Virus record (IMG/VR): IMGVR_UViG_3300034279_001376
Coordinates: 1-44,775 of that record
Origin: a virus
Length of the DNA stretch: 44,775 nt
Direction: 5' to 3' (one strand)
The notes beneath the pieces were generated by a model. The model was given only the letters and a program-made list of their open reading frames with translations. It was not told the DNA's origin and did no database searches. Below are positions 1 to 44,775 of this stretch, one piece after another (positions within the stretch are counted from its first letter, which is position 1; each line of letters starts with the position of its first letter). Both the position numbers and the translations under genes were made by a program.

Positions 1-869
1 GAATTAAATCCATTCAAAGAAGCAGCACCACCTCCGCCACCTCCACCTCTAAGAGCATCACCACCTCTGCCAGCAGTTGTGGCAGAAGAACTTCCACCAC
101 CAGCACCAGCACCAGCGTAGTAAGCACCTGTGCTTGGAGAAACTCCACCATCTGCACCTGCTCCTGCTGTTGCACTAGCCCCACCTGCTTGCTGACCTGC
201 ATTAGCAGACCCACCTGCTCCTGATGCACTAAAAGCATTTGTGGATGTGATACCACTCCCTGCACCACCTCCACCGCCAGCACCAGTTCCAGCAGTTGCA
301 CCAGAAGAACCAATTGCACCTGTTGTGCTTGCTGCTCCACCAGCAGACCCTATAAACTGACCCAAAGGACTAGCAGTTCCAGCAGTTCCATTTGTAGCAG
401 TTCCACCATTACCTCCAAACCCACCATTTGCATTTATAAATAAGTTTAAAGAATTTGGTGTTGTTCCAACTGATGAAGCACCACCATTTCCGCCAGCAGT
501 ACCATTTGTAGAAGGTGTTGCTTGCGCTGCTCCACCAGTACCACCTGTTCCAACATTAACGTATAAGAACCCGGGGTTTCCTAAATTAGAAAGGGTGAAT
601 GTTCCAGTAGAAAGGTTTCCACCTGCACCACCTCCACCGCCACAACGAACAGTAGAAGTTAAACCTTGTCTTCCAGAACCTCCACCTCCTCCTGCACCTA
701 CTACATAAATAGTGACTTCTTTTGCCCAAGAAGGGACTGTTACTGAAAAATTAGCAACAGGAGAAGTAAATTGTTGTTCTTCATAAGTTGTCTCAGGTAC
801 TCCCGGAGCAACTGATTGCCCTAATAAATTTGTAGTTATTAAACTAAGTATTAAAATTAAGTATTTCAT
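1..869 (-). CDS. Glycine-rich tail fibre / adhesin, partial at left edge
   Basis: The frame opens with ATG at 869 and stays open to base 1, so the C-terminus lies outside the window. The first 18 residues are a Lys-Tyr pair, a Leu/Ile-rich core and an LLGQ end, which looks like a Bacteroidota Sec signal peptide. Near residues 43-60 comes the segment VTVPSWAKEVTIYVVGAGGG, typical of phage and Bacteroidota glycine-rich domain proteins. The rest is dominated by Gly, Ala, Ser and Thr, with runs such as GGGGG and GGNGG. Polyglycine-rich adhesin tips are known on T-even-like phage fibres, so a receptor-binding role is inferred. It starts 6 bases after the stop of the large fibre gene and belongs to the fibre cassette. 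Long Ala/Leu/Val-rich frames on the same stretch are artefacts of the GGN codon bias. Confidence 0.75.
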   Translation of the reverse strand, partial: MKYLILILSLITTNLLGQSVAPGVPETTYEEQQFTSPVANFSVTVPSWAKEVTIYVVGAGGGGGSGRQGLTSTVRCGGGGGAGGNLSTGTFTLSNLGNPGFLYVNVGTGGTGGAAQATPSTNGTAGGNGGASSVGTTPNSLNLFINANGGFGGNGGTATNGTAGTASPLGQFIGSAGGAASTTGAIGSSGATAGTGAGGGGGAGSGITSTNAFSASGAGGSANAGQQAGGASATAGAGADGGVSPSTGAYYAGAGAGGGSSSATTAGRGGDALRGGGGGGGAASLNGFN

Positions 870-875
870 ATTATG

Positions 876-3800
876 TTATTTTATTGACCAAAGGTTATCT
901 TCTAAAGCAATTAACTCTAAAATTGCAACAGTATTGGCAGAGATTGGAAATGAAGTGTATGATCCAGTAGCAGCATGCTGAATAAAAGTATCGGCACCTG
1001 CTCTGTTAATTATTACAGCATTTGGAGACTTGACTACTAAAGTAAGTATAAAACCCGGTGTAACTTGATTAAAACTCGGCGCACTTGCAACAATCTCTGG
1101 GAGATTTATTGTTGTAAGGTCTATACCTGTTGTAAGTTTAATTAAACTTTCTAATCCAGTAACTTGATATGTTGTAATGCCCGTTACGGTTGTTATGTCT
1201 TTATAGATAGCGTCTTTTACCAAAGTGTTTGTAGTTTCAACTAGATTACCTCTTAAAATCAATGGTACAGTATTCCCCGCTGATTCTTGAAAGTATAAAA
1301 ATCCACTATTATCTTGTAACATATACCAAGTGATTCCCGTGATTGGAGTAGTATTAGTAACCCAAACTCCAGAGTTTAATCCAGTGCCTTCTATTTTGAG
1401 CGATCCTATTGATTTAGTTGTTCCGTAAATCGTAAGTTCATCAGATGCTGCTGCTCCACCTATACCAACAGTAGTATCTGCTTGAATTTGACTTGTAGCA
1501 ACTATGGTATTAGTTGCGTCATATCTTAAAGTCTGAGTGCTTGTACCAGTTGGTAATGAACCGCCACCCCCGCCACCAGAAGGTGTTGCTGGTGTCCAAC
1601 CTATACCTGCTCCTGCATAAGTTAAAACTTGTCCAACTGTTGCAGACTGCGCAGCAAGGTCTAATGCTCCAACACTACCGTTTATAATCTCAGAACTACC
1701 TACTGCTGAGTTAGCAATTTGAGCAGAGCCAACAGCGTCATTTGCTATCTTATCCTGTGTAATAGCATCATCTGCAATATTAATAGTTTCAACAACAGCA
1801 GTATCTAATTGCAAATTATCATAAGTGCCAAACACATCACCTCCGTAAGCAGAGCCAATAACTAATACGTGGGCTGGATCTATTGAGGTTTCGTTTGCAA
1901 CACCCGTTGAGTTTGCGAATAAAAGCCTGTTACCTGCTGATACCCATGAATCAGACTTAACATCACCAATGACATCTAATGCTGCCGTAGGGTCAATTAC
2001 TCCAATACCAAACCATCCATTTTGCCCATTCATCGTGAATTTATTTTGTAGGGTTCCAGACGAGTTGTTGACCCAAAACCGCAAAGAGGTGTAGTTGACT
2101 CCAGAATTGAATCTAAAGTCTGTCTCAATCCTTGCTCCATCGAATGTACCTGCCTTGAATTTAAGAGCGGGTAATCCCGGAGAGGCAATGGTACCAAAAC
2201 CATCGAACTCTATTATAGCATTTGGGTTGGATGAAGATTTTATATGAATAGGGGCTAAGGGGGCCAATATACCATGACCTACATTCCCTATAAAATTCCA
2301 ACCTGTGGACGTATTTAAAAGCTCTCTCGTTTTGGCCTGATTAGATAAAGAGAAAGCACCGCCAACGGTTCCGTATAAAACACCATTATTCCCAGTGGTT
2401 CCGTCTGAGGTTATAATAATATTTTCACCCATATTATTAGCTGTAATGCCAGATTGCGTGGTCAGGCGCACATTTGTTTTAAGGCTGCCAGAAGTATTTT
2501 CCAATTGATTGTTAGCAATAATTCGATTACTTGCATCATAACTAAGAGTTTGGCCTGAGACCCCAGTTGGTAAAAAGTTCTCGCTTGTCCCAGAGCCTAC
2601 TATTCGCCATAGAGTATTAGAAAACCTTTTTGCCGTAACTGTTGCATTTGAAGGCAAAAAAAAATTATTCGATCCTGACGCGAAGACTTCTGAACCACTC
2701 AGTGCTATTACAATCGGAACAGTGTTGCTATTTGTAATACGATAAGTCGTTCCGATTGGCATTTCAATAGGAATATCGTAAATGCTAATAGATGTTGTAA
2801 CTTCAAATAAATTTTCGTCATTCCCTGTTTGCAATACAGGGAAATTTACACTACCGCGCAAAAAGGTTTTTTTAGGGACATCTGTACTGTTGTGCGAATA
2901 AGTACTTGCTTTTATTATTGTAGAAGAACTGGCACTACCAGAATAGATGCCAATGGGCGTGTTAAATACTACATTTGATACTAAAAAAGTGTCTCTTGCA
3001 CCAAAGTCATTTATTGCCTGATTAGCGTTGAAAAATCTTGTATTTGAAATCCCGTAACGATTATCTTTTCCCTTTAGTAACAACGCCGCATTGTCGGAAG
3101 TACCATTAGTCCTAAAAACGCAATTGTCAATAAGGAAAGAACAGGTGTCATTCTCTATTGTAAATGCTGATTTATTTGTAGCATTAACTGTTATGTTACA
3201 ATCAGAAAATGAGATGTTCTTTATATTTACGGAATCGGCAATATACAAACCGTTTGTTGTTGTCTCTGCTACGTAATTAGATATGTTTATATTATCCAGA
3301 TACCCGTCATTTATGATTATACCTGCGGAAGGACGGCTATTTTTAAACAAAACATTAGAAATGTTTACATTCTTTATCGTGTCTATACCCATTTCGATTA
3401 TAGCCGCTGCGCCGACACCAGCAGTAATATTAGATATATTCATCCCATTTACTACGCCTCCTGTTAATGTTTCAGTAAGAGGGTCACCAACTACCCCATA
3501 CTGAGCAACTTTTATTGTAGGGTTATTAGTTCTGCTACTAGATACATTCGTTATATTGACATTGCTAATGGTATAAGGCACTCCCCCGTTGTTACCAGCA
3601 CCTATTACAATTGTATTTGAAGTAGTGTTATCGTCTGGATAAATATTGCTTATGGAAACATTATTAATATTCCCCATCGTACCAATAATATTTGTTGTCC
3701 ATGCCGTAGCGAAAATCCCAACAAAATCGTCGTGTGTTCTCCCTGTAACTCCATCAATTACAATGTCTTCGCTTTTGCCGATAAAATCAATACCGTCAGA

Positions 3801-6800
3801 GTAACTATCCAAGTAAATGTTATGAATATACGGTTTTACTTGTTCATTGAGACTCATAGCGTATTTTGAACAATTTAAAACAGACAAGTTCTCTACCCGC
3901 AAGTTCTTGCAGTTTGTAAAACAAAAGCCATAATCGACAAGTGCTCCACTATAAGAAGATGGATTAAATGTACCAAAAGTGTAAGTTTCTCCCGGAGGTG
4001 ATTGTTTATCCCATATTCCACCCAATATTACAATATTTGAGTCTGGGGCTCGACTGTTATTCTCTCCGTCATTCCACAACATCAAGGCAGCCCAATCGTT
4101 ATTCTTTTCAATTGTTGTGGATCTACCTAGTTGTATTTTTGTATTACTTTTTAATTCAAGCGGTTTAGAAAAGATAAACTTTGCAGTGTTGTCAAAGCAA
4201 TATATATTGTTAAACACATCTATCCCTTTTTGCAATCTTTCGTCGTCTGCAATTGCGTCGTTTTTGATGCAACCCAATTGGAAGAAATTAACGCCCCCAT
4301 CGGTATTTGGTAGCAACCTTGCCCTCCGTGAGCCAACAGCAAATATAACGATATTATCAACTGTTCCACTTGCTTCTATAATGTAATTTGCTCCGCCATT
4401 ATCTCCAGAAGTATAGAATCCGTCTGTTGAAACGACTCGACCTGTTTCCCATTTACTGTAAATTGCTGAATTAGAAAAACTTGAAACAGTGCTAACTTTA
4501 TATAAAGAATCTGTTGGCAAGGAAGTTGGAATCCAAGTGGCACCATTCCATTTCATAACCTGATCTGATGCTGCTCCCATACTAGATAGATCACCAGCAC
4601 CAATAAGATTAGCAGTAAGTGCTTGACCAGAAAGACTAAGATAACTTGCTCCTGTTTTTGTTACTGGTGAGTGACTACTTAATTCAATAGCATCTAAATC
4701 TACTGCTTGTGTAACAGTAATAAAATCTGATTTTGCTTTATCTGCACTTATCATCAAACCTGCTAAGAGATTAGTAGCGGCAGGAATTGTAGCGTCTGTG
4801 CCTGTGTTGGATAAAACATCTAAAGTGGTTGTAGTTCTATTGGCAACTGAAAGGTCAGTAATACCAGAACTAGGTGTTGTTGGAACCCAGTTAGTTCCGT
4901 TAAAAGCCAGAACCTGATTAGTAGTGGCTCCTGATGCTGCTAAATCTGTGTTAGTTATAGAACCTGATAAAATCGTGGCGGTTAAGTTTTGTCCCGTGAG
5001 AGTAAAATCAATTATAGTTCCGTCTGTGACAGTCAAAGGTGCATGGTTGTTAGCACCTAACTGCTGGAGAGCAGCATTGATATTATCTATGGTAAAATAA
5101 CCTCCTGTATCTGTAATGAGAATACTTGAAGAATTTAATCCTGATTCTATAACATCAATAGTAACAGGGGAAGCACCTAGAATTGCTCCTGTACCATTTA
5201 CTACATCTATTCGATCTGTCCCTAATAAATTATTAGTAGTAACAGAACCTACATTATCGTTTTGAGGAATCCATGCAGTTCCATTCCATTTAAGAACTTG
5301 ACCAGTAGTTGCTGATTGTTGTTGTAACTCAGCCGTAATATCATTACCAGTCTTCGTTAGATTAATGGTGGTTCCATCTGTTACAGTAGTAGATTCTGGT
5401 GCAGAGTTATTTACCACGTAAGGACTTGCTATTGTACCAGCACCTGTTACTGAGATATTGGTTCCAGAATTTACTTTCGTTTCAGAGCCGTCAACAGTTG
5501 GTAAAGTAAAGTTAGGATAAGTACCTGTTGCACCTGTAATAGTCACAGTTTGGTCAGGGGCATTATTAGTTACTGTGTAGTCTTGTCCTACTTTAACCAC
5601 TCCAATTCCTGTTCCTGCTAGTACTCTTTGATTATTAAGGGTGTCAAGTTTACTCCACAAAGCAGCAGTTAATACACCTGCTCTGCTTGCATTTGCTGCT
5701 AGAATTACAGGGCCACTTGCTGCACCAGCATTAAAATCTAAACCAACATTTACTGTACTTGGGGTTGCAGTTAAACTTGTTACAGTGGTGTAATTAACCC
5801 ATGCAGATCCATTCCATCTAAATGATTGATTATTTGTTGCTCCGTTCTGGTTTATATCAGCATAAAGAATAGTTCCGTTTGCTATATTAGTTGAGTTGAT
5901 CTGGTTAGCAGTTAGAACTTGACCTGCTAGAGTTATGTAAGTTTCCCCTGTGATTGTGACTGGAACGTGACTATTTGTAGCCAGCGTGTTTAAGTTAACT
6001 GGGCTTGTTACTGTGATATTGTCTAGTTTAGTTTTATCATCTGCTACCAACAATCCCGCTAGTAAATTAGTGGCAAAAGGAAGTGTAGCATCAGCACCAG
6101 TGTTTGAAAGTACATCAAGTGTAGTGGTAGTCCTGTTACTTACAGATAAATCAGTCACTCCAGAACTGGGAGTACTGGGAGACCAATTTGAACCATCCCA
6201 ACTTAATACTTGTCCACTTGTGGCTCCCTGTTGTTTAATCTCGGCTGTTATTTGTCCTCCTGTCTGGGTAAGATCAATAGTAGTTCCGTCTAAAATAGTG
6301 GTATTTTCTGGAAGAGTATTTACTATTTGAATGGATGAACTAGTCCCAACCAATCCTACACCTGCTCCTCCTGATATAGTCACATCTGTGCCATCACTAC
6401 TATTTAGAGTGAGTGGAGAAGCAGTGCCTGTTACACTAAGATTGGCAGGTTGATTAGTCACTAAACCACTGTATAAAGAGTTGGGAGAATTATCTCCTGT
6501 GTTAGTTCCGCTTAAATTAGAACCTGCTATTGTCCCAGAAGCATTTACAGAAGTAGGAGTAATAGCCCCTAAGCCTATGACTAATTCAGGAGTAGTCCCC
6601 GGATTGTTAATTGTTGTAGTTATCCCATTGGAAGGAGTTGCAGAAACATTTGTAACTGTGCCTTGAGGAATATTAAAAGACCCACCACCATTACTTAAAG
6701 TAATAGTAGGTGCACTGTAAGAAATTGTTTGCAATTCATTAGTATTGGAAAGATCTCCTGTGTTTGTTACTTGGTAATTTTGTCCAGTCCTTAACACACT

Positions 6801-8219
6801 AATTCCTGTTCCAGCACTTATTGACTGATTATTAAGAGTATCAAGTTTTGCCTTATCTCCTCCAGTGAGTAAACCTGCAAGTAAATTGGTAGCAAATGGC
6901 AAAGTAGCATCTGTTCCCGTAGAAGATACTACATCTAAGTTATTTGCTGTTCTGTTTGCTATTGAAAGGTCAGTAAGTCCTCCTGCACTTGGAGTAGTTG
7001 GAACCCATCTACTTAGAGTACTGTTCCAAGCGTAAACTTGTCCATCAGTAGGTGCTGTACTTACTAAATCTCTTCCGTAAAAACCTGTGACAACAGGAGC
7101 ATTTGCTGGTAAATCTAAGTCACCAGCAAGTCTAATAACCCCTTTGTATATGTCATCAGCAGGTGCTAAGTATAAAGTATCGTTACTAATCAATCCACCA
7201 TTAGGACCAGAAGGGGCAATTGTAGGGCCTAATTTAGTCACACCCGGTTGAGAAGCAGCACCTAAAACTTGTAAAGCAGCGTTCACATTGTCATTGGGAA
7301 AATAATTACCTATGTCTATAATAGGAATCAATCCAGAGTTAAGGTTGGCTTCGTTTACATCTAATACTACATTAGACGCACCCAAAACTGCACCTACTCC
7401 ATTAGTTACAGTAACTTTGGAAGTTCCTGTTAAATTAGCAGTCACTACTGAGCCTACATTGTCATTGGCTGGGGTCCACTTAGTACCATCCCATTTAAGG
7501 GTTTGTCCAGTAGTAGCGGATTGTTGAGCCAATTTTAAAGGGGTTGCTAATGTTCCGTTTCCTGCAAATTCCGTGCTTGTGTTGAGTGTGTAACCATCAT
7601 TGATCCAAGATACCCCATTAGACCTATATAACTGTCCTACTGAGTTTTTCCACAATTGGCCTGTGTATAAAGTAGGATCAGTTGCAGGAGCCACATTAGT
7701 AATACCTACGTAATCTACAATTTCATTTACAGGGTTATAAGTAGTAAGTAACGCTTTTTGGTAGTGGTTAAGCATACAAGTGTACAAATCAGAAGAAATC
7801 CCTGATATAGTACCACTGTTACCATCACCAGTTTGAGGAAGAAAAGGTAAACCGGATTCCTCGGATACTATTGCTACTCTTTGATTTATAGATGGTCCAG
7901 AAATTCCTAATGCCCAATCTACTCCGGGTGCATTTACAGTAATAACCATGCTGGAAGCGGAAGTTACTCCTACAAAAGTAATAGGTAGTCTTGTGCAGTT
8001 AACCCACAAAACATCACCAGTAGTTACATCTGATGCAAAATATTGTCCATTAGGCTCAAACCTAGGATTGCCTACAAATGAACTTATAGTCAAATCAAAA
8101 CTAGGCCCAGTCCCTGTTATGTTAGTTACTGTGCCATACCCTGCAAAACTTGAATAAACTGTTTGTGCTTTTAAAGAAAGTCCCAAAAACACAAACAAGA
8201 CTATAATTAAATTTTTCAT
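876..8219 (-). CDS. Giant tail fibre / tailspike with beta-helix domain (2447 aa)
   Basis: The N-terminus (residues 1-18, ending LSLKAQ) is a textbook Bacteroidota signal peptide, unexpected for a fibre assembled in the cytoplasm. Residues about 190-1230 are repeated phage-fibre modules with motifs such as GQVLKWNGTAW, LLAGL and ADKTKLD. Residues about 1240-1800 look like a right-handed beta-helix: a GCIKNDAIADDERLQKGID segment resembles the GDGxxDDTxAIQ entry of pectate-lyase-like spikes, followed by Asn/Ile-rich ladders such as INNVSISNIY. This domain could bind or cleave a host glycan; no catalytic residues can be assigned. Residues about 1900-2230 resemble fibre shafts (GIGVIDPTAALDVIGD), but no terminal S74-type chaperone is visible. 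The start ATG at 8219 directly abuts the preceding stop. The fibre role is well supported; enzymatic activity is inference. Confidence 0.82.
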   Translation of the reverse strand: MKNLIIVLFVFLGLSLKAQTVYSSFAGYGTVTNITGTGPSFDLTISSFVGNPRFEPNGQYFASDVTTGDVLWVNCTRLPITFVGVTSASSMVITVNAPGVDWALGISGPSINQRVAIVSEESGLPFLPQTGDGNSGTISGISSDLYTCMLNHYQKALLTTYNPVNEIVDYVGITNVAPATDPTLYTGQLWKNSVGQLYRSNGVSWINDGYTLNTSTEFAGNGTLATPLKLAQQSATTGQTLKWDGTKWTPANDNVGSVVTANLTGTSKVTVTNGVGAVLGASNVVLDVNEANLNSGLIPIIDIGNYFPNDNVNAALQVLGAASQPGVTKLGPTIAPSGPNGGLISNDTLYLAPADDIYKGVIRLAGDLDLPANAPVVTGFYGRDLVSTAPTDGQVYAWNSTLSRWVPTTPSAGGLTDLSIANRTANNLDVVSSTGTDATLPFATNLLAGLLTGGDKAKLDTLNNQSISAGTGISVLRTGQNYQVTNTGDLSNTNELQTISYSAPTITLSNGGGSFNIPQGTVTNVSATPSNGITTTINNPGTTPELVIGLGAITPTSVNASGTIAGSNLSGTNTGDNSPNSLYSGLVTNQPANLSVTGTASPLTLNSSDGTDVTISGGAGVGLVGTSSSIQIVNTLPENTTILDGTTIDLTQTGGQITAEIKQQGATSGQVLSWDGSNWSPSTPSSGVTDLSVSNRTTTTLDVLSNTGADATLPFATNLLAGLLVADDKTKLDNITVTSPVNLNTLATNSHVPVTITGETYITLAGQVLTANQINSTNIANGTILYADINQNGATNNQSFRWNGSAWVNYTTVTSLTATPSTVNVGLDFNAGAASGPVILAANASRAGVLTAALWSKLDTLNNQRVLAGTGIGVVKVGQDYTVTNNAPDQTVTITGATGTYPNFTLPTVDGSETKVNSGTNISVTGAGTIASPYVVNNSAPESTTVTDGTTINLTKTGNDITAELQQQSATTGQVLKWNGTAWIPQNDNVGSVTTNNLLGTDRIDVVNGTGAILGASPVTIDVIESGLNSSSILITDTGGYFTIDNINAALQQLGANNHAPLTVTDGTIIDFTLTGQNLTATILSGSITNTDLAASGATTNQVLAFNGTNWVPTTPSSGITDLSVANRTTTTLDVLSNTGTDATIPAATNLLAGLMISADKAKSDFITVTQAVDLDAIELSSHSPVTKTGASYLSLSGQALTANLIGAGDLSSMGAASDQVMKWNGATWIPTSLPTDSLYKVSTVSSFSNSAIYSKWETGRVVSTDGFYTSGDNGGANYIIEASGTVDNIVIFAVGSRRARLLPNTDGGVNFFQLGCIKNDAIADDERLQKGIDVFNNIYCFDNTAKFIFSKPLELKSNTKIQLGRSTTIEKNNDWAALMLWNDGENNSRAPDSNIVILGGIWDKQSPPGETYTFGTFNPSSYSGALVDYGFCFTNCKNLRVENLSVLNCSKYAMSLNEQVKPYIHNIYLDSYSDGIDFIGKSEDIVIDGVTGRTHDDFVGIFATAWTTNIIGTMGNINNVSISNIYPDDNTTSNTIVIGAGNNGGVPYTISNVNITNVSSSRTNNPTIKVAQYGVVGDPLTETLTGGVVNGMNISNITAGVGAAAIIEMGIDTIKNVNISNVLFKNSRPSAGIIINDGYLDNINISNYVAETTTNGLYIADSVNIKNISFSDCNITVNATNKSAFTIENDTCSFLIDNCVFRTNGTSDNAALLLKGKDNRYGISNTRFFNANQAINDFGARDTFLVSNVVFNTPIGIYSGSASSSTIIKASTYSHNSTDVPKKTFLRGSVNFPVLQTGNDENLFEVTTSISIYDIPIEMPIGTTYRITNSNTVPIVIALSGSEVFASGSNNFFLPSNATVTAKRFSNTLWRIVGSGTSENFLPTGVSGQTLSYDASNRIIANNQLENTSGSLKTNVRLTTQSGITANNMGENIIITSDGTTGNNGVLYGTVGGAFSLSNQAKTRELLNTSTGWNFIGNVGHGILAPLAPIHIKSSSNPNAIIEFDGFGTIASPGLPALKFKAGTFDGARIETDFRFNSGVNYTSLRFWVNNSSGTLQNKFTMNGQNGWFGIGVIDPTAALDVIGDVKSDSWVSAGNRLLFANSTGVANETSIDPAHVLVIGSAYGGDVFGTYDNLQLDTAVVETINIADDAITQDKIANDAVGSAQIANSAVGSSEIINGSVGALDLAAQSATVGQVLTYAGAGIGWTPATPSGGGGGGSLPTGTSTQTLRYDATNTIVATSQIQADTTVGIGGAAASDELTIYGTTKSIGSLKIEGTGLNSGVWVTNTTPITGITWYMLQDNSGFLYFQESAGNTVPLILRGNLVETTNTLVKDAIYKDITTVTGITTYQVTGLESLIKLTTGIDLTTINLPEIVASAPSFNQVTPGFILTLVVKSPNAVIINRAGADTFIQHAATGSYTSFPISANTVAILELIALEDNLWSIK

Positions 8220-9905
8220 TTAAAAAGTAAGTTTTAAAATGCTGTCACCTGATCCTAAACCAGCAGCCGTATTATAATTGTTGATTAAAAACTGTATGTC
8301 TCCGTTTGCAGGAGGTACAGATATACTAGGTTGAAGATTGGGTGTACCTGTGGTCAAAGCATAAGAACCTGTACCGCCTGATAAAGCCACCCCACTAAAA
8401 ATTGGAATTAAGACTGTTGAAATGTCCTGATTGTATACAGTAGAAGCAGTGTTAATATTTAAAGTCACATTGCTTCCGGGATTAGCCGCAGCAGGTGAGT
8501 ATATATCAGCAGCCAATAATTCAGTACCAGCAGGAACATTAATAGTCCATACTGAGGCTGTGTTTCTAGTAAAAGTGGGTGCTGTGGCTCCTGTGTAAGT
8601 GAAAGTACATTTACCAGTACCAGAAATCGGAATTACTGATACTCTTGTAACACTACCTGCATTGGTTTGATATTCTATTGTACCGTCTGATTGAAGAGTA
8701 GGTACTTGTCCTGTAATTGCTGTACCAAGGGCAACATTTGGTGTTCTTAGCCTTAACTTAGAATTGACAGTAGAAGGATTTGCATCTATTACAAAACCTA
8801 CTTCTTGACCAGTGTTAACTTGATAAGTCAAACCCATAGGTAATGTGTGTGCCAGAGAAAGTTGGGCAAACTTATTTGAGTCTAACTTACTGGTGGATTT
8901 TAAATAAGCACTAGTACCACCATCTGCATTTACTACTATTTCTGATCTTACTGGACTACCAGCAGTGTCACTTTCAAACTGTACTATACCAGCATCAACT
9001 ATTACGAAGTCATTCCCGGAAGCATTAATACCAGTGGGAGCATTTAAAGTTCCTCCCAGTTTAAAAGGAGTCAAAACAGATCCATTCCCACTTATCCCAT
9101 TTTCTGCATTTCCAGCAGCCGCAGGTGTAGCATTTAAAGTGTTTCCTGACATAGAAAGGTTAGTACCCAGATTAATAGGAGTAACATTTCCGCTTGAACC
9201 TCTTCCTAATAATTGGTTCAGATTGAGCACTAAGTCAATAGGCACCCCAGCAGTTGCTAAGTTTCTAACTTTGACTGTGTTTGCTGGCATATTTTCCATC
9301 TTGGCATTACTAATGGAAGCCGTGTCTATGGTCCATGTAGTTCCACTTGCACTCACTACTATGTCTCCTTTATCCCCATCTGTTAAACCTGACCCTCCAG
9401 AAACTCCTGAGATGTTATAAGTGACTACATTTCCTGACCTACTTCCTGTAACACCAGCACCAGTCAGGTTAATAGTTGTTACATCAGTTCCACCTAAGTT
9501 AGCACCTTGGGATTGAAATTGAATCTTGTCTTGTTTGAGGGGAACATTCACCCTTATAAAGTCAAGGTCAGTAGCAGCAGTTACCGTGAGATAACCTGTC
9601 TTGATGAAACTAGCAGGAGATTCTAAACCTGCTTCTGTTCCACTTGCGAGTTGAAGAGTAAACCCAGATCCATTTGAATTACTAATCACATTGGTAGTTC
9701 CAGTTCTGGTTACTCCCAAGTTAGTGAGAACTGCACCACCCCCACCCACGGGTATAAGTGTCATGCAGTCCCCACTAGGATTTGTTGCCAAGTTTTTCTC
9801 TATTACAAAGTCAAAGAGTGCTTCTTCTAAGTAAAGACCGGGTTTTCTTTTTGATGTTGCAACCTGATGTGAACTTGGTGCAAACACTACTTTATACTTG
9901 TTCAT
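8220..9905 (-). CDS. Tail fibre protein with conserved N-terminal anchor (561 aa)
   Basis: Residues about 3-50 (YKVVF...ATNPSGDCMTL) match the N-terminus of the small protein encoded just upstream (YKVVI...ATNPSKDCCTL), marking a shared module that probably docks onto the virion. The rest is Gly/Thr/Ser/Asn-rich and beta-rich, with motifs common in phage fibres such as LTDGDKGDIVVSASGTTWTI and GLTYQVNTGQEVGFVIDANP. The C-terminus ends in a beta-rich segment with no recognisable enzyme motif. The gene follows the small anchor gene by 9 bases and its stop abuts the start of the giant fibre, so the three are probably translated from one message. It has no signal peptide, unlike the two downstream fibres. 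A receptor-binding or connector fibre role is inferred from composition and position. Confidence 0.78.
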   Translation of the reverse strand: MNKYKVVFAPSSHQVATSKRKPGLYLEEALFDFVIEKNLATNPSGDCMTLIPVGGGGAVLTNLGVTRTGTTNVISNSNGSGFTLQLASGTEAGLESPASFIKTGYLTVTAATDLDFIRVNVPLKQDKIQFQSQGANLGGTDVTTINLTGAGVTGSRSGNVVTYNISGVSGGSGLTDGDKGDIVVSASGTTWTIDTASISNAKMENMPANTVKVRNLATAGVPIDLVLNLNQLLGRGSSGNVTPINLGTNLSMSGNTLNATPAAAGNAENGISGNGSVLTPFKLGGTLNAPTGINASGNDFVIVDAGIVQFESDTAGSPVRSEIVVNADGGTSAYLKSTSKLDSNKFAQLSLAHTLPMGLTYQVNTGQEVGFVIDANPSTVNSKLRLRTPNVALGTAITGQVPTLQSDGTIEYQTNAGSVTRVSVIPISGTGKCTFTYTGATAPTFTRNTASVWTINVPAGTELLAADIYSPAAANPGSNVTLNINTASTVYNQDISTVLIPIFSGVALSGGTGSYALTTGTPNLQPSISVPPANGDIQFLINNYNTAAGLGSGDSILKLTF

Positions 9906-9914
9906 AGTTTATTC

Positions 9915-10286
9915 TTAACTGATTGTGATTATAGCACCCGTAAGAGTACCAGCATTAATAGTTACGGTGTTGGCAGTTTCAAGAGTAACAGTGGTTAATA
10001 CTTGAAGACCTGCTGATGTCCTTACTTCCACATTCGTAATAAAAGGACTTGGAAGATTCAGGTTATGTGTGATTAACACTGAACCTGTTAAATTCTGGGT
10101 CACTCTGAATTTACGATTTGCTGAAAGTAAAGTACAACAATCTTTACTTGGGTTTGTTGCCAAACCTTTAGCAAGAACAAAATCTACTAATGCTCTTTCT
10201 AAGTCTAAGCCCGGAAGATTTAATCCGGGTTGTTTGAATGCGTAATTACCTTGCTTAATTACGACTTTATAGCCTGCATTTGCCAT
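9915..10286 (-). CDS. Small tail-fibre anchor protein (123 aa)
   Basis: I take the ATG at 10286 (MANAGYKVV) as the start. An upstream in-frame ATG at 10322 would add 12 residues, but it lies beyond the promoter-like element at 10320-10327. Residues about 5-55 align by eye with the N-terminus of the 561-aa fibre: the LE.AL.DFV...LATNPS.DC pattern is shared. The remainder is a short beta-rich domain with RVTQNLTGSVLITHNLNLPS and a Thr/Ile-rich C-terminus. It is the first gene after the non-coding gap and leads the fibre cassette. It may be an adaptor that occupies or builds the same docking site as the larger fibre. I recognise no named family. Confidence 0.68.
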   Translation of the reverse strand: MANAGYKVVIKQGNYAFKQPGLNLPGLDLERALVDFVLAKGLATNPSKDCCTLLSANRKFRVTQNLTGSVLITHNLNLPSPFITNVEVRTSAGLQVLTTVTLETANTVTINAGTLTGAIITIS

Positions 10287-10311
10287 AACTGTGTGTTGTT
10301 TGTTTGTACAA

Positions 10312-10347
10312 CTTCTACGCAAATATACTAAGATACTTACGTAGAAG
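10312..10347. promoter_or_regulatory. Inverted repeat (8-bp arms) around a promoter-like element
   Basis: The arms CTTCTACG (10312-10319) and CGTAGAAG (10340-10347) are exact reverse complements separated by 20 bases. The spacer carries, on the minus strand, the octamer described in the next entry. A dyad around a promoter is a common operator layout, or it may form an RNA hairpin in the 5' leader. Which is true cannot be told from sequence. Confidence 0.35.
10320..10327 (-). promoter_or_regulatory. Candidate -7 element (TATATTTG) for the fibre cassette
   Basis: The minus-strand octamer matches the Bacteroidota -7 consensus TAnnTTTG. It lies 33 bases upstream of the ATG at 10286, in the only gap over 100 bases between genes in the window. 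A matching -33 TTTG box is not seen at the expected distance, so this may be a weak host-type promoter, one read by a phage factor, or chance. Confidence 0.35.
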
Positions 10348-10357
10348 AAGTTTGGTT

Positions 10358-10376
10358 TAACTAATAAAATTAGTTA
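10358..10376. other. Perfect 8-bp inverted repeat with 3-base loop
   Basis: TAACTAAT and ATTAGTTA flank AAA. It lies 28 bases past the stop of the 1950-aa gene and upstream of the fibre cassette. It could be a transcript-end hairpin, but the minus strand lacks a U-tract after it (AAACCAAAC follows) and the stem has a single G-C pair, so intrinsic termination is doubtful. Confidence 0.4.
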
Positions 10377-10403
10377 TTATTTATTTTTTATTGTTAATTA
10401 CTA

Positions 10404-13400
10404 TTACTTAGCAAAAGATTGTGTGCTTTGTATTTTATATTCTGGACTTCCTAAATATAAAATGGCATCATAGTGCATGAGTTTTTTTAGTCTGTGTCCT
10501 AATTTGGAGTCTCCCTCTTCTATAAAATAAGCCTTCATGTCTGCGTCATAATAAGCATCTTCATTGTTAAAGACGTGTGTAAATGAGGCATCTATTAATT
10601 TCTTTCCTTGTTCAAATAATCCAAATCCCATAAAAGGCTCTTTTACGAAATTATAAGTCTCGTTAAAAAGAGGGGGAATCATGGATTCCTGAGTGTTAAG
10701 TAAAGGTATGATAGAAGCAGCATCTGTTTCTTTCTTTGCAGCAAGCATGGTCATAAGAGAAAAATTAGTTGCCCAACTGTTTTCTTTTAACTTGTCATTT
10801 TTTTCTTCATCGTCATCATCATACCCAAATAAGAAAGTGATTAAAAGATAAGTGCTTAACATAGTAATTAACTCGCGTGTCATTTTTCTTCTTGCCACTA
10901 TCTCAAGTGGAGACATTGCTACACCTGAAAATCTACCATTATCAAGATAACTCAAGACTTCTAAGAGAAACCGTTTGAAAGTAGTAACATAAAACCCTTC
11001 TATATCATTCCCCATTACTAGGTTTTTCCGTTTTCCCACGAATCTTTCCCGCAGTTTGGGAATGAAATATTTTTTAAAAAACTCAAAATTTCTCCATATA
11101 GTGAATCTTTGAGCCACAGTGGAGTTGAATTGTTTTCCTTGCACATGCTCTGTGATTACTTTGGTTTTCAAGACCAACTCATTGATGTAGTCTTGATTTA
11201 CTACTTTGTCCCCGTCTTTAGCCTCCTTAATTTTTAACACTCCATTGTCTAAATAAAAAACATCATATAATGGTTTTTCTACTCCATCTATCATTACTTT
11301 TTTGTGGAACAAATGAGCGTAAAGTAAAGTGGTAGTGACTGAAAATTCAGCAGCCTCAGAACTTATGTACTTGAATTTTCCAAATGGATCAAGTTGTCTT
11401 TTTAAGGCAGTCTTACTAAACAAGTCAGTTACATTTTGTGACATAGACAAGTTGAATAGTGTAACAATTTGAAAGTCAAGGCTTTTCTTTTGGTTTCCTA
11501 ATTCACTTATAAACGGAATGAAAGAAGTCTTTGCAGATTTCATGGCTTTCATTATACTCCTAGAGTCTGCCCAATCTGCATCCACAGAAATAATGTTGGT
11601 GAGCATGCCTTGAATGTAGTTCTTTAGGGAGTTGGCCGGGTTAATAATAGATTGAGAAAACAGTGAAGTCCAGTTTCTCATCATTAAGGTAGCCTTGTCC
11701 AAACCTCTTCCTAGTTCGTAATCCTTGACATCTCCATACAATTTGGTTTTCTTGATGTTTTGGATTACTTCTAATCTCCGATTCTTGCCTGTTTTGACCC
11801 TTCTACCACCAGTACCTAAAAGGTCTTTTTCAAAAGGATTAAACTGCTCTAATAGTTGTTCTAAAAGATTAAGTTCTGGAACATTACCTATTAATGCTTT
11901 GGTTCTTTCTAGTCCTTCTGAATAGTTAAGCACCGATGTTAACACATCTCTGGTCACATCCTTCTCTTCTATGTAATTTTTATAAGGAGTGTGAATACTA
12001 GAAATCTTGTTCCCTAAAAGATCAGTCTGGACTTCTCTTTGAGCCTTAGTCTCTAATCCCACAAATGCTCTTAATCTGTCTGCAAACTTACTCCTTAAAG
12101 GCGTGGCATTTTCTTCACCACTTTCTACCGGGTTTATGTTTTCAGTAAATGACTTCCATAAAGAGGCTAGCCCACCACCATCAGTAAATGTCTTGTGCAT
12201 AAACGGGGCTTTATAACCCATACGTGTGTTTTTAGGGGCATCTTTTTGAACCTTACGGTAAAAATCTACCAACTTTTTGTGGTATGCTCTGTCCGAAGCA
12301 TTCATGCTATAATATGCTTCGTTCCTAAACTCGTCAGATTTTGGCAACCATTGCTCGGTTACATCATCCCAAGTATTTTCATTCTTCTCTGTCTTGATCT
12401 GAAAAAATTCTACCCTGTCCTCAAACTCTACTACTACGTTATCTTTTATCTTTCGGTTGGAGTATTTCTGGTTAGGGATCAAAAGAATATCCTCGGTGTT
12501 GTTTGGGGTTATTTTCATCCAAATATAAGTAGGTTTATAATCCACTACGACTTCACCATCCTCCTCGTATTCCTTCATAAAATGGTTCGTGTTAAACCAG
12601 TCTAAGAAATCTTGAGGAGCAGTTTGCAAAAAGGTCTGAAATTTAGAACTTCTTACCAAGGCTAGAAAGTCTTCATTTTCAAATACTCTTCCTAATTCTT
12701 TTGGGTAGATCTTTTCTAATTTAGCAAACATTACTTCATTATAATAGTCAGTGGGCTGCTTGCTTTGAAGATCACTCAACTCTTCAATAACCTTTATAAT
12801 TTTTTTTCTCAAGGCTTTAGCAACATCACTGTCTAAACTTGAACTCTGCTCCTTTATTAGAGCCTTTAGGATATTAATTTCGGTTTCTGCTTGCTTTATT
12901 AACTCTTGATGTTCGAGTGAGGAGTCAGAAGCATCAAATACTCCATTCTCGTCTCGAAGGGAAGATGAAATGTTGAATAGTTCCTCCCAAGAACTTTGCA
13001 AAGCCTTGTTGGATTCTTCTAGTGCTTCTTGTTGATCCTTAGAGAGTAAGGCTCCTAGTTGACTGATTGCTCCTTTTAAGTCGTCTATAATCTTTTTCCT
13101 ATTCTCATAAAATGATTCCGAGTAAGTAAATTTCGTGTTCAATTCTACCCAGTCTATAAAAGTTTGTGGAGCACGGGCTTCTGCTAATGCTTTTAACTCA
13201 TTCAACCATAACGGGTTGTTAGTGTCTAAAAGATCAGACAAGTCCCTTTGAAGGTCTAAGTCTGCCAATTGACTAATCCTTTCATTGAGATCCTTTAAAA
13301 ACCGTTTATTGTCTATTTTATAATCATACAATTGGCGGTCTATAATATGTTTTCTTTTTAAGACATCAGAAATTCTTTTGTCTTTTTCTGGGTCATTATT

Positions 13401-16256
13401 GACTTCTTTATTCCGGTTTGTCTCTACATCAAAAGGATTTCTTAGATTCTTGATCCTGTTTTCTATATTTGTGATCTTAGCCTGTAATATAATTTGTTCT
13501 TCTTTTTCTATGTGGGGTTGTTTCAACTCGGCAACTAAAGATTTCTTTTCATCCCATAATCTTTCTTGTGCTTCTAATGCTCTGTCAAAATCTTCACCTA
13601 CCAGCCCGAATTTCTCGTATATTTCCCAAGTTTCTGTTTGGAACTCACGATTCCAGTTTGCTTTTTCCCAAGCCTTAAATTCCTTAAATGCTTCTTCGTA
13701 AACTCTATGAGCCTCTAGTGTTTCAGGAGTGTCCTCCCCCAAAGCCTTGGCCTCATAGAATTTCTTTCTTAACTGTTCTACCTCAAATTCTTTGGCTCTT
13801 CTTACCCATACGTTTTTATGTGGACTATGAAACATCAAGACATCTCTTTGGTCCATAGTGCCATCCTCTTTAATGTAATTTTCTTTGTCTATGCCTGTGA
13901 TTCTGGCTCCTACTGCTTCATTGTTTTCCTTAGTTCCTAAGTCATTGATTAACTCAACACTGTTGGCTAGGGAAACTTGGTTGGCTCCTATAATAGACCT
14001 TTCTACTACTGTGGAAACAGTCTGAATTAAATCATCCCCGATAAATAAAGAGTTTTCAAAGTAAGCACTCATTGCCACATCACCCTCTAAACCAAAGATA
14101 ATATTGGCTAATTTTTGAGGTGTTATAATTGCCTCATCATATTCTTCTTGAGTAATTTGTCCTGCCCTTAAAGCAGCCATTTTACCCACGTTGTAATCTT
14201 TGCCCACATCTGCCAATTGAGTGGTGAGTAAATCCACGGAAAGTTTGTTAATTCTTTCCTTGGAGATTCTAAGAGCAGTTCCTAAAGCAGCAAACCTTTC
14301 CTTGAGAACCTTGGTTTCTTGAAAGTCAGGATGAGAAAGGATAGGTTGAATGCTTTTTAACCAGTCTTCCCATTGAAGAATCATTCTCATTAAAACAGCA
14401 GCATCTTTGATTCCTTTATTCACGTCTTCTTTACTCCCTTCTAAGAGAGTTCTCAAATATTGAAAGTCGGCCTTGTTTGCATTCTCCCAAAAAAGAGTAG
14501 TAGAGCCTATTGAATTTACAAAGTTTAAAAGCCCTTGTGAAAACTCTACTGAATTTTCCTCAAGTTGGCGTATGATTTGTCTGGCTCTGTCAATAGGAAT
14601 GGTGAGGTTTCCAAATTTGTCTTTAAATAAGTCTGAGAGTCCATCTGCTCCTTCCTCATTTGCATCTTCGTTCTCTATTCGATTTACTATCCGAGAAATT
14701 AACTTTAAAGCAGGTTTAGCCAAGTTCACTATATTGTCAGGGGATAATTTTTTAAACTCTTCTAGGACAACCTCACTGAACTCTTTTGCTTCTGCCTCGA
14801 TTGCTCTTCTTTTCATCATCTCCCCGTAATCAGTGTACTTTACTTTTCCATTGTTATAGTAAACAAAGTCAGTGTCAGTGCCTGAGAAGTCCTTGGTGTT
14901 ATCCACTACTAAAGTATTTCCTTTCTTTTCTTGTTCTACTATGTCAAGTTTGGAAACAGGGTCCATTATGAAAGTACCATCTTCTGACTCTAGCATGTCT
15001 TCTTGACGAGTAGAAACTAACTTGACAGGTCCAAATTCATTTTCTAATCTGTCCCTTAATTCTTGGGTGATTTCACCACTCGTAAAGAATACAAATTTAC
15101 TGGATCCTACTATTTTGATTTTGTCCTTGAGTTCCCTGCCTAGTTTTGTTAAACGGGAATTAGTGTAATATTTTTTGAGGTCTTCACTGTTAGGTATTGA
15201 CCACATTCTACCCTTGATTGCTTTTCCGGGGATAATCTTTTCAGGGTCTCTTCGAGACGGTCTGTCTGGAATAGTATAGTTCTTTAAGTCAAGGAGTGAA
15301 TCATTCACATTGATTAAGACAGTATCGTAATCTCCCAAATCTTTGTTTAAAGTTTGGAATTGTCTGAAATCACTCAAGTCGTGAATTTGATACATAGTAT
15401 CCGATAACATAGCATTCGAGTAGAGTAACTCGGTTGTTTCAAGACTTAAAATTCTCATTGCTGCTTGATTAAAAGGATTCTTTAAACCCTTAACCCGTAG
15501 TATGATGTTTTGAATTATAGACCTCATTTTATTCCACAGATCAGGGGAACCAGAATAATACGCAGCCAAGGCTTTATTGTGGGTGTAAAGCGAGACTAAC
15601 TTGGCCATAGCCTCTCTTTTTAATTTTTCGTAGTTTCCCTTGTACTCAGGATGACTCCCATATTCCTTGAGGACATGTTGGTACATCTTGGTCATGGTAA
15701 TGCTGGATTCCATTTCTTTGTACAATTTGCTCCCTTTGTCTAACATTTCTACAAACACGTGAGCAACCTCTTCTGGAATTGCAGACTCATTGCCTCGTTT
15801 AATCTGAATCAGAAATTCATTCAACTTAGTGACAGCACCTACACTAATACCTTGGTTGTCATTCAATTCATCCAAAGTTTCTAACCTGAAATCTGGGTTC
15901 ACTCGCAGTAAAAAATTTCTTAACGTGTCAAGTATAGGTTCTGGTACAGTACTAAATGGTTCCGGGTTTAACTGGTAGTTCGAGGAATTAACTATTTTCT
16001 GCTCCTCCAAGTTATCAGGGTAATTTATTCCCTTGTGAGCATCTATTAATCTGAATGCACTTTCATTAAAAATAACTTTACCGTTTTCCTCAAACATAAG
16101 TTTAGGAGTGCCAAACCTGCTGGTAGCATTTTCGGAGTATAACCTGTTCACTTTTCTGAACTCATTTAGGTTCAGAATGTTGTTCCATTTATCTATAACA
16201 CCATTTGTAACTAGGTGTGCTTTAGTTTTTGCTCTTGTTGTTGTTACGTTACACAT
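10404..16256 (-). CDS. Giant virion cargo protein with degenerate zincin and HAD-like domains (1950 aa)
   Basis: The gene starts 2 bases after the stop of the RNA polymerase gene. Residues 162-166 read EEVAH in an IPEEVAHVFVEML context resembling a zincin helix with the first His replaced by Glu; a Glu near 215 could be the third-ligand position. Residues about 311-455 resemble a HAD fold without its nucleophile: VLINVNDSLLD replaces the usual hhhDxDGTL, FFTSG resembles motif II, and TLVVDN resembles the last motif. Residues about 500-1250 are highly charged and probably helical or coiled coil. Near the C-terminus is one membrane-like segment (LITMLSTYLLITFLFGY) followed by an acidic DDDDEE run. 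Size and position next to the polymerase suggest an ejected cargo protein as in other crAss-like phages. The domain calls are by eye and tentative. Confidence 0.72.
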   Translation of the reverse strand: MCNVTTTRAKTKAHLVTNGVIDKWNNILNLNEFRKVNRLYSENATSRFGTPKLMFEENGKVIFNESAFRLIDAHKGINYPDNLEEQKIVNSSNYQLNPEPFSTVPEPILDTLRNFLLRVNPDFRLETLDELNDNQGISVGAVTKLNEFLIQIKRGNESAIPEEVAHVFVEMLDKGSKLYKEMESSITMTKMYQHVLKEYGSHPEYKGNYEKLKREAMAKLVSLYTHNKALAAYYSGSPDLWNKMRSIIQNIILRVKGLKNPFNQAAMRILSLETTELLYSNAMLSDTMYQIHDLSDFRQFQTLNKDLGDYDTVLINVNDSLLDLKNYTIPDRPSRRDPEKIIPGKAIKGRMWSIPNSEDLKKYYTNSRLTKLGRELKDKIKIVGSSKFVFFTSGEITQELRDRLENEFGPVKLVSTRQEDMLESEDGTFIMDPVSKLDIVEQEKKGNTLVVDNTKDFSGTDTDFVYYNNGKVKYTDYGEMMKRRAIEAEAKEFSEVVLEEFKKLSPDNIVNLAKPALKLISRIVNRIENEDANEEGADGLSDLFKDKFGNLTIPIDRARQIIRQLEENSVEFSQGLLNFVNSIGSTTLFWENANKADFQYLRTLLEGSKEDVNKGIKDAAVLMRMILQWEDWLKSIQPILSHPDFQETKVLKERFAALGTALRISKERINKLSVDLLTTQLADVGKDYNVGKMAALRAGQITQEEYDEAIITPQKLANIIFGLEGDVAMSAYFENSLFIGDDLIQTVSTVVERSIIGANQVSLANSVELINDLGTKENNEAVGARITGIDKENYIKEDGTMDQRDVLMFHSPHKNVWVRRAKEFEVEQLRKKFYEAKALGEDTPETLEAHRVYEEAFKEFKAWEKANWNREFQTETWEIYEKFGLVGEDFDRALEAQERLWDEKKSLVAELKQPHIEKEEQIILQAKITNIENRIKNLRNPFDVETNRNKEVNNDPEKDKRISDVLKRKHIIDRQLYDYKIDNKRFLKDLNERISQLADLDLQRDLSDLLDTNNPLWLNELKALAEARAPQTFIDWVELNTKFTYSESFYENRKKIIDDLKGAISQLGALLSKDQQEALEESNKALQSSWEELFNISSSLRDENGVFDASDSSLEHQELIKQAETEINILKALIKEQSSSLDSDVAKALRKKIIKVIEELSDLQSKQPTDYYNEVMFAKLEKIYPKELGRVFENEDFLALVRSSKFQTFLQTAPQDFLDWFNTNHFMKEYEEDGEVVVDYKPTYIWMKITPNNTEDILLIPNQKYSNRKIKDNVVVEFEDRVEFFQIKTEKNENTWDDVTEQWLPKSDEFRNEAYYSMNASDRAYHKKLVDFYRKVQKDAPKNTRMGYKAPFMHKTFTDGGGLASLWKSFTENINPVESGEENATPLRSKFADRLRAFVGLETKAQREVQTDLLGNKISSIHTPYKNYIEEKDVTRDVLTSVLNYSEGLERTKALIGNVPELNLLEQLLEQFNPFEKDLLGTGGRRVKTGKNRRLEVIQNIKKTKLYGDVKDYELGRGLDKATLMMRNWTSLFSQSIINPANSLKNYIQGMLTNIISVDADWADSRSIMKAMKSAKTSFIPFISELGNQKKSLDFQIVTLFNLSMSQNVTDLFSKTALKRQLDPFGKFKYISSEAAEFSVTTTLLYAHLFHKKVMIDGVEKPLYDVFYLDNGVLKIKEAKDGDKVVNQDYINELVLKTKVITEHVQGKQFNSTVAQRFTIWRNFEFFKKYFIPKLRERFVGKRKNLVMGNDIEGFYVTTFKRFLLEVLSYLDNGRFSGVAMSPLEIVARRKMTRELITMLSTYLLITFLFGYDDDDEEKNDKLKENSWATNFSLMTMLAAKKETDAASIIPLLNTQESMIPPLFNETYNFVKEPFMGFGLFEQGKKLIDASFTHVFNNEDAYYDADMKAYFIEEGDSKLGHRLKKLMHYDAILYLGSPEYKIQSTQSFAK

Positions 16257-16258
16257 AT

Positions 16259-19200
16259 TTAAAATGGTATGTTATTGTTAGGTTTGCCTTTAATTGCGCA
16301 CAAATCTACGACTTTATCATCTAATAAAGGAGAACTAATTTCAGACCTTAAAGCAGTCTCTATTCTTTTCTGTTCTGAAATCCAATATGCACTTGGAGAC
16401 TTATTCTCAGAAATAAAATCTATTACGTCATCTACTGTAAATCCTAACTTATAAGTGTCATTCAAGTCCTCAAGATAGAGATCAAGTGATTGACCTTTGT
16501 TGGATACGTAATTAATTCCTCTTTCTTGTAACCAGTTTTTATCAAAGTTACGTTTAAAAGTTTCTGCTGTTAACCTTACTCCTTTTTTCCCTCCAAAATC
16601 AGAAGCAAGAATATCAGTTTTACTTTGAGGAAACCTTTGTCTTTCTTCTATTTGTTCAAATGAAATTTTAGATATTTCTTTTTCTGTTAAAGGGGAATTT
16701 TCAAAAGAAGGTTTAATCCCCAAGGTTTGCTTTACTGCATTCCAAGAAAACACATTTTGATTTGTCACAGATACTGGTTCAACACTAGGAGTGTTTACAG
16801 AATTATTAAATATTTCTTTGATTGCTTGCTTACCTGCTTCATTAATTTCACGAGTACCAATACCTGCAAATTTTTTAGTCAATACTGGTGTAGGTACTGA
16901 AACAAATTTTTCAGTGCTGTAATCCCACTTGTACCAACCAACACTTGCTTTGTTGTCAGAATTAGTACCTTGGTGAAACACATAAACAGGTTTTCCTAAA
17001 TTAATAGCCATTTGTACTGCATAACCTGTACCACCATCAACTATTTCTTTACTAGATTTGCTGGTGTATCTGGTACCTTTGGATGCTTTACCTTTTTCTC
17101 CAACTCCAATTATATCACTTATTGCAAAAATAGCATCTGCTGCTTTTGCCTGTAAATAATCCCTTCTTACTAAACCACCCACATAATCTTCTCTTTGAGG
17201 ACTAACCCAGTTGTAAGACAGAGTTTTTCTACCCAAATCATCTTTTGCTTTCAAATAAGCAGACTCCACTTCTTCTTGTTGAGGCTTAGTTAATGAGTTT
17301 AAAGTTTCAACTTTATAATTGACTGTTTTACCTACTCCAAATTCTTTACTTTGTGCAGCCCACAGTTTATCAGCACCGATTGCATCACCTGAGTATAAAG
17401 TATGCTCGGTGTAATTAGTTGATTTAGGTGTAATTTCAATGGTAACAGGTATGCTTTGGACTTGCTCGTTAAAATCAAACTGGTATTTCATAAATCTGAA
17501 ATTCCTTTTGTCAAACATTGCTTTAACCGCATTAACACCAGCAGGATTATACTCTTTGACAAAAGAACTACCAAATTCTAATACTCGGTTTTGTAAAAAC
17601 TTCTGCCAGAATTTATTGATGAACTCTTGTTTCTGTTTCTCACCTAGTCTAGTGAACTTTGTGTAAGCCTCGGAAGTGATTGCAGTAATCATACTTGGAG
17701 GAATACCCTTTAACATATACAACTTACTCTGGTTGAAACCACTCTGAAAGAAGGCAACCCTAACCAGATCTTTAGCAAATTGTGCTTGATCTGGTGTTCC
17801 GTTTAGTAAATTTTGGATGTCTTGAGCGAGTGTGTCATAAGTATCCGTGTCATTGTCTAAGCCTACAAAATACATAGGATTTACAAAATCTTCGTACCTG
17901 TCTGCAATTAACTTAGAACCTAATACTGTGTCTTTTAATTCCGGGTACTTTTCTTTTAAATTCGCCCAAGTATCCATTAGTGGGCCAGTCATTAGATTCT
18001 GAACCTCTACCAGATCTTCATTTCCTAAATTCTGAATAATGGCCATTAAGAAGTCATTGTCAATAACCCTTACGAATTTCTCTTTATCACTTTTAACTCC
18101 TAGCCCTTTTTGGGTCACAAAATCTACAAATACTTTATCGTTTTTGATTCCAAAAGCAGCCTCGGATATTAACTTAAACTCTTCGTGGACATTCAAGTGG
18201 GAAATTACAGAATCATTGTGAATTTTATCAGAGGATTCAAGGCTGAAAAGTCCATCAACTTCTACATCAGGATTTTCTTCTTGGATGTTACTCATTTTGT
18301 AAGAAGGGTTAGTACTGGTGTCAAAGTTATTTTTGCTTTGGACTTTACGCAGTGCATCTGCTTGTGCTAAGCCCACAAGATAATACACTAGGACTTCTTT
18401 GTTGAAAGTTGACCTAGAACCAAGAGGTTGTATTTCCCTCAAGTTCAAAGGATTAGAGTAACCTATGCGTTTAATGTCTTCCCATATTTTTTTGTTGGAC
18501 TTGGGAAATGTTCCGTCTTGAGTGACTATTACAGGGTCTATTTCTAACAGTTCAAGCATGGCTTCTTTTTTAGCCTCTCCTCTTGAATAACCCTTTCCTA
18601 CCAATACGTTTATTTTTTGGTGGTACGTGTAAATCTCAGGCTGGTGAAGAAGTTTAAGAACTTTTGGTAAAGGAGTTCCAAGCATAGTCTGAAACATCAC
18701 AAATCCTGTATTGTCTGAGATAAGATTCGTGTAACCTGCAATGTCATTAGAAGCAGCATCCACTGTGATATTGATGAACTGGTTAATGATCTCTAACTTA
18801 TCTAACGTAGTTCTCTCTTTGTCAATGATAAAAGGGTCTGAAATTTTTACCAATTTTTGTTCTTCCTCGGTCAACAAAGGTACATTAAACTCAAAGCCTA
18901 CTTCATTGATAGTCAAAAAACTATTGAGTTTAAAATCTACTGTTTGCATTAACGTGTAGAAAGTGTTTGCAACAGCACCTATCCCTAAGAGGTCTTTAAT
19001 CTTAACTGCTTTCCATTTCTTTAAGTGAGTAGTGTAACTGAACACTCTACTCAATTGAGGCTCTGCATTTACCTTACCTACACCCGGATACAATTTAGCA
19101 GTCACTTCTTCTACTGCACCCTTGATAAGAGCATCAGTATTGGGGGTGATTAACCTGTGGAAATTGACAGGATTCAAAACTATGTCTTTGCTTGCTTCTA

Positions 19201-22200
19201 AGACTTTGTTGTGTTTTACTTGTTTGAACACGCTATCTTTGGCAGCCTGAATAAATGCTTCTTTTGTTATAACCTCACCTTTTTTAACAAGACGAGATTT
19301 TACTATATCAATTATATCTTCATTTACATTAAATCCAGACTTGTCAGAAATAATCCCTAAAATCTGAGAAAGAGGGGAAGACTTAATAATGTCTATTTGA
19401 CTCATTAACTCCTCGTACAATTGCTCATATTTTTCTGACAAATAGTTTTCATTGGGAGCAGTTATGTACCTACCGTTCTTACCAATAGAAGGTAAAATTA
19501 CACTTTCCTTATCATAGTCATAATCCGTACCTGATTTGGTAACAATTTGTGGGGGTGGTACAATAGTATTACCCATCCATTGAGGCAAGAATCTCTTGAC
19601 CATAAATATGTCCATAGAGTTCAGACCTTGTGTTGGAATACGATAAGCAGAAAGAGTTAATTCTTTTTTATATTTTTTGCGGAAAGCCTTGTCTTTTAAT
19701 AACTCGTTGAGTTCTTCGAGAGTGTTATTAGTTACTTCTGGGAGGTTCAAAAGATTCAAAAAATCCCCTGAAAGTGTGACCATACAATCAGCAGGTAACA
19801 CTTCTCCATTTTCATAACGATAAAACTCTAATTCTTCTGCACCAAATAATGCAGGAGCCACTTGAACCAATTGCCCACCCGGAAACTTGGCTTTCACAAT
19901 ACGATTTTTTAAAAGCGAATATATTAAGGTTTCAACACTTTGAGGACTTAAAGATTCTTCGAGGTTTTGACCTGAGTAATTGTCGAATAATTCAGTATAA
20001 GCCAAAGGTAAATCTCTGCTTTCTAACTCTTCCTTGATTAATTCTACAACTTTATAAACATCTACTTGTCCATCCTCTGCTCCTAAGTCTTTCATCAAAG
20101 TTTCCCTAGCATTTTCTGCAAGTTCTCTTTGGCCCTCTATCCAGTTACCTACCGCAGACTTGAGTGAGTTCATAAACTCCCCATTTAAGGAGATGTTAGA
20201 AAGAACCAACTTTCTTTTCTGAGAACCCATCAAATTTTCTGTCTTGATGTAATCAGGAGTTTTTACTTGCTCCTTTAAATAAACAGTGTCTATTTCGTGC
20301 ACAGATTCGTACTCTTTAACCACTTGCCAATCATCAGCATTAAATGTTCCTAACTTGGTTCCTGATTGAAATTTACCGTATGCTATGCCTTGTTTTGACA
20401 TTTGCTCAAAATGCTGTTCTGCTAATGTTCCTTTGATAAAGTCAGGAAACAAAGGAGTAAGAGCAAACTTGTCCAATAACTCTACTGCTACATTAGTTTT
20501 ACTAGCAGGTCTTGCAGAACCTCTGTATTGGAATTTCAACTTAGGAAACTGAAAGTACCAACCTTTTTCTTTGATGTTTAATTCGACTTGCTCAAACAGC
20601 ACTTGTTCTTGTTCTGAGATTATGAATCCTTTTTCTTTCTTAAATTTAGTTGCTAAGTATTGAAAACCTTCTTCTTTTTCAGGTCCCCAAGAATTTACTG
20701 CTTGACACATAATTCTATAAGCATCAGGATGTACCCAACCTTCACCATCTCCTATGTCAGAACTTGGACCATCTTCTTTAGTAGAGTTTCCATAAGGAGC
20801 CACAACTTCGGATGCTCTTTCTTCCAAGTTCTCAGGAGTTCTACCAAAAAACTCATCAGTTAATTTTAATGAGTTTTTAGCACCTTCTGTTAAGTTCTTA
20901 ATCTGTTCTGGAGAAGCCTTCATTTTAGCCTCTTTCAGAACTATGGATTTCATTTTAGTGGTGTCATTGTAATATTCTGGTCTAACCCCAAAAGCCTCTG
21001 AGAAAGTGCCTCCTTGGAGCCTTTCTTTAAATACGGTCTGTGCAGCCTGTGACATTACAAAAGGAGTACCGTTTGAAATGTTAGACTTTAACCTTTTGTA
21101 TATTTTGTCAAATTGCCCCAGTTCTCCATGAAACAAAATAATTTCTTCGATGGACATTACCAAGGAATTGAGAAGAAACTTATCTAATAATCCCTCTAAG
21201 TCCTCAGATGCTTCTTTCTGTAATTGAGAAAGGAATATAGGATGGCTTTCATCTACTGGTTGACCAGTCTCTTGAAGAATCCAATTTTTAAAGTCTTGTT
21301 TTTGAGCCTCAAAGTATGCCTCGAATTGCTCGTAAAATTCCTCTTTTCTGTCCTCTACAAATTGAGACACCTGCTCCAAAGACACGAGATCAAGATCAGT
21401 CAAAAAAGTGTCATCTAAAAAACTAAAAAATGTTAAACCTTGTTTTTTGTTTTCGTAGAATTTAGAGCCATATTTAGTAGGTTCATTTCTCTCTAGCCAA
21501 ACTCTTTCTAGTTCTCCTTTTAAGTATTGTTTGAATTGAACCTTGGCATTTTCTATTACATTTTTAGTGCCCAATGGAAGGTAAGTTCCTGCAACAGTGC
21601 TTGATTTACCATAAGCCACTCTAAACCCAAATGAAGAAGATGCTGTTTCTGCTCGAAGGTTCTCTTTGAAGCCACCCTCCAACACAGTGACCAATTCTTG
21701 TCTTACATACTCAATCGTAGGCAAGGAGATAGTATTGGTTCCATTCTCTAAGAATTGTGTTCCTGATACATTAAGAGGGGTTATTTTAGCACCACCTTTA
21801 ACCGCATTTAATGCCAATGAGTACTTGGCGATAGGATTTCTTAACCTTTCTACCCGTTCAAAATTACCTTCGTTTATAAACTTAATATTAAGCAGATAAG
21901 AAGAAAAATTATGCAGATTGCTCTGATTCTTCCCCTCTGGGTTTTTAGTCATATTACTCGTAGAATATGGCAAATACTTTGACATGGTGTTTTGGAAGTC
22001 AAGAACAACTCCTTTGTATCCTATAAACTTCTTACCGTCTATTTCTTGAGCATTTTCTAAAAAGTCAAATATATCAAAAGTAATTTCTAGTTCTGTGTTC
22101 TTTACGTATTCTAACTTATTTACCAATTTTGTCAAGAAATTTCCACTAACGGAGTAAACCTCGTTACGTACAGTAGGATATGATTCCATCTGAGAAGTGA

Positions 22201-25200
22201 TATTTACCCCGAAGTTTTTCATTACTTTTTTTATGCTGTCCTCAGTGTATCCACCTCTGATTGTTTTTAACTCCTTGTTTAAGTAATCTAAGAGAGAGTT
22301 AGGTGTCAACTCATCAAACTCCTTGTCTGCAAAAGCCTTAAAACTGTCCAACATTGCAGACTTAATATTTTGTGCATCTAGTCTTCCTGATTCAAAAATA
22401 TCATAAGAAAATTTCCGGTCAGGTCTTTCTTTAGAGTATTGGGTATTAAGACCTGCAAATTCTTGCTCAAACATTTCCTCTTCATACACTGGCTCTCCAT
22501 ACTCCTCTTGCTCATACCAATTATCTTTAGAGTTTATTTCTTTCTGCTTGACTATAATAGTAGGCACTAAAACCTTTGAAAAAGATTGCTCTATTCCTTT
22601 CAAAATAAACATTTCTTCATAAGCACTATCTCCTGTGCCAGTTAATTGCTCTAGGCGTTCTAGCACTATGTTCATTTCAGGCAATTTTTTGTAGCCTTTT
22701 AATTTTTCCTTAATTTCCTCGATGTCAAGTGAGCCATGCACTGCATCAGCAATACTGTTCCATAAGGTAGTATAATCACTAGGAATTAAATTACCGTTTT
22801 TATCCTTGGCATAAACATACTGTCCATTATCCATTACTGGTTCCCCATCTTCTAGGAGGATCTTAGGAATCATTTTAATAAACACTCTCGCATATTTAGT
22901 ACCAGCATCTACTGAACTGATAGAACTTTCTGTTCTGTCTTGAAATTTAGTCTCGGTATCAGACTGAGTTTTGTCTTTTACTTCAAGTTCCGCTAGTTTT
23001 GAGGATTTTAACCAAGTCTCAAAAGTAGCATCAAAGTCTTTCAAGAAAGGTTTAAGATACTCAGCCCTTAAAGGGTCTTTAGATTCTAATTCTAACTCTT
23101 CTAATAGCACTTCTTTAACCAATTCAGCATCCAAATCTCCATTTAAAAGATCAGCAAACTGCCCTATATCCCATGCCAGATTCGAGAGTAACATGTCTAA
23201 ATGAGCAACAGGTATTTCTGGTACACGGTCAAATGAACCTAGTATTTTTTTCTTGCTTACTAAAGTTCTTTTCTTAGGTCCTATCTCCGAGGGTACATTT
23301 TCTACAAATTGTTGAACTTTTGAAGTCCTGTTAAATATCAATTTGAGAAGATCAAAAGTAACTTGCTCTTGTATGCTTGGATTCTCGTAGAATAAACTGG
23401 CTATTTTAGACATTAACTCATTTAAAAGACCAAGAATGTATTCGTAAATTCCTTGGTTGCTTGTTGTCTCATAAGTAAAACCTGATTCTTTAATCAAGTC
23501 CTGCATAAAAGGCATAGTCAAGGAAGTTACAAACTCTTCCATGCTTTCTGTATAATACTGCATTCTGTCAATACTATACATACTTCTAAGATGGTTTCTT
23601 AGTCTGTCTAATTCTTGGTATTCTACTGTGTCTTTTTGGGAGCCTAAATTATCTGCTGTGTAAGCATGGATCAATTCTTCAAGTACGTATCCTTTTACAT
23701 TTCCCTTGGTAATTTGGGAAGCCCTTAAATAAATTTGACCATTAGTATAGGCTGCTATTAAGTCAGTGCCTAATTTGTCCATTTCAGCATCAGACAGGAA
23801 ATTGACTGACTTACCCTCTTTCAAAAGAGAATAAACCAATTCACCTTGCTCGCTTAGTGGTTCCCCTTTGATTGAATTGATAGGAACTGTTCCTACTGGG
23901 AAATCTTGAACCTCTTGAATATCAGAAACTTCAAGTCTGTCCCTATCGTAAGTAAATACATAGTTTTCTGCATAACCCAACCTACCGTTTACTTGGGTTA
24001 ATCTAGTGCTTAGTTTTCCTAGTAAATATTCTTCCTGTTCAGGTTTGGGCCATAAGGTGTCTTTAATACCATTGTCATAAGTTAACCTTTTGGTGTAACT
24101 ACCTACACTGTTTCCCTCGAATGTTTTGGGTACACGTATTCTCTGACCTAATAGAGCCAATCTAACCTTGGGTGTTATTTCACGCACTGGTTTTTGATTG
24201 GTTTCAGTCACATAACTTCCCTCACTTTTATACCTTTCGACTGAATATTCTATCTTGAAATTGTCACCTTCCTTGTAAGGGTAAAAAGCAATTCCTCTGC
24301 TTGTAACTTTAATTCCTTTGGTTAAAGCCTCTTCGTATGTTTGAACATCTTTGGGAGTGGTGAATTCACCTAGCATTAATATTTCGTTCAGGTAATTAAT
24401 AACTTTAGAAACTTCTGCAAAAGATTTGTAATCGCCTGCCATTAACCCTAAAACCTCTTTGTGCAATTCCTCTCCATCAGTAAGGGTTCCAATGGAAATT
24501 AATTCAACACCTTTAGGCCCTCTTAATCTAGGTACACCTCTGTCCCCAAATGGTGCTTCTTTATCAGGAATGAATATTTGGTCAAGAGTTACTCCTCTCT
24601 CTTTAAAACTTTTATACTCGCTGTCCACAGAGGTTGCTTCTACCCTGTAAGTTATTTCTTTTCCTTCACTCAACAACTGCTCAAATTCTGCACGTTTCTG
24701 AGAAGGCACGGATAGGTAAAGTTGAGAACCTCTTTTTCTTTCTTCTTCTATCTTGTAATCAAATATATACGCCTTTGACTTATCAGTAGTCAATTCACCA
24801 GCCTCAAATTGTTTAGGTTTAGAGGTTAAATATAATGGCTTCCATACACCGTTTTCTTTCCTTTCTAAAATAGCAACTACTCCTTTCCCAGAATTAACTT
24901 GAGCCCTTGTTAAAGGAACTCCATTGGCTAAAGGTTGCACAAAATCTTCACTGGCTCTCACCACTTTAACTCTAGTTTCTCCTTCTAGCCCTAAGATCAG
25001 GGCTTGTCTGGCCAAATCCAATTCATCAGTACTTGTGCTGAAAGTCTTGAAAATCAACCCTTTAGAGGCAGTTGTTTTGGTGATAGGTTCTGGAGCCACC
25101 ACCTCTTTCTCCTCGTAGTCCTTAAAGTTATCAAGTGTAACAGGCTCAAATCCCATCACTAGATTGGCACGTTTTTCTGCTATTGACTTAGATATTGAGT

Positions 25201-25756
25201 CATCTATTTCTACGCCAAAATCCTTGGCTATCTCTAAATAATAGTCAATAATCCCGTTGTCTCCTATTACTGAGTTTAAGAATTTGCTGCTTTGTTTGTC
25301 AGTTTTTTCAAGTATTTTAGGGACTTGGTTTTCTAGGACATTCTTTACATTAGAAGCATCAGGTAAAAAGTAGTTTCCTAAGAAAAGTGTGGCTAGAGTG
25401 TCTAAGTCAGAAGCCTTTCCTAATTCCGTATTAATGTCAGGGATAGTGATGCTGTACTTATTCACGGTAGCCCCCTTAACTAAACCTTTTAAGTTCTTAC
25501 CCAGTTCGAGGTTGGGCAAAGAAACTTGCACCTCAAGACCATTTGCTGTGTCTATAACTTGTAAAAACTTGAGTTTTTTAGCAACCCCTTTTTGTCCTTG
25601 GAAATCCAAAGAAACTGGAATTGCTTTTTTGTCCACCAATAAAGCCTTTTTGAGTGCTTTCTTGAAGTCCTCTATGTTGTCGAATTTATTCCCAAGTTGT
25701 TTTGAGAGTAAAGGGTCTTTTATAATTAATTTACAATTCAATAAACTTAGGTTCAT
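16259..25756 (-). CDS. Virion RNA polymerase fused to degenerate zincin and SLOG-like domains (about 3165 aa)
   Basis: I choose ATG 25756, which overlaps the previous stop as ATGA, over an in-frame ATG 33 bases upstream. Residues 2078-2082 are DYDYD within KSGTDYDYDKES, the metal-binding Asp motif expected of crAss-like virion RNA polymerases (DxDxD, related to two-barrel polymerases such as QDE-1). Supporting segments are KFPGGQLVQV (about 1957-1966), YRIPTQGLNSM (about 2038-2048), GIGAVANTFYTL (about 2258-2269) and ITVDAASNDIAGYTNLISD (about 2330-2348). Upstream, residues 693-697 read EELIH, a zincin helix with Glu for the first His, and EEF near 741 sits where the third ligand would be. 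Residues about 2786-2985 form a SLOG-like domain. It probably travels in the virion and transcribes early genes after ejection. Polymerase identity is strong; the extra domains are inference. Confidence 0.86.
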   Translation of the reverse strand: MNLSLLNCKLIIKDPLLSKQLGNKFDNIEDFKKALKKALLVDKKAIPVSLDFQGQKGVAKKLKFLQVIDTANGLEVQVSLPNLELGKNLKGLVKGATVNKYSITIPDINTELGKASDLDTLATLFLGNYFLPDASNVKNVLENQVPKILEKTDKQSSKFLNSVIGDNGIIDYYLEIAKDFGVEIDDSISKSIAEKRANLVMGFEPVTLDNFKDYEEKEVVAPEPITKTTASKGLIFKTFSTSTDELDLARQALILGLEGETRVKVVRASEDFVQPLANGVPLTRAQVNSGKGVVAILERKENGVWKPLYLTSKPKQFEAGELTTDKSKAYIFDYKIEEERKRGSQLYLSVPSQKRAEFEQLLSEGKEITYRVEATSVDSEYKSFKERGVTLDQIFIPDKEAPFGDRGVPRLRGPKGVELISIGTLTDGEELHKEVLGLMAGDYKSFAEVSKVINYLNEILMLGEFTTPKDVQTYEEALTKGIKVTSRGIAFYPYKEGDNFKIEYSVERYKSEGSYVTETNQKPVREITPKVRLALLGQRIRVPKTFEGNSVGSYTKRLTYDNGIKDTLWPKPEQEEYLLGKLSTRLTQVNGRLGYAENYVFTYDRDRLEVSDIQEVQDFPVGTVPINSIKGEPLSEQGELVYSLLKEGKSVNFLSDAEMDKLGTDLIAAYTNGQIYLRASQITKGNVKGYVLEELIHAYTADNLGSQKDTVEYQELDRLRNHLRSMYSIDRMQYYTESMEEFVTSLTMPFMQDLIKESGFTYETTSNQGIYEYILGLLNELMSKIASLFYENPSIQEQVTFDLLKLIFNRTSKVQQFVENVPSEIGPKKRTLVSKKKILGSFDRVPEIPVAHLDMLLSNLAWDIGQFADLLNGDLDAELVKEVLLEELELESKDPLRAEYLKPFLKDFDATFETWLKSSKLAELEVKDKTQSDTETKFQDRTESSISSVDAGTKYARVFIKMIPKILLEDGEPVMDNGQYVYAKDKNGNLIPSDYTTLWNSIADAVHGSLDIEEIKEKLKGYKKLPEMNIVLERLEQLTGTGDSAYEEMFILKGIEQSFSKVLVPTIIVKQKEINSKDNWYEQEEYGEPVYEEEMFEQEFAGLNTQYSKERPDRKFSYDIFESGRLDAQNIKSAMLDSFKAFADKEFDELTPNSLLDYLNKELKTIRGGYTEDSIKKVMKNFGVNITSQMESYPTVRNEVYSVSGNFLTKLVNKLEYVKNTELEITFDIFDFLENAQEIDGKKFIGYKGVVLDFQNTMSKYLPYSTSNMTKNPEGKNQSNLHNFSSYLLNIKFINEGNFERVERLRNPIAKYSLALNAVKGGAKITPLNVSGTQFLENGTNTISLPTIEYVRQELVTVLEGGFKENLRAETASSSFGFRVAYGKSSTVAGTYLPLGTKNVIENAKVQFKQYLKGELERVWLERNEPTKYGSKFYENKKQGLTFFSFLDDTFLTDLDLVSLEQVSQFVEDRKEEFYEQFEAYFEAQKQDFKNWILQETGQPVDESHPIFLSQLQKEASEDLEGLLDKFLLNSLVMSIEEIILFHGELGQFDKIYKRLKSNISNGTPFVMSQAAQTVFKERLQGGTFSEAFGVRPEYYNDTTKMKSIVLKEAKMKASPEQIKNLTEGAKNSLKLTDEFFGRTPENLEERASEVVAPYGNSTKEDGPSSDIGDGEGWVHPDAYRIMCQAVNSWGPEKEEGFQYLATKFKKEKGFIISEQEQVLFEQVELNIKEKGWYFQFPKLKFQYRGSARPASKTNVAVELLDKFALTPLFPDFIKGTLAEQHFEQMSKQGIAYGKFQSGTKLGTFNADDWQVVKEYESVHEIDTVYLKEQVKTPDYIKTENLMGSQKRKLVLSNISLNGEFMNSLKSAVGNWIEGQRELAENARETLMKDLGAEDGQVDVYKVVELIKEELESRDLPLAYTELFDNYSGQNLEESLSPQSVETLIYSLLKNRIVKAKFPGGQLVQVAPALFGAEELEFYRYENGEVLPADCMVTLSGDFLNLLNLPEVTNNTLEELNELLKDKAFRKKYKKELTLSAYRIPTQGLNSMDIFMVKRFLPQWMGNTIVPPPQIVTKSGTDYDYDKESVILPSIGKNGRYITAPNENYLSEKYEQLYEELMSQIDIIKSSPLSQILGIISDKSGFNVNEDIIDIVKSRLVKKGEVITKEAFIQAAKDSVFKQVKHNKVLEASKDIVLNPVNFHRLITPNTDALIKGAVEEVTAKLYPGVGKVNAEPQLSRVFSYTTHLKKWKAVKIKDLLGIGAVANTFYTLMQTVDFKLNSFLTINEVGFEFNVPLLTEEEQKLVKISDPFIIDKERTTLDKLEIINQFINITVDAASNDIAGYTNLISDNTGFVMFQTMLGTPLPKVLKLLHQPEIYTYHQKINVLVGKGYSRGEAKKEAMLELLEIDPVIVTQDGTFPKSNKKIWEDIKRIGYSNPLNLREIQPLGSRSTFNKEVLVYYLVGLAQADALRKVQSKNNFDTSTNPSYKMSNIQEENPDVEVDGLFSLESSDKIHNDSVISHLNVHEEFKLISEAAFGIKNDKVFVDFVTQKGLGVKSDKEKFVRVIDNDFLMAIIQNLGNEDLVEVQNLMTGPLMDTWANLKEKYPELKDTVLGSKLIADRYEDFVNPMYFVGLDNDTDTYDTLAQDIQNLLNGTPDQAQFAKDLVRVAFFQSGFNQSKLYMLKGIPPSMITAITSEAYTKFTRLGEKQKQEFINKFWQKFLQNRVLEFGSSFVKEYNPAGVNAVKAMFDKRNFRFMKYQFDFNEQVQSIPVTIEITPKSTNYTEHTLYSGDAIGADKLWAAQSKEFGVGKTVNYKVETLNSLTKPQQEEVESAYLKAKDDLGRKTLSYNWVSPQREDYVGGLVRRDYLQAKAADAIFAISDIIGVGEKGKASKGTRYTSKSSKEIVDGGTGYAVQMAINLGKPVYVFHQGTNSDNKASVGWYKWDYSTEKFVSVPTPVLTKKFAGIGTREINEAGKQAIKEIFNNSVNTPSVEPVSVTNQNVFSWNAVKQTLGIKPSFENSPLTEKEISKISFEQIEERQRFPQSKTDILASDFGGKKGVRLTAETFKRNFDKNWLQERGINYVSNKGQSLDLYLEDLNDTYKLGFTVDDVIDFISENKSPSAYWISEQKRIETALRSEISSPLLDDKVVDLCAIKGKPNNNIPF
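16802..17404 (-). other. Circularly permuted SLOG-like domain within the RNA polymerase gene
   Basis: In order along the protein: TLYSGDAIGADKLWA, then an Arg-containing helix leading to DAIFAI, then VDGGTGYAVQMAI, then GKPVYVF, and finally KKFAGIGTREI. In ordinary phage SLOG (DprA/LOG-like Rossmann) proteins the FAGIGSR strand comes first, ahead of SGGAxGAD, the Arg-Asn segment and GGTGQAI. Here that strand has moved to the C-terminal end. The family binds nucleotides or related ligands; the ligand here is unknown. Confidence 0.6.
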
Positions 25757-26190
25757 AAAATAAAATATTCTGTTTTGTTTGAAATACAAGGACTCGCTAA
25801 AGTAGGAAAGTTAAAACTGTACAAAGTTCCTTCCCAATTTATTTTTTCTTGTGAAACTATTTTGTGGTCTGTGAGGTGAGTTTTAAAGTGCTTACAACCT
25901 TTTGTAAAAAATGTAGATGTAGGTTCTAACCGGATTACTTCGTCAAATTCTACATAATTTTCCCACTGCTCTAGTAAGGATAACTCAGTGGCAAGTTCTG
26001 TTTTTTTAATCTTGGTTTTGTCCAACACTCCTGAATAATGAAATTTTGTAAAAACAGTTTGCTTTTGCCATACTATCTTATTTTCAGAAAGCGTTAGAAA
26101 TACAGTGTCTAAAGTTATACTAGACAGTAACTCCCATCCGTTGTCAGTAAATACAAAATGAAAATCTGGTATAGCCAGTAATTTATTCAT
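25753..26190 (-). CDS. Hypothetical protein (145 aa)
   Basis: The start ATG at 26190 overlaps the preceding stop by one base (TAATG); a TTG six bases upstream is less likely. Its stop overlaps the polymerase start as ATGA, so it is sandwiched and probably translationally coupled between a cargo protein and the polymerase. The protein has alternating hydrophobic and polar residues suggesting beta strands, several aromatic residues, no signal peptide and no membrane segment. I recognise no family. Its position suggests a small virion component or a chaperone or adaptor for packaging the polymerase, but nothing in the residues proves that. Confidence 0.6.
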   Translation of the reverse strand: MNKLLAIPDFHFVFTDNGWELLSSITLDTVFLTLSENKIVWQKQTVFTKFHYSGVLDKTKIKKTELATELSLLEQWENYVEFDEVIRLEPTSTFFTKGCKHFKTHLTDHKIVSQEKINWEGTLYSFNFPTLASPCISNKTEYFIL

Positions 26191-29100
26191 TAACAATCTA
26201 AATTTATTAGGTTATTTTGCACTGACTGCAAAAGTACTTGTTTTAATTCATTACTAGCATCTTTTGAAAAGAAATCTATTTTTTCTTCCAAAGTGGCCTC
26301 TTGCTTTCCATAAAGTTCTGCTATTTTAGAGTCAATTTCAGCATTGATTTTATCTATAAGTTCTTGTTTAGTTTTTGCACTACGTGCTCCTATTGTCATA
26401 AAACTATTATATTCGGAATCAAACTCTATATTTCTCAAGTATCTTGCTTTGTCATCTTCGAGTTCCTTTACTTTCCTTTGTATTTCTTTTTCTTGCTTTT
26501 CTTTTTTCCTAGCCTCTACTCCATCTTTTCCGTATCTAATTGTGTCTGCAAACTCTGCTATGTTAGAAACATCCTGATACCCTAATAAAAACTTGTGTGC
26601 CATTTCAAAAGTGTCAAAAGTGTATACGCTTGTATTAGTAAAAGTACCAATGTTTGCATAGTATGCTGGACCATTGTTTTGTATAAACCCATCATTAAAA
26701 CTTGTTCTTCCTGTTTCAAATAATTCCTGCCTTCTTGTATTAACAATACCTGCTTTTTCTTCCAAAGTAGATTCTTGTTCAGATTGTGTATTAAAAATAG
26801 TACTAATATCTATTCCAGTAAAATCTTTGGTGCTTAGAATTATATACTTTTCTAAATAGTCTTTTGTTTTGTAATTACTGTTACCAATTAGTTTTCTTTT
26901 AACACTGAGTACTTGTTCAACCTTTTCACTGGGTATAAATTTACTGTTTACTATTTCTAATATTCTTGAAATCCCTGCATCCACACTGTCTTTGTTTCCA
27001 AAGTCAATAGAATCCAAAACAGCAAAAGCATCTTTACTTATGGTAAGACCGTTAAAATCGGGCAAGTCTCTCAAATTAATTTCTTTATTTTTTTCATCTT
27101 TCTTTTCAAGTTCACTTCCCCAAGTAAGTACTATTTTCTTATCCAAGTAAATTTTACCATCTTTTACTTTTACAGTACCTTTAGTAATTTGTACTTGTCC
27201 TTTCTTGGGCCTTCCTGTTCCCCTTAATTCCGCTACATTTTGATGGCTGTCTATGAAACTAAATACTTCTGTTTCGGAATTGGGGTCAAAATAAAATTCA
27301 CCAGTAACTCCGTTGTGTTTTACTATAATATTACCGTTTGATAAACCATCAAATTGCCCGTTGAACAATTTTGCAGAGTCTGTTACAAAAGTCATAGGAA
27401 AATTTGTAACAGATTCCGCTCTGGTTGAATCCGGTAAACTTTCTGGTATTAACAAGTCTGTAACTGGTTCCTTCTCTATAACTGGTTCTCCATCCAATGA
27501 ATAATACTCGTGTCTTTCTGGTCTGTTTAACTTGATCTTATCTTGTAACAAATTCCCGTTTGTTAAAGTCCATATTGAAATACCATCAGCAGTAGCCAGA
27601 GTTCCTTTGATTATGTATCTTCCTCCGTCTTTTTTAGGCTCTTTGACCAGTTCTTTACCTTTGATTAATTCGTCAAGTTCCGCTTGGTTTTCTTTCCTCA
27701 TCTTCTCTTTTTGTGCTTTGTCTCTAACCATAGCATCATACGCATCCACCTCTATCTCTTCATCTGTCATTACTCTTACTCCCTCATTTACAGGTTCTTG
27801 TACAATTGGAGGTGTGGGTGCAGCAGGTGTTGGTGCATCAACTTTTGTAATTTCCCACTGATAAATTGAAGTTATTCCATTGTTAGTGTAATTATCTGGA
27901 CCAAACACAATAGTATTGGTCTCATTTCCAACTTCTCTGCCTCCTATAAAAGTCCCCCTAGTGTCTCCCAGAATGTATAGTTTACCCCCAAAATTTACTA
28001 TGTCCCCAGAATTAAGAGTTCTGAGAAAATAATACTGGTGAGGTCCAAAATCAATAGGTTCTGTGTCGGGGTTATTGGCTTGTTCTGCTTCATCCAAACC
28101 TGCGAGTGTTTCCACCATGTCAGTAGCAGATTGCTCTGGATTGTCAGCATTTTTTATCAACTCCTCTTGGGTTGCCTTAATCATTTCTTCTTGTAACCTA
28201 GCCTCTTCAAGTTGTCTCATTTTTTCTTCAAGTGACCTACCACTGGCAGTTCCTGCATACTCGTGTTCTAGGATTAACTGTTGAAGAGTTTCAGGGTTGT
28301 CTAGGTTTTGACTGATTCTTTCGTAAAGAACCTCTAAATCTAGTAACTGCCTACTTGTTGCTTTTTCTCTTAACGTATCTCCCAAGTCCGAGTAATAGTC
28401 TTTTTGGTTCTTTAATGCCTCAATTTGGCGATTCTTAAATCCTAAATAACTGCCTATGGTGTCCCTGTCACCCAAGGCCACAAGAGTAGCATAAGTAATG
28501 TCAGAATCTTGAGGATTGTTGTTTCCTAGTTTAATCTCTTCTTGGAGGGAAAATACATCACTTTGAGTATTTCTAAGTCTCCCTAGAAGATAACTCTGAT
28601 TTTCTTTCCAATCCTCAAACAATTTCTGTTGAACTGTTGAAACTTTGCTTTGGTCAACTTTGAATTTCTTAACTAAAAGATCCTTCACCTTACTGTTAGA
28701 GAAAGGGTTACTTTTAAAAGACTTTTCTACGGCTATTTTCTCGTCTTGAATTTGTTCTACTTCGGTAATTAATTTATTTATTACCTTAGATTTATCTAGG
28801 TCAGATTTTAAACCTTGAGTTGGGTCTTGATAAAATGCTTTGTTGTATTCTTCAAGAGAAAGGTCATTTAAGTCCTCAAGAGAACTCTTTAAGTCTTCTA
28901 CCTTACCAAATTTTGCAGCATTACTCACCGTTCTGTAAAGAGACTTGTAAGCATTTTGAAACTGGTCTGTTCTGCTTTGATTCGTAAGAGAGTCTTCAAG
29001 GCTTGACAATTCACCAACACTAGCCCTAAAAAGATCTAGGTCTTTGTTCATAGTGTCAGTGATTCCTTGCTGTCTGTCTGACCCAAATATGTTATTTTTA

Positions 29101-30593
29101 ATACTGTTTTGGATTTCACCACCGGGCATTACTGCCCCACTAATAGATCCTGTTAAACCACCTATCAATACTTCTTTCCAGAAATCCCCTTCTTGAAGAG
29201 TCTTAGGTACTGCATTAGCAAGGTATTCAGCCATACCTTTGGTAGTCTTTTTGTCAAACTTGTCCAAGTAATAATCGTGAAGTGAGTTTCCTACAAAATA
29301 CTGAGAACCCTCTTCTAGTCCCTCAGATACTATTCCTTTAAAAAACACATCTTTTGCCAGTGCTTTATACGCTGCCTTTTTTGACCATTCATTTGTGGCT
29401 TTTAACCCTGCTATTTTTACGTAATCAGCACTTGCTTTTTCTAGCACATCTGCACCTTTTGCCCAACCCAATAATTTAGGAAACTGGACTAAGTTACTCG
29501 CAGATGTAATGGCTAGGTTTAAAAACATAGTATTTTTACCAGCAGCAGAAGCAGTGTCATCTATTCCTTTTAAAAATTCACTGGTGAATGGTTTTCCTTC
29601 CTGATAAGCCTTTTCTAATAAGTCAGTTTTAGTATCTACATAAGTTTGATACCCTTCTATCATAGATTCTCCCTGTGAAGAAAAGTAAGTAGTAGCAGTT
29701 AACTGTGCTGCTTTTTTGATTCCAAATGCTTTATTGGTGGTGTTTAGGCTTCCAAGGATTCCTTGAGAAGTAGCAAGCCCTACTACATCATCTATCTTAC
29801 CTAGAACTGCTCCTTTTGCCAATCCTCTGTAAGCAGCCTTCATTCCCTTCACTGCGTTGGATAATTGTTTTCCTGCTGCTATGAGAGCCACAGGAGTTGC
29901 TGTTCCTGCTGTTAACAAGGAAATTCCAGCATCCACTACCACTGCGTTTGCAAGTGCTCCCACAGTGAACCCCATGTTCTTTAAAACAGTATCTCCCCAA
30001 AAATTTGCAGCACCAGTAGGTGTAAAAGCATTTACCACCCATGATCGGTCAGTCTCTACTTGAGTAAGATAATTGGGGTATTTGTCTTCAAGATCCTTGA
30101 GCCATTCTTGAGTTTGGGAGAATGCACTGTCCGTAAATAATTCGTTTGAACCGTTTCTGATTGCATCAATCTGCTTGGGAAGACTGGTAAATCCTGAGAT
30201 AAAACTGGCTCCTGCTGTTGCTCCTGTTTTTACAATCGAGTTATAAAGTTGTTCACCTGCTCCTTGTTTTTTACCATAAGCATCCTCAGTGCTAAAAGAA
30301 CCTTGAACATTTGGGGTAAACTGCATAAAAGGATTACTGTACCTTTCTTCTTGTTTAGTCTTATAGTCGTAAAGTGGTGCACCTTTTTTTGCTTCTCCTA
30401 AATCTTTTTTTAGGAAAGTGTCTAAGAGGTTACTACTGTCCACAACTGGTGCTACTTTCCCCGCAGGTGTAGGAGTGTAATTAACTACACTCGCTGGTAC
30501 AGTAGGCAACAAGAATGAAGGTTGAATCTCTTGAGGTTCAACAAACTCCGAGGATTGAGGCACTATAAATTCACTAAGGCTTTCTGGTGGCAT
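26190..30593 (-). CDS. Large virion cargo / ejection protein with hydrophobic segments (1467 aa)
   Basis: The ATG at 30593 overlaps the end of the upstream gene by 20 bases. The first 60 residues are Pro/Ser-rich and probably disordered. Residues about 200-245 (FTVGALANAVVVDAGISLLT and Ala/Gly-rich continuation) and 475-490 (VLIGGLTGSISGAV) are hydrophobic enough to enter a membrane. Residues about 500-850 are charged and probably helical; a beta-rich part follows near 870-1130. The last 150 residues are strongly charged, with a likely coiled coil (KKEKQEKEIQRKVKELEDDK). No enzyme motif is evident. Membrane-active internal proteins are typical of short-tailed phages that eject proteins ahead of DNA, so a channel or conduit role is inferred from hydrophobicity and gene order. 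Confidence 0.65.
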   Translation of the reverse strand: MPPESLSEFIVPQSSEFVEPQEIQPSFLLPTVPASVVNYTPTPAGKVAPVVDSSNLLDTFLKKDLGEAKKGAPLYDYKTKQEERYSNPFMQFTPNVQGSFSTEDAYGKKQGAGEQLYNSIVKTGATAGASFISGFTSLPKQIDAIRNGSNELFTDSAFSQTQEWLKDLEDKYPNYLTQVETDRSWVVNAFTPTGAANFWGDTVLKNMGFTVGALANAVVVDAGISLLTAGTATPVALIAAGKQLSNAVKGMKAAYRGLAKGAVLGKIDDVVGLATSQGILGSLNTTNKAFGIKKAAQLTATTYFSSQGESMIEGYQTYVDTKTDLLEKAYQEGKPFTSEFLKGIDDTASAAGKNTMFLNLAITSASNLVQFPKLLGWAKGADVLEKASADYVKIAGLKATNEWSKKAAYKALAKDVFFKGIVSEGLEEGSQYFVGNSLHDYYLDKFDKKTTKGMAEYLANAVPKTLQEGDFWKEVLIGGLTGSISGAVMPGGEIQNSIKNNIFGSDRQQGITDTMNKDLDLFRASVGELSSLEDSLTNQSRTDQFQNAYKSLYRTVSNAAKFGKVEDLKSSLEDLNDLSLEEYNKAFYQDPTQGLKSDLDKSKVINKLITEVEQIQDEKIAVEKSFKSNPFSNSKVKDLLVKKFKVDQSKVSTVQQKLFEDWKENQSYLLGRLRNTQSDVFSLQEEIKLGNNNPQDSDITYATLVALGDRDTIGSYLGFKNRQIEALKNQKDYYSDLGDTLREKATSRQLLDLEVLYERISQNLDNPETLQQLILEHEYAGTASGRSLEEKMRQLEEARLQEEMIKATQEELIKNADNPEQSATDMVETLAGLDEAEQANNPDTEPIDFGPHQYYFLRTLNSGDIVNFGGKLYILGDTRGTFIGGREVGNETNTIVFGPDNYTNNGITSIYQWEITKVDAPTPAAPTPPIVQEPVNEGVRVMTDEEIEVDAYDAMVRDKAQKEKMRKENQAELDELIKGKELVKEPKKDGGRYIIKGTLATADGISIWTLTNGNLLQDKIKLNRPERHEYYSLDGEPVIEKEPVTDLLIPESLPDSTRAESVTNFPMTFVTDSAKLFNGQFDGLSNGNIIVKHNGVTGEFYFDPNSETEVFSFIDSHQNVAELRGTGRPKKGQVQITKGTVKVKDGKIYLDKKIVLTWGSELEKKDEKNKEINLRDLPDFNGLTISKDAFAVLDSIDFGNKDSVDAGISRILEIVNSKFIPSEKVEQVLSVKRKLIGNSNYKTKDYLEKYIILSTKDFTGIDISTIFNTQSEQESTLEEKAGIVNTRRQELFETGRTSFNDGFIQNNGPAYYANIGTFTNTSVYTFDTFEMAHKFLLGYQDVSNIAEFADTIRYGKDGVEARKKEKQEKEIQRKVKELEDDKARYLRNIEFDSEYNSFMTIGARSAKTKQELIDKINAEIDSKIAELYGKQEATLEEKIDFFSKDASNELKQVLLQSVQNNLINLDC

Positions 30594-33162
30594 TGTAATC
30601 TGTTTTTATGAATGATTGAATGCTGTTAATTAACACATTAATGTCCGTTGAATTGTCTCCACCAAATTTGTCAGGAATTACAGTGCCATCAGGTTTAGTT
30701 ACCCTGATGACTTTAGTGCCACTAGCAGATGGGGTTATTTCAAACATATACCCTAAATAGTTAGATTTGTAAGGTTTGTATTTAGCAGCAGTATTCATCA
30801 TAACATTTCTACCATCCTTGGGTTGAGTCTCAAACAAATATGCTTTACCCGGTACTACTTTTTCCATCACATTACCATCTCTTGTTGGCATCATTATGTT
30901 TGCATCATCCAGTTGTTTTGCGTACTCATTCTTGAACTTTACAACACCTTTATCACCAGAACCAGAAGGAATAGCTATTGACTCAATGGCACTAACTCCA
31001 AACAGAGTCCTAAATTGGTCCGATCCTAACTTAGTAGCAGCACTAATCTGCCCCTGATAAGGGATTATTTCATCAGGAGAACTTGTTTGCACATAACCAA
31101 ACTGCTGATACTGTGGGAGTTTGTCTGCAAGCATAGACTTTAATACTGGGTCTTCTTGAGAATCAGCATAAGTTTTTAGGACTTGTTTTAAGCCAGCATC
31201 ATTGTCTAAGTAAGTTTTTGCAGTGACTTTACTACGAGGAGTAACACCATACATAGCACCAGCAGCAGGGCTTTCAATACTTTCTGTTTGTCTTTCTTTC
31301 TTTAAATCAAACAATAATTCACTCAGTTTTTTCTTCTGGTAATTTCCAGTGTAAGGTTGGCCATTAATCTTAGGACTAGTTGGTACGTTAATGTATACTT
31401 CTCTACCTGAGAGAAAATCTGCTTCACTTAATTGGTCACCATTTTCAGTTCTTGCGTATGGGAGTATGTTTTTAGTCTCAGTCTTTGCAGATCTGAGTGC
31501 CCCATTAATCTTTCCTAACTCTTCTGTTAAGTATTCAGAGGTGTAATCATTGTCTGATTTGTTTTTAATCAAAGCCTCTGTTAGAGAGTTAGGGTTGTTT
31601 CTTTGTTCTATTTCCCAAACTCTGAATGCTTCTTTATTAGGGTTTCCGTTTACATCATAAGCCAAATTCTTGTTAGTCTGGAATATGTCCCACATATCCG
31701 CATAATAATTCCCTTTGTGTTTTTCGTAAAAATTCCTCCAATTTTCAGCCTTAATAGTGTTATTGTCAAGAGTAGGAGCAGCAATTATATTGTCTGATTT
31801 CTTTGCATATTCTTCTTGTAAAGTTACCAAGCGATTAAACCCACTCAGCAATTCTTGTTCATTCTTAGAAATGTCTGCTACATCTGACCACAATGAAGGG
31901 TCTTCTTTCCCTTCTTTTTCTTTTAATGCTTTAGTTGCTGCTACTTCTTGATCTAACTTATGTTTGATGTACATTCTATTAGTCTGGCTGTCTTCTCTGA
32001 ATTTAGTTTGAGCCATCATAGCATCTATCTTTTTTTGGGCAAGATAATTAGCATCCGGGTTTATCTCGTTTACTTCTTTTTTCCACGAGAAAGCATTCAC
32101 AGCATCTTTAACTTTTTCAGCCTTTTTTACCTGATACACATAACCTAACATTTCGTTGTTGGATAGTTTCAAGAAATCTTCTTTAGTTTTTTCCGCGTTT
32201 GCTCTTCCTGCAACATTTGACTCTAGGATTTGGAGGTTGTTTTTGTACAATTCGTTCTCTTTAATTAATTGTGCCTCTTCCTCTGGTTTGAGAACAGTTT
32301 TTAATTTTTCGTTGTTGAACAGAATCCGTTGAGAAATTTCTGAAATTCTTGCAGTTTCTACACGGTTTTCAGCATCTGCTACTGACTTATATTGGTCATA
32401 AAGATAACCTTTGTCACCAGCCTTTAGAATCTCGTATTTACTCAAAACCTCCAACTGTGAGATGTCATCAGCACCAAATTGTTCATCATACAATGCCTTA
32501 ACCCTCTCCGGTGAGACTCCTTCATAGATGTGTTTAGTTAAGTATCCAGTAGGACTGTTTTTTTCATCCACAGACTGTCTATCATTGCTTACGTAGTCTG
32601 CGTGTAATAATTTACTCAGGTTTGCAAGAGGAACCTTTAAATCTTTGTAAGGAGTGTAACTAGATTTCCTAAAGTTAGGATCAGTCACCTGAGACAAGCC
32701 TTTTTGCATAAAATCGTAATAACCTCCATCCCAGTTCATCCACACAAACTCATTTATGTCATTGTACCCATTGTCTTTTCTTCCAGAATTTTTAAGGGTC
32801 TGAACATCATTGTATTCTTTCTGGTATTGTTTAGAGAGTTGGCTTGCTTTAATTAACTCAGTGTCAGTGCTTATCTTTTGGAACAATTCAGCCACCTTGT
32901 TTTGATTTTCCATAATGGTCAAATCCCCTAAATCCCCTGAAAGATCAGCAGATAATTGCTTATTGTACTCAGCAAGTCTTTCTGCTCCCTCAAGATTAAG
33001 CATAGAAATGTTAAGACTCCTGTTTTGGAGTTGATTAACCGTGTTTAAAGCATTGGCTTGTTCTTGATTCTTCTTTGAGAGTATGGCCATCTCAAGATTC
33101 AAGTCATAATTTGACTTCTGGTATTGAGGCAGTACTCCTTGGCTATATTCGTTTATATACAT
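30574..33162 (-). CDS. Helical virion cargo protein (862 aa)
   Basis: The ATG at 33162 shares one base with the preceding stop (TAATG). The first 110 residues are rich in Gln, Asn, Leu and Lys with helical periodicity (LNTVNQLQNRSLNISMLNLE), fitting a long coiled coil. The middle is charged and mostly helical. The last 150 residues look beta-rich (KPDGTVIPDKFGG) and may be a small globular end domain. There are no Cys clusters, signal peptide, membrane segment or catalytic motif. Crassvirales genomes carry large helical cargo proteins between the muzzle and polymerase genes, and this one fits that place. Its frame ends in TAG followed immediately by an in-frame TGA. Confidence 0.65.
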   Translation of the reverse strand: MYINEYSQGVLPQYQKSNYDLNLEMAILSKKNQEQANALNTVNQLQNRSLNISMLNLEGAERLAEYNKQLSADLSGDLGDLTIMENQNKVAELFQKISTDTELIKASQLSKQYQKEYNDVQTLKNSGRKDNGYNDINEFVWMNWDGGYYDFMQKGLSQVTDPNFRKSSYTPYKDLKVPLANLSKLLHADYVSNDRQSVDEKNSPTGYLTKHIYEGVSPERVKALYDEQFGADDISQLEVLSKYEILKAGDKGYLYDQYKSVADAENRVETARISEISQRILFNNEKLKTVLKPEEEAQLIKENELYKNNLQILESNVAGRANAEKTKEDFLKLSNNEMLGYVYQVKKAEKVKDAVNAFSWKKEVNEINPDANYLAQKKIDAMMAQTKFREDSQTNRMYIKHKLDQEVAATKALKEKEGKEDPSLWSDVADISKNEQELLSGFNRLVTLQEEYAKKSDNIIAAPTLDNNTIKAENWRNFYEKHKGNYYADMWDIFQTNKNLAYDVNGNPNKEAFRVWEIEQRNNPNSLTEALIKNKSDNDYTSEYLTEELGKINGALRSAKTETKNILPYARTENGDQLSEADFLSGREVYINVPTSPKINGQPYTGNYQKKKLSELLFDLKKERQTESIESPAAGAMYGVTPRSKVTAKTYLDNDAGLKQVLKTYADSQEDPVLKSMLADKLPQYQQFGYVQTSSPDEIIPYQGQISAATKLGSDQFRTLFGVSAIESIAIPSGSGDKGVVKFKNEYAKQLDDANIMMPTRDGNVMEKVVPGKAYLFETQPKDGRNVMMNTAAKYKPYKSNYLGYMFEITPSASGTKVIRVTKPDGTVIPDKFGGDNSTDINVLINSIQSFIKTDYNATRKP

Positions 33163-36100
33163 TATTTTATGTCTATTTGTTTTGCAGAACCATCTGCACT
33201 TACTAGAATAACCATGTTGCCCTGTTTTACTAAACTGGCCCCATTGGGGAGATTTTGTGTGGTTTGGTCCGATTGAGCAAACTGGTCTAAAACATTACTC
33301 TTTAAATTAGAGGTGCTTTGAGGCTTATATTTAGTTCTACCAGTAATAGCACTTGTTTCAAAATAAGGACTCAATTCATTTGCTACTCTAAGTTCATCAG
33401 CGTATCCTAAATAGTTCTTAACAGACCCTACTATGGCTTCTTTTTGGTTATTCTTAAATCGTGCTTTAAGGTCTTCGACACGTGCTTTTCTTTGTCTGTA
33501 ATTGTCTATGTCATTTATACGAGCATCTATGTTTGAATCTTGATACCCTTGTAATTTGTTCAAATCAGCACTCTGTTTCTGGTCATACCTTTGAGCATTG
33601 TTAAAATCAACCTGTGATTGATTACTTTGAGACTGTGCAGTAACTTCTGCTATGCGAGCCTGTTTAACACTCTCAGGTAAATTGGAGTTCATAATCCCAT
33701 TAATTTGAGTCTGAGCCACTCTTTGAGTTTCCTTGTTATCATAATCATAAAACCGATTAAACAAAGGCTGCTTTTGGTGGTCATACAATATCGGATTGTC
33801 TATTTGTAAGTTATCAGAAAGTACTACTCCTATGTCTAATATAGTTCCTGCAAGTTTGGAGTTGATTCCAAATTTGTCTTTGTTTCGTGCAAACCAACTT
33901 TGTCTAGCCTCTATTTTTGGGTCACTAGAAGTAGGTTCATTGAATGTAACAGTCCTTTCATCTACTCCATTAGGGTTAGGTAGATAGGGCATTTTTTCCT
34001 GAAATGTATCAGAGCCTAATTCTGCAAGTTCAGCAGGTGTGGGCATCTGTTCAGAATAAGTAGGCTTAAACCCTGTTCTTGGTGTAATAACTGGAGCATT
34101 GGGCTGAGTTACTGGTTTTATTGAATTACCTGACAATTTTCTTGCTGTCCTTGCTTTTTGAACAGGCGTAGTAGGTTGAGCAATTGGCTGAACAGGTTCA
34201 ACAACTGATTGAGTTGGTTGAGAGACTTGAGTAGGCCCAGCAATAGGAAATTGAGGACCTCTGTAACCATTGTCCCAGTTTTCCGTAACAGGCTGAGTTC
34301 TCATGCTTGGAAATTTATCCTTGGTTCCTAATTGATAACCAGTTTTAGTTTCAGGCGTATTCCCAACTAGAGGGAATTCTGGACCTCTATAAGAAGATTC
34401 TTGTACAGGCGCAGAATAAACTTTAGTATAGTTACCATCACTTTCTCTTTTGTAGAAGTTCTTAGTAACAGGGTCATACAATTTACCATCAGGCAAAGTC
34501 TCAAATCTGTCTGAAATTCCTGAATGGTTAAAGTATTTACCCTCTTGGTATTTACCACCTTTTTGATAAGATGTTTGAAGTTTTCTGCCTACTTGTTTTT
34601 GGTCTTTCAAACTTTCTTGACCTTGAAATACAGTCTCTAACATGGCTAGTTTATTGTTTAAAGAAAACTTTGCCGTCTCCCTAGCATAAGGGTCTTTAGA
34701 ATCTTCCAATACTTTGAACTCCTTTTTAGTGTCGTACTTTTTAGAAGCCTGTGCAAAGGTAGTTTTCTTTTTTACACCCAGTATTTTTTGGAGTTCTTCT
34801 GGGACAACCAGATAATCAGAGAATACTTTTTCTCCGTTTTCAAGGATAACAGGAGTACCACCAGAACTGTGTCTTTTACCATCTACGTGTTTTAAAGCAC
34901 CATCTAGCCCAAGCACAGTTTCTCCTTTTTCTAATTCTGCATTGGATATTGAAACAGGCACTTGCAGTTGACCACCATCTTGAAATACTTGTTCGTACTG
35001 GTCTAAAAAAGCATCTTGTTCTTCTGGACTTAACCCACTTAAATAAGTTTGCATTTCACCACCTTCTTGTTTTTCTCTAAACCTGTCTTTTGATTTAGAT
35101 TTTCCAGAAGGGTTACGGGGTATATCACCAAAGAATAACATATCTGCTACGTGAGGCACTTTACCTGCTTCCATGTCCAAATAATATTGGTTACTCCCTA
35201 CATAACCAGTAGTGTCAGATGGAAAATTACCGTCTTCAACTCTTTGTCTTTGGCTTCTTTTGTCCATAAAGTTTAAAAGGTTTGCACCCGGATCTACACC
35301 ACCAGATTGTAGTTTATATTCTCTTACTTTATTTCCTTTGAATTTGTGCATACCTGTGTTTGGTTGTAATATTTTTGCATCTCCTTGGTCACTTACTGCA
35401 AGTATTGGAAATGCCATATCTTTGGTTGTGATTAATGGGAAGTTTATATCAAGAAACTTTCTATCCTTATAAGGAGAGTTTTTCTTGTAACCCAGTTTTG
35501 AAATTCCTCCTTCTTTCCCGTACTGGCCCATAGAGTTTTTTTGAGTGCTGGAAAAAAAATTCAGAGCGTCTATAACACTATTTTCATCTTTTGTATTTTG
35601 CAGCAACCTATCAAAAAGAAAATCTCCTTTTAGTTTTTCTTTTGCTTTTTCAAGATGTTCTTTTGTAAAGTCTTCTGTATTAGCATCATAAATACCATTT
35701 CTGTACAACAAAAATCTTACTGCATCCACATCTGCTTTGTACTCAGTTGGAGTGTCATCGTGACTAGCATCGTGCATTCCTTTTGGATTAGATTTTAGTT
35801 TCTGAAAAATAGCCTGATCCCTCTTGCTCATTTCTCTTTTACCTTTGTTTAATAAATGGCTTATTTCATGCGCTACTGTACCTGCACTGTCTTCTTTTGT
35901 GTTAATAAGAATTTGGTCTTCTATTACATTGTAAGAAGTCCCATTTTCTATCCAATCTTTTCTTAATTTATCTTTCCAGTCAAGTTCTGCTACATCTTTG
36001 ATTTTATAGTCTGAGTAATTAGCACTTTTAAAATTAGGAGATGTTAATGCTTGATCTACTTCATCTATTAGAACTTTAGGAAAAGATTTTTCGTGTCTTT

Positions 36101-36350
36101 CTTTTGCTTTTGGGGAATCGTAGTAATTGGTTAAAAAATTAGATGCTGCTTTTATCGGGTTTTTGTCCAAAGCAGGATCTTGATACCAATCGTAAGTACC
36201 ATCTTTTTTTCTAACAACACCAAAGTCTTTACCAGTAATTTCATCTTTTACAATAAATTGTCCTGCATTGCCTTTTCTTGCTTTGTTAGAATCAAATTTA
36301 ATATTCCCCAGCATTTGAATATTCGAGCCTCCTGCTTGGTATTTTTTCAT
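33162..36350 (-). CDS. Virion zinc metallopeptidase with Q-x-G-G linkers (1062 aa)
   Basis: Residues 161-165 are HEISH in an AGTVAHEISHLLN helix, the canonical zinc-binding HExxH. TEYKAD at 202-207 supplies a plausible third ligand Glu with a downstream Asp, as in gluzincins. The peptidase is followed by a long, probably extended region. It contains Q-x-G-G motifs near residues 5, 348, 428, 457 and 596, a repeated YRGPEFPLVG / YRGPQFPIAG pair (654 and 696), and a Pro/Gln-rich stretch at 705-760. The last 200 residues are Gln/Asn-rich and helical. The ATG at 36350 overlaps the previous stop (TAATG). It may process other cargo proteins during assembly or act on host proteins after ejection; the substrate is unknown. 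Peptidase identity is strong. Confidence 0.78.
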   Translation of the reverse strand: MKKYQAGGSNIQMLGNIKFDSNKARKGNAGQFIVKDEITGKDFGVVRKKDGTYDWYQDPALDKNPIKAASNFLTNYYDSPKAKERHEKSFPKVLIDEVDQALTSPNFKSANYSDYKIKDVAELDWKDKLRKDWIENGTSYNVIEDQILINTKEDSAGTVAHEISHLLNKGKREMSKRDQAIFQKLKSNPKGMHDASHDDTPTEYKADVDAVRFLLYRNGIYDANTEDFTKEHLEKAKEKLKGDFLFDRLLQNTKDENSVIDALNFFSSTQKNSMGQYGKEGGISKLGYKKNSPYKDRKFLDINFPLITTKDMAFPILAVSDQGDAKILQPNTGMHKFKGNKVREYKLQSGGVDPGANLLNFMDKRSQRQRVEDGNFPSDTTGYVGSNQYYLDMEAGKVPHVADMLFFGDIPRNPSGKSKSKDRFREKQEGGEMQTYLSGLSPEEQDAFLDQYEQVFQDGGQLQVPVSISNAELEKGETVLGLDGALKHVDGKRHSSGGTPVILENGEKVFSDYLVVPEELQKILGVKKKTTFAQASKKYDTKKEFKVLEDSKDPYARETAKFSLNNKLAMLETVFQGQESLKDQKQVGRKLQTSYQKGGKYQEGKYFNHSGISDRFETLPDGKLYDPVTKNFYKRESDGNYTKVYSAPVQESSYRGPEFPLVGNTPETKTGYQLGTKDKFPSMRTQPVTENWDNGYRGPQFPIAGPTQVSQPTQSVVEPVQPIAQPTTPVQKARTARKLSGNSIKPVTQPNAPVITPRTGFKPTYSEQMPTPAELAELGSDTFQEKMPYLPNPNGVDERTVTFNEPTSSDPKIEARQSWFARNKDKFGINSKLAGTILDIGVVLSDNLQIDNPILYDHQKQPLFNRFYDYDNKETQRVAQTQINGIMNSNLPESVKQARIAEVTAQSQSNQSQVDFNNAQRYDQKQSADLNKLQGYQDSNIDARINDIDNYRQRKARVEDLKARFKNNQKEAIVGSVKNYLGYADELRVANELSPYFETSAITGRTKYKPQSTSNLKSNVLDQFAQSDQTTQNLPNGASLVKQGNMVILVSADGSAKQIDIK

Positions 36351-36769
36351 TATGACAAGAATTTAAGTTTGTATTTAGTCAATGCTAGTTTTTCTGTCAA
36401 GTTATCAATCATGTTTTGTTGAAAACTGTGAGGGAAAACATAACGATTAGAATCCACAAAAGTACACATTTCTGTGATTATATCTTTGTTTATTTCTGAG
36501 GATACTATTTTTTCGTGCGTAAGATTCAAAATCTCCTCTGTCTGAGCAGTTTCAGTAAGACTGTCACACAACTCTGATAGAGTGTCATAGAGGTCTCCTA
36601 TGGCAAGATGTGCAGCAAATGAACCTGTTCCTGTAACTTTAAGATGAAGGAATTTGGTGGCTGTCTGAAAGTAAAATAATTTAGAAAGGAAAGAGGAAAT
36701 GGTTACAGGTTGTAACTCCTTCTCTTCTTGACTATATGGTACTTCGTTTGATACTTTTAATTTAAACAT
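36350..36769 (-). CDS. Small Dps/ferritin-like protein (139 aa)
   Basis: Residues 34-76 read like the first helices of a Dps-type ferritin: a hydrophobic/aromatic run, His42, a VTGTGSF turn, His54, then LYDTLSELCDSLTETAQ. In Dps proteins the equivalent pattern (H..W.v.G..F...H..f..lyd.l.e..D.iaE) carries the iron ligands. The second half is helical and also resembles a ferritin-like bundle. The length is slightly short of typical Dps. The gene sits 8 bases after the lysozyme-like gene and overlaps the peptidase gene by one base. It could be a virion or assembly component that keeps the four-helix fold without ferroxidase function. The fold call is moderate and metal binding is unproven. Confidence 0.5.
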   Translation of the reverse strand: MFKLKVSNEVPYSQEEKELQPVTISSFLSKLFYFQTATKFLHLKVTGTGSFAAHLAIGDLYDTLSELCDSLTETAQTEEILNLTHEKIVSSEINKDIITEMCTFVDSNRYVFPHSFQQNMIDNLTEKLALTKYKLKFLS

Positions 36770-36777
36770 ATTATTTT

Positions 36778-38052
36778 TTATCTTTTTATGTAATCTAATA
36801 TATTCGGGTTTCCGTACTTCTCTTTCTCAGATTGAGACACTTCAAAATTACCAGTTACTAACCTTTTTTTAGTGTCTGCTAATCCCCTGTAATGCAAAAA
36901 TCTTATCATTTCTTCTTCTGTAAATCCGTACTTATCTGCGTATGGTTTTAACTTTTTAATCTCTGGCTTGTAAATATCATTCACTACGTAGTTCATAAAA
37001 CTTTCTTGTGTTTTGGGGGAGTTTTTGAACTCGTTCATTATCTCTTCATTGGTTCCATCTATGCCCATGTACTCACCTATTTGTTTGGCCCAATACTTAG
37101 GATGGAATTGGTACTTACCTGTGGTTCCAGTTGTAGGGTTAATCACAGAATAATCACCTCCTGATTCGCTCTGCCCTATTCCTGCAATTACTCCGTCTGC
37201 ACTCATGCCCGAATCTGATGAGTAATTTTCATACTCGTCTTGAATTGGGGAATACTCATTTTCGTCTTCAAACACCCATTTTAACAGTTCTTGGTTTTGA
37301 TTTACTTTCATTTCTTGTTCTGAGTTTTCAGTACCAAGAAAAGCATTAGGATCAAAATCAGTGGAGTAAATGTCTGTTTGGTTTGTAATTTGAGAAGCAT
37401 CCCCACCTTCTTGAGCCATTCCAGAAGCCATAGTTTTAGCAAGTCCTACATATTGAGAGGCTGCTTGTCCTACTGATGATATTCCTTGTTGTTGGGTCTG
37501 CTTGTAACGGTTGATGTTTTGTTGATTCAACCCTTGATAGTATTCTTCCCACTGTCTTTGGATGTCTTGATTGGTGTCTTGAAGATTTAGATTAAACCCG
37601 CCTTCTTGAAAAGAATAAGGAGTATTTACATACTCGTTATTCCTTATATCCTGTTTTCTTTCCTCAAGATCAGCCTTATAAGCATTGTCTAATCTTTTTT
37701 GCTTTCTTTTTTCTTTGAAAGATTTACCTATTTGATAACCACCATAACCTGCTTGTGCAAACATCCCCAGAATAGGAATAGAACCAGCAGTTTGCCCTAT
37801 TATGTCAAGCGTAGATTGAGATTGAGATTGGGATTGGGATTGAGTAGGAGGTGTTTGAAAACTTTGTCCTTGAGGTATTTGAGAAAGCATATTTGGAATT
37901 CGAGCATTTTGTAATGCTTGAGCCTGCTGTGCCTGCTGGATTGCAGGAGCAGTCATGCTTTGTACTTGACCCAAAGGTAACTGTGGTAATTGCTGGATAA
38001 CTCCACCACTTTGATATTTTTTTAAAAACTTTTTACTTCTTTCTGTTAACAT
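36778..38052 (-). CDS. Gln-rich virion protein with C-terminal transglycosylase/lysozyme domain (424 aa)
   Basis: Residues about 286-400 resemble lytic transglycosylase or Rpf-like lysozyme domains: GIGQSESGGDY with Glu296 as the likely catalytic acid, then TGTTGKYQFHPKYW, and an ordered helical end (FTEEEMIRFLHYRG). The N-terminal 280 residues are low in complexity: Gln/Pro-rich, a five-fold Ser-Gln repeat at 71-80, a hydrophobic stretch IIGQTAGSIPILGMFAQAGYG at about 84-104 and a basic KEKRKQKR patch. Q-x-G-G motifs occur at about 14, 149 and 214. It follows the muzzle gene with a TAATG overlap. A tail-associated enzyme that locally cuts peptidoglycan during DNA entry is the natural role. 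No holin or signal peptide accompanies it, which argues against a lysis endolysin. Confidence 0.74.
   Translation of the reverse strand: MLTERSKKFLKKYQSGGVIQQLPQLPLGQVQSMTAPAIQQAQQAQALQNARIPNMLSQIPQGQSFQTPPTQSQSQSQSQSTLDIIGQTAGSIPILGMFAQAGYGGYQIGKSFKEKRKQKRLDNAYKADLEERKQDIRNNEYVNTPYSFQEGGFNLNLQDTNQDIQRQWEEYYQGLNQQNINRYKQTQQQGISSVGQAASQYVGLAKTMASGMAQEGGDASQITNQTDIYSTDFDPNAFLGTENSEQEMKVNQNQELLKWVFEDENEYSPIQDEYENYSSDSGMSADGVIAGIGQSESGGDYSVINPTTGTTGKYQFHPKYWAKQIGEYMGIDGTNEEIMNEFKNSPKTQESFMNYVVNDIYKPEIKKLKPYADKYGFTEEEMIRFLHYRGLADTKKRLVTGNFEVSQSEKEKYGNPNILDYIKR
37814..37843 (-). repeat. Hexanucleotide tandem repeat encoding (Ser-Gln)5
   Basis: Five 6-bp units read GATTGA or GATTGG on the plus strand, encoding alternating Ser and Gln in the lysozyme-domain protein. 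Loss or gain of a unit keeps the reading frame, so length could vary between isolates. Confidence 0.8.
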
Positions 38053-41000
38053 TACTTTTGATTTATAGCATCTGTGAGAGGCTCGTTTAATTGAAGTATA
38101 ATCTTGTCGGACTGTGCTGCTCTAAGATGAATTACATTCCACTTTCCTTTAATGGTTTCACGAACCGTAGGTGGTTTGTCCACTATATTGAGAGGAAAAT
38201 AATACATTCCGTTGGATTGGTATTCTAAGATGGCTCCTTGACTGTGGTTATTTTCTAACTTGTTAATGTTAAAAGTATTTCCCTTAATTCTAGTGACCTC
38301 TGCTTGACCTTCTCTATTTTGGGAAAGACTTTGAGTTCTGTCATTTCTATCCTTGAGTAAGAGGGTAAGAATACCAGTAGAACTGTTATTGTTATAAACA
38401 AATACTTGGTCAAAAAATTTCTTAGAATAAGCAAACTTTTTGTAACCTTCCACCTTTATAAAATCTACTATAACCGAAATACTTTGCAATTCAGAATCTT
38501 CTTGTTGCACTTCTACGAATCCTACATCAAATAATTCTACTGAACCATAATACCTTTGATAATCGTATTTTTTATTGTGTTTCCATATTCCGTTGTTTTT
38601 GACTGAACAGAAATTATTAGGCATAGTAAGATACCAGTCAGGAACAAATGAGTGGAATGAAATAAACCCGTCAGTGTAAGGAGAATAAGAAATAGTCCAA
38701 CCAGTCAGTTTGTCCGTGAAAAACAGCATTCCTGTAAAATTGTCATACACTGTTACCAAGGAATTTTTATATCCGGGATTAGTATTCGAGAGATAAGTCT
38801 CAAGGAATGAACTTACACCTACCAATTCCTTGAGTTGACCAGTCCATTGAAAAAGTTTTTTTCTGTATCTATCTAGGTAGAAAGTTCCAAATCGAGTATT
38901 AATAAAGGAATTAGGATCTACTGATCCTGAGTATCCTGTAAACTCATTGGCTACTTTTCTCAACCTTTTGGAAAAAATGTCTCCTTGGGCCAAAAAGATA
39001 GTGTTACCTTCGTTTGTTTGAAAAGTATAATCTTCTTGGGAATATAAAATCATATTTTCAAAAAGAAAAAATATAGAGTATTGATCTATATAATGCAGCC
39101 CTGTAAATTCTCCGTAAATCTGTGGAAGAATTGTGTAGTTAAGTGGTAAGAATTTTAACCAGTTATCTCCTGCACTTTGTAAATCGTTTTTAAGTGAGTA
39201 AGTAACAGTGAAATTTGCATCACTTTTAGTGTAACCGCTTAACTTAATTTCTTCGACTGTTTTATTGAGTAATGAAAAGTCATAAAGATAAGTAGGTTGT
39301 AAACGAATATTATCAGCCTTTGACAATTCAAAGTAAGTAGTTTCTGGAAAAAACCTAGAGTTAGGTGTCATGTCTTGCTCCCTAAAGTTTCCTATAAATT
39401 CACTCTCACACCAATAATAAGGACAACCTGTTACCCAAAGATAAAAATACCCAAAATCTGCTCCAGATTCTAACGAGTTATTAATAAAACAACTCAACCT
39501 AGCCTTGTCTCCTGCGCTAGTAAGGTTGTCATACCAGTAAGTAGGATACCACACATTACGTTTGTCTCGGTAATTATACTCAGTGTTGTAAGGCACATCG
39601 TATAAATATTCATCAAACATAGGCATCTTTCTAAAATCAGAGTGACGACTTATGTAAGTGTCACCCCCAAAAAAGTCTGCTTGTAAGTTATAATTCTTAA
39701 AACAAGACTCAACCGGAATATAAGTAGGTTGATTTACATTCCCATATTGGTTTTTCTGAGGAGTACGTACTCCCACGTAATAAGAAACTGCTTGTATAGG
39801 ATACTCTACGCCTCCTATGGTTATGTTGTCACAAGGCTGCGTGCTGTCTCTGCAATCTATATCTCCCCTAGTAAATCTGGAAGTGTCTTCATTAATAGGG
39901 TTAGGTACGTCTTTTTCAACCTCTAAGTAGTAAGAAGTCTCTCTTTCTTTATTATTAAACCTTTCTCCGTTAGAAACAAATTGTTTAATAGGATACAACC
40001 ATTGAGATTGTTCTATTTTTCTCCTTTCGTCAAGAGGTTCTTGGAATACTTGAAATGACTCAAACTGTGCGTAAGAGTCAAACTGTTGTGCGTAAGGGTG
40101 ACTTGTTTTTACATCAGGCACAGTTGCTCCTATGCCTACTTTGGGGTGTCTGTAAACCTCGTTAAATTTGGAAGTAATTTTCCCTATCTCCTCAGTGTAC
40201 ATTTTTAACTCTGTGCCAAACTCATTCCTAGTTTCTCTGTAATGAATATCAGGAGAATGATAAGTAAACCGATTTTTATAATATAAGTCAGCATGAAGAT
40301 GGTTGGGAAAACCAGTGGATTCATTTGTCTGAGTTTTAGAAAGATAAACATCTTTCTTTAAGTCATTATAAGGGTAATTGGGATACATTATTTCAGTACC
40401 TTTGTCAACTTCTTTGTTGACATTATAAAGTAAACCTTTGTGAAGAATAGACTTGTTACCTGTTCTGTCAGAGTATAAAAGTCTATATTTCCAACCAGTC
40501 ATGGACTGCCCATTAACTACTGGAGGAGACACGTTCTTTAACCTTACTCCGAGTATGTTTACACAATTATCCGGTACAAACTTGGTTACATCATAAGAGG
40601 ACAACACAGGTTGATTATCTTCATCAAACCCTAATATTTCCGTAATAGTCTCCGTAAAGCAAGTTCCATTATTATGTATGTGCGTAAGATCACTAGAAGG
40701 AAATCTATGCCTACGTATAGGTTGACAACGGAGGTTTCCCCACCTGTTTTCATCAGGATATTTTAAATCCTTGCATTCATAGTAGCCCATTTTACCAACC
40801 TTGGTTACAGTAGGAACTTCTAAACACGCTATACAATCACCTGCTACCACACTCGTTATATAAGCAGTGTTTTTGACTTCCCACACTTTAGTAGGTACAT
40901 CTGCACAAGGTTCTAAATTTTCATACGTGTACAAGGATTCAGGAATGTCTGCATTCTCAGTTACTACACCTGTGGGTGTGGTCAACATGTAATTAGGACC

Positions 41001-42134
41001 TAATGCTCTTCCGGGAATATGATACACACCTCTTCTTCTTCCAAGTTCATCCAGCCACTCTATTGCAAAGTCATAAGTTTCGTCTCTAAGAAACCCTTTA
41101 AACAAATGTGCCTCTTTTGCTGGTACTTTCTTTTCTAGCCATTCTACTTGAATGTTGTTGGCCAGAAGTTGATATTCTAAAGGTTCAACTGCTTGATGTT
41201 TCCCCAATAACAACGTTTCATCATTGGTGACTATGTGACTAGAAGTGTCATATACTACCCGTTTAGAAAGGGCTGTGTTGATGTCTAAGACGGTTGCATT
41301 CGAGAAATTAGAAAGGTTAATAGAAGTAGTTCCCTGAGAATACTCTCCAAAATTGTAAACTACTTGTCCGTTTCTGGTCTGGGTTACTAGGATTACTGTA
41401 AAATATTGAAAAGGCGAATATACGCATTCTACACTGAGATCAAACCCTATGTCTTGTTTGTAACTTTGGTTTTTAACCACGTCACTGAAATAAAAATCAG
41501 AAAAAGTAATTCCATCCTCAGAATAAGCAATTCCAACTTGATAGGTTCCTGTGGAAAAACTTCCTTGTTTGTTTGTCTTGAGTTTAAGACAAGGAGGTTT
41601 GTGAGTTTTATTCAATCTGATTTTATTACAATCCAAAGCATCAGTTGTGATAATCCCACACGTCAAACAATCACTAGCATTAGTAACTTTGGGGTAATTT
41701 CCTAATAAAGTTTGATCTATGTTTAAATACCTGTTAGGATTCTTTCCGTCTATCCAGTAAATTATTCTTTCGTTTGTTTCATTGAGTCTCTTAGACACAC
41801 CACGAATAGGAAACAAAGGGTCAAAGTTCAAACAAGGATCATTTATTAATTCTGTTTGAGTGCAGTTTTCCAAGTTTACTAAAACTAGTTTAGAACTAGA
41901 ACCTTTAAGACCTACTATGTATTGAAACTTATCTAATGAAATGGCTCCTACAAATGTGTCTGTAAATTTTACACACAACTCATTGGAGAGCATGTTTTGA
42001 ATAAACACCTCTGAATTACCTTCGTGCCCTTTTACAGTCCCGTTCAACATATAAACCAAATCTCTCTGCTCTAAGGCTGAGAAATGTGAGTCCAAGTTTA
42101 ATTTAGGAAATGCAAGATTTTTTACAGTCTTCAT
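38052..42134 (-). CDS. Tail hub / muzzle protein (1360 aa)
   Basis: The size, the position right after two ring-protein genes, and the N-terminal text are those of crAss-like muzzle proteins (called tail tubular, P22 gp10-like, in earlier annotation). After a short leader with residues 24-34 reading RDLVYMLNGTV, residues 121-140 read NERIIYWIDGKNPNRYLNID, a strand-turn pattern typical of this family's propeller-like part. The whole protein is aromatic and beta-rich. Cys residues are frequent, including two CxxC pairs (156/159 and near 434-438). The C-terminal third has repeated Tyr/Trp-rich strands such as DWYLTMPNNFCSVKNNGIW. It starts with an ATGA overlap with the ring gene. It probably forms the distal tube that attaches fibres and guides DNA. 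Confidence 0.75.
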   Translation of the reverse strand: MKTVKNLAFPKLNLDSHFSALEQRDLVYMLNGTVKGHEGNSEVFIQNMLSNELCVKFTDTFVGAISLDKFQYIVGLKGSSSKLVLVNLENCTQTELINDPCLNFDPLFPIRGVSKRLNETNERIIYWIDGKNPNRYLNIDQTLLGNYPKVTNASDCLTCGIITTDALDCNKIRLNKTHKPPCLKLKTNKQGSFSTGTYQVGIAYSEDGITFSDFYFSDVVKNQSYKQDIGFDLSVECVYSPFQYFTVILVTQTRNGQVVYNFGEYSQGTTSINLSNFSNATVLDINTALSKRVVYDTSSHIVTNDETLLLGKHQAVEPLEYQLLANNIQVEWLEKKVPAKEAHLFKGFLRDETYDFAIEWLDELGRRRGVYHIPGRALGPNYMLTTPTGVVTENADIPESLYTYENLEPCADVPTKVWEVKNTAYITSVVAGDCIACLEVPTVTKVGKMGYYECKDLKYPDENRWGNLRCQPIRRHRFPSSDLTHIHNNGTCFTETITEILGFDEDNQPVLSSYDVTKFVPDNCVNILGVRLKNVSPPVVNGQSMTGWKYRLLYSDRTGNKSILHKGLLYNVNKEVDKGTEIMYPNYPYNDLKKDVYLSKTQTNESTGFPNHLHADLYYKNRFTYHSPDIHYRETRNEFGTELKMYTEEIGKITSKFNEVYRHPKVGIGATVPDVKTSHPYAQQFDSYAQFESFQVFQEPLDERRKIEQSQWLYPIKQFVSNGERFNNKERETSYYLEVEKDVPNPINEDTSRFTRGDIDCRDSTQPCDNITIGGVEYPIQAVSYYVGVRTPQKNQYGNVNQPTYIPVESCFKNYNLQADFFGGDTYISRHSDFRKMPMFDEYLYDVPYNTEYNYRDKRNVWYPTYWYDNLTSAGDKARLSCFINNSLESGADFGYFYLWVTGCPYYWCESEFIGNFREQDMTPNSRFFPETTYFELSKADNIRLQPTYLYDFSLLNKTVEEIKLSGYTKSDANFTVTYSLKNDLQSAGDNWLKFLPLNYTILPQIYGEFTGLHYIDQYSIFFLFENMILYSQEDYTFQTNEGNTIFLAQGDIFSKRLRKVANEFTGYSGSVDPNSFINTRFGTFYLDRYRKKLFQWTGQLKELVGVSSFLETYLSNTNPGYKNSLVTVYDNFTGMLFFTDKLTGWTISYSPYTDGFISFHSFVPDWYLTMPNNFCSVKNNGIWKHNKKYDYQRYYGSVELFDVGFVEVQQEDSELQSISVIVDFIKVEGYKKFAYSKKFFDQVFVYNNNSSTGILTLLLKDRNDRTQSLSQNREGQAEVTRIKGNTFNINKLENNHSQGAILEYQSNGMYYFPLNIVDKPPTVRETIKGKWNVIHLRAAQSDKIILQLNEPLTDAINQK

Positions 42135-42931
42135 AAATAATGTGTGTTTCTAGGTCTGATGAAATTCTTATAGGCTGAATATCTTTTGTTTAAGACTGCT
42201 CTTAAATTGTAAAAGTCTTTAACTTCATTCATTTTATAAAACGAACGTGCTATTGCTTGTTTTTCCACCAATTTATTTTGGAGGTATTGGAGCCTCTGGA
42301 TAGCGTCAGATACCTGATTAAGATAGAGCACCTCAAGACACTCAACCTCCATTGCTGTTTCTATCCAATCTGTAATCTGGGTATGGTCAGGCACTAAAAA
42401 CTCTTCTCCATCCCAATTGTCAGATAGGTAAGTAAGAATAATATTCCCGCTAAAATTTGCATAAATCTTACCGTTCTGAATAGTAATAGAATCGCCTACT
42501 CTGCTGTCTAAATGGACCGGAAACAAAGAAGTGTATTTGATTTTTTCAAGATTAAACTCCTGTATAATCTCTATAAGATTTCCGCAAGTATCTTGGCAAT
42601 AATCAAATTTAGTTTTGCATACTGGAATACTTACTACTTCCCTTTCCGAGATTCTCATAATTCCTTGTTCTCTTTCATTCAAATCGTAATACTCGACTTG
42701 TTCATAGCCCATAATACTTTCTACTTTGAAAAAATCACAAGGCAGATCACATTGTTTGTCTTGAATATTGAGAGTTACCACTTTTAATTGATGAGCCTTA
42801 AATCCTATTCTGTCAAGGCAAGATTTAATTGCTTTGTACAAATGAGACTCATCTACTGTACCTTGGGCAAAGTAAGTGGAGAGTCTGTTTTTTACGTTGT
42901 TTACGAGTACTTCACTGCTTATAAAATTCAT
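42131..42931 (-). CDS. Tail ring / stabilisation protein (266 aa)
   Basis: The N-terminus resembles the crAss-like tail-tube ring family: helices with a YKAIKSCLDRIGF segment near residues 28-40, followed by KVVTLNIQDKQCDLPCDFFKVE (about 50-70). A beta-rich middle includes IIQEFNLEKIKYTS and GDSITIQNGKIYANF. The C-terminal 80 residues are helical (LEVLYLNQVSDAIQRLQYLQ) and end in a basic KNFIRPRNTHYL. No enzyme motif is present. Both ends overlap their neighbours as ATGA, placing it between another ring protein and the muzzle. It probably forms a dodecameric ring joining portal and muzzle. The exact counterpart among ring proteins cannot be told from sequence. Confidence 0.65.
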   Translation of the reverse strand: MNFISSEVLVNNVKNRLSTYFAQGTVDESHLYKAIKSCLDRIGFKAHQLKVVTLNIQDKQCDLPCDFFKVESIMGYEQVEYYDLNEREQGIMRISEREVVSIPVCKTKFDYCQDTCGNLIEIIQEFNLEKIKYTSLFPVHLDSRVGDSITIQNGKIYANFSGNIILTYLSDNWDGEEFLVPDHTQITDWIETAMEVECLEVLYLNQVSDAIQRLQYLQNKLVEKQAIARSFYKMNEVKDFYNLRAVLNKRYSAYKNFIRPRNTHYL

Positions 42932-43599
42932 ATTGAGTTCTCTCTTTGTGACTCTGACATGTTAACCACGTTGTCAGTTGGTCTGTTTAAAGTAGGTAAC
43001 AATTTTTGGAGAGTGCTGGTTACAGCAGGAGCCACCAAATAACTAGGAACTCCACAAGGTTTGTCTAACATACTGGAACAAGGCTTAATTATGGGGTTAC
43101 ATTCACAGTCAACTTTAGTCTCAAAAAATACCCCACTTAACACCAAATTAGAATAAGATAGATTGGTCCACAAATACCCATCATAAATAAATGCAAACCT
43201 TCCCTTAGAATATCGCAGATTAGTTTTAATCTGAAACTCTAAAGGCGTAACCAAGGTTATATTGACAGAATTATCAGGTGTGGAAATAAACTGAACCAAA
43301 GGACCTGTTGATGTTTCAAACAAGTCAGGTATTTTAAAAAGTGACTTATAAATCGAATAAGTTAAAGGTATGCTCAGATTACACAAAAGAGGTGAACTCT
43401 TTTCCATTTTCAAGCAGACTTTCTGCCAAGCCTCTGTGGTTTTATAAATTTTTCTCTCGTTGTCCGCGTCTCTTTTAATAAAAACCTTGGCCTCTGAAAC
43501 GAACTCATTCCACAAACCTCTGTTGGAGTACATGCTGTCTGATGTAGTCTCCTTGAGTGCTGACCTTAACCTTGCTACTATTGTTCCTATTGTGTCCAT
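42928..43599 (-). CDS. Tail ring / structural protein (223 aa)
   Basis: The N-terminal segment MYSNRGLWNEFVSEAKVFIK (residues 23-42) and the following KTTEAWQKVCLKMEK resemble a structural family conserved beside the ring and muzzle genes of crAss-like phages. A beta-rich centre (RFAFIYDGYLWTNLSYSN, near 134-151) and a C-terminal tail ending LNRPTDNVVNMSESQRENS also fit that family. A Cys-rich stretch (VDCECNPIIKPC, near 164-175) may stabilise a loop. It has no signal peptide or membrane segment. It follows the HU/IHF-like gene by 4 bases and overlaps the next ring gene as ATGA. A collar/ring role is inferred from synteny. Confidence 0.62.
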   Translation of the reverse strand: MDTIGTIVARLRSALKETTSDSMYSNRGLWNEFVSEAKVFIKRDADNERKIYKTTEAWQKVCLKMEKSSPLLCNLSIPLTYSIYKSLFKIPDLFETSTGPLVQFISTPDNSVNITLVTPLEFQIKTNLRYSKGRFAFIYDGYLWTNLSYSNLVLSGVFFETKVDCECNPIIKPCSSMLDKPCGVPSYLVAPAVTSTLQKLLPTLNRPTDNVVNMSESQRENSI

Positions 43600-43603
43600 T
43601 TAA

Positions 43604-44086
43604 TTACCTGTGTGGATTATTGACTGATTTTAGATTCGGAAACACCAAAAAGTGCATATAACCTTTCTTGATTCTTTCCTTTAATGACATTCGGAGAGAG
43701 TAAGAACTTTTAAAATATCTTACACCACTCCATTTTGAAGGAATTAACAACAAGTGTGCTCTAAATACTAATCCTCCTGTTTGTACATTCCTAAGGTACA
43801 CTTTTTTGTTGGCTATTTTTGAAGATTTGTGGTCTATTGTTTTGCGTAAATTACCACTTACCCTCAATGTTCCCAAACCCTCGAAATAAACCCCGTCTGT
43901 ATTGTTTACTACCTCAGAGGCTATTAAATAACCAAGTTGCCTCAAACAATTTTCGGATACTCCTTTAGTCCCTATCACGTTATTTTTTAGGTAGGTACTA
44001 ATTGTGTCCTCACTGTAAAAGTTGTAATCACCTTGATTCTTTGTGGACCTGTATTCATTGTGAGGTGCTATGCAGTTATTGACCAT
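43604..44086 (-). CDS. HU/IHF-like DNA-binding protein (160 aa)
   Basis: Residues about 42-80 (VSENCLRQLGYLIASEVVNN and VYFEGLGTLRVS) have the helix pair followed by a beta arm start seen in HU/IHF-fold phage proteins, which usually carry a similar F/Y..GLGTLRI core. A basic stretch (RKTIDHKSSKIANKK) follows, then a hydrophobic strand pair and a basic C-terminal end. An IHF-like gene beside the tail-ring genes is a recurring feature of crAss-like genomes, which supports the call. It may bend packaged DNA or serve as a structural component. The fold identification is moderate because classical HU arm residues are not clear. Confidence 0.5.
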   Translation of the reverse strand: MVNNCIAPHNEYRSTKNQGDYNFYSEDTISTYLKNNVIGTKGVSENCLRQLGYLIASEVVNNTDGVYFEGLGTLRVSGNLRKTIDHKSSKIANKKVYLRNVQTGGLVFRAHLLLIPSKWSGVRYFKSSYSLRMSLKERIKKGYMHFLVFPNLKSVNNPHR

Positions 44087-44133
44087 AAGATATGGAATTT
44101 ATTTTAAATTGGGGCAAATTTTGTTTAATTTTT

Positions 44134-44775
44134 TTAGATAAAAAAGTAATGCTCTGTTATCTTGTTTTCAGAGAGGCTTAATATGTCCATGCAAACTCCT
44201 CTAGTGTTGGACATAAAGTTGGTTTGGACCCATTTTGAAGAACCAAATAAAGAGAGAACATTTTTGTACCTAAAGAATTTGTTGTATTGGGTGTTGGCTT
44301 GATGAAGGTCACCCTTAATAAAATGAATGTATTTAGAACTTAACCCTACTTGGTCTATGTAAGACTTGATGTAAAGTTCTGTCTTCTGGTCAAGATTTAA
44401 TGGTAAACCGTGTTTCATGTCTTTCCAATCTTTTCCGTGGCATATTAAAAATGTGTGATCTTCTATCTCAAAATGCTCAATAAACTTATTTCCTACTACG
44501 CAATAAATTCCTTTCAATTCTAAGAGAGAAGCAAGGTTATTGTTAAGAACCCACTCTAATTCCCCTCCGTGGTTTGAATCTCCTACTGACCTAAACTCTA
44601 TGGCTCCAGAATAATGGTTTTGAAGTGTGGTAAAAAAGTCAAGATGACTTTGCATAAACACTCTGTAAACTTCTTTTGTGTCCAAGTTCTGGGGGAGCCT
44701 GTGACTCCTAGAACCTGTATAACCTTCTTGCCCGTCAATTGCATCCCCTAGATCACATACTATTATTTTTGAGAA
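44134..44775 (-). CDS. Calcineurin-like metallophosphoesterase, N-terminus beyond right edge
   Basis: The frame is open to base 44775, so the first metal motif (DxH) is outside the window. Visible near the edge is KIIVCDLGDAIDG, the GDxxD step, with alternating hydrophobics before it. Downstream are SVGDSNHGGELEW, which fits the GNH step with an altered order, FLICHGKD, the H motif, and IKGDLHQ, a variant of the GHxH step. The C-terminus reads LSLFGSSKW then a short beta segment. These are the metal ligands of the family. A TTG at 44685 would open a shorter frame, but it would discard the GDxxD motif, so it is not the start. The substrate (nucleic acid, nucleotide or protein phosphate) is not decidable. 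It lies 47 bases upstream of the IHF-like gene. Confidence 0.72.
   Translation of the reverse strand, partial: FSKIIVCDLGDAIDGQEGYTGSRSHRLPQNLDTKEVYRVFMQSHLDFFTTLQNHYSGAIEFRSVGDSNHGGELEWVLNNNLASLLELKGIYCVVGNKFIEHFEIEDHTFLICHGKDWKDMKHGLPLNLDQKTELYIKSYIDQVGLSSKYIHFIKGDLHQANTQYNKFFRYKNVLSLFGSSKWVQTNFMSNTRGVCMDILSLSENKITEHYFFI

Follow-up and report, generated by a model that had tools for sequence, protein, structure and literature searches.

A circularly permuted SLOG domain on a crAss-type virion RNA polymerase recurs across large phages and on unrelated N4-type polymerases

The minus strand of a 44,775-nucleotide viral DNA stretch (here called the window, i.e., the whole stretch analyzed) encodes a giant crAss-type virion RNA polymerase, identified as such by homology, with a circularly permuted SLOG domain behind its catalytic core. 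Computational comparison with related phage sequences establishes the domain's fold, permutation, conserved motifs, and polymerase fusion, as well as its repeated movement between polymerase proteins. The distribution is best explained by a mobile module exchanged between unrelated virion polymerases. The SLOG superfamily, circular permutation, and polyvalent polymerases are each already known separately; what appears to be new, in that we found no description of it, is that a permuted SLOG serves two unrelated virion polymerases as an exchangeable module and has NADAR and ADP-ribosyltransferase (ART) domains among its neighbors. No report of a fusion between a permuted SLOG and a virion polymerase was found in the literature searched, which excluded most subscription journals. 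The features concerned are as follows.

16259..25756, minus strand: multidomain virion RNA polymerase ORF, 3165 aa (ATG at 25756; in-frame TTG upstream at 25789)
18926..21799, minus strand: crAss-type RNA polymerase core, homologous to the phi14:2 RNA polymerase (6vr4) and crAss001 gp50
19511..19525, minus strand: catalytic DxDxD, here DYDYD, its three D invariant or nearly so in relatives
16802..17404, minus strand: circularly permuted SLOG domain, residues ~2780 to 2993 (confident fold island at ~17419-16778)
17398-17369, minus strand: LYSGDAIGAD, with SGDAIGAD at 17369..17392
17150..17164, minus strand: RDYLQ, on a helix (family pattern R-N/D-W/Y-x-Q)
17137-17120, minus strand: DAIFAI, in frame
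17003..17041, minus strand: VDGGTGYAVQMAI, its Q at the putative equivalent of the LOG catalytic Glu
16996-16976, minus strand: GKPVYVF, in frame
16844..16870, minus strand: FAGIGTREI, the last strand here but the leading one in ordinary-order SLOGs
16262..16777, minus strand: C-terminal tail beyond the SLOG domain, ~170 aa, of low model confidence

The polymerase assignment rests on a core profile built from 16 relatives, which matched the phi14:2 polymerase (6vr4_A) with an E value of 1.2e-86, and on the presence of the DxDxD motif. Residues 1331 to 2288 (counted from the TTG) matched 94 phage records by tblastn, and most of the records among the matches listed bear Crassvirales or crAss-like phage names; they include the crAss001 "putative RNA polymerase," i.e., gp50. 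Since mass spectrometry has revealed gp50 in crAss001 virions (PMC10172136), the window polymerase is probably also packaged and injected with the DNA. The 131-kb virus record that contains the window has a portal, a terminase large subunit, and a DNA polymerase recognizable with PHROGs.

The window polymerase shares its homologous DxDxD core with phi14:2 gp66 and crAss001 gp50 but adds the SLOG domain and the C-terminal tail (crAss001 is missing from the 22 phage records that match the SLOG domain). The last strongly conserved polymerase element is an invariant Gly near residue 2673, and the SLOG domain lies past it. The fusion C-terminal to a virion RNA polymerase, as given in the original prediction, is thus borne out, with the tail and not the domain forming the extreme end. 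An HExxH motif, the signature of a zincin-like protease that might free the SLOG domain, is absent from the whole window protein, a difference from the polyvalent proteins of the N4 virion RNA polymerase (vRNAP) type. The segment LEELIHAYTADN at 23683-23648 (residues ~692 to 703) resembles a zincin HExxH site with Glu in place of the first His, and LEELIH near residue 690 is maybe an HExxH remnant. As HExxH itself is lacking and this HExxH-like segment is present, a self-processing protease of the window protein may have decayed.

The five motifs on which the SLOG assignment had been based (SGDAIGAD, DAIFAI, VDGGTGYAVQMAI, GKPVYVF, and FAGIGTREI) all lie in frame on the minus strand in the order originally described, SGDAIGAD forming the glycine-rich loop that follows the permuted domain's first strand (family consensus, SGGAxGxD). 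Membership in the SLOG superfamily is borne out by a profile match to PHROG 768 ("DprA-like"; E value, 2.6e-8), by an alpha/beta structural model, and by the GxGS/TR, SGGAxGxD, and GGTG-type motifs. The AlphaFold2 model, computed from an alignment of 36 sequences (pLDDT, 93; pTM, 0.90), is Rossmann-like with strands alternating with helices and forms a discrete, confident island between low-confidence flanks; both the fold and the significant profile match are the outcomes on which the prediction had staked itself. No Pfam family reached its curated cutoff for the window domain, and the Pfam SLOG families DprA, cpYpsA, YAcAr, and LDcluster4 matched single members of the family only, all under the cutoff. 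Foldseek, which follows sequence order, found only noise in the PDB, where a match can be hidden by the permutation; among viral models it matched a protein of an Agrobacterium phage and giant proteins of crAss-like phages, as well as, with a weak score, a Medusavirus "molybdenum cofactor carrier," a name formerly used for the cpYpsA family. The PHROG 768 match, the confident model, and the recovery of 49 and 80 related loci in two IMG/VR searches together show that the domain is not a chance resemblance.

The proposed circular permutation was examined in four sequences by transferring the segment with the C-terminal strand (KKFAGIGTREI...) to the N-terminal end and scoring the result against PHROG 768, whose profile starts with the GxGSR strand (the ordinary order) that comes last in the family studied here. 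Rotation raised the score of all four, from 34.7 to 39.9 bits for the window, 44.6 to 52.8 for L009, 53.0 to 61.4 for Pylas, and 74.1 to 83.9 for Cr30, and a single alignment then spanned nearly the full profile in three of the four; with the moved segment reversed as a control there was no gain (33.1, 44.2, 50.9, and 67.5 bits, respectively). The Pylas domain likewise rose from 15.9 to 24.0 bits against Pfam DprA when rotated (over 47 to 207) and fell from 16.3 to 14.2 bits against the already permuted cpYpsA, which indicates, as judged by profile scores, that the native order of the family is that of cpYpsA.

The permutation hence stands, but it is not peculiar to this protein: the permuted order of the three motifs was found in 83 of 88 distinct relatives, and none of the 88 had a GxGS/TR within 60 aa upstream. 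It is thus a trait of the SLOG family and not of the polymerase fusion. The same counts exclude an annotation or frame artifact as the source of the order. A second, truncated SLOG beginning at FAGIGTREI is also rejected, the strand being modeled confidently within one domain and the score rising upon rotation.

Two known families are among the closest. The cpYpsA family (PF12694) shares the permuted strand order, as judged by the rotation test and its control, and the unrotated Pylas domain gives an alignment that includes its C-terminal GxGTR strand and spans profile positions 41 to 125, compared to only 41 to 103 after rotation. However, the best cpYpsA score was 16.3 bits against a cutoff of 26.2, only 1 of 41 members of the SLOG family matched (E value, 0.0086), and the family described here has long inserts and was phage restricted in the searches made; cpYpsA itself gave no match in any genome tried as a source of comparison sequences. 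The "DprA-like DNA recombination-mediator protein" family, PHROG 768, gives a significant profile match despite the difference in strand order, and the window domain lacks the ordinary strand order of DprA (PF02481).

The domain is by no means confined to this polymerase. Its family occurs in three settings, i.e., as small proteins of ~180 to 260 aa in large phages, in crAss-type polymerases, and in the unrelated N4-type polymerases. It matched 22 phage records with the window domain as the query and 87 with that of Pylas, was found in no plasmids, and was carried by one contig that looks like a phage but had been binned with a Mollicutes genome. This contig (L106; MSHB01000026.1), inside a Mollicutes metagenome-assembled genome, is crAss-like and apparently TAG recoded. 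The SLOG or polymerase frames of L006, L007, L053, L054, L103, and L106 are open when TAG is translated and not taken as a stop, so these phages may have recoded TAG.

The survey of crAss-like polymerase genes suggested in the original prediction revealed that the fusion recurs: SLOG was in the same frame as a crAss-type polymerase in 38 of 99 nonredundant ORFs, a sample partly picked on SLOG presence, and in 9 of 80 when the sample was picked on the polymerase alone (near-copies counted). The domain follows the core in 31 of the 38 ORFs, at a distance of 508 to 1720 aa, and precedes it in 7 (L001, L008, L033, L065, L066, L068, and L074). Three N4-type polymerases carry it, those of Klebsiella phage Pylas, PT15-A5, and L092. 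The Pylas RNA polymerase matches the N4 vRNAP (2po4) with an E value of 1.7e-42; L092 matches the N4 type only weakly (~30 bits), with a tblastn alignment to the Pylas vRNAP that covers two regions. Because the Pylas polymerase is of N4 type but carries a SLOG that shares 56% identity with those of Crassvirales cr113_1 and cr109_1, exchange of the module between the polymerases would account best for the data. On a quick tree with long branches, the crAss-polymerase label requires at least nine changes and the N4 label at least two, on the starred branches.

The window protein also resembles the phage polyvalent proteins of Iyer et al. (2017; PMC5512222), large, injected multidomain proteins that combine polymerase with effector-like domains. 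By its SLOG and RNA polymerase domains it would belong among them, and its relatives add NADAR, ART, 2OG oxygenase, and helicase domains. The partner domains of N4-like RNA polymerases given in that study are protease, ART, lysozyme, and RNase, and the word SLOG is absent from its text (PMC5512222). Among the 12 giant polymerase proteins of alignment A4, four have a 2OG-Fe(II) oxygenase, three an SF1 helicase, and one a tRNA-ligase-type CPDase.

NADAR domains, which strip ADP-ribose from guanine (PMC11125620), lie directly before SLOG in L042 and L080 (over the Pfam cutoff) and in L044 (a weaker match), all within ~110 bp, and farther from it in L103, L053, L055, L068, L048, and L132. The gap was 500 bp or less in five of nine cases, L048 included (simulated P = 0.008 in a crude test that ignores relatedness). 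Of the 38 crAss-type polymerase ORFs with SLOG, 8 also contained NADAR, compared to 5 of the 61 without SLOG, a difference that is not significant (Fisher P = 0.076) in a sample partly picked on SLOG and uncorrected for relatedness; the co-occurrence is only suggestive. An ART-PolyVal domain was found after or before SLOG, in the same or next ORF, in L042, L036, L043, L006, L007, and L103. Neither NADAR nor ART was detected in the window genome.

The candidate ligand-site residues are strongly conserved. R81 and Q85 (the R and Q of R-N/D-W/Y-x-Q) are kept in 96 and 100 of 102 loci, respectively, the GGT motif in 101 to 102, and the C-terminal GxG-R in 95 to 101. At the catalytic-Glu position of LOG enzymes (PGGxGTxxE), here Q131, 72 of the 102 loci have Gln, the window among them, and 20 have Glu. 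This residue pattern suggests that the binding site is kept and LOG-type catalysis perhaps lost, and since the site residues are kept across 102 loci, a binding function of the domain is likely under selection. We propose that R81 corresponds to the Arg found in the ligand site in other SLOGs. The ligand pocket of ThsA holds Arg371 and Glu403 (PMC7272460), to which, from the motifs, R81 and Q131 would correspond. The SLOG (STALD) domain of Thoeris ThsA is similar in superfamily and in the Arg on the ligand-site helix (Arg371, R81 here by motif), whereas the domain studied here is permuted, lacks a SIR2 partner, and has Gln at the presumed place of Glu403.

Taken together, these features are most likely to mean that the SLOG domain is delivered with the virion and acts in counterdefense by binding or processing a nucleotide of the ADP-ribose type, a reading we regard as evenly poised between right and wrong. 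Like its homologues in crAss001 and phi14:2, for which this has been reported, the polymerase would be packaged and enter with the injected DNA, so that the SLOG domain would be inside the cell before any phage gene expression; there it would bind, and perhaps cleave, a nucleotide derived from NAD or ADP-ribose, thereby weakening host defenses that use NAD/ADP-ribose signals or modifications. The NADAR and ART domains beside SLOG in relatives, which may perform connected chemistry, lend indirect support to the originally suggested role of sensing or capturing a defense nucleotide; the best ordinary-order matches, DprA-like families of DNA binders, argue against an ADP-ribose-type role. The sponges Tad1 and Tad2 and other proteins by which phages are known to counter Thoeris-type signals are phage encoded and made after infection starts, while a SLOG already attached to an injected polymerase would be at work from the first moment. 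That two virion polymerases of unrelated origin bear the same domain points to selection for its delivery within the virion, and its recurrence in dozens of phages and on both injected polymerases suggests a possible ready-made delivery route against NAD/ADP-ribose defenses. In the excerpted text of PMC9503650, Iyer and colleagues predict that viral SLOGs in general act on ADP-ribose signals; they propose sensing for other phage SLOG fusions and, in those excerpts, do not mention polymerase fusions. More tentatively, and with a chance we would put clearly below even, NADAR, permuted SLOG, and ART might form an exchangeable cassette on the virion polymerase that neutralizes NAD-based immunity at genome entry and that has moved between crAss-type and N4-type polymerases and phages of different bacterial phyla.

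The DprA resemblance could alternatively reflect DNA handling, the domain binding the entering single-stranded or unwound phage DNA to aid polymerase engagement or protect the DNA. The rotated domain fits DprA-type profiles best (Pfam DprA for Pylas; PHROG 768), both carrier proteins are injected polymerases acting on entering DNA, and the standalone version in Cr30 adjoins T4 gp46/47-type recombination genes. We nevertheless consider this unlikely: the DprA scores remain below the Pfam cutoff, the rotated window domain fits DprA over the first strands only, NADAR and ART share polypeptides with the domain in relatives, and SLOG is absent from about nine-tenths of the sampled crAss-type polymerases, which makes it dispensable for transcription. 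Physical fusion to two kinds of polymerase would also suit an allosteric switch, with SLOG sensing a cell nucleotide and turning the attached enzyme on or off, in line with the predicted nucleotide sensing by ThsA-type SLOGs (PMC7272460) and with that proposed for other phage fusions in the excerpts of PMC9503650. Its variable placement before or after the core, at considerable distance when after, the low-confidence flanks, and its standalone occurrence make such a switch rather unlikely.

An enzyme of LOG type, i.e., a nucleosidase/phosphoribohydrolase acting on ordinary nucleotides in metabolism or signaling and not on defense signals, would fit the LOG-like conserved R and GGTG motifs and the Glu found at the Q131 position in a minority of loci; with Gln prevailing there, in the window too, and no above-threshold match to the LOG Pfam families, we deem it improbable. 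The patchy presence and variable position of the domain are what a spreading module without benefit of its own, or a spacer, would produce, but near-invariant site residues across very divergent phages render a passive passenger very improbable indeed.

The public names of these proteins also deserve comment. SLOG and NADAR fusions explain the misleading names ("DprA-like," "DUF1768") of several Crassvirales polymerases. The RefSeq "DprA-like" name covers both standalone and giant crAss-like members of the SLOG family; the giant RNA polymerases of cr130_1 and cr113_1 (L053 and L054) are misleadingly named "DprA-like DNA recombination-mediator protein" because the name was taken from the SLOG domain. 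NADAR also occurs on crAss-type virion RNA polymerases without SLOG (L108 [cr126_1, 8341-15549], L115, L119, L125, and L184), and "DUF1768 domain-containing protein" is the sole annotation of the one in cr126_1. Agrobacterium phage Atu_ph07 (L060, 594-3531) has a gene for a standalone permuted SLOG at a distance of two genes from one for NAD synthetase.

Follow-up and report, generated by a model that had tools for sequence, protein, structure and literature searches.

A recurrent Gln-x-Gly-Gly motif downstream of the muzzle gene of a crass-like phage: a probable docking or hinge signal and an improbable cleavage site

Two neighbouring proteins of a crass-like phage (record of 131 kb) carry eight copies of a QxGG tag, which probably serves for docking or as a hinge and is less likely to be cut by a protease. 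Within the window, i.e., the whole stretch of 44,775 nucleotides analyzed here, the original prediction had assigned eight copies to these proteins, with one at or near each N-terminus, and all of them were found (Table 1): the motif Q lies at residues 5 (YQAGG), 348 (LQSGG), 428 (KQEGG), 457 (FQDGG) and 596 (YQKGG) of the 1062-aa protein and at residues 14 (YQSGG), 149 (FQEGG) and 214 (AQEGG) of the 424-aa protein, the N-terminal copies reading MKKYQAGG and LKKYQSGG. The two proteins thus hold 8 copies per 1,486 residues vs. 4 per 37,738 in the rest of the record (Fisher p 2e-9). The count against shuffled sequences that had been proposed as a check also revealed an enrichment, with 0.34 copies expected in the 1062-aa protein (p 0.0005, the lowest value that 2000 shuffles can give) and 0.39 in the 424-aa protein (p 0.0055), and a Poisson p of 1e-6 when both were pooled. 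The motif had further been described as missing from the other proteins of the window, and this did not hold, one copy each being present in a partial ORF (1-869), a 2447-aa ORF (6255-6266) and a 160-aa ORF (43772-43783); such occurrences are at chance level, the rest of the record containing 4 copies vs. 5.9 expected. The codons used are not alike among the copies of the window.

Table 1. Position of the muzzle gene, the two carrier proteins, their modules and the eight QxGG copies in the window.
Feature	Position	Strand	Basis or score
Muzzle protein gene; synteny landmark	38052..42134	-	PF25731, 76.2 bits
424-aa protein, 3 QxGG, first gene downstream of the muzzle	36778..38052	-	C-terminal transglycosylase-like stretch, under Pfam cut-off
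Predicted C1-type cargo protein, 1062 aa, 5 QxGG	33162..36350	-	motif, PF25725, 7qog_M match
HExxH (zincin-like) region, aa 157-264	35559..35882	-	phrog_24249; zincin nature from motif and similarity only
'IPS' module, 59 aa (287-345), unnamed, common to relatives' downstream proteins	35316..35492	-	
CARG1 domain, aa 469-561, confident about 461-590 in the model	34668..34946	-	own HMM, model
QSGG (KKYQSGG), N-terminal region of 424-aa protein	38002..38013	-	matrix score 3.3
QEGG (SFQEGGF), 424-aa protein	37597..37608	-	matrix score 2.7
QEGG (MAQEGGD), 424-aa protein	37402..37413	-	matrix score 3.4
QAGG (MKKYQAGG), N-terminus of C1-type protein	36327..36338	-	matrix score 2.5
QSGG (KLQSGG), directly past the IPS module	35298..35309	-	under matrix threshold
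QEGG (EKQEGGE), C1-type protein	35058..35069	-	matrix score 3.6
QDGG (VFQDGGQ), ends predicted helix 442-457, ahead of CARG1	34971..34982	-	matrix score 4.5
QKGG (SYQKGGK), ends predicted helix 554-597, past CARG1	34554..34565	-	matrix score 2.3

The genes downstream of the muzzle encode, in order, proteins of 424, 139, 1062, 862, 1467, 147, 3176 and 1950 aa, in agreement with the order muzzle - C1 - C2 - RNAP, where the C2 and RNAP identities are suggested by order and size and not by a profile. Judging from its sequence, the 1062-aa protein belongs to the C1-type cargo (ejection) proteins and contains a CARG1 domain. Its match to PF25725 (crAss_CARG1) was marginal, with 25.6 bits in one scan and 28.7 in another for a cut-off of 27, while the CARG1 domain of the relatives (31 sequences, without the window) matched eight C1 proteins in a profile-profile comparison with a probability of 93.8 (E 1.8e-7, 67 columns). 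In VIA-align, residues 483-588 of the structural model aligned to 439-552 of 7qog_M with a Z of 5.7 (below 8), an rmsd of 3.2 and 96/126 aligned; among the 50 matches listed, no other was confined to the portal-bound domain. Foldseek returned no match at E <= 0.001, PF25725 had no match in 13 environmental records, and a CARG1 HMM of our own, for which the window supplied part of the seed, detected the domain in 40 loci. Cargo proteins of this kind are stored in the particle, and their ejection into the host is predicted.

Searches with the 1062-aa protein gave no match in the phage collection (tblastn), an identical copy as the sole match among viral contigs and no match by sequence in the PDB; relatives were therefore collected through the muzzle protein. 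They were taken as the best 80 of at least 530 candidates for an alignment with the window sequence at its head, and hence lean to its kin; 12 were removed at 80% or more muzzle identity, leaving 68 loci, in which ORFs were called by length. Once 11 of these with less than 500 aa downstream of the muzzle had been set aside, 57 dereplicated relatives remained (from the best 80 of at least 530), and 54 of them had QxGG in the corresponding genes. Observed vs. expected counts given GG in the 68 genomes, drawn from the same best 80, were 85/28.6, 98/34.8 and 44/27.3 in the first, second and third gene past the muzzle, i.e., enrichments of 3x, 3x and 1.6x, with 23/31.6 in the muzzle itself and no enrichment in the four upstream bins (0/0.9, 1/0.5, 0/0.5, and 26/32.6). 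No QxGG was present in phicrAss001 within the stretch examined, an overall excess was absent in L011/L012 and csAssE-Sib, and no description of such a motif was found in the titles and abstract openings of the papers that the literature searches returned.

QxGG shows one face of a longer motif, which spans about nine residues and reads approximately P-[MKR]-[MYF]-[QAK]-x-G-G-[EQS]-[VIL]. A matrix of this motif, which omits GGG runs and the HxxGG pattern of the CARG1 core, fitted in held-out genomes 42.4% of 660 downstream GG sites vs. 6.7% of 682 upstream and 6.0% of shuffled ones. The bias in residue class stops at -4 and +3, with helix formers enriched at -4 to -2 and helix breakers depleted at -4 to -1; past GG an acidic residue is preferred first and a hydrophobic one next, and E right after GG is enriched at non-fitting GG sites too (.116 vs..065). 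Over the 80 loci together (best of at least 530), Pro was enriched at -5. The 494 fitting sites of the 68 loci fell into 379 flank clusters, flank identity within a genome was.067 vs..062 at random, and 403 of the 1004 GG sites away from three modules (CARG1, IPS, and GKFT) fitted as well (40%). With a local consensus that recurs although the flanks are not homologous, the pattern behaves, at the sequence level, like a short linear motif.

Whether homologues keep the motif while neighbouring linkers diverge had been proposed as a check. The motif recurs as a class, and for single sites the expectation held only weakly: GG columns are kept at.52/.53 in aligned pairs vs. roughly.28-.43 for the positions around them, but a single glycine at another place in these proteins is kept equally (.53), and the motif Q is kept at.34, no better than its neighbours or than Q elsewhere (.35). 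Therefore the class persists while individual copies turn over, and QxGG makes up only a part of it. Across genomes, Q at -2 correlated between gene 1 and gene 2 (rho.40, p.016, 35 genomes) and gave rho.27 (p.16, 28 genomes) between gene 1 and gene 3; position -2 alone of 14 reached p.02 in a position test for genome-specific variants, and lost it on correction. A genome-specific dialect is on these grounds weak at best and was not retained. Such variants would be the expectation if there was one reader, and the weak correlations count against docking.

AlphaFold2 modelling of the 1062-aa protein put three copies into stretches of pLDDT below 50, with no helix at the copy that reaches four residues, whereas FQDGG and YQKGG lie where helices 442-457 and 554-597 reach their C-terminal end, to either side of the confident CARG1 domain, in blocks with a mean pLDDT of just 52 and 71. 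All copies had been placed in extended regions, a description that the model bears out in part only; for the 424-aa protein the single-sequence model (mean pLDDT 41.8) is too low in confidence to place the copies. In the 68 dereplicated loci, selected by module matches, a fitting site was found ahead of CARG1 in 21 of 35 cases (5.4 expected), past CARG1 in 22 of 36 (6.9 expected), past IPS in 20 of 37 (8.3 expected) and past GKFT in 14 of 23 (8.4 expected), with values near chance ahead of GKFT (10/23, 8.0 expected) and ahead of IPS (7/35, 5.3 expected). Sites inside the module were counted in 16 of 36 CARG1 (by eye the EAEGGET core) and 5 of 38 IPS. In the phage collection the IPS module was detected in seven Cellulophaga records only.

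Among the functions put forward by the original prediction, docking to a shared partner is the best-supported candidate. What the data establish is the enrichment, the synteny, the residue preferences to both sides of GG, the recurrence in unrelated flanks and a tendency to lie at the borders of folded modules; from there we infer a combined docking and boundary signal. With somewhat less than an even chance, the copies may represent a repeated docking and module-boundary motif of C1-class cargo downstream of the muzzle in crass-like phages. The N-terminal half of the motif would close a helical turn, GG would halt it and the acidic-then-hydrophobic tail would finish the site; multiple copies on a largely disordered chain would pin the chain at repeated sites within the portal or tail barrel, and would flag the start and end of folded modules, which could in this way be stored and then unfold and leave the particle one after another. 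In phicrAss001, the portal-bound ordered domain of gp45 spans 425-552 (PMC10172136). It opens with AFGG (425-428), so that a GG site of such kind is ordered at the start of the domain, this site scoring under the matrix threshold; FAYGG (GG 562-563) fits the matrix but falls past the resolved domain. A broader version appears rather unlikely, in which one nine-residue Gly-Gly address with local dialects (Q here and in the kin, A in gut crassviruses) docks C1-class proteins at a repeated portal or tail-barrel site and sets the order of ejection, as a tail-loading code across the order and beyond.

The sites could also be structural punctuation, a possibility of about one in three in our judgement, where a helix C-cap and a flexible Gly-Gly hinge separate the modules and ease unfolding at ejection with no partner involved. 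The helix formers and the scarcity of breakers ahead of GG, the helices that FQDGG and YQKGG appear to terminate in the model, the vicinity of fitting sites to modules and the free turnover of individual sites are all in line with a hinge, for which the acidic then hydrophobic preference past GG would however be superfluous, and three of the five C1 copies lie in low-confidence stretches, where the copy itself has no helix of four residues or longer. Moreover, helix-rich proteins lack the motif: fitting sites were 2 of 151 in C2/RNAP cargo (39 proteins chosen by annotation and gene order) and 0 of 51 in E. coli (42 proteins, most genes of one 49-kb stretch), against a downstream figure of 43.5% that in this comparison includes the training genomes. 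By these controls a plain helix-cap idea fails to explain the specificity and was discarded. Since C2 and RNA-polymerase cargo are without the motif, a general packaging tag, as originally suggested, is not supported either.

Protease processing, with GG cut in the prohead or at entry in the same way as AXE in the head and ejection proteins of SPN3US, has a precedent in that phage (PMC10052503) and is unlikely here. Copies do occur at N-termini and domain borders, the C1 protein has an HExxH region, HECIH is recognizable by eye in another ORF of the record (116 aa; Pfam: no match), and strict QxGG is followed by Pro at 0.6 of background (8/227). QxGG also resembles ubiquitin-like and adenovirus-type protease sites. 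Proteases generally avoid Pro at P1', whereas Pro right after GG is at background in the fitting sites (25/421, 5.9% vs. 6.1%), and no peptidase profile was found in the 17 record proteins scanned, a set that excludes both giants (1950 aa; 3176 aa) and the bulk of the remaining record; cleavage, as first proposed, is disfavoured because Pro is not clearly avoided and these 17 proteins include no matching protease. The HExxH region is present in just 11 of 57 genomes and the density of fitting sites does not track it (3.66 per 1000 aa with, 3.99 without), which led us to reject the zincin as a dedicated protease, and the C1 protein would be shredded if every copy were cut. The main text of the phicrAss001 paper contains no word starting with cleav-, proteol- or protease, and the gp45 peptide ranges named there, which cross no GG motif site, do not bear on the question (PMC10172136).

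That the copies are functionless remnants, passed on as the ends of modules that recombination has spread among these genes, is quite improbable: the IPS module often ends with EVPMAQxG(G) and fitting sites past CARG1 and GKFT exceed chance, but GG sites off the three modules also fit, flanks are unrelated and codons differ among the window copies. Chance in Q-/G-rich disordered sequence, to which the 12% Q of the 424-aa protein might point, is hardly credible, being refuted for the family by composition-preserving shuffles and held-out genomes, while individual copies may still be due to chance.

No viruses of the human gut are described as more abundant than crassviruses, and the holding and ejection of their cargo proteins are so far a hypothetical model (PMC10172136). 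A motif common to C1-class and nearly missing from C2/RNA-polymerase cargo would offer a mutable handle on which proteins load where, and a way to spot ejection proteins that have no detectable sequence homology.

Sites of the Adenain/Ulp type read (M/I/L)xGG and QTGG, a superficial likeness in x-G-G, as the window family tolerates Pro after GG and has no cognate protease in the scanned proteins. The T4 capsid-targeting sequence likewise marks proteins inside the head, whose ejection is possible. The propeptides of SPN3US are alike in being signals on internal, perhaps ejected, head proteins; as its text states, they are removed by cutting after AXE and are N-terminal except for the protease itself (PMC10052503). 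Unlike both, the window copies are spread along the chain, and their cleavage is unsupported. PhicrAss001 gp45 (C1, PF25725) is similarly encoded soon past the muzzle and before C2/RNAP-type genes, and is modular, with CARG1 and GG sites adjoining the domain; relative to this type, the window C1 adds the IPS module and the HExxH region. It also differs in having QxGG, of which 12 Crassvirales C1 proteins (9,266 aa, that of phi14:2 chosen by position) hold one, these proteins often showing [FY]AxGG by eye. Cellulophaga phage phi4:1 has the same synteny as the window, and its gp40 and gp41, annotated as virion proteins by MS, carry five of the seven QxGG in the stretch examined (four in gp40, one in gp41); the IPS and CARG1-like domains reside in gp40 and the HExxH region in gp41, split between genes unlike in the window.

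The GG motif is real, lineage-wide and broader than QxGG, and it lies within proteins of a known kind. All eight copies that the original prediction placed in the 1062-aa and 424-aa proteins were found at their positions, giving 8 in 1,486 residues vs. 4 (5.9 expected) in the record's other 37,738 residues (Fisher p 1.8e-9). Their supposed confinement to these two proteins did not hold, one copy each occurring in three other ORFs of the window, and the GG codons vary among copies, which are therefore not a DNA repeat. As to the surrounding genes, the 1360-aa protein matched the Pfam profile of the crassvirus muzzle (PF25731, 76 bits) and the 266-aa protein matched ring protein 1 weakly (25.2 bits, cut-off 27). 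The crassvirus cargo-1 domain (CARG1) of the 1062-aa protein was marginal (cut-off 27; one search gave 25.6 bits, another 28.7), while the C-terminal stretch of the 424-aa protein, within which a protein of Lbo-JY46 is related to it, was transglycosylase-like below the cut-off.

Coordinates of features in the window, its record (131,429 bases; L004 is a stretch of it) and related phages
Feature	Coordinates	Remarks
HExxH region, 1062-aa protein	window 35559-35882	mobile among relatives' cargo genes; three matches in one protein of a relative's locus (L045)
139-aa DUF5856 gene	window 36350-36769	between the two motif genes; three matches in relatives, two far upstream of the muzzle, one directly after it
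'IPS' module	window, aa 287-345 of 1062-aa protein	
Helix ending in FQDGG	aa 442-457 of 1062-aa protein	predicted model
Helix ending in YQKGG	aa 554-597 of 1062-aa protein	predicted model
Terminase large subunit ORF	L004:12701-15889 (record 56700-59888)	seemingly with intein-like insert (translation, by eye)
116-aa ORF with HECIH	L004:19288-19638 (record 63287-63637)	HExxH by eye; no Pfam match; possible small metallopeptidase
CARG1-like domain, Flavobacterium phage Fpv1 (L017; gp31 and gp30)	aa 111-184	E 5e-11; muzzle similarity also present; record does not class the phage in Crassvirales
Portal-bound domain, gp45 (C1 of phicrAss001)	aa 425-552	PMC10172136

Relatives were collected by a muzzle-alignment scan as the best 80 of at least 530 candidate contigs. 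In these best 80 loci, QxGG observed over expected was 94/22.8, 114/22.6, 47/20.6 and 14/8.0 in the first to fourth genes downstream, and at or under expectation in the upstream genes and the muzzle. With the 80 dereplicated to 68 and the expectation conditioned on GG, the ratios were 2.98, 2.82, 1.61 and 0.74, and of the 57 dereplicated genomes that have 500 aa or more downstream, 54 contain QxGG. Within the first two post-muzzle genes, Cellulophaga phi4:1 carries five of the seven QxGG in the stretch read (four in gp40, one in gp41) and Lbo-JY46 four of six (two per gene, the remaining two in one far-upstream gene); phicrAss001 lacks QxGG throughout the stretch read, csAssE-Sib lacks it in these two genes, and loci L011 and L012 show no clear excess (three each vs. 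2.6 expected). Crassvirales C1 proteins have GG sites of other types, often [FY]AxGG by eye. The recorded source of Lbo-JY46 (L013, PP438436) is a cyanobacterium, yet the phage has crass-like muzzle and cargo genes, and the host label may be doubtful.

Around GG in the downstream genes, the favoured residues are P at -5, M/K/R at -4, M/Y/F at -3, Q/A/K at -2, E/Q/S right after GG and then V/I/L, the residue-class bias having its limits at -4 and +3. A matrix trained on one half of the genomes and tested on the other half fitted 42.4% of 660 held-out GG sites, vs. 6.7% of 682 upstream and 6.0% after shuffling. Among the eight window copies, LQSGG alone fails to fit. Each of the 57 dereplicated genomes with 500 aa or more downstream has at least one fitting site, and 54 of them have three or more; N-terminal copies were about twofold enriched (14 vs. 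6.8). The flanks are unrelated (494 sites in 379 clusters; same-genome flank identity.067 vs..062 random), and residue preferences before as well as after GG within such flanks point to something reading the motif.

Site conservation speaks partly against the motif. The original prediction asked whether homologues keep it while linkers diverge. In BLAST pairs of 25-65% identity GG columns were retained above their surroundings (.52/.53 vs. roughly.28-.43), and both glycines were retained together in 323/832 cases (39%, vs. 24% for upstream QxGG); lone glycines elsewhere in the same proteins, however, were retained equally (.53), and the motif Q (.34) no better than other Q (.35). The motif class thus persists while single copies turn over.

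Three modules recur in the downstream genes of the best 80 of at least 530 loci: CARG1, 'IPS' (41 proteins) and 'GKFT' (32 matches in 31 proteins), the latter two bearing no Pfam name in the proteins scanned; 'GKFT' overlaps phrog_20603 in two of these. Fitting sites stand before (21/35, 5.4 expected) and after CARG1 (22/36, 6.9 expected), after IPS (20/37, 8.3 expected) and after GKFT (14/23, 8.4 expected), and only in 10/23 before GKFT (8.0 expected) and 7/35 before IPS (5.3 expected). Internal fits occur in 16/36 CARG1, 5/38 IPS and 0/24 GKFT modules, some of those in CARG1 being false since by eye they are its EAEGGET core; away from modules, 403/1004 GG sites still fit.

The reading we prefer, tentatively and at somewhat less than an even chance, is that the motif would be a docking signal inside the portal or tail barrel. 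A hinge at domain boundaries remains as its alternative, and the lone-glycine control led us to rate docking slightly lower, and both the hinge and homology slightly higher. Docking to a shared partner, as originally proposed, is preferred over the hinge because the motif is found on C1-class cargo (23/126 GG sites in 12 Crassvirales C1 proteins) and scarcely on crass-like phages' C2 and RNA-polymerase-type cargo (2/151), and because phicrAss001 C1 is the cargo seen in capsid and tail alike (PMC10172136); the docking step itself we infer. In eight proteins of phi4:1, Lbo-JY46 and csAssE, 11/34 sites fit. A protease cutting at GG, also proposed, is unlikely: although Pro follows strict QxGG in 8/227 cases (0.6 of background), it stands at background after fitting sites (25 of 421), and the HExxH region, present in 11/57 genomes, does not track fitting-site density, which is similar with and without it. 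Just after GG at the 421 sites, K/R/H are depleted (.052 vs..140) and E enriched (.169 vs..065). No peptidase profile was found in 17 scanned proteins of the record. The near-absence in C2/RNA-polymerase cargo and in 42 E. coli proteins (0/51) dismisses the proposed packaging tag, in the sense of one for all cargo, and a general trait of helical proteins.

The predicted model of the 1062-aa protein has a mean pLDDT of 58.8, with CARG1 blocks mostly >90, and FQDGG and YQKGG end the helices flanking this domain. In CARG1 alignments, by eye, environmental phages seem to have the conserved EGGETV-like and HSxGGTPL-like blocks in the opposite order to phicrAss001/p-crAssphage. The modelled domain aligns modestly with the portal-bound domain of phicrAss001 C1 (7qog_M; Z 5.7, 96 residues, 3.2 A), which fits the profile evidence for CARG1. 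The gp45 domain itself starts with AFGG, scoring under the matrix threshold, and a fitting FAYGG lies just past it.
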